The notes under the pieces are model-generated. The model ran no database searches and was not told the DNA's origin. It saw only the letters and a program-made list of their open reading frames with translations. The position numbers and the translations under genes were made by a program. This document shows positions 1 to 30,115 of a DNA stretch of 30,115 bases, piece by piece (within the stretch, counting starts at the first letter, position 1; each line of letters begins with the position of its first letter). The stretch comes from a virus, in IMG/VR virus record IMGVR_UViG_3300010354_000385, positions 1-30,115 of that record, one strand, 5' to 3'.

Positions 1-65
1 ATAGTTTTTATTGATATTTAGGACTTGATATTGATATTTGTATTATTGAAATTTTTGAAAACAAT

Positions 66-89
66 AAAAAAGAGGGGATTTCTCCCCTC
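66..89 (-). terminator. Rho-independent terminator after gp23
   Basis: Read on the minus strand this is a perfect 7-bp GC-rich stem (GAGGGGA / TCCCCTC) with a GAAA tetraloop, followed by six uridines. It lies about 25 bases downstream of the gp23 stop codon and would end the late structural transcript. The rest of the sequence from 1 to 114 is AT-rich, and I see no gene in it. Confidence 0.93.
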
Positions 90-114
90 CAGTGATTTGA
101 GTTTTAAATATGAC

Positions 115-1554
115 TCACATGAGATTCCTTACAGATACACGTCTGTAATAGCGGTTGCTATTAGCAGCAAGGCGACCAAGACCTTGGTTATCCACATTAC
201 CTTCCGCAAAGGGATTAGCGACAAGACCGTATCTGGTCTTAAATCCAATTTTGGGTTGGAAGGTGTTCTCACCAACGGCACGTACCATTTGGAGAGGAAC
301 ATAAGGGCAGTAGAACATACCTGCATCATAAGGGGAAGCGCCCTTATAACCAACAACATAGAATTGATTGGGAGCAGAGTTCGCGGAATATGGGTCAATA
401 TAGACGCGATACTTACCTTGGAGAATACCAGCAAAAGTATTACCAGTATCGTCTACCTGAAGATTAGCATTGAGTGCAGGGGTGTAATCAAGAACACCTG
501 CCATGGTGAGTGCAGAAGCAACGTCAGCAGAGCAGAGGATCATGTTACCCTTCCCTCTACGAGTACGCTGTGCAATTGCGTTAGCATCGCGCTCGATTTG
601 GAAGATGAGACCCTTGAACTTTTCAACTGACCAACGACCATTGGAGTCAACGTCAAGGTCAAAAATACCAGGAGTTGCGGTGTTTACCTGAGCACCAGTT
701 TCTGCAGTCTTATAAATGGTACGAATAACTTCGCGGTTAATCTCAGCAAGAATCTCAGTAGAGAGAATATTTGCTAGTTCCGCTTCAGCATTCAGACCAT
801 GAATCGCCTTAAGATCTTGAGCGAGTTCAAGACTGTATTCTGCTTTTAGAGCACGAGTCTTAGCAGTTACAGTGACTTTCTCGATTGAGAAAGCCATCTG
901 ATTGAATTGAGAACCGCCGGATTCACCGAGACTCTCAGAATCTTCAGTATCCATACCGCGACCAACGGTATAACCCGCCTGATTCGCATCAGAATTGGGG
1001 TTTAGAAGTCCTGGGTTGGTTCCACTCTGAGAAGCAGTAGTACCAAAACCTACAGCACCACCAGTTTGAGCACCTTCGTTCTGAGTATAACCAGAACCAA
1101 GACCAGCAGCATTACGTGCAGTACCTTGTGCAGAGAAAGAACTATCAACTTCATCAAAGAAGGCTTCAGTACCACTTTGAGTGTTGTAACGTGAACGCAT
1201 TGCGAAGATGAGTCCAGTTGGACCATTCATTGGTTGAACGCCACAAAGGTCATAGGCGACCAGATTAGGCATTGAACGTCTAATCAATGAGATTAGAACA
1301 GGATCGAAACCTGCGGTTGGACCTTGTGCAGGAGCAAGACCGCTAAGACCAGCATATGAACCACCAGAGGAACCAGTTGAATTAACTGGTGCTTCATATA
1401 GGAAGGAACGCTCTTCACGAAGTTCGCGCTCTTGGTTTTCTAGCAGGATGGCGGTTACCGCTCTACGATGTGAATCTTGGATTGGGTCCATTCCATGATA
1501 ATCAAGGATTGGTGACCACTTCTCCTGCAAATATTCTGCGTTGTGCATTTGCAT
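115..1554 (-). CDS. 23: Major capsid protein gp23 precursor
   Basis: This is the T4-type major capsid protein, which forms the hexameric shell of the prohead; 479 residues against 521 in T4, as is usual in marine relatives. Recognition rests on the N-terminal delta segment, the middle AFSIEKVTVTAKTRALKAEYS stretch (from about residue 220) and the C-terminal ending near GFKTRYGLVANPFAEG, all gp23-like. Residues 52-55 read LYEA, fitting the gp21 protease consensus (L/I)xE before A/G; cleavage after Glu54 would leave a mature protein of about 425 residues. A 48-base gap separates it from gp22. The start is supported by an AGGT motif about 8 bases before ATG. It is last in the block, followed directly by a strong terminator, which fits very high expression. 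Identification is secure; the cleavage site is inferred from the consensus. Confidence 0.97.
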   Translation of the reverse strand: MQMHNAEYLQEKWSPILDYHGMDPIQDSHRRAVTAILLENQERELREERSFLYEAPVNSTGSSGGSYAGLSGLAPAQGPTAGFDPVLISLIRRSMPNLVAYDLCGVQPMNGPTGLIFAMRSRYNTQSGTEAFFDEVDSSFSAQGTARNAAGLGSGYTQNEGAQTGGAVGFGTTASQSGTNPGLLNPNSDANQAGYTVGRGMDTEDSESLGESGGSQFNQMAFSIEKVTVTAKTRALKAEYSLELAQDLKAIHGLNAEAELANILSTEILAEINREVIRTIYKTAETGAQVNTATPGIFDLDVDSNGRWSVEKFKGLIFQIERDANAIAQRTRRGKGNMILCSADVASALTMAGVLDYTPALNANLQVDDTGNTFAGILQGKYRVYIDPYSANSAPNQFYVVGYKGASPYDAGMFYCPYVPLQMVRAVGENTFQPKIGFKTRYGLVANPFAEGNVDNQGLGRLAANSNRYYRRVSVRNLM

Positions 1555-1602
1555 TGTTTTTTACCTATTTTAAAAGTTTTGTTTGACTGTATGATTTAAA
1601 AA

Positions 1603-2787
1603 TCACTTCTTAGCGACTCTACTAAGAGTCTGAAGATATGCTTCCATCATTGGAGAAACTGACTGGGTTTCATTACCTTGATAGATAACTTCTTCGGATA
1701 AGTTCTCAACAAAGTCTCTATGAGTACTATTATTTGATGGGAAATATGACTCCCTAAGAGTTAATAGTTTCTCACGATAGTTTTCTTCACTATCAAACTC
1801 AACATTTTCGGCAAGAGAAGCGAGTTTGTCTTTCTGAGAAAGTGCAAGACCCTCAGCGACATCCGCAAAAATTACATCGGCAACTGACTCTGCTAATCTT
1901 CTATTAAGAGCAACGTTTTTATCGATCTGCTCGTTGAGTTTTTCTTCCATTTCATCAAGTTTATCTACCATGCTCTCGATTACATCATATCTATCTTCAG
2001 GGATTGAAACATAATGATCTTCAAAAAGACTCTTCATTCCTTGTAGGAATGATTCAGTCATTTCGGTCTTAAGACCGTGCTCAATTGCAAGAGCATTCTC
2101 TTGAATCCATTCATCAGCAACATACTCAAGATATGAATCCACACGATTAGTTAGTTCTTCTTTAATGAACTGAACTTCTTCAATAAGAGCATTTTCATAT
2201 GTCTCTTGAAGTTGCTCTTTAATATCATAAACTTTGGAGCGAATCGCTGCCTCAAAGATTGTACGTGCTTTTTCTTGGAATTCTTCGGAGAGATCTTCCC
2301 CTTCTAAAAGAGCATTGACATCTTCATCGATATCAAACTCTTCTTCCATTTTGTCACCTTCTTCACCTTCTTCATCCTCTTCATCTTCATCCTCTTCAGA
2401 TTTAGATGCTTCATATACGACTTCATCGTTTTCATCATATTCTTCTTCGTCTACAAGATCCTCGTCATCTTCAAGTTCTTCTCCGAATCCTTGTCCTGGT
2501 AGAACAACAGGAGTTGCAGATGTGCCAGGTAATTCTGCAGCAGCAGCTTTTGCATTAACTACATCACGAACTTGAGCAAGAGTTGCACCAGGAGTTCTAA
2601 GAGCAGCGGAATTATCGTCTGGGCGATAATTATCTGGAGTAGGACCACCTAGATCTTCCCATGCGCCAGTTTGACCTGGAATCATAACTCCAGAAGTATT
2701 TTGGGCAATATTTCGCATTGGTTCAGCAGGTGCAGCCCCTTTGGTTACTACGTTTTCCATTTCTTGTAAATTTCTACCAACGGACAT
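1603..2787 (-). CDS. 22: Prohead core scaffolding protein gp22
   Basis: This is the internal scaffold on which the T4-type prohead assembles and which gp21 later degrades. It has 394 residues, longer than T4 gp22 (269), mainly through a low-complexity N-terminal part. Residues about 105-155 are an Asp/Glu-rich acidic tract. The rest is predicted to be almost entirely helical and coiled-coil (for example DEMEEKLNEQIDKNVALNRR). The LLEGEDLSEEF segment just after the acidic tract is typical of the family and contains an LxE/G protease site; IFEA shortly after is another. It lies between gp21 and gp23, as in T4. A TATAAATA octamer lies 31 bases upstream of the ATG, so it probably has its own late promoter. 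The N-terminal 100 residues (Pro/Ala/Gly-rich) have no function I can name. Confidence 0.93.
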   Translation of the reverse strand: MSVGRNLQEMENVVTKGAAPAEPMRNIAQNTSGVMIPGQTGAWEDLGGPTPDNYRPDDNSAALRTPGATLAQVRDVVNAKAAAAELPGTSATPVVLPGQGFGEELEDDEDLVDEEEYDENDEVVYEASKSEEDEDEEDEEGEEGDKMEEEFDIDEDVNALLEGEDLSEEFQEKARTIFEAAIRSKVYDIKEQLQETYENALIEEVQFIKEELTNRVDSYLEYVADEWIQENALAIEHGLKTEMTESFLQGMKSLFEDHYVSIPEDRYDVIESMVDKLDEMEEKLNEQIDKNVALNRRLAESVADVIFADVAEGLALSQKDKLASLAENVEFDSEENYREKLLTLRESYFPSNNSTHRDFVENLSEEVIYQGNETQSVSPMMEAYLQTLSRVAKK

Positions 2788-2817
2788 TTTAGATTTTTAT
2801 GTGTTATAATCTATATT

Positions 2818-2825
2818 TATTTATA
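2818..2825 (-). promoter_or_regulatory. Late promoter TATAAATA before gp22
   Basis: An exact copy of the T4 late-promoter octamer TATAAATA lies in the 66-base gap between gp21 and gp22, 31 bases before the gp22 ATG. This leaves room for a short leader. T4-like phages use this element with the gp55 sigma factor and the gp45 clamp. The surrounding sequence is very AT-rich, so chance matches are possible, but the placement is right. Confidence 0.75.
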
Positions 2826-2853
2826 ATTTATAAATTTGAGATGAATTCAAATT

Positions 2854-3504
2854 TTACAACATACTTAGGAATTTTTGAAAATGTTGCAGTTTTCTCCCTT
2901 CAGTTAATCTTTTTCTTTGCACATCCTTTTCAATAATATTTTTAATAGATTCTGCAATCCAAACTTTTTTATTTGAATCATAAACCCACTCTTTACCTTC
3001 CATAATTCCTGAAACAAAAGCGTCAGGTGCAGAGGGATCTGCTACAATATCTGCAGCAGTTGCAAGCATAAAGTCTTGACCGACAATTTTATGACCTTCA
3101 TTTGTCATACTTAATGAACCAACCCCCCTTGAAGAAACTCCAAGAGTGACTCCCTCATTTATAAGTGATTTTGCAATTTTACCCATTGGAGTTTCTAGAA
3201 GTTGTGCTTTACCTCTAAAATTAGATCCTTCGCAAGTAAGAGATACAATTTTATGGGACACTCTATCTAGATTTACAGTTGGACCACTGGGATGTCCAAG
3301 TTCACCTAAGGCACGACCTTTATTAATAAATGATTCTGTATACCTCTTTACTTCTCTAGAGAGAGTTTGCATTGGGTACATTCTTCCATTTCTGTTACAA
3401 ATGTCACCTTGAAGGAAAATACCTTCAATAAACATTTTTTTGTTTGTACCCTTACCTTCTGTAATAAAACTAACCTTTTGTGCTTCTTCTGTGATGAGTT
3501 TCAT
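2854..3504 (-). CDS. 21: Prohead maturation protease gp21
   Basis: This serine protease of the T4 gp21 (herpesvirus assemblin-like) family trims capsid and core proteins before DNA packaging. Its 216 residues match T4 gp21 (212). The family's catalytic neighbourhoods are present: GELGHPSG with probable catalytic His71, and LGVSSRGVGS with a probable nucleophilic serine at 124 or 125. The SSRG motif is characteristic. Possible self-cleavage sites follow the (L/I)xE-A/G rule: ITE-G at 15-18 near the N-terminus and LTE-G at 200-203 near the C-terminus, consistent with the zymogen auto-processing known for gp21. It starts one base after the stop of the 180-residue gene, so it is translationally close-coupled. 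The identity is secure; assignment of individual catalytic residues is by family analogy. Confidence 0.95.
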   Translation of the reverse strand: MKLITEEAQKVSFITEGKGTNKKMFIEGIFLQGDICNRNGRMYPMQTLSREVKRYTESFINKGRALGELGHPSGPTVNLDRVSHKIVSLTCEGSNFRGKAQLLETPMGKIAKSLINEGVTLGVSSRGVGSLSMTNEGHKIVGQDFMLATAADIVADPSAPDAFVSGIMEGKEWVYDSNKKVWIAESIKNIIEKDVQRKRLTEGRKLQHFQKFLSML

Positions 3505-3505
3505 C

Positions 3506-4048
3506 TTATTCTGATACTAGAGTAACGACTTCTGAGATATTAAAGTATGTGTTAGGTTCAAATGATAAACATGAAACCTTTACACTTCTTGCTACTGATG
3601 AACCAGTAACATTGGGTGATGTAATAGAAGAACTATCAAAATCAATTGTTATAGAAGAATCATCTAGTGAAAGAATTTGCTTATGTGTCGTATTAAGTCC
3701 AACAGTTGGAGCATTCTCTATGGACACATAATCACTTACTGTAAATGGATTACCTGAATTCTGAGCAAAAATCAATTTAGTTGTAGATCCAGTTGTTATT
3801 CCAGCAATTACTTGCCGCTTCATAATTTCTTTAATTACATCGACTTCATATGAAGTGACGTGAAAATCATTCTGAGTTGCTACAGGATCATTTCCAATCT
3901 TAATGTGTCCACCATATATTCCAGAAGTTGATCCAACAGTGATTCTTAAATAACCACTTTTAAGTACAATAGGAATACTAGTGGATGCAACTCCAACTGC
4001 TGGTGCAATTCTGGGAATATTGCCATCTTGAATAATTTTTGTTGCCAT
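3506..4048 (-). CDS. Virion-type protein between gp20 and gp21
   Basis: This 180-residue protein is Ser/Thr/Val-rich and predicted to be beta-rich, with no membrane segment or signal peptide. Typical text is GSTSGIYGGHIKIG and DDSSITIDFDSSS. Proteins of this kind occur at the same place, between portal and prohead protease, in marine T4-like phages, where they are usually listed as structural or hypothetical. It shares one base with the preceding small gene (TAATG overlap) and is followed after one base by gp21, so all three are probably co-translated. By position it replaces the T4 core genes 67/68, but I see no sequence similarity to those short acidic or helical proteins. A role in the prohead or as a capsid-associated protein is an inference only. 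Confidence 0.85.
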   Translation of the reverse strand: MATKIIQDGNIPRIAPAVGVASTSIPIVLKSGYLRITVGSTSGIYGGHIKIGNDPVATQNDFHVTSYEVDVIKEIMKRQVIAGITTGSTTKLIFAQNSGNPFTVSDYVSIENAPTVGLNTTHKQILSLDDSSITIDFDSSSITSPNVTGSSVARSVKVSCLSFEPNTYFNISEVVTLVSE

Positions 4049-4212
4049 TATTCATCTCCAGATTCATATTCACCACCAAACATTAAAGAAGCGATTTCTG
4101 GTCGAACCGAATCGATTCTTTCTACAGATTTGGTATATAACATTTCTTTAATTTTATCTGAAATATCTGATGCTGTTCCATCAGTGGCAATCAAATCGAT
4201 AAGTTCTTCCAT
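4048..4212 (-). CDS. Small 54-residue prohead-region protein
   Basis: A short gene fills the gap between gp20 and the 180-residue gene. The product starts MEELIDLIATDGTASDISDK and ends MFGGEYESGDE. It is acidic and mostly helical. Its stop codon overlaps the next ATG (TAATG), and an exact TATAAATA late-promoter octamer lies 25 bases before its start. Similar short proteins with an IDLIA...SDISDKIK core sit directly after the portal gene in other marine T4-like phages. The position corresponds to T4 gene 67 (prohead core protein), and the acidic helical character is compatible with a core role, but direct homology to gp67 cannot be shown from sequence alone. There is no strong Shine-Dalgarno motif. 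Confidence 0.85.
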   Translation of the reverse strand: MEELIDLIATDGTASDISDKIKEMLYTKSVERIDSVRPEIASLMFGGEYESGDE

Positions 4213-4236
4213 AAAATTAGTTTATACTTATAAGTC

Positions 4237-4244
4237 TATTTATA
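4237..4244 (-). promoter_or_regulatory. Late promoter TATAAATA overlapping gp20 stop
   Basis: An exact TATAAATA octamer on the minus strand overlaps the gp20 stop codon and stands 25 bases before the ATG of the 54-residue gene. It would give a late transcript for the small gene, the 180-residue gene and gp21 that is independent of gp20. Confidence 0.75.
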
Positions 4245-7200
4245 TTTTTCCACCCTTGGGTGCTGGAATTTCTAATGTTGAGGTATCAATTGAAGGTTCC
4301 ATTGGAACTTCTCCACTCGCACCCTGTTGAATATCTTGTCCTTGTTCTGGAGGTAAAGGATTTCCATTTTCATCTACTGGAGCATTTGGATTAGGTAAAA
4401 TGCCCTTTGCAATCTCATCTTCAATTTGCATGTCAATTTCAATAATTTCTGAATCTGTTTGACGGAGTATTTTTTTACGAACATATTCAGTAGAATAATA
4501 TTTTCCAATATAAGGTTCAACTGTAGTTGCAAGAGTTAATCGATTAGTTAAAAGTTCTGCCTCTTTAAGTTCTGCAAAATGATTGTCATATAGGAAATCA
4601 TATTGAATATGATCAGACATTCTATCCCAATCTTCTGGGGATACAATATTTTTTAGAATAAGTTGAGTTCTAAGAATATCATTGAAGAGATTTGAAAATC
4701 TTTTTCTCAATCTTCCAACAAATTTAGAGAACATTAGTTCGTCTCTTAAAATTTCAGATGATCTACCCAGATTAAATCCATCTCCACCACCTGCAATTCT
4801 TGTCTCAGGTACACCCAATGAGCGATAAAGTTTTTTCTGGAAATATTCAATATCCGTAAGTTCACCAAGATTTTGTCCACCTGGTAATGTTGTAATTTCA
4901 GTTCCTCTTCCACCCTCTCTTCTGGGTAACCAGAAGTCTTCTAACATACTCATGAACTTACGATCATCACGAACTTCTCCAGTTGAGTTACAGGTATAAA
5001 TTCCTGCATCAAGGGCAAATGTATGATAATCATGATAGAGTTCTTCTCTATCAATGGTTAAAGTACCAACATCAATAGTTTCATCTAAAAATTCAATATT
5101 TTTAATTTTATGATTTTTGTATGCAATAGAATTCTTATAATCTTTCCAAGAATTGAATTCTAGTTTTTTGCAAACATTGATTAAATTTGTACAAGTGAAT
5201 TTGTCCAATGGATGGCAATTACCATGTTGCTTGTAATGATCAAAATGATCATCCTTAGACATTCTGGTCAAGTTCTCTGGTGTATTATTGTGACGATCAT
5301 AATTGATGTGATGAACTGTTTTCTTTACTTCATCTTCTCTCTCTTCATTATAAGTATATTCATTAAGAATGCCGTTCCCATCTTTCCAATCCGATACTAA
5401 ATGATGAACATATTTCCAAACTTTCGATTCATTTTCAAAAATTTGTGTGTATGTTGAGTTTTCATCTGCCTTTTCCCTTGAATAAAAGGGAATCATAGAG
5501 TCTCCAATTTGTAAATCTTTTGCTTCTACTTTTCCTTTATTCCAAACTGGAAACTTGTGATCTAAAGTGCAAGTAATAGTCTTATCATTGTCTAATGTAA
5601 TTCTTAGTACTTTTTCATTTCTTCTGGTAACTCCAGCCCAACTTATAATACCTGGGGCAAATTTACCAGTATTAGGGTCGCAAGAATATGTCCAAAGTCT
5701 TTCGCCTCTATTGTATTCTTCTGTAATTTGACTTAGTGTTAATGTTCTTCCGTCTAAAAGTGGAACTTTTGTGTCCATAGACAGACAGGCATCATAAACA
5801 AGTTTATTACGATAGCGACTCATCACTTCTTTGAGATACTGTTCTGCCTTTACCTTGGGTAGATTACCAACATCAATATAAAAAATACGACGCTCAGGGG
5901 CCCTTGAGTTGTGAACTACAATGCCATTGGCGACAAAGTTGTGCTTTTCGTGAGAAACTTCAATATCATAAACTTCCTCAATTTCTTTGGATTCAATTTT
6001 TTGAATTTTTTCAAATCTTGGTAGTTCATATTCACTCAGGTATAGATCCCAAGACTCAGATTCTGGCATAACACGCGCAACCTTCTCATAACCAACAATT
6101 CTAGATTGTGAAGGGTGAATTCTGTGTCTAATTTGACCTGAGCAAAGACCAATAGAAGTCCAAATCTCCTTGATGTCTTCAATAAGTTTCTCATTTTCCA
6201 ATGAAATTTCACAAGAAAATCCATTAACAAGATCTCTATAACTGCCATTGGCATCCAATAGACCTAAAATAAGTTCTTTTTTGATACTATTTGGTGAAGT
6301 AAATACCCAACTAGGAATTCTTTTGTTTTTAGAACCATTTACAAATCCCAATTTGCTCAGTAGTTCAGATGCAAGAGTATTCGATGAAGTATAGTTACTG
6401 TACTTTCTTTTGGAATTTGTTCTTCTGCAGTTTCCGAAGAATTTTTCCATTAATTTAGAATAATAAAGATTTTGTATTTCATCAACACCTTCGGCAAAAG
6501 TTACACCATATTTGTGAATAGATCCATCACCCAAAAGGAATCCAAATAATCTTGCAAATTCTTCATCGATATAATCTGGAAGATTTAGATCATTTCTGCA
6601 GAATCCAGCATACTTCTCATCAAATTCAACATCCTTTAAAATTTCAAGATTTTCTTGTAATAGAGCGACACTGGAAACTTCTAGTGACTGAGAATTATAT
6701 AAGAAATTTCTGATACTACTTTTGTTTATTTTTGTTGTCTCTGAAAGTTCTTGAATTATTTTTTCCTTATCTTTAATTTTATAAGAAGACCATACAGAAG
6801 AATCTTTTAAAATATAAGACTTCTCTCTAACTTCTGGGAATGGGGTTAGAATAGAATCTTCTTCTGGTTTGATGTAAGTTAGATGATGTCTTTTTGGATC
6901 AAGATCTTTGATTGGAACATACTTAACATCTTTGGTTACATTATCAAAAACTAGAATTGGGTGAGTATCGGTACCAACAACACTGTGGTGCTTGGAAGAA
7001 ACTTTGTATGTTTGTTTGATTCCAGTCATCCACTTATTGGATACTTGAGTCTCTACAAGTTTATCTGTTCTATTATCATATGCATAAACAGTATCACCAA
7101 CATTAATATCTTTAATATATGAATATCCCTTATTGGTTTTTACTCTTGTATTTCCAACAAGACACAGGCGATAAATTACCAATGAGTCTTCAATCATTCT

Positions 7201-7992
7201 TAATTGATTCAAAGACTTGATTGCCTTGTGTAGATATGATAAGATGGTTCCTTTATTGCGATCTACTAATCCTGAAGTGCAATAAGTAATAGTATCCTTT
7301 GCAATTTTAACTCCTTTCTTACTTCCACCAGATATTGTTCCAGATGGGAAGTTAGGTGTTGGCGTATAAATGAAATATTCTTCGATCTCTGGGAAATTAT
7401 ATTCTTGCTCAGATGAAGATGAAAATGATTTTGATGTTAAATTTAAATTTCTAAGTCCATTTGTGCCATTCCCAGGTAATTTCTTTTCCTGACGAACGTG
7501 CTTTATTTTCATTGGGTCAATATATCTTAATTCTTGAATTCCTGCCTCACGGTTTTTTTGATCAATAACTTTAAGATAAAATACCCTACCATCAACATAC
7601 CAATTTCTAAAAATTTCATGGCACTTCTTATCGAAGTCCATCATTTCTTTAATATATTTAAATTCTGATCGAATAACATCCTTTAGACGATCACTTGCAT
7701 TTAAGTTAGATAATTCAATTTCTACTGGTGAATCATAAAGATCACTTACAATTGCTTCATTTACAACGCTTTCAATGGCATTATCACATTCTGGGTGAAG
7801 TGCCATTTCCCTGTAGCGGCGAATAAGATCATATTCAGTTCTATAAACTCCTTCAATATCTACATATTGTCCATAAAAACCAGATTGAATGTAATAGTCA
7901 ACCCCGTCCTCATTATTTGGTGGAACGGGGGAAACTATAGATTTTGGTTTTTCATCATTATTTTCAATAGAAAATCCAAAAAGTTTTGCCAT
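4240..7992 (-). CDS. 20: Portal protein gp20 precursor with two inteins
   Basis: This is the T4-type portal (head-tail connector) through which DNA is packaged, and the initiator of prohead assembly. The reading frame encodes 1250 residues, but two in-frame inteins interrupt it. Exteins are residues 1-276, 696-735 and 1003-1250, which join to 564 residues, the usual size for marine gp20 (T4: 524). Rejoining restores the conserved strings VIYRL+SRAPERRIFYIDVG and NKLVYDA+STGEVRDDR. Further hallmarks follow: MSMLEDFWLPRREGGRGTEI, TTLPGGQNLG and FSNLFNDILRTQLILK. The last 45 residues are Pro/Gly/Gln-rich and probably disordered. gp20 also serves as the PCR marker gene for cyanomyophages. It lies between gp19 and the prohead genes, as expected. 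Splicing of both inteins should be needed for a working portal. Confidence 0.96.
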   Translation of the reverse strand: MAKLFGFSIENNDEKPKSIVSPVPPNNEDGVDYYIQSGFYGQYVDIEGVYRTEYDLIRRYREMALHPECDNAIESVVNEAIVSDLYDSPVEIELSNLNASDRLKDVIRSEFKYIKEMMDFDKKCHEIFRNWYVDGRVFYLKVIDQKNREAGIQELRYIDPMKIKHVRQEKKLPGNGTNGLRNLNLTSKSFSSSSEQEYNFPEIEEYFIYTPTPNFPSGTISGGSKKGVKIAKDTITYCTSGLVDRNKGTILSYLHKAIKSLNQLRMIEDSLVIYRLCLVGNTRVKTNKGYSYIKDINVGDTVYAYDNRTDKLVETQVSNKWMTGIKQTYKVSSKHHSVVGTDTHPILVFDNVTKDVKYVPIKDLDPKRHHLTYIKPEEDSILTPFPEVREKSYILKDSSVWSSYKIKDKEKIIQELSETTKINKSSIRNFLYNSQSLEVSSVALLQENLEILKDVEFDEKYAGFCRNDLNLPDYIDEEFARLFGFLLGDGSIHKYGVTFAEGVDEIQNLYYSKLMEKFFGNCRRTNSKRKYSNYTSSNTLASELLSKLGFVNGSKNKRIPSWVFTSPNSIKKELILGLLDANGSYRDLVNGFSCEISLENEKLIEDIKEIWTSIGLCSGQIRHRIHPSQSRIVGYEKVARVMPESESWDLYLSEYELPRFEKIQKIESKEIEEVYDIEVSHEKHNFVANGIVVHNSRAPERRIFYIDVGNLPKVKAEQYLKEVMSRYRNKLVYDACLSMDTKVPLLDGRTLTLSQITEEYNRGERLWTYSCDPNTGKFAPGIISWAGVTRRNEKVLRITLDNDKTITCTLDHKFPVWNKGKVEAKDLQIGDSMIPFYSREKADENSTYTQIFENESKVWKYVHHLVSDWKDGNGILNEYTYNEEREDEVKKTVHHINYDRHNNTPENLTRMSKDDHFDHYKQHGNCHPLDKFTCTNLINVCKKLEFNSWKDYKNSIAYKNHKIKNIEFLDETIDVGTLTIDREELYHDYHTFALDAGIYTCNSTGEVRDDRKFMSMLEDFWLPRREGGRGTEITTLPGGQNLGELTDIEYFQKKLYRSLGVPETRIAGGGDGFNLGRSSEILRDELMFSKFVGRLRKRFSNLFNDILRTQLILKNIVSPEDWDRMSDHIQYDFLYDNHFAELKEAELLTNRLTLATTVEPYIGKYYSTEYVRKKILRQTDSEIIEIDMQIEDEIAKGILPNPNAPVDENGNPLPPEQGQDIQQGASGEVPMEPSIDTSTLEIPAPKGGKI
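4987..5787 (-). mobile_element. Intein 2 in gp20 (HNH type, 267 residues)
   Basis: This in-frame intein occupies precursor residues 736-1002. Block A begins CLSMDTKVPLLDG after the extein YDA, with Cys1 as nucleophile. Block B is TITCTLDHKFPVW, containing the usual Thr...His. The HNH endonuclease core is VHHINYDRHNN...TPENL followed by HFDHYKQHG (His894, His895, Asn903/907, His916 of the precursor). The C-terminal part is YHTFALDAGIYTCN followed by Ser+1 of the extein. The penultimate residue is Cys1001 rather than the common His, while the terminal Asn1002 is present. All splice-critical residues except that His are intact, so splicing is plausible. It lies only 40 extein residues after intein 1 and is unrelated to it in endonuclease type, so it is a separate acquisition. 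Confidence 0.93.
5908..7164 (-). mobile_element. Intein 1 in gp20 (LAGLIDADG type, 419 residues)
   Basis: This in-frame class 1 intein occupies precursor residues 277-695. Block A is CLVGNTRVKTNKG, with Cys1 following extein VIYRL. Block B is VVGTDTHPILVF (Thr...His). The homing endonuclease has both LAGLIDADG helices: LFGFLLGDGS with acidic Asp489, and LILGLLDANGS with Asp580. A block D-like KRIPSWVF segment lies between them. Blocks F and G are EEVYDIEVSHEKHNFVANG and IVVHN, followed by Ser+1. A lysine/isoleucine-rich stretch at about 408-437 (EKIIQELSETTKINKSSIR) resembles a small helix-turn-helix that may help DNA recognition. All splice residues (Cys1, block B Thr/His, penultimate His, Asn, Ser+1) and both catalytic acids are present, so splicing and homing may both be active. 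Confidence 0.95.
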
Positions 7993-8020
7993 TTTATAAA
8001 TTTAATTTTCTTGTATGATC

Positions 8021-8028
8021 TATTTAGT
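8021..8028 (-). promoter_or_regulatory. Weak late-promoter-like site before gp20
   Basis: ACTAAATA on the minus strand overlaps the gp19 stop codon, 29 bases before the gp20 ATG. It keeps the TAAATA core but differs from TATAAATA at two positions. Its placement mirrors the exact octamer that overlaps the gp20 stop, which is the only reason to list it. Confidence 0.25.
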
Positions 8029-8614
8029 TGATATCCTGACCACCGGCAGTAGGTGAATTACCTTTAACTGCTTCCCACCAAAGAATTTGGAACTCTACAG
8101 TAAATTCCTGAATTGTACCAGTTGAATAATCGAGTGGAATTGCACCTATATTAGTTGGGAATATATCATAAAAATGATATGCTCTTAAAGTGGTTCCATC
8201 ACGATCTAATTGATAGATGAATGCATCTGCAGTATATGCACTTGGATCAGTTGCGCCAGTGTTATCGGATACTCTGTTAATTTTGTTCATCCAATTCTCA
8301 AAGGCAGAACGAATGGCAAAATCAGTATCATTAATTACAGTAACTGTCCAACTTTCAAATGATCGATCACCTGCAACCTTTAGAGTTCTACCTCTAAATG
8401 AAACGTCAACTGGTGCAACGCTTGAAGCAGGTAAGTTTGCACCCTTCACCATGAATCTTGCTTTATCTAATACATTAGTATCTGTTGGGGCAATTTCTGG
8501 AAATGAAAGAACTACCTCAAATAGATTACTTCTTGCACCACCACCAGTTAGTTTACTTTTGAAGTCAGTAATCTTTCTTAATGGGGGTGGATTTAGTTGT
8601 GTTCTTGTTGTCAT
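8024..8614 (-). CDS. 19: Tail tube protein gp19
   Basis: This is the T4-type tail tube subunit that stacks in hexameric rings inside the sheath and forms the DNA channel. It has 196 residues, longer than T4 gp19 (163) but usual for marine relatives. Family features are LTGGGARSNLFEVVLSFP near the N-terminus, FMVKGANLPASS around residue 70, the FRGRTLKVAGDRSFESWTVT strand pair, and a C-terminal EFTVEFQILWWE. It directly follows gp18 with a 19-base gap containing an AGAGGT ribosome-binding motif, and precedes gp20, the standard order. No own promoter is evident, so it is probably co-transcribed with gp18. Confidence 0.96.
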   Translation of the reverse strand: MTTRTQLNPPPLRKITDFKSKLTGGGARSNLFEVVLSFPEIAPTDTNVLDKARFMVKGANLPASSVAPVDVSFRGRTLKVAGDRSFESWTVTVINDTDFAIRSAFENWMNKINRVSDNTGATDPSAYTADAFIYQLDRDGTTLRAYHFYDIFPTNIGAIPLDYSTGTIQEFTVEFQILWWEAVKGNSPTAGGQDIN

Positions 8615-8633
8615 GATTGTTTAAACCTCTAGA

Positions 8634-11042
8634 TTAAAAGTTACCGATGACTTCTTCAAAGTCAACACCAGTCTTCGTTGCAATAAAGTTCAATCCAATG
8701 TAATTAATGGATCTTGCAGGTTTAATATAAACACTTGCAATAAATTCATTACTATCAATCACGGCAGGAGTGTTATTAGTTTCATCACAAATAACAACAT
8801 AATCAAAAATACCTCGTTTCGCTTGAACATCTCTTAGGAAAGGTTCAATTGTGTTTACAAAGTTAGTTCTAGTTATTTCATCATTGAATTCAAAAAGAAC
8901 ATCTTTTGCTGCTCTTGAAATAGCATCTTCCAAATAGATGAATAAACGACGAACGTTAATTCGATCAAATGCTGAAGATCTAGCAAGTCCAGTCTTATCA
9001 CCAAATAGAATAATTCCCGCACCAGGAGAGAAAATCACTGGATTAATTCTATTTGAATAAAGTTTGTCTCTTTGAGTTTTTGTTGGATTATATGCCAATT
9101 TAACTGCATTGAGAATTGCACCTCTAGTTGTTCCTGCAGGTGAATACCATGGGAAATTATTAATGTCATTACGAGCACAAAGACCTGCAATGTCACCATT
9201 TAAAGGTACATATCTAAAAGTATTTGAAAATCTGTCATACATGTACTTATAACCACTATCAAAAATTGCATAAGATGAGGATGCAACAGATGAATAGAAG
9301 GAAACTAAATTATTTGTAATATCATCTGAAGATCTTACGGTGACTTGATTTTGTGAATATGTATCTGTAAGAGATGATCCTCTATATGGTGAAATAAATG
9401 CAATCGCATCTTTTCTTAGTTCTGCAACAGAAATCAATTTATTTGCAAGGGCCTGAGTAATTGTAATGTCATATGCAGCAGATCCCATAAGGAGAAAATC
9501 TACTGTATAATTATCAGTTGATTCAAATAGACTATATCCATCTGAAAGTTCTGAAAGATCTGCAGTTAAAGATCCAGATGTTTCAATTGAAGAACTACCA
9601 CCATAATCTTGTCCACGAGTAAGTGAATTGGTTGAAGAACCGATTGAACCAAAAATGATTCCATTAGTATCTTGATTCCAATCGTTATCTGTGGTAGGAC
9701 TGAATCCAGAAGTGTAACCAGTAGTAACAATTCCAGCAGGTTGATTCAGTGCAAAAATATATTCAGAATTAGTCTCAAGATATTTTCTCCAATAAGAAGG
9801 ATTTCCAACAGAATATTGTGCATCCTTTGCTTTAGACAGACCTAAATGTTTTTCTAAAATTGTGCCAGCATTACCTGAGATTGAACCAGTGGAATCAATT
9901 ACTACAACATGAACCTCATCAAATCTTGAATTTCTTGCTGCAGCATATTCTGTAGTTGAAGGTCTAGGTGCAAGTGAATTCCAATTAATTGATGTTGAAG
10001 TTGTTATTCCGATTGTTTGTTGGTCAAACCAATCGAGACTTGATGTATAAGAAGCATTTCCATATGAAGTTGTTGTAGTATGAATAGCAACATTTCCAGA
10101 AGATGATGAGAATGCATAAACACCAGATGGTTGATAATCTACTAAAGTTTCAGTTCCACCTGCAGATACATAACTTAAAACTTTTACATCAATTGAACTT
10201 ACACCAATACCTGTAATAATACCTTTTAAATGTCCATCCAAAACTGAAGTTGAACCAGCACCAGGATTTATTCTGCCAGCAATTGACTGAGTGACTCCAT
10301 AACCAACTTGTAGTGCTGCACTTACTGTCGATGTTGATCCAAAGTCAAAAGTAGTTGTTACAGGTGCTGAAGAAAGTGAAGTATTTGAAATTGTAATTAC
10401 TTCAGATCCAATTCCAATAACAGTTGTTCCTGAAGAGACAACTCCATTTACATCACATCTAACTTCTTGACCAAGAACAATTGATGTCGTAGTGATTCCA
10501 ATTGTATTGGCAGATCCAACAAGTATACCACTTCTATTGGAAATAGACGCTACAAAAGTAGTAACTGCACTAGTGCTAATACCATTTAAAATTTGATCTG
10601 CTTTACTATCAATAATTCCAATTCTAATTCCATTAGACCAAGATCCTGGATTTCTTGCTGAAACTACAACATCAGTTAGAGTATTTTCATCATACCCCAA
10701 TTCGTTATAATGCTCTAAACTTTTAATTTTTACAGTAGATGCAGTTCCAATAAATCCATTCGTCAGTTGACTATCATCACATCTTACAACTCTTAAAGAC
10801 CCTCCATACGCGAGATATGATGAGGCAGTTAACCAATGCTCATAATGTTTATCGACTGAATATGAATTACCGAAAGATGTTAGAAGATCATTTTCATTTT
10901 CTACCAAAGTAGGTACATCTACCGGACCCTTTGCAAAAGGTGCCACAATTGCACCCACTTTATTTGATGAAGGATTTACTCTCCCAAGTGTTAAATCAAA
11001 CTCTTTTACTACAATTCCAGGAGATGCTAAATTTAGCGGCAT
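8634..11042 (-). CDS. 18: Contractile tail sheath protein gp18
   Basis: This is the T4-type tail sheath subunit; contraction of its helical array drives the tube through the host envelope. It has 802 residues against 659 in T4. The N-terminus MPLNLASPGIVVKEFDLT matches the sheath family. The C-terminal third carries the conserved core: IAFISPYRG, GDIAGLCARNDINNFPWYSPAG, PVIFSPGAGIILFGDKT, RLFIYLEDAISRAAKDVLFEFN and a final beta region near ARSINYIGLNFIATKTG. The extra length lies in the middle (about residues 150-380), which is Ser/Thr/Gly-rich and probably a surface-exposed beta insertion. A TAGGAG ribosome-binding site lies before the ATG and an exact TATAAATA octamer 37 bases upstream, so gp18-gp19 probably start their own strong late transcript. 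Confidence 0.96.
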   Translation of the reverse strand: MPLNLASPGIVVKEFDLTLGRVNPSSNKVGAIVAPFAKGPVDVPTLVENENDLLTSFGNSYSVDKHYEHWLTASSYLAYGGSLRVVRCDDSQLTNGFIGTASTVKIKSLEHYNELGYDENTLTDVVVSARNPGSWSNGIRIGIIDSKADQILNGISTSAVTTFVASISNRSGILVGSANTIGITTTSIVLGQEVRCDVNGVVSSGTTVIGIGSEVITISNTSLSSAPVTTTFDFGSTSTVSAALQVGYGVTQSIAGRINPGAGSTSVLDGHLKGIITGIGVSSIDVKVLSYVSAGGTETLVDYQPSGVYAFSSSSGNVAIHTTTTSYGNASYTSSLDWFDQQTIGITTSTSINWNSLAPRPSTTEYAAARNSRFDEVHVVVIDSTGSISGNAGTILEKHLGLSKAKDAQYSVGNPSYWRKYLETNSEYIFALNQPAGIVTTGYTSGFSPTTDNDWNQDTNGIIFGSIGSSTNSLTRGQDYGGSSSIETSGSLTADLSELSDGYSLFESTDNYTVDFLLMGSAAYDITITQALANKLISVAELRKDAIAFISPYRGSSLTDTYSQNQVTVRSSDDITNNLVSFYSSVASSSYAIFDSGYKYMYDRFSNTFRYVPLNGDIAGLCARNDINNFPWYSPAGTTRGAILNAVKLAYNPTKTQRDKLYSNRINPVIFSPGAGIILFGDKTGLARSSAFDRINVRRLFIYLEDAISRAAKDVLFEFNDEITRTNFVNTIEPFLRDVQAKRGIFDYVVICDETNNTPAVIDSNEFIASVYIKPARSINYIGLNFIATKTGVDFEEVIGNF

Positions 11043-11078
11043 CTTTATTCTCCTACAAGACCAGGATTACTCTAAAGA

Positions 11079-11086
11079 TATTTATA
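11079..11086 (-). promoter_or_regulatory. Late promoter TATAAATA before gp18
   Basis: An exact minus-strand TATAAATA octamer lies in the 65-base gap between gp17 and gp18, 37 bases before the gp18 ATG and upstream of its TAGGAG ribosome-binding site. This is the clearest promoter in the window. A GATAAATA variant at 11105-11112 overlaps the gp17 stop, but is a poorer match. Confidence 0.8.
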
Positions 11087-11107
11087 ATTTCCTACCCTTT
11101 AATCTAT

Positions 11108-13693
11108 TTATCTATAATCCCACATATAGTTCCATTCGTGGGACATGTCCCCATATTCATCTAAATTCCAAACTTCTAATGGATGAGATTCCTCTGTCTT
11201 AGATTTTGCTAACATCCATCGATCTCCAGTCTCTCTTTCAACTGAAATTTCATTGAAATCATCTAATCCATCTGAAATAAATCCAAATGGAGACATATCC
11301 TGCTCAATCTGATTCTTCTGCTCTTCATAGATTCTTTTACGAACATCATTGTTCGTCATTTCCTTAAAGTAATCTTGTGCTACCAACCAAGAGAAGGATA
11401 CAAGACACATTGCTAAATCATCATTGCAACCTTCTTCTGCTTCAAATGAATTATGTTTTTGAGCAAATGTTGTTAATTCACTGATGATATCGAAGTCATT
11501 AGTGATAAGTTTATCATCTTCCATTAAAGTCTTAAGATTAGAACATCCTAATTTTTTAACGGATGCTGTCATTCTTACACCCAATTGAGATTTCTTTCCA
11601 CTAAATCCAGAACCTACAATTTGACCTGCACGACCTCTCATAGAGCACATGAGGAGATTATCATATTCTAAATCAAAGTGTAAAATATTTGCCACTTGAT
11701 CTCCAAGATCATTAACTTCAATTAAAACCCAGGCATTATTATATCCCTTAGCAACCTCATTAATAATGCTTGGGAATAGCATAGGTTTAATTTCATTATT
11801 TTTATACTTTGCTACGACTCTATAAGGGAAATTCGTAATGTCAAAGACAATAAATGCGGAATAATCATTATTTGTTCCTCTAGCAACATCCACTGTAATA
11901 AGATAATTGTGTTCTTCCTTTACTTCTTCGTGAACATCTAGACCGGCATTTTTCTTTATTGGTTCATCATATACGAAATTTTTTAGTTTTGCTGGGTTTA
12001 TGAGAGTATTAACTGAACCAAGAAACTCGCAAAGATGCTCTGCTCTAAACTGTTCTTCACTTGTATTAGCAATGGTTTGACGTTTCCATTCCTCATCTCT
12101 TCCAGGGACTTCAGACCAATGAACCTGAGTTGGTACGAATTCATTTCTACCTCTTTCAGCATCATGCCACATTCGGTAGAACTTATTCATACCTTTTGGC
12201 GTACTTACGATAATAACTTTTGTTGATTTTCCAGATGAAATTGTTGGATATACTGAAGCAAAGAAGTCTTCTGCAATATGATTTGGCACAAACGCAAATT
12301 CGTCTAAGAAAATAATATTAAAGGTCATACCTCTAACAGCAGACGCAGAAGTGGATGCTGCAAGAATTTTAGATCCGTTTTCTAACTCTAATGAACCTTT
12401 ATTCCATGATACAATTCCTTGTTGCATCCATTTTGGTAAGTTTTCATAAGATAATTGAAGTCTACTTAGAAGTTCTCTAGATGTTGTTGCCTTGTTTGCT
12501 AGAATTCCAATATTGACATTATCGTTGAAGATTAGATAATGTAGAAGATATGAAACTACTGTTGTGGAATTATGAGTGGGAATAAAAGTCTCTCCACATA
12601 AAAATAGATGATCATCATTGTCCACTGAAATGCATTGCATTGGTTCAGTTTCAATTTTTCGAATATCTTTAATGTAAAGTCTTTCGTGTTTTTTATAATT
12701 TAAAAGATTTCTTTGTTTTTCTAGTTTTTTTGGTAGTTTAAATACATCAAATTTATGTGCATAAAATCGAATAGTATCATACTTATCAGAAGATTCACTA
12801 ATTTGTTTATATTTTAATATGCTCTTAATACCAAGAGATGAAATCAGTTCTCTAACTTGAAGTAATAATTTTTCATCTTTTTGATGAAATTCACATATAC
12901 CGTTTAGATTTACTGAACCATTAGCGTCCATTAGACCTTGAAGAAGTTCAAGTCTTTGCTCAATAGATGAACGAAGATAATCATCTGGAATATATTTTTC
13001 TATGTCTAACTTTAAATGTGAATTGCCGCCACTTAACCAAACACCTAATGTATAAGGATCAATTGGCAAATCTTTAGTTGGAAGTTTAATTGCATCAGCA
13101 ATATTAATATAAATCGATGATGCTTTAGATGTCCCCTTTAATTTTTCAAATTTTTTAATAATTTCTTTAGTGGTTACTACCTTTTCATTATGATTCCAAT
13201 CATTATGTGATACCTTCCACAAGTGTTCACTACATGCTTTTATAATTTGACCATTATCAAATTCAATTTCATACGTATCAATCTGATGAACTTCAGACTT
13301 AGATATTACTTTTGATGGATTTCCATCTCTACCAAAAATATAATCACCAATTTTAAGATCTCCGATAGTAGTCCATCCAGTTGGTGTTGGAATAGGAGTA
13401 TCTAATGATAATTTCTTACCAACTTGACGAGGCATTAGTGCGATATTAAATCTATTTCCATGGAAATTACTAATCAATTTTTCCTGGAAAGGCCACATAT
13501 TAAAACTAACAAGACCTTCATCTACGTGTACAATTTTTATATAATTCTTCGCAAAGTAAATTGGATCATTCTTACATTTAAGAAATTCTATAACATGTTC
13601 TTCTGTCCATTCAATAGGAGTATTCGCCCTTTTTAGATTAGGATTTGATAGATATGCATCACCTACCTTTAATTGAATATCGTCAATTGCCAT
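11108..13693 (-). CDS. 17: Large terminase gp17 precursor with intein
   Basis: This is the T4-type packaging motor: an N-terminal ATPase and a C-terminal RNase H-fold nuclease that cuts concatemers and pumps DNA through gp20. The precursor has 861 residues; removing the intein (94-375) leaves 579 (T4: 610). The intein splits Walker A, whose rejoined form is MPRQVGK+STTVVSYLLHY. Walker B is NIIFLDEFAF (Asp464, Glu465) and the coupling motif STPKG is at 497-501. Nuclease acids are probably Asp602 (TVDVARG), Glu659 (IEVNDLG) and Asp758/759 (GCNDDLAM), aligning with T4 Asp401, Glu458 and Asp542. An AGAGGT ribosome-binding motif precedes the ATG; the upstream 424-residue gene ends five bases before. 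Without splicing the ATP-binding loop is broken, so packaging depends on intein removal. Confidence 0.96.
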   Translation of the reverse strand: MAIDDIQLKVGDAYLSNPNLKRANTPIEWTEEHVIEFLKCKNDPIYFAKNYIKIVHVDEGLVSFNMWPFQEKLISNFHGNRFNIALMPRQVGKKLSLDTPIPTPTGWTTIGDLKIGDYIFGRDGNPSKVISKSEVHQIDTYEIEFDNGQIIKACSEHLWKVSHNDWNHNEKVVTTKEIIKKFEKLKGTSKASSIYINIADAIKLPTKDLPIDPYTLGVWLSGGNSHLKLDIEKYIPDDYLRSSIEQRLELLQGLMDANGSVNLNGICEFHQKDEKLLLQVRELISSLGIKSILKYKQISESSDKYDTIRFYAHKFDVFKLPKKLEKQRNLLNYKKHERLYIKDIRKIETEPMQCISVDNDDHLFLCGETFIPTHNSTTVVSYLLHYLIFNDNVNIGILANKATTSRELLSRLQLSYENLPKWMQQGIVSWNKGSLELENGSKILAASTSASAVRGMTFNIIFLDEFAFVPNHIAEDFFASVYPTISSGKSTKVIIVSTPKGMNKFYRMWHDAERGRNEFVPTQVHWSEVPGRDEEWKRQTIANTSEEQFRAEHLCEFLGSVNTLINPAKLKNFVYDEPIKKNAGLDVHEEVKEEHNYLITVDVARGTNNDYSAFIVFDITNFPYRVVAKYKNNEIKPMLFPSIINEVAKGYNNAWVLIEVNDLGDQVANILHFDLEYDNLLMCSMRGRAGQIVGSGFSGKKSQLGVRMTASVKKLGCSNLKTLMEDDKLITNDFDIISELTTFAQKHNSFEAEEGCNDDLAMCLVSFSWLVAQDYFKEMTNNDVRKRIYEEQKNQIEQDMSPFGFISDGLDDFNEISVERETGDRWMLAKSKTEESHPLEVWNLDEYGDMSHEWNYMWDYR
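12569..13414 (-). mobile_element. Class 3-like mini-intein in gp17 Walker A
   Basis: This 282-residue intein (precursor 94-375) is inserted after the Walker A lysine. Its first residue is Lys94 (KLSLDTPIPTPTGW), where class 1 inteins have Cys or Ser. Block B reads IIKACSEHLWKV, with Trp159 at the position diagnostic of class 3 inteins. Block F reads MQCISVDNDDHLFL, with Cys354 at the class 3 nucleophile position. The end is FIPTHN followed by Ser376, where class 3 inteins usually have Thr. The endonuclease is decayed: the first LAGLIDADG helix is LGVWLSGGNS, lacking the acidic residue, and the second, LLQGLMDANGS (Asp256), follows only about 35 residues later, far closer than in complete enzymes. 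Homing activity is therefore probably lost while splicing may be retained. Confidence 0.93.
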
Positions 13694-13698
13694 GAAAA

Positions 13699-14973
13699 TT
13701 ACCTCTGTTCAATCCAGTTTAATACTGCAAGTGCTGTTTTATTTACGTTTGGGGATGCACAGGCAAGTGTAAAAGTATCACTGACTGTTCCAATACCAGA
13801 CCTTCCAAGTTGCAAATCTGCAAGTCTATCAATCTCAATCAAAGTAGAACCACCAGAAACTATGAATCCAGAAAGAATATCTCTACCACCGGAAAGTGCA
13901 GTTGCTGAAGTATCATACTGAACAAATGAATCTACATCTGCATGATTTGTCCAAACTGGATTAGTTAATGTTGCATTCTGCAAAAGTTTCCAGTATACAT
14001 TAGTGTTATCATTTGTTACCGCTTGTAGAGACCTTAAGAGCATTACAGCATTCAAAGCAGTTGATTTAAGTCTCAAACTTACAATTGGATAAAATGTATT
14101 TGAAAGTGGCATTGTAGTACCTGTGATGCCATTAGACTGACTTAAAAGAGTTCCGAGTTTGTCTACGTTACCATCTTGAATCAGAGAATTAGAACCCTGA
14201 TACATGTAATGAGTTCCAGCAACACCAGTTATGTTCTCAATCTCGACCCGAATGGGAAGAAACGGAGTAGAACACCATACTCTATCAAGATTATTTGAGT
14301 TATCAAAAGTGTGACTCTTGATGGTTTCACCAGACATTAACCAAGAAAAATCTACGGTTCCTGCTCCATACCACTCATAACTAATAGAAATCATCTGTTG
14401 TTTTGTTGGGTCTGCAGTTACACCAGTCCAACCATTACCATCAAACTTTTCACCATTCCATTCATCTCTGAATACTCTTCTTTCTGTGGTAATACCAGAT
14501 GTAGAAGTGCGAATTACATAAGAATACGTTCCACCATCATCTTCAAAATAAGCACCATTATTATCATCAAATAATCCAAATCTTCTACGAATACCTACTT
14601 GCGGGTTTTCCAGTCGAATTGCAAATGCAAGAGTTGCTGGTCTTCCAGGAATGTATCTCATTACATTCTTGGTTTGTCTGATGACTTTACTTCCAGTAGT
14701 AGAACCGACTTGCATAATTACATTACTGGAATACTGATTCCAAGTTGCAGTTCCAACTCCAACTACTCTCTCATCCCAAACATCAGTCTCTTTACCATAC
14801 TGAAAAGTATTAAAGAAGACTGTTTGGAAAGGTGCAGTCTTTAGTCTATTGTTATTAGAAAACTGAGGTCTCCAGTCTGTCTGGTTTCCCCAGTGATCTG
14901 CTATATTGTATACTTCAAATAAAGATCTTTCTTGATTTAAATAATCTTGCTCATTTTTATTCCACTGCGCCAT
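13699..14973 (-). CDS. Conserved virion-type protein upstream of gp17
   Basis: This 424-residue protein starts MAQWNKNEQDYLNQERSLFE. It is rich in Asn, Thr, Ser and aromatic residues, is predicted mostly beta, and has no signal peptide, membrane helix or enzymatic motif that I can see. Trp/Tyr/Gly-rich strings such as RDEWNGEKFDGNGW and ISYEWYGAGTVDFSW suggest a jelly-roll or lectin-like sandwich, but that is a guess. Proteins like this lie next to the terminase in marine T4-like phages and are annotated hypothetical or structural. A GGAG ribosome-binding site precedes the ATG; the gene begins three bases after the stop of the 102-residue gene and ends five bases before gp17. A capsid or tail decoration role would fit the context but is unproven. 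Confidence 0.85.
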   Translation of the reverse strand: MAQWNKNEQDYLNQERSLFEVYNIADHWGNQTDWRPQFSNNNRLKTAPFQTVFFNTFQYGKETDVWDERVVGVGTATWNQYSSNVIMQVGSTTGSKVIRQTKNVMRYIPGRPATLAFAIRLENPQVGIRRRFGLFDDNNGAYFEDDGGTYSYVIRTSTSGITTERRVFRDEWNGEKFDGNGWTGVTADPTKQQMISISYEWYGAGTVDFSWLMSGETIKSHTFDNSNNLDRVWCSTPFLPIRVEIENITGVAGTHYMYQGSNSLIQDGNVDKLGTLLSQSNGITGTTMPLSNTFYPIVSLRLKSTALNAVMLLRSLQAVTNDNTNVYWKLLQNATLTNPVWTNHADVDSFVQYDTSATALSGGRDILSGFIVSGGSTLIEIDRLADLQLGRSGIGTVSDTFTLACASPNVNKTALAVLNWIEQR

Positions 14974-14976
14974 GAA

Positions 14977-15285
14977 TTAATCACTCCAAGTTAAACTTTC
15001 TGGTCGATATCTTTGCGCTGATTTAACTTTGATTGAATTTTCTGTCACTGGATAGACATTATGAACTATTGCTCCAGGATACTCTGTTTGAAGTTGCTCT
15101 GTTAAGGCATTTTTATTCATCATTTTACCTTCAAGTTGCATACGATATAATCTCCCTTGCCAAACTACATCTGCAAGAAAAGACTCCGTTGCTATTTCTG
15201 GTTGTGATGAATTCATATAGAGATTTCCATTAAAATCTCCTGAAATATTAATGCTCTCAGTTAAAAATTGTTGAAATGATTTCAT
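14977..15285 (-). CDS. Conserved small phage protein, 102 residues
   Basis: This short protein begins MKSFQQFLTESINISGDFNG and ends YRPESLTWSD. The N-terminal MKSFxxFLxES pattern is common among proteins of marine T4-like phages and resembles a short amphipathic leader. The core DVVWQGRLYRMQLEG and EYPGAIVHNVYPV look like a small alpha/beta fold. Close relatives occur at this place, between gp16 and gp17, in many cyanomyophages, with no known function. A GGATAAGTA motif before the ATG can serve as ribosome-binding site, and a CATAAATA octamer lies 49 bases upstream. Together with the 424-residue gene and gp17 it probably forms a transcription unit. Confidence 0.87.
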   Translation of the reverse strand: MKSFQQFLTESINISGDFNGNLYMNSSQPEIATESFLADVVWQGRLYRMQLEGKMMNKNALTEQLQTEYPGAIVHNVYPVTENSIKVKSAQRYRPESLTWSD

Positions 15286-15333
15286 TACTTATCCATCTGT
15301 ACAAGTTTTTGTATCCTTATCATCCCTTCTTAT

Positions 15334-15341
15334 TATTTATG
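15334..15341 (-). promoter_or_regulatory. Late-promoter variant CATAAATA
   Basis: CATAAATA on the minus strand lies in the 74-base gap between the 490-residue and 102-residue genes, 49 bases before the latter's ATG. It differs from the T4 octamer only in the first base. The same variant precedes two other genes in the window, which suggests it is a functional form in this phage. Confidence 0.55.
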
Positions 15342-15359
15342 TAATACAAAAGGTATGAA

Positions 15360-16832
15360 TTAGCATCTCCATCTTTTTCTTGCTTTACAGATTGGTTTAT
15401 CTGGAGTTTTAGAGCAATCTATATTATGCATATCTCTCTGCCCAGCAGATCTACTACAATATGAAGAACGACGCTTCGCTCTCTTACCTTTTGGATTTTT
15501 TTCAGTTACTGCTGTTTTAAGTTTTGACCCTGGATTCTCTCGACGATAAGCATTTACTGCTGCTTGACTCAATCCATCTGTTTTGTCTTTACGATTAACT
15601 TTCTGCCAGTCTTCACTTAATCCAAAATCTGTTCTCCAGTTTGAGTATTCAACTAAATCATTTTCTGGTTCATAGTGTGCTACTTGCACCGGATTTTTAT
15701 ACGGAGATTCTCCACCCCTTATCTTTAATCTATCTCCAAGTACTGAAGATTCATTGATTTTATGTTCTCCACTATCAACATAATCTGCAGCAGAATCTAG
15801 ATAATCTGCTGCTTTAGTAATTTTAGATTGAACCCATGCCTCAATATTACCTTCACCTTTTAGTTTTTTACGAAGTCTCTTTGCAGCAGAAATAATAGTG
15901 GAAATTTCAGATCTTGCCATAGAGTGCTCATGATCATAAGATTCTGGAAAATTACCTGGATGTGGAGTATTAGGTGTATATGACTTCAAATTAATGGGCA
16001 TAGAATATAAATCCCAAAATTTAGGTCCATATTTACATTCACCACGAGTCTCATCCTTTTGACATTTAGGGCAATATCTCATCATTTCCATTGATTCGTT
16101 TTTAGTTCCCCAATTTGATGCACCTACCTTACGGCATTTTACCAAAGCCCCTGATGCATAAGCTGATGGGAATACCGAATATCTTGACTTGACTTTATGA
16201 TAACAAGCATCCTTAGTTCCACTACCTTTTCCAGGTTTATCTTTTTGTGCTTCTTGAAGTTCCATGGATTCTTTAAGTTTTGGTTCTGCTTTTATATAAT
16301 TTGGGTCTTTTTTACCCTTTGCAAATGTAGGGACATTTGTTGGGGATGATCCACCAGACTTACTCTGCTGTCCTTTATCCATTTGTCTTTTTCTACGAAC
16401 AGCGGATCGAATAAGACGTATACCTTTCTTCCCTTTATTTTTTAATGCTTTGAGTCTACCACTACTGAAGCATTTAGGTGTCTTAGTTTCACCTGGTTCA
16501 TTTGCACATGGAGAACCATCTGCTTGAACCCATCCTGGTTTCCCATCTTTAGATTTAGATCCTTCATACCAATGATGAAGAGTTCCTTCACTCACATCTT
16601 TAAATTTGCGATGTTCATTTTTTGCACTTTTCTCCATTTTTTTCAAACGTATATAATAATCTGGAATCTCATCAAGATGCTGAAGTGCAATAGTAATGGC
16701 AAGATCTTTATCTTTAGTATGTTCATGTTCAATTGGAATTCCCATATCAAGTTGCTTCTTTACAAATGAAACATCTAAACGATGTTTTTTTGCAATTTCT
16801 TCTACACTTTTATGAGACTTTAATTTTGACAC
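15360..16832 (-). CDS. Multi-module DUF5661/DUF5872 protein
   Basis: This 490-residue, strongly basic protein is built from short modules. Residues 1-66 match DUF5661 (VEEIAKKHRLDVSFVKKQLD ... HEHTKDKD). Residues about 83-160 match DUF5872 (HHWYEGSKSKDGKPGW, ANEPGETKTPKCFSS, basic tail). Residues 207-242 form a cysteine-containing unit (KDACYHKVKSRYSVFPSAYA, VKCRKVG). Residues 252-275 carry a CPKC...C zinc-ribbon-like element. Residues 300-358 are helical. Residues 415-490 resemble the DUF6321-like Arg/Lys-rich tail (NPGSKLKTAVTEKNPKGKRA), ending KARKRWRC. An LQEA at 192-195 fits the gp21 cleavage rule, so it may be a processed internal head protein. Such modules recur singly or fused in marine T4-like phages. 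The function is unknown; DNA binding in the capsid or terminase complex is inferred from charge and position beside gp16. Confidence 0.88.
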   Translation of the reverse strand: MSKLKSHKSVEEIAKKHRLDVSFVKKQLDMGIPIEHEHTKDKDLAITIALQHLDEIPDYYIRLKKMEKSAKNEHRKFKDVSEGTLHHWYEGSKSKDGKPGWVQADGSPCANEPGETKTPKCFSSGRLKALKNKGKKGIRLIRSAVRRKRQMDKGQQSKSGGSSPTNVPTFAKGKKDPNYIKAEPKLKESMELQEAQKDKPGKGSGTKDACYHKVKSRYSVFPSAYASGALVKCRKVGASNWGTKNESMEMMRYCPKCQKDETRGECKYGPKFWDLYSMPINLKSYTPNTPHPGNFPESYDHEHSMARSEISTIISAAKRLRKKLKGEGNIEAWVQSKITKAADYLDSAADYVDSGEHKINESSVLGDRLKIRGGESPYKNPVQVAHYEPENDLVEYSNWRTDFGLSEDWQKVNRKDKTDGLSQAAVNAYRRENPGSKLKTAVTEKNPKGKRAKRRSSYCSRSAGQRDMHNIDCSKTPDKPICKARKRWRC

Positions 16833-16843
16833 ATTACTATAAT

Positions 16844-17263
16844 TTACTCTTTTGTATTTATGAATCCTTGTTTTAGAATTTTTGAAAGTTCCGAAGTTGA
16901 ACCAACAAAAATTGCATTGTTTGTAGTATTATTTGTAGTTTTAGGTGTATCGTCCTCAACTTCTTTAAGTTTTTTCTGTAAATCAATGAGTTTATCTGTA
17001 ACATCACCAACAGACTTTATAAGTTGACCAGCAACTTCATATGCCCTTGGACTCGCACCTTCACTTGCAAGTTCCATGATGCCATCAATCGCATCTTGTC
17101 CTTTTTCAATTAATGAATATAAATTTGCTCTTGTATATTCATAGTCTTTTTTTATATCGTTTGGTTTTGGTTGAATACTAATTTTTTCTGATGATTCTTC
17201 AATTTCAACAATACTACTTTCAATATCCACAATAGATTCCCCCATTTGCTCTTTAGTAATCAT
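16844..17263 (-). CDS. 16: Small terminase subunit gp16
   Basis: This is the T4-type small terminase, which forms a ring, recognises the concatemer and stimulates the gp17 ATPase. It has 139 residues (T4: 164). The central two-helix region matches the family: DYEYTRANLYSLIEKGQDAI, MELASEGASPRAYEVAGQLI and VTDKLIDLQKKLKEVE, which form the coiled-coil oligomerisation core. The N-terminus is acidic, the C-terminus Asn/Thr-rich with a final KILKQGF helix. Its ATG overlaps the gp15 stop by four bases (ATGA), implying translational coupling. A CATAAATA octamer lies inside its 3' end and probably serves the next gene. Confidence 0.94.
   Translation of the reverse strand: MITKEQMGESIVDIESSIVEIEESSEKISIQPKPNDIKKDYEYTRANLYSLIEKGQDAIDGIMELASEGASPRAYEVAGQLIKSVGDVTDKLIDLQKKLKEVEDDTPKTTNNTTNNAIFVGSTSELSKILKQGFINTKE
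16855..16862 (-). promoter_or_regulatory. Late-promoter variant CATAAATA in gp16 3' end
   Basis: CATAAATA on the minus strand lies within the last codons of gp16, 23 bases before the ATG of the 490-residue protein. It is the same one-base variant of the T4 late octamer as at 15334 and 21069. Confidence 0.55.
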
Positions 17264-18057
17264 ATATCTTTATGTTGAGTTGGACTATATACCCTGGAAT
17301 CGGGTAAATACTCCCAAGTTTCATCAAATCCAAACGAATCTCCAGGATTTGCATCAATTGGATCTGGTTCAACTGTATATCTTGCTTCTCGCGTTGCATT
17401 CTGAGTTTCAGTACTTGTATACAGATCCACTTGTGCTTTTCTGATAAGTCCTTCAGATGATGCTGTAATAGGTCCAAATAAAAATATCTTTGCTGTAAAA
17501 TTAAAGGTATATATTAGAATTCTTCTTTCATTTAAGTCTCCTTCATAATCATCTGTAAATGCTGTGCTATCCAATATAATTGGCACATCTCTTTTCTCTC
17601 CAATTGCATCTATCAAATCAATCGTAACATTGAATGATGGTTGGAAAAATGGTAGTATTTGCTCTACAACTTGTAAAGCATCAGTTTGAAGTTTACTAAT
17701 CAAATTTAATTGAAATCCAATATTATATGGAACTGGTAAAAAAACTTGTTTTATATTATTACCATCACATGCTTTAAATGCTTGAGTTATATTTGCTTTT
17801 CTAGAAGCATCATATTGAATTGATGTCATTTCATAAGATAATCTGGGAAGAGTCATCGCAATCGGTTTGTTCAATTCAGGTTGTTGTTCAATTCTTGATA
17901 AGAATTTCTGAATTGGACCATATGCAATAGGAACTTTAATCTCACTAATACTATCTCCAGATGAATCCTTATGTCTGATATTAATATCGTTAAATAAAGT
18001 TCCAAATGCAATGACAGTTTTTCGTATAATTTCGTGATAGTAATAAGTACCTAACGT
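17260..18057 (-). CDS. 15: Tail completion protein gp15 (non-ATG start)
   Basis: This is the T4-type tail terminator (sheath stabiliser), which caps the tail and joins it to the head. The open frame runs back to a TGA at 18076-18078. Reading from ACG at 18055-18057 gives 265 residues (T4: 272). The first residues after it, LGTYYYHEIIRKTVIAFG, match the gp15 N-terminus, where relatives have Met-x-Gly-Thr-Tyr, so the homologous ATG is ACG here. No ATG, GTG or TTG occurs in frame before TTG at 17872-17874; starting there would remove about 61 conserved residues including IPIAYGPIQKFLSR-like sequence. No clear Shine-Dalgarno motif precedes the ACG; gp14 ends 32 bases upstream. Either an ACG start or a single sequencing or mutational change is involved. 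The rest (TLPRLSYEMTSI, FLFGPITASS) is typical gp15. Confidence 0.88.
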   Translation of the reverse strand, partial: TLGTYYYHEIIRKTVIAFGTLFNDINIRHKDSSGDSISEIKVPIAYGPIQKFLSRIEQQPELNKPIAMTLPRLSYEMTSIQYDASRKANITQAFKACDGNNIKQVFLPVPYNIGFQLNLISKLQTDALQVVEQILPFFQPSFNVTIDLIDAIGEKRDVPIILDSTAFTDDYEGDLNERRILIYTFNFTAKIFLFGPITASSEGLIRKAQVDLYTSTETQNATREARYTVEPDPIDANPGDSFGFDETWEYLPDSRVYSPTQHKDI

Positions 18058-18089
18058 TTTTCTGTACCCGATTATTCAAAAAAATAAAA

Positions 18090-19478
18090 TCAATAAAACC
18101 CAAATGGACTTGATTCTGAGATATCAATAATATCTTCAGATTCAATTTGAATTTCTTTATTATCACTATATTTATCATAAACATCGAAAGAATCATATGT
18201 GGATATAGCATATACCGCAGATGATGCAGATCCGACTATAATTTCACCTGGATAAAATCCTTTAGTTGCCGCATTATTTACTATCGATACTTTTAATATC
18301 TTAGTATCAGAATCCCAGAATTTAACAGTTCCAACAGTGCCTGAAGTAGATCCAATCACTGACTCATTAAATTTATAATTTCCAGTTCCAGATATGATTG
18401 ATGGTGGTGCTATTGTAATTGTTGGTGATACTGTATAACCCACACCAGAGTTTGAAATTAAAATTGATGATATTTGATTATTTGTACCTATTGATGCAAT
18501 ACCAACTGCAGTGACTCCAGTTCCTACTGATCCTGTTATAGTTATAGTTGGTTTAACCTTATATCCATTACCCACATTAGACATAGCAAAACTTACAATA
18601 CCATTTTCTACAGTTTCTATTTCACAGGTTGCAGCAGCACCAGTACCTCCACCCCCATTCACAGTAATTATTGGTGCTACTGTGTATCCAATTCCAGAAT
18701 GAATCATTACGATTTCTTTTATGACTTTAGTGCTACCTTTTGAGGTTGTGATTGCAACAGCCGTTGCATTTGTACCTCCAGATGGTGCGGTTGATATTGA
18801 AACAACTGGAGCACTTGTATATCCATATCCATCATTATTTAAATATATTCTTTTAACATATCCAGTGCCAATTGTTGCTGTAGCAGTTGCTGTAATACCT
18901 GCTCCAATAAGTTGTAGTGTTGTAATATATCCTTCATCCTGTATTTGAGTATCAATTTCTTCAATTGTTGTATCGAGAATCTCATCTTCATACTCAAATA
19001 ATTCACATTTAAGTTCATATGTATATAATTTACCTAGTTGATAGAAGGAATCTTCATGTTCAACAAATTTAACTTCAAATAATCGTTGACCCAATGGAAA
19101 ATATATTAGATCTCCTTCACGAGGTCTAGTTGCCAAGTGAATTTCTGGATCATTTACATTTAAAAATGGTGATATGAAATCCTCAAATCTTTCTCTGGAG
19201 ATAGTTAAACTTAATTCATCCTTCAAACTTACTCCAAATTTTGATAAAATATCCCCTTGTCCAGTATATCCATCTACGTTATTAAGATATGCTTCTATGG
19301 CATAATTATCGTCAAACTTAGATGATGAAATTTCCTTTAAAATGGTTTCTTTTCTGACGAATTTTCTAGGAATGTATATTACTTCTACACCATACATTCT
19401 CAATTGTTCATTAATAAGTTCCTGAACAAGTCTTTGCTCGCTTTGAGAACCATGTAGAAAAAAGGGATTGAGTGCCAT
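18090..19478 (-). CDS. 14: Neck protein gp14 with repeat insertion
   Basis: This is the T4-type head completion (neck) protein that joins the filled head to the tail with gp13. It has 462 residues, far above the 256 of T4. The N-terminal 180 residues are gp14: MALNPFFLHGSQSEQRLVQ, YIPRKFVRKETILKE, ISRERFEDFISPF and EGDLIYFPLGQRLFEVKFVE. Residues about 185-360 are an added block of four imperfect beta repeats with the core GxGYTxxPxIxI (centred near 220, 265, 306 and 348, period about 42). The C-terminus (from about 365) has a further beta domain and the short gp14-like tail EIQIESEDIIDISESSPFGF. The gene begins two bases after the gp13 stop. A similar repeat core occurs in other virion proteins here, suggesting an exposed decoration on the neck. 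Confidence 0.94.
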   Translation of the reverse strand: MALNPFFLHGSQSEQRLVQELINEQLRMYGVEVIYIPRKFVRKETILKEISSSKFDDNYAIEAYLNNVDGYTGQGDILSKFGVSLKDELSLTISRERFEDFISPFLNVNDPEIHLATRPREGDLIYFPLGQRLFEVKFVEHEDSFYQLGKLYTYELKCELFEYEDEILDTTIEEIDTQIQDEGYITTLQLIGAGITATATATIGTGYVKRIYLNNDGYGYTSAPVVSISTAPSGGTNATAVAITTSKGSTKVIKEIVMIHSGIGYTVAPIITVNGGGGTGAAATCEIETVENGIVSFAMSNVGNGYKVKPTITITGSVGTGVTAVGIASIGTNNQISSILISNSGVGYTVSPTITIAPPSIISGTGNYKFNESVIGSTSGTVGTVKFWDSDTKILKVSIVNNAATKGFYPGEIIVGSASSAVYAISTYDSFDVYDKYSDNKEIQIESEDIIDISESSPFGFY

Positions 19479-19480
19479 TT

Positions 19481-20323
19481 TTATCCAATAAAATCGTAAG
19501 GTGGTAATTCATAATCCATGGACATTCTTTGTTGTATATCTTCGATCTCACGAATGGCATCATCATACAATTCTCTACCATTCATTTCAATTCCACCTGG
19601 TAATTTAACTCCTCTGAATTTGATTAAGTTTTGTCCCCATTGTTTTTTCAGTAGTGCAGTTAAATATTTCTTGAGAAAACTATCATTATAAACTTTAGTG
19701 AAATCATTAGGATTAAGTATTCTATAGCAATCTATAACTAAGAATGTATCTTTTGCCTTTGAACCCCAATCAATATCTAGATAAAGTCTATTTTGTCTCT
19801 TGTTAAATCTAATTTGTTTGTCTGTTGAAAGTAGAAAATCGATATCCTCAAGATAGGTTTTAACCATAGCATATTGTAATAACTCTACTGAGTTAAAATA
19901 ATAAAGATCATTTAGGAATAATTGATATTTGATACTCCACATACCGGCGGAAATTGAACTTGTATCAAACTTAAATACTTTTTCAATTCCTATAACTGAA
20001 TCTGGAACTTGAATATAATTAGATGTCTCATAAAAATTAAAGGTTGTCGTTCCTATTCCTGTAATATTTGATGTACCTGTAGTAGTAACGATTCCAACCC
20101 CATTAGTGCCCTTTGCTTTACCCCTATCTACATCATCTTGTGTGATTTTGTATTTTAAATACATTCTTTCAACACCATCATAATGCCTTTCATAAAAATA
20201 TTGAAGAGCATCATCTACTGCATCATCGATTTGCTCATCTGCAATATTAATCTCTAAAACTGGTGCTCCAAGTTTTCTTAGACAATAATCAATAAGTTCT
20301 TGTCTGCTAGATGGTTTTGCCAT
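19481..20323 (-). CDS. 13: Neck protein gp13
   Basis: This is the T4-type head completion protein that binds the portal after packaging and works with gp14. It has 280 residues (T4: 309). Family signatures are SRQELIDYCLRKLGAPVLEI at the N-terminus, DDAVDDALQYFYERHYDGVE, a mid-region YFNSVELLQYAMVKTYLEDI, and the C-terminal LTALLKKQWGQNLIKFRGVK with GGIEMNGRELYDDA. It starts within the stop of the preceding 127-residue gene (TAATG overlap) and has a strong GGAGGAG ribosome-binding site. It is followed after two bases by gp14, so gp13 and gp14 are made together. Confidence 0.96.
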   Translation of the reverse strand: MAKPSSRQELIDYCLRKLGAPVLEINIADEQIDDAVDDALQYFYERHYDGVERMYLKYKITQDDVDRGKAKGTNGVGIVTTTGTSNITGIGTTTFNFYETSNYIQVPDSVIGIEKVFKFDTSSISAGMWSIKYQLFLNDLYYFNSVELLQYAMVKTYLEDIDFLLSTDKQIRFNKRQNRLYLDIDWGSKAKDTFLVIDCYRILNPNDFTKVYNDSFLKKYLTALLKKQWGQNLIKFRGVKLPGGIEMNGRELYDDAIREIEDIQQRMSMDYELPPYDFIG

Positions 20324-20706
20324 TAATATTCTCCTCCGTCGATTTCATTAGACCAGGTTGGAATTCCAGAATTATCAGTAGTAAGAATATAGTTGGTTCC
20401 ACTTATAGATGTACTTGTTGAACCAGTTGATACTAATCTATCTAAAGGATCAAAATACGCTACACCATAAGGTTGTCCAGGAGTGTAGTAAATATATTGA
20501 CCGACAGTGAGTATCCCAGTTACAGTTCCATAATTTGATGTAAATGTATTGAGACTTGAAGGACCAGTAACACTTAATTGTGAAACTGATGCGATTCCAC
20601 CTATTACACTCTCTGCAGTGGTTGTAGTTAAACCTGGGGAACCAGATATACTGGATGTTACTCGAATTGCATTTTGTTGACCAATTCTAACTTTAATATT
20701 AGACAT
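20323..20706 (-). CDS. Virion-type protein, 127 residues
   Basis: This short Ser/Thr/Gly-rich protein begins MSNIKVRIGQQNAIRVTSSI. It has a low-complexity middle (ISQLS/SSLNTF-like beta text) and a segment, YYTPGQPYGVAYFDPLDRLV, around residues 70-95 that looks like the most conserved part. Similar proteins precede gp13 in marine T4-like phages and are recorded as structural or hypothetical. It overlaps its neighbours on both sides by single-base TAATG junctions, so it is translated in step with the 113-residue gene and gp13. The function is unknown; a fibre, whisker or baseplate-associated part is plausible by position. Confidence 0.85.
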   Translation of the reverse strand: MSNIKVRIGQQNAIRVTSSISGSPGLTTTTAESVIGGIASVSQLSVTGPSSLNTFTSNYGTVTGILTVGQYIYYTPGQPYGVAYFDPLDRLVSTGSTSTSISGTNYILTTDNSGIPTWSNEIDGGEY

Positions 20707-21047
20707 TATCGAGTAACTCCTTCTCTAACAATAACCATTCCTTCAACAACTCTAGTTTTTACTCCTTGATTGGTGATAATCACATCATAAACATATCGAC
20801 CGGGTTTTATATTAGTAGTTTGCTCAGAAGTTAAAGAAATCGTTATCTGACCTGAAGAAGGAGGACTTTCAATTAATGCAGTAAAATCAATTGCAGTTGA
20901 ACTTCCTGCATACTTACGCATCTGTGAAGAAACAGTATATCCAGTTAAATTTAATTCTGAATTAGTATCGGAAGATTCAAGATCAAATGTTTCGGAAAAA
21001 TCCGACCCAGCATTTATAACTAAATTGTTTACATATACTGCTGCCAT
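20706..21047 (-). CDS. Small beta-rich virion-type protein, 113 residues
   Basis: This protein begins MAAVYVNNLVINAGSDFSET and is predicted to be an all-beta sandwich. The pattern, with LNLTGYTVSSQMRKYAGSS, an Ile/Thr strand block and KPGRYVYDVIITNQGVKTRV near the end, resembles the N-terminal beta domains found in baseplate upper proteins such as BppU-type domains. That resemblance is by eye and moderate. It shares one base with the next gene. A CATAAATA octamer lies 22 bases before its ATG, so it may open the late transcript that carries gp13 to gp16. A structural part of the baseplate or neck is the likely role. Confidence 0.86.
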   Translation of the reverse strand: MAAVYVNNLVINAGSDFSETFDLESSDTNSELNLTGYTVSSQMRKYAGSSTAIDFTALIESPPSSGQITISLTSEQTTNIKPGRYVYDVIITNQGVKTRVVEGMVIVREGVTR

Positions 21048-21068
21048 TTATATTCAGACTCTACTTCT

Positions 21069-21076
21069 TATTTATG
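21069..21076 (-). promoter_or_regulatory. Late-promoter variant CATAAATA before neck genes
   Basis: CATAAATA on the minus strand lies in the 29-base gap just after the 56-codon gene and 22 bases before the ATG of the 113-residue gene. It would start the unit running through gp13, gp14, gp15 and gp16. Confidence 0.6.
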
Positions 21077-21247
21077 TTAAATTTTAGGTAATGTTAGAAT
21101 AGTCTCTTGCTGCTTTAGATACAATTTTAAATAAAGTTTTGCAAACAATTTTGCCTCATCAAGTGATAAATTATCAATTATTCTAGAGTGCTTTTCGTAT
21201 TCAAATTGTTTATTCATTGAATCTAATTTAATATCATTTGGTTGCAT
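21077..21247 (-). CDS. 56-residue conserved small phage protein
   Basis: This very short gene encodes a product starting MQPNDIKLDSMNKQFEYEKH and ending QQETILTLPKI. A strong AAGGAG ribosome-binding site lies about eight bases before the ATG, which supports real translation. The FEYEKHSRIIDNLSLDEAK core and the helical remainder resemble tiny proteins of marine T4-like phages located beside the neck genes; their function is unknown. It overlaps the 3' end of the 67-residue gene by 14 bases. An internal ATG (codon 11) could serve as an alternative start, but the Shine-Dalgarno motif favours the first. Confidence 0.82.
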   Translation of the reverse strand: MQPNDIKLDSMNKQFEYEKHSRIIDNLSLDEAKLFAKLYLKLYLKQQETILTLPKI

Positions 21248-21437
21248 TAAAAAACTCCTTTAGTAAAGATTTAATTTCATTAATATCATTCTTTAATTGT
21301 TGAATTTCACTTTTTTGAATTTCATGTTGCATCTTAGCAGACATGTACTGATTGTATGAATTATTATCACAGTTGATTATAGCACCACTATTCTCATCTC
21401 GATATAAATTTGGATACCCTTTTACTGGAATCATCAT
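21234..21437 (-). CDS. 67-residue conserved small phage protein
   Basis: The product begins MMIPVKGYPNLYRDENSGAI and contains INCDNNSYNQYM followed by a charged helix predicted to form a coiled coil (KSEIQQLKNDINEIKSLLKE). The same short architecture, a PVKGYxNLYRDExxGAI head plus a coiled-coil tail, is widespread in marine T4-like phages next to the large baseplate or fibre genes. The function is unknown; a coiled coil suggests an oligomeric adaptor or chaperone. Its ATG overlaps the stop of the giant upstream gene by four bases (ATGA), implying coupled translation. The second codon is also ATG. Confidence 0.88.
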   Translation of the reverse strand: MMIPVKGYPNLYRDENSGAIINCDNNSYNQYMSAKMQHEIQKSEIQQLKNDINEIKSLLKEFFNATK

Positions 21438-24400
21438 GCTAATGCGATTGTACGAAGGTCTTTGAATCTTGGTGCAAATGCTTGATTTGTACCAGAAGAA
21501 ACAATTTTAATAGTATAACCTGTAAAATAACCCAAATTATTTGCACTAAACTCATAGTCTATAAATTGATTTTCTAGACTAGGTGGAACATAAACATCAG
21601 GTAAACCACTATTTTTTGATTTATCTACAACATCAAAATAACCATCATTATTATTATCAATTGTTAAGTTATCATAACCTGGGAATAGTTCAAATGATGG
21701 TTCAACTTCACTTGAATCTGGTCTAATTAAACTGTAAAGTACTCTGAAATCTGATGATGCATGTCTATATGCACTCACAATCACTTTTAATGAAGTTGAT
21801 GGTTGAGATAAATTAACGGTATTTGAAACGTAAATCATTGCGTGAGGATCATTTAAAATACCATTAACTCTACCATCTGATGAATAATCTGAAATTGGTG
21901 AATTGAGTCTATTGTTCTGTAATTCAACTTTAGATTCATCCCAGAAAATCATTGGGGATAGATTTGAATTTGTAGTACTTAAATCTAATTTCATTGTAAA
22001 TGATTTGTTTCTCAATAACTGACTCAAGTACTGTTGCTCATTTACATTTGAGCATACAATTCTAGTTGAAGATAATTGATTTTCCTCATCTAATTCGACT
22101 GATTCATATTGTTGATCGATGAAAGAAGTTTCATTTCCATCTACGCTAGTCCCACTAACTGTTCTTATTTGTCCAGAAATTTTAGTTTCGGGAGTTGGAC
22201 TTAAAGCATTGATGTGAGGTATAATGGTATTAAATTGAATATTCTCAGTAGATTGAACTTTATCTCCTCCACATAAAGTTTCAGTATTGAATGAGAGTTG
22301 GGGTGAGTTTTCTGGAGCACCACCAGTTCCTTGATCTGTGGATCTATTAGTTACATTCGAATCAAAATTACTTCGATTAAATTCAATGTAATATTCATCA
22401 ATCTCAATTCCAGTATCACTTATATCATGTTCTTTGTTAATTCTTCTCAATGACACTCCACCCAACTCATACTTGTAAACTAAAGAATTTACGTCGTGCT
22501 CACTTTCTATTGTTGAATCTATACCTCTGGTAATTCCACCAAGAGTTGTTGCACTTGGAACGGAAGTATATTTAATAAGTTCTTCACCAATTTTGATATA
22601 TCCTGGATTAGATGAACCTACGGAAATATTCTCAAATGTACTAAAGTTTGAAGATGATGATACTGTAATTATAGTATTATCAGTCTTTGACAACTTTGTT
22701 GTTAATGTGGTTGCAGGTACATCGCTGGATACACCAAAAATTTCAACTCTATTTGTTTTTGAATACATTCCATGATCAAAATGATTCACTTTAAAGTAAT
22801 TTCCATTATAAATTCCTCCGACCGGAGTTGAAGATGTAATGGTTGTATTTGCTAGTGAAATTATATTTCCAGAATTATCATAATATGATATAGATGAAAC
22901 TCCAACATTAAATGAACTACCCTGAACATTGGTTAGATATAAAGTATCAATACCATTTCCAATTCCAGTGATTGTAATTCGGGCATCTCTACCTCCGACT
23001 GGACTAACAGTTGATGTAACAATACCCACTACATCTCCAATTTGGTATCCATTACCTGGATATAATGTAGAGACAGCAATTCCGGTAATTGTACCATTGC
23101 TGGTAGTTAAGTTTAATCTCAAACCTGAACCATTTCCTATAATATTATAGGTCTGAACACTACCACTACTATAGTTTGATCCACCAGTGGTAATTCCAAC
23201 ACTAGTAACTGTACTTCCTGTACCTGCTACGTAACCGGAATTATATGTGGCAGATTGAACTGAAATTTTTCTACCAGTTGTTAAAATTCCAATGATATTA
23301 GAATCAGTAATTGTAGTAATCCCAAGATTTACTTTTCTTGGTAAAATAGTAATTGGATTTGGACTTAATACAGAACTTTTTTCAAGAGTTGGATTATGGA
23401 ACAATACACTTCCAGAGTTTGCAGTGAAGTTTGCTTTATATAACTTAAATTTTAAGTCTTGAGATTGATTTGATGACCATATTGATCCATTTTGAGATTT
23501 AAACAAACTACCAATTGCAAATTGTCTAGAGTATCTTACTGCTTGAGAATCTGGTAAATTTGCAGTCTCGATAGTTTTTTCATTCATCTCTGCAATCCAA
23601 ACTTCATATTGATCTGATTGAGGAGATAGTAAAACTATCGCATACTCTTGATTTGGTTCAAGATAAATTGGATAATCAAAAGTTACTTTTGTTGCAACTG
23701 AAGCATTACTTGATACGTTAATGTCACTGGGATTTAAATCTATGGAATTACCTATTACTTCTCTGGTTGGAGTTCCCAATTCCATCTTACGAATTTCAAC
23801 AGTTAATGGTGCATTATTTGAGTCTTTTTTCGCAAAGAATAGATCTATGGCAGTTAAATATGCCCCAGTTGACTCAGTATTTTCACCAACACTAAATGAT
23901 TGTGCAAGAGGATCTGAGAAAGTTACTAGTGTAGTTGTGGTAACCACTCTCTGACGTGTTTCCCAAGTTCCTGAAGACTTGTAAATTGTTTCACCTGAAG
24001 ATATACTAGTACTTCCAGGTAAAGGTATTTCATTCGTAGAACTAGATGTCAATTTGTAAACTTTAGTTCCAGTTGAAATTTTAACATTAGGTTCTGGAAT
24101 GCTATTTGGATTTCTTATAAAGAATGAACCTGAAATAGACCCATTGATATCTGAAATAAGTCTTAAGTCTTTAACATAAGCAACAGACTTACTAGTTTCT
24201 CCAACTAACTTCATTCCAATTGTAAGATATCCTGAATATTTTCCAATAACTTCAGAGCATAAAGAGTTTATGTCTATATTCAAGGTTTTTGATGTTGCAC
24301 TATATGAAGATGGAATGGATTCACTAGTGAAATAAGGATTTGTAGTATAAATTGCTGATGGACTATTAAATGTTCCATCCTTATGATTAGATTGAGCAAC

Positions 24401-27400
24401 TCTAAATGTGATTAATTTATTACCATTAACAAATCCATTTACAGTTTCTCCAACCTGAAACGCAGAAGATGCTCCATAAGTACTAAGAGTTGAATCAGTT
24501 GCGATCTCAACTAATTTTGGAATAAAATCAACTCCACTATTTCCATCTAAAAATTGATAGTATCTAGTAAATGACTTTAGATTTACTGCATTAAATCCAG
24601 TATTTCTGGATCTCATGTACTCTTCTGATTTAGATGAAATTAATCTATTTTCAACTGATGAGGTTGAATTAGATGTCACCCCTCTTAAGAATCTAATTCC
24701 ACCAAAATTCAAAGTTCTACTAATTCTTAAATCGTTTAATTGAGTTGTTCTAACCCAACTATCACTTTGAGGATTTAATTTTATAGTTCCACTATATGAA
24801 ATTACATTGAATGGATTTACATTTTCAACTTTGGTTGCAAATGGTTGTTCAATCCAATCAACTGATTGATATTTTAATGTAATGACCTTACCAGTTTTTT
24901 GGATATTTGAATCGAATAGTGCATAATTACTATCTGGTGCAAATGTTTCATCTGTAAATTCCTCCAATGATACAGGAATTAGTTCCAAACTATTTTTAGA
25001 TACATTTACACCGAGTTCATCATTCTTTACAGTTGCCTTTGATACGTCTGTATTAAAATTATCTTCAGTTTTAAAATCATCTACAAAAAATCCAGTTTTA
25101 AATCTGTTTAATTTTCCAGCATCTTGAATTAGTAAGGTTTGAATATTTAATTCAAGTAAAGAAAGTGAAGTAACTTTTTCTAAATTCTCTATTCTATCCT
25201 CAATTTTTCCAATATCTCTCATTGTATATCGTCTATTATCAACCAAAGAAATTTGAGCATCGGATACACTATACAGGTATGGAGGAAGTGTAATGGATGC
25301 AATTTCCATTGCATCATCCAAATTACTCGGTGATTTAGGATTTACAGATGGAGTGCCCTGTAGAACACTAAAGGTTCCAAATTTATTTAAGTAAATTTTA
25401 TCAATTCTACCTAGATAATAATCATATCCAACTAAAGCACTCTCATTTGGAGTCATGATTATTTTGGGATCTGATCCAAAATTTCTAGATGAGAAATCAA
25501 AAGGAGATGAAGTAGTATTACTAAAGTCTGATACTCTTGGTCTAAAATCTAAAGTATCTGATGCCCTTGTGTCATCTATTCCAATAGTTGGAATGTCACT
25601 TGAGAATCTTTCTTCACTGTAACTATTTACAGTAAATACATCGCCGTTGTCGTTAGTTGGGACTGTATAGTAATCAAATATAATTAAAAGTCTTCTGGAT
25701 GGGGAACTTTCACCAGTCTTTCTGACAAGTCTGGAATAATCATAATATTGATCTTTTTGTCCTTTATCTAAATTATATTTTGAAGTTATATCTTTATATT
25801 TACCAGGGATGATAGAAACTATTGTGGTTTGAATATTTGATTCATTAAAAGTTACACTTTCACCAACTCTGAATCTATTTTCATTTAAATATACAATACC
25901 CAGGACATTGGTTGAGGGTTTTGATACAACTCTAGCAATAGCATTACTAGTATTTCCAATAATGTTTTCACCAATAATCGCATTGTTTGTTACGTTTGAT
26001 ATTGTATTGAATGTAACTTGATCTAGAACTGGGGTGTTCGTATCTAAAGATTCATATATTGCAACAATGTTTACAACATCTGGATAATTAAGAGAAATCT
26101 CTTCATCTTGAACTCTCAATCCATAATATTGATTATAAGTGAGTCCATCATTGATTGAAGTGTTGACTCCAACTCCAGAATAATTATTTTTAGATAAAAT
26201 TACTTCTAAAGTTTTTGATCGAGTAAATTGCTTGATTTTACTCTGTACTCCATTTTTAACAAATGTTGCATTAACACAAGCAATAGTTTTTGTGTCTGCT
26301 GAAATATTTGAAAATGTAACTTGATCTGAACTTGGGAAATTGACTTTATCTGATGTCAGATTTTCAACTGAACCATCAGTGTAAAAAATCGAATATCTCT
26401 CTTCATCAAACGCTTCAAATTGTGCTGATGTTGAATTAATACCTAGATTGAAATTTCCAGTATTTAAGGTTATAGTCTTAGATGAACTATGAGTATATCC
26501 AGAATTAGTTTGTGCTGAAAATGTGATTGTAGAAGAGTTTAAATTAACAGAAGAAACGTTTGGATTTGGAAGTTCTGCATATAAAAATCCATTCTGTTCA
26601 TTTTTTATTTTAGATGCACCTATAGAATATTCACCACTATACTGTGAAGTTGGAAGTGAACCATCACATACACCTGTAACACTGGTAACTGCAACCAATG
26701 TCATTGAATTTAGAGAAGGTGAAATAGACGTAATTCTATTATAAATTTCAGTTGAAATTCCTGCTCTTTGATATCGAATAATAGAATCAGTTTTAATTCC
26801 ACTAAATGTATATGGAGATGGAATAGTTACAGTACTAATACCACCACTCTCGGCAGATATAGTTATAATTCCATCTTTGGAGATTCTATCAAGTTGAGTA
26901 TCTGATATAAATGCAGTTGTAAATCCAGATACTGAAGTTGGTTGATGTACAGACTTAATATCTTCTATTCCATATACCTTAATTGATGCAATACTCCGAG
27001 ATACTGTCACATTACCATTAATTGAAATCTGCTCACCTACTGAAAAACTTCCAGAAGTTTGTCTGATTTTAATTGTGACTGAATTTCCACCTGAAGTAAC
27101 TGCATATCCACTTGCACCACTACTCAATCCCTTAATATATGAGGTTGCAGGTACTTCAGTTGATGATACAGATTGATTTAAAGTTAATTCAGTATAAGTC
27201 TGAATATCATAAAGATATAAATCCCAATTAGTTACCGCTCCAGTATAAGCAGAGTCTGTAACATTAAAACTGTAAACACGAGCAGATCCAATTGTAGAAC
27301 CTGCTGCAACGGTGTTACTATTTTTTCTTTGATTTTGTAGGTAAATTTCACTTTTTTGCTTCGGTGCTCCGCTAATATTATTGACTCGAAGTAAATTCCC

Positions 27401-28582
27401 CATCTCAAATGGAACATTTACAGATGTTCTGGATTGAGTAGTTCTTGGTTTTTGAATATCAATAATTTCAACACCAGTTTTTTCGATATCATATCCTCGA
27501 ACATATGCCTTACCTGGTGATAACTTGACACACATCAAATCATCATTTGGAACATTACCCTGATTAGTTGTCTCATTACTAAAGAAAATTCCGTTATTAC
27601 CTAGTCTATCATTTAATGAATTGTTTAATGAAATTTGAAATGGATTTACAACATAATCACCAGATTCATCATAAGTTCTTTGTGCGAGATAATCTTTAAT
27701 AAGTGAATATGAAGTCTTTGAAATTACTTTTTGAAGTATACCATTTTTAACTCTAAGAATTTCAACAAAATCAGTATCGTTAGTATCAGTTAAAAGTTTT
27801 TTAGTTAAAGTTAATGAAATTTTGAATCTATGTGCCCCAGGTGCAGCATAATTCGTAAATCCCTTAGAGTTATCATAAAGAGTTGAATCATCTTTTTCGG
27901 TGATGATTTGCTCATTAACTCTTAGACCAACTCTATATGAGGGAGTATTTGTATAATAATCTAATAAAATAGTTTGCTTAGGAACTGAAACAAATGTCCC
28001 ACGAATAAAATATACACCGTTGTCAATGGAAGCAGCAGAACCAATTGACGTGGAATTTATGGCAATAGTAGTTGCAAAAGGAGTTCCTGCTAAAATTGCA
28101 CCTACTGTTTCATTTGAGACTAAATTCTCACCATCTAGGAATGGATTAATTTGATAATTTATATCTGAATTCAAATATTTAACATAAAGTGTTGCATATT
28201 CAACGTCAGAATTTGGAAGTTGTACAAATTGTACAGTTGCTGTAATACCAGATGCTTGACCTGTAATGGTCTTTCCTACAAAACTTTGGAGGTATGTGGA
28301 TACATCTACTCCATATTGTTGAGAATTGACTTTAACTGCATGAAATTGATTATCATAAGTTACATTTCCAGGGATCACCATTGATCCTTCTTTGAAAATA
28401 TGACTTCCAAACGATTCTATTTGATTTTGTAGAATAGATTGTAAGGTGTTTAATTCACGAGTTTGAATTGGTTTTCCTGGTTGAAATAGAACCTTATAGT
28501 AATTTTTATCTTTAGCACCTATAGAAGGTTCTGAAAAATCATCAAAATATGGACTTACATTAAGATTTGTTTTTTGTGCCAT
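21434..28582 (-). CDS. Giant DUF4815-type baseplate/fibre protein
   Basis: This 2382-residue protein is the largest in the window. Its N-terminal several hundred residues match the DUF4815 family of phage structural proteins, with NLNVSPYFDDFSE, YYKVLFQPGKPIQTRELNTL and KEGSMVIPGNVTYDN. The remainder is Ser/Thr/Asn/Gly-rich, beta-dominated and repetitive, as in baseplate adhesins. Residues about 1785-1885 carry GxGY-type repeat text (TTGGSNYSSGSV, LYPGNGYQIGDVVGI) resembling the insertion in gp14. Near residue 2000 lies a YKYELGGVSLRRINKEHDIS segment common to marine phage tail proteins. In T4 this place would hold gp9/gp10-12-type baseplate and fibre genes; the protein probably combines such roles and may contact the host. 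It begins three bases after the gp8-like gene. No enzymatic motif is evident. Confidence 0.9.
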   Translation of the reverse strand: MAQKTNLNVSPYFDDFSEPSIGAKDKNYYKVLFQPGKPIQTRELNTLQSILQNQIESFGSHIFKEGSMVIPGNVTYDNQFHAVKVNSQQYGVDVSTYLQSFVGKTITGQASGITATVQFVQLPNSDVEYATLYVKYLNSDINYQINPFLDGENLVSNETVGAILAGTPFATTIAINSTSIGSAASIDNGVYFIRGTFVSVPKQTILLDYYTNTPSYRVGLRVNEQIITEKDDSTLYDNSKGFTNYAAPGAHRFKISLTLTKKLLTDTNDTDFVEILRVKNGILQKVISKTSYSLIKDYLAQRTYDESGDYVVNPFQISLNNSLNDRLGNNGIFFSNETTNQGNVPNDDLMCVKLSPGKAYVRGYDIEKTGVEIIDIQKPRTTQSRTSVNVPFEMGNLLRVNNISGAPKQKSEIYLQNQRKNSNTVAAGSTIGSARVYSFNVTDSAYTGAVTNWDLYLYDIQTYTELTLNQSVSSTEVPATSYIKGLSSGASGYAVTSGGNSVTIKIRQTSGSFSVGEQISINGNVTVSRSIASIKVYGIEDIKSVHQPTSVSGFTTAFISDTQLDRISKDGIITISAESGGISTVTIPSPYTFSGIKTDSIIRYQRAGISTEIYNRITSISPSLNSMTLVAVTSVTGVCDGSLPTSQYSGEYSIGASKIKNEQNGFLYAELPNPNVSSVNLNSSTITFSAQTNSGYTHSSSKTITLNTGNFNLGINSTSAQFEAFDEERYSIFYTDGSVENLTSDKVNFPSSDQVTFSNISADTKTIACVNATFVKNGVQSKIKQFTRSKTLEVILSKNNYSGVGVNTSINDGLTYNQYYGLRVQDEEISLNYPDVVNIVAIYESLDTNTPVLDQVTFNTISNVTNNAIIGENIIGNTSNAIARVVSKPSTNVLGIVYLNENRFRVGESVTFNESNIQTTIVSIIPGKYKDITSKYNLDKGQKDQYYDYSRLVRKTGESSPSRRLLIIFDYYTVPTNDNGDVFTVNSYSEERFSSDIPTIGIDDTRASDTLDFRPRVSDFSNTTSSPFDFSSRNFGSDPKIIMTPNESALVGYDYYLGRIDKIYLNKFGTFSVLQGTPSVNPKSPSNLDDAMEIASITLPPYLYSVSDAQISLVDNRRYTMRDIGKIEDRIENLEKVTSLSLLELNIQTLLIQDAGKLNRFKTGFFVDDFKTEDNFNTDVSKATVKNDELGVNVSKNSLELIPVSLEEFTDETFAPDSNYALFDSNIQKTGKVITLKYQSVDWIEQPFATKVENVNPFNVISYSGTIKLNPQSDSWVRTTQLNDLRISRTLNFGGIRFLRGVTSNSTSSVENRLISSKSEEYMRSRNTGFNAVNLKSFTRYYQFLDGNSGVDFIPKLVEIATDSTLSTYGASSAFQVGETVNGFVNGNKLITFRVAQSNHKDGTFNSPSAIYTTNPYFTSESIPSSYSATSKTLNIDINSLCSEVIGKYSGYLTIGMKLVGETSKSVAYVKDLRLISDINGSISGSFFIRNPNSIPEPNVKISTGTKVYKLTSSSTNEIPLPGSTSISSGETIYKSSGTWETRQRVVTTTTLVTFSDPLAQSFSVGENTESTGAYLTAIDLFFAKKDSNNAPLTVEIRKMELGTPTREVIGNSIDLNPSDINVSSNASVATKVTFDYPIYLEPNQEYAIVLLSPQSDQYEVWIAEMNEKTIETANLPDSQAVRYSRQFAIGSLFKSQNGSIWSSNQSQDLKFKLYKANFTANSGSVLFHNPTLEKSSVLSPNPITILPRKVNLGITTITDSNIIGILTTGRKISVQSATYNSGYVAGTGSTVTSVGITTGGSNYSSGSVQTYNIIGNGSGLRLNLTTSNGTITGIAVSTLYPGNGYQIGDVVGIVTSTVSPVGGRDARITITGIGNGIDTLYLTNVQGSSFNVGVSSISYYDNSGNIISLANTTITSSTPVGGIYNGNYFKVNHFDHGMYSKTNRVEIFGVSSDVPATTLTTKLSKTDNTIITVSSSSNFSTFENISVGSSNPGYIKIGEELIKYTSVPSATTLGGITRGIDSTIESEHDVNSLVYKYELGGVSLRRINKEHDISDTGIEIDEYYIEFNRSNFDSNVTNRSTDQGTGGAPENSPQLSFNTETLCGGDKVQSTENIQFNTIIPHINALSPTPETKISGQIRTVSGTSVDGNETSFIDQQYESVELDEENQLSSTRIVCSNVNEQQYLSQLLRNKSFTMKLDLSTTNSNLSPMIFWDESKVELQNNRLNSPISDYSSDGRVNGILNDPHAMIYVSNTVNLSQPSTSLKVIVSAYRHASSDFRVLYSLIRPDSSEVEPSFELFPGYDNLTIDNNNDGYFDVVDKSKNSGLPDVYVPPSLENQFIDYEFSANNLGYFTGYTIKIVSSGTNQAFAPRFKDLRTIALA

Positions 28583-28585
28583 TTT

Positions 28586-30115
28586 TTAAAATTCCAGGAT
28601 AATTTTAATGTCTTCTTTTTGTCTTAAGTCTCTTTCAACTGTTTTTCGATTACTAATATAAATTACATCTCCAGACTTATTATTTATCTCTGGAGTTGAG
28701 AATCCGTTGGTAAATGTGACACCCAAGTTTATAATTTTATTTGAAATTGTAATTGTACTACCGCTAATGGATGTATCTACACTTGCACTCCATCCACCTT
28801 CTTTCCCAATGTTTGCAGATGAATCAAAATCAACTATTCCAGATGAATTAAAATATGTTGACATATTATTGAAATCTACATTGGTTGAACCTCCTCCACC
28901 ATTATAATATAATGATCTATCTCTATAGTATTTTAAAATTTTTGTTTCTGTATCATATGACGCCACATAACCAACCGCTTTTTTACCATCACTTCTGGTC
29001 TGAATAATCTTATCTCCAACTGCAGGAGTACCATTAATTATTGAGGTAAGTGCAATTCCAGATAAAGCAGAAAATTCATTTTGAGTGTATACAGATGATG
29101 AATTATATGCCGTTGGATTTTTAAGAATTCCTACTTGAGCAAATTTAGTATCTACTGGAAAATCTTTAGTAGAATCGTCAAATCTAGCATAAATTAGAAT
29201 CTTATCCGCACCTAATTCATGATAAACGTCAAATCCGTGTCCTTTTGATGGTGGAATGATTGGAACTAATTCTGCGTAAGTTCCTGGATTTAGAGTAGTA
29301 CTCAAGTCAACCAACGCATAAGTATAATTTTTACCACCTGACGTAACAACAACATCACTAATTTGAGTAGATGAATTTACTGTAACTGATACAGTCCCTC
29401 CTGAACCATCTCCGACTAAATTACAAGTTCTTGTACCTGATGTATAACCTAATCCGCGATTCTTAATAAAAACTTTTTTTATTTGATTATCGTTTATATC
29501 TGAATCTCCATTTTCTCGTATTGCGGTAATTTGAGAATCAGTCGATGTAGACCATTCATTAGGTACTGTTATATATTCAGATGAATCAAATTTAATAATA
29601 TCACTTGGAGAAATGGTATAAAGATACTTCCATACATACCCATCACTTAACTTAGTTGGATCTAAATCAGTGAAAGTTGGTTCAACCTCAGATGAATTTG
29701 CAGTAGTTTTAATTCCAGATGTACCATTATCAATACAGATATAAACCTTATACTGTGAATTTACTACATAATAATTCGCATCATAAAGTCTCATTGCACC
29801 TGTTGTTGGTGCGGGATTAATTACACTGTAATCAGGTCTATACATATCATATTGTGATCCTGAAGTCCATTCTATTTTTCGAATTACTCTTCTAACATTT
29901 GCATCTGTAATTCTCTTTCCAAATAAAATTGTGGACTCATAATGATTTAAATAATCCACATTATCAGTTGGATTTGGTTGAGTTGTATCCCAAGTTGAAT
30001 CTCTACCAAATCCTGATGTTGTTGGATTAGAAAGACCTACAAACACATAATATGAATTTGAAGAATCGACTACAGAATCCACAAAATTGGATGCATTCAG
30101 TATTCTAAAGTTATC
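28586..30115 (-). CDS. 8: Baseplate wedge protein gp8-like (5' truncated)
   Basis: The frame stays open to the window edge, so the N-terminus is outside. The visible 509 residues begin DNFRILNASNFVDSVVDSSN; the GTG at 30080-30082 is internal, not the start, because the conserved text continues upstream of it. It matches the proteins called baseplate wedge gp8 in cyanomyophages: NSYYVFVGLSNPTTSGFGRD, NVRRVIRKIEW, YDANYYVVNSQYKVYICIDN and DGYVWKYLYTISPSDIIKFD. A GLGYTSGTRT...GDGSGGTVSV unit near residues 215-245 resembles the beta repeat seen in gp14. T4 gp8 itself is shorter (334 residues) and divergent, so the symbol rests on family annotation and on synteny just before the large baseplate protein and the neck genes. 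Confidence 0.8.
   Translation of the reverse strand, partial: DNFRILNASNFVDSVVDSSNSYYVFVGLSNPTTSGFGRDSTWDTTQPNPTDNVDYLNHYESTILFGKRITDANVRRVIRKIEWTSGSQYDMYRPDYSVINPAPTTGAMRLYDANYYVVNSQYKVYICIDNGTSGIKTTANSSEVEPTFTDLDPTKLSDGYVWKYLYTISPSDIIKFDSSEYITVPNEWSTSTDSQITAIRENGDSDINDNQIKKVFIKNRGLGYTSGTRTCNLVGDGSGGTVSVTVNSSTQISDVVVTSGGKNYTYALVDLSTTLNPGTYAELVPIIPPSKGHGFDVYHELGADKILIYARFDDSTKDFPVDTKFAQVGILKNPTAYNSSSVYTQNEFSALSGIALTSIINGTPAVGDKIIQTRSDGKKAVGYVASYDTETKILKYYRDRSLYYNGGGGSTNVDFNNMSTYFNSSGIVDFDSSANIGKEGGWSASVDTSISGSTITISNKIINLGVTFTNGFSTPEINNKSGDVIYISNRKTVERDLRQKEDIKIILEF

Follow-up and report, generated by a model that had tools for sequence, protein, structure and literature searches.

The portal gene and its two inserts

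The window is the whole 30,115-nucleotide stretch of IMG/VR record IMGVR_UViG_3300010354_000385, part of the genome of an uncultured, T4-like virus of the cyanophage type. It contains a gp17, gp18, gp19, gp20, gp21, gp22 and gp23 neighborhood whose order is the same in S-SRM01, a Synechococcus phage from a Singapore reservoir and the closest named relative. The portal is of the T4 gp20 type and is encoded as follows.

4240..7992, minus strand: gp20 portal precursor ORF, 1250 aa, no internal stop (Portal_T4, E=1e-174)
7165..7992, minus strand: N-extein, aa 1-276 (gp20 profile)
5908..7164, minus strand: intein 1, 419 aa, LAGLIDADG type, aa 277-695 (Pfam, NCBIfam, fold match); junction YRL/CLVGN..VVHN/SRAPE, insertion site 276/277
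5788..5907, minus strand: middle extein, 40 aa, precursor aa 696-735, SRAPERRIFYIDVGNLPKVKAEQYLKEVMSRYRNKLVYDA
4987..5787, minus strand: intein 2, 267 aa, HNH type, aa 736-1002 (Pfam, NCBIfam, fold match); junction YDA/CLSMD..YTCN/STGEV, insertion site 316/317
4240..4986, minus strand: C-extein, 248 aa plus stop, precursor aa 1003-1250 (gp20 profile)

A first-pass annotation had described, at these coordinates but without giving the minus strand, a 1250-residue frame holding two inteins of 419 and 267 residues, 40 extein residues apart, and profile searches support each of these points. The Pfam Portal_T4 match is split over three stretches of the precursor that correspond to the exteins, Intein_splicing (Pfam, E=2e-23) matches two stretches, and the NCBIfam N- and C-terminal intein splicing regions score above their cut-offs; PHROGs likewise gives the exteins as a T4-like portal. 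The joined exteins amount to 564 aa with a computed mass of 64.8 kDa and match T4 gp20 in the PDB (E=5e-103). As predicted from the letters alone, removal of both inteins leaves a collinear portal with the junctions RL+SRAPERR and YDA+STGEV: the product aligns end to end, at 86% identity, with the intein-free 563-aa gp20 of S-SRM01, a precise empty-site relative. The inteins make up 55% of the gene (686 of 1250 codons), again as proposed. Contigs from two other samples (L002 and L003) carry the same gene structure at 99-100% identity to the window.

Intein 1 has all of the class 1 residues, namely C1, T65-H68 in block B, H418-N419 and the +1 extein residue Ser277. Intein 2 has C1, block B T74-H77, N267 and Ser317 at +1, with the exception of the penultimate His, which is replaced by Cys266. 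The penultimate His is common in inteins and not strictly required. None of 21 aligned members of the intein 2 family has His at this position, the residue being Cys, Lys, Gln or Met, with still other residues elsewhere in the family, and because the whole family lacks it, its absence is a family trait and no sign of decay. AlphaFold models (mean pLDDT 87 for both) show a Hint fold in each, with intein 1 matching PI-SceI and TliVMA and intein 2 matching mini-inteins. The two inserts had been called unrelated, and at the sequence level this stands, as BLASTP between them gives chance-level matches only (best E=0.09) and a profile-profile comparison is not significant (probability 4%); the common Hint fold, however, means that they share a deep origin. 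In intein 1, dN/dS over the splicing region is 0.08 against the relative L004. The intact residues and fold of both inteins, and selection on intein 1, suggest that the two would splice in this virus.

Endonuclease regions and the terminase intein

The endonuclease features of the portal inteins are located as follows.

6523..6549, minus strand: LAGLIDADG motif 1 of intein 1, LFGFLLGDG, catalytic Asp present
6244..6270, minus strand: LAGLIDADG motif 2 of intein 1, ILGLLDANG (alignment)
5245..5325, minus strand: HNH core of intein 2, VHHINYDRHNNTPENL (HNH_3, E=0.0024, below the Pfam cut-off; alignment)
5225..5226, minus strand: junction in intein 2 where 193 internal aa present in the 464-aa L007 form are deleted

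The LAGLIDADG and HNH assignments of the first-pass annotation were right as to type, but the HNH endonuclease is truncated, and both endonucleases look damaged. In intein 1, an acidic residue remains in only one of the two LAGLIDADG motifs: Asp306 of motif 2 is replaced by Asn in the window, L002 and L003 (DANG), whereas the other close relatives compared have DADG. Well-studied enzymes of this kind, PI-SceI among them, stop cutting DNA when one of these acids is lost. As the endonuclease region is otherwise under purifying selection (dN/dS 0.11), the Asp306Asn loss is either recent or tolerated; the window branch in intein 1 was examined for raised divergence, and none was seen (9 versus 11 amino acid changes). 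Intein 2 is 197 aa shorter than the 94%-identical intein of L007. Most of the missing sequence lies just after the HNH core, which is kept, and a second deletion, of 4 aa, lies upstream of the 193-aa one. Elsewhere, site 316/317 holds 464-aa forms and mini-inteins of 207-227 aa, and intein 2 of the window seems to represent a stage between them as the endonuclease is lost. The endonucleases of both portal inteins look inactivated in this virus, which corresponds to the degenerative stage of the classical homing cycle.

A third intein is found in the large terminase gene.

11108..13693, minus strand: gp17 large terminase precursor, 861 aa
12569..13414, minus strand: third intein, 282 aa, class-3-like, in the gp17 Walker A, PRQVGK/..HN/STT

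The third intein has the marks of class 3, with no N-terminal nucleophile (residue 1 is Lys, Gln in relatives) and with block B Trp66 and block F Cys261, both invariant in five sequences; its +1 residue is Ser, not Thr. Inteins in the P-loop of terminases are described as common (PMC5050341). On alignment its endonuclease is degenerate, with LSGG and DANG in place of the LGDG and DTDG of its relatives, and with about 47 aa missing relative to them. The gp17 of S-SRM01 has no intein at this Walker A site; a 725-aa S-SRM01 protein labeled terminase, considered as an intein-bearing gp17, was rejected, being a mislabeled tail sheath protein. The most distinctive trait of this virus is that one packaging module holds three intein types, with every endonuclease damaged.

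Distribution, sites and movement in gp20

To establish where relatives of the two inteins reside, IMG/VR loci were collected, 10 for intein 1 and 52 for intein 2 (68 and 80 with alignments). The host gene was identified with a gp20 profile and inteins were placed by intein-aware profile alignment. Of 112 distinct long portal ORFs, 101 had mapped inteins, 112 inteins in total; among the other 11 ORFs are truncated genes and highly divergent portals resembling those of huge phages, in which inteins can be recognized by motif. As these counts were seeded by inteins 1 and 2, other gp20 intein families would go undetected. We find that nearly all mapped relatives of both inteins sit in gp20, a restriction that for intein 2 rests on the best 80 of 318 relatives. 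Among bacterial and archaeal genome contigs, a single full-length relative of intein 2 was found, and it too lies in a gp20 gene.

Relatives occur in about 100 different portal ORFs, at a minimum of nine sites clustered in the stem-clip-channel loop segment. In window extein numbering, the main sites are 256/257 (5 inteins), 276/277 (38), 316/317 (22), 328/329 (25), 341/342 (4) and 353-354 (12), with one intein each at 319, 337, 338, 339, 357 and 395, positions that in some divergent portals may be off by one or two residues. Insertions at both sites of the window, which the first-pass annotation had suggested seeking in metagenomic gp20, therefore recur. Window numbering is the same as T4 numbering in residues 244-345. 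In T4 gp20, the stem comprises residues 255-278 and 359-377, the clip 279-358 and the channel loop 350-359, and Lys342, which sits at site 341/342, lines the DNA entrance (PMC4493910). Conservation of gp20 is 0.94 in residues 250-360 versus 0.74 elsewhere. Intein sites usually lie in the most conserved part of the host protein. Ser at position 317, the +1 position of intein 2, might mark susceptible alleles, and it is absent in 84 of 105 intein-free relatives; the corresponding count among carriers is circular, as the aligner demands Ser, Thr or Cys at +1 and so partly imposes the +1 residues at mapped sites. For the window and close relatives of it, the junctions were located independently of the aligner.

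Several inteins per portal are frequent in this set: 38 of the 112 ORFs have at least two intein N-terminal regions, six have at least three and one has four. In a three-intein portal (L037), the exteins between the inteins are just 13 and 12 residues long, while in the four-intein portal (L344) two inteins are back to back, the Asn of one directly preceding the Cys of the next. Some divergent portals have further inteins upstream. Intein 2 relatives that match only residues 1-190 were considered as split inteins and rejected, since the second half lies about 0.4-0.6 kb downstream, mostly in one open frame.

On a tree built from 69 sequences of the intein 2 type, assignment to four site groups requires 7 changes, versus 35 when site labels are shuffled and a minimum of 3; in the intein 1 tree, site 256 is represented by a single clade of five inteins. 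As each main site is close to one clade, two portal-dedicated families have probably hopped between neighboring sites. Read most simply, the trees suggest that each family usually entered other viruses at its existing site and now and then settled at a neighboring one.

Comparison of close relatives shows that each intein moved independently. The loci L004 and L007, which represent one virus and are identical over 1305 shared bases, have both inteins at the same codons as the window. Third-position differences from the window number 63 of 419 in intein 1 and 25 of 267 in intein 2, versus 16 of 40 in the middle extein (Fisher p=3e-4 and 4e-6, respectively), and synonymous distances are 0.28 and 0.17 for the inteins versus 0.8-1.3 for the exteins. 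For L005, where the pattern holds for intein 1 alone, the corresponding values are 0.72 and 1.4-1.7. As the middle 40 codons are less similar than the inteins on either side, the inteins were acquired separately, after the genes had diverged, and we infer that they spread by homing.

Portal inteins are nevertheless rare among near relatives, with two of 80 IMG/VR loci occupied when loci are picked by the 40-aa middle extein alone, both carriers being this virus and its near relative. No intein-sized insertion in gp20 was found in 60 records sampled from the 2526 GenBank phage records with gp20. Searches of GenBank phages with inteins 1 and 2 gave remote matches only, one of which led to the portal of LR756508, an uncultured huge phage. 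Within one gene, every stage of the intein life cycle is represented: sites without inteins, full-length inteins, inteins with decayed endonucleases, mini-inteins at the same codon (207-464 aa at 316/317) and moves to neighboring sites. S-SRM01, which is cultured and sequenced and has empty sites in a gp20 86% identical to the spliced product, is a possible recipient phage.

Splicing, rival readings and known systems

The inteins, their junctions, the distribution of their families, their horizontal movement and the damage to their endonucleases are established at the level of sequence. We are highly confident in the reading that an uncultured T4-like virus had its gp20 invaded by two mobile inteins whose endonucleases look inactivated and whose splicing parts are kept. 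The 1250-aa precursor would be translated whole, each intein would form a thioester at Cys1 and have the N-extein transferred to Ser277 or Ser317, and cyclization of Asn419 or Asn267 would release it. Self-excision would leave a 564-aa portal with stem and clip intact, twelve spliced subunits of which would form the portal. The families would live in gp20, spreading between viruses by homing and more rarely seeding lineages at neighboring codons, and the inteins of the window would now be fixed passengers, with splicing required for head building. In T4, the head starts to form on the portal, a dodecamer to which the packaging motor is anchored. It follows logically that head assembly waits on both splicing events, as two inteins must leave every subunit before a good ring can form. 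A bolder version, in which gp20-dedicated families diversify by jumps of a few codons within one conserved segment, so that as many as four accumulate in a portal, and the splicing still required now acts as a portal-assembly checkpoint, is in our view unlikely.

Could the inteins instead be controls, with splicing conditional on redox state, temperature or time gating the portal, and hence head assembly and DNA packaging? All three inteins have damaged endonuclease functions yet keep their splicing residues, the sites are in the clip, which in T4 binds the packaging ATPase gp17 (PMC4493910), a third intein is in gp17 itself, and the penultimate Cys of intein 2 might serve as a redox handle. 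However, near relatives mostly do without inteins (the two of 80 loci above), and an ordinary homing cycle also predicts that the endonuclease is lost and splicing kept, because an intein that does not splice kills an essential gene. We hold conditional control to be quite unlikely.

That the inserts stay as domains of the mature portal, or that the gene is dead, is very improbable. The virus is known from its DNA, which leaves some room for such a reading, but both inteins retain the catalytic residues at each end, purifying selection acts on the splicing region of intein 1, the exteins are conserved and free of stops, and the inserts lie mid-domain in the most conserved part of the protein. 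The chance that the arrangement is an assembly artifact, or a chimera of intein sequences and gp20, is negligible: although the window is a metagenomic contig, the identical arrangement on contigs of two other samples makes assembly error unlikely, and the diverged L004/L007 virus shares both inteins and their insertion codons.

Inteins in portal proteins are not new in themselves, six cases being listed in C1 mycobacteriophages (Kelley et al. 2016, PMC5050341). These belong to another phage group and another portal family (POG1190), the likeness being that a phage portal protein holds an intein, and they are reported singly, in contrast to the pair in the window. Terminase inteins of mycobacteriophages (PMC5050341) and crAss-like phages (PMC7886860) likewise occupy several sites in one packaging protein, and two inteins occur in one TerL of a crAss-like phage (PMC7886860), but their target is an ATPase, with sites in the TerL ATPase domain, and not a portal. 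PI-SceI and TliVMA, LAGLIDADG inteins, fold like intein 1 over the splicing and endonuclease domains, although they reside in other host genes and share 14-17% identity with it, and its second LAGLIDADG acid is Asn. The best family match of intein 2 is to RtcB-type inteins (NCBIfam NF052663, E=4e-30, precursor aa 735-1003), which again reside in a different host gene; intein 2 and its family differ in lacking the penultimate His. Also comparable is LR756508, whose 484-kb record includes a 1386-aa T4-like portal ORF with three apparent inteins, unannotated there, at least two of them at sites other than those of the window.

Within the open-access literature, a scope that most subscription papers fall outside, we found no account of gp20 inteins, no portal with two or more inteins and no portal-dedicated intein family with neighboring sites. 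The first-pass annotation's remark that no portal-intein pair is well described agrees with this search, although single portal inteins had been reported and pairs and larger sets recur in uncultured phages. In gp20, the inteins have a recurrent landing zone in the most conserved stretch of the DNA gateway, with up to four per gene.

The gp20 gene is a standard marker of cyanophage diversity. Intein 2 lies between the CPS1 and CPS8 primer sites, giving a product of about 1.4 kb versus about 0.6 kb, and the gp20 of the window mismatches these primers at 3 and 4 positions. PCR surveys with CPS1/CPS8 would tend to miss intein-bearing gp20.

Portal genes with multiple inteins

Extein residue 317, the +1 position of the intein 2 insertion site (316/317) in gp20, is Asn, Gln, Gly, Ala, or Lys in 84 of 105 intein-free relatives, and none of these residues could act as a splicing nucleophile. 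Two further portal genes carry three inteins or apparent inteins.

L037 562-2805: gp20 portal gene with three inteins, separated by exteins of 13 and 12 residues
L064 2030-6190 (LR756508.1, uncultured huge phage): unannotated portal ORF, 1386 aa, that apparently carries three inteins

Upstream of the latter, the ORF at 167-1948 also appears to bear an intein. At another gp20 locus, L344, a 2019-aa ORF holds four inteins in one portal, two of which abut with zero extein residues between them (VVHN/CLGGD). Within the gp20 gene of L057, a relative of intein 2 (2359-2897) spans two reading frames, reflecting either a sequencing error or a frameshift.

Terminase and tail sheath genes of the window

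12569-13414 (-): third intein, class 3-like, in gp17 (large terminase) at Walker A
8634-11042 (-): tail sheath gp18, 802 aa

The gp17 intein has lost both LAGLIDADG acids relative to its relatives. The tail sheath is longer than that of Synechococcus phage S-SRM01 (725 aa), in whose GenBank record (MW015081.1; L066 2717-6678) the terminase large subunit and tail sheath labels appear to be swapped.
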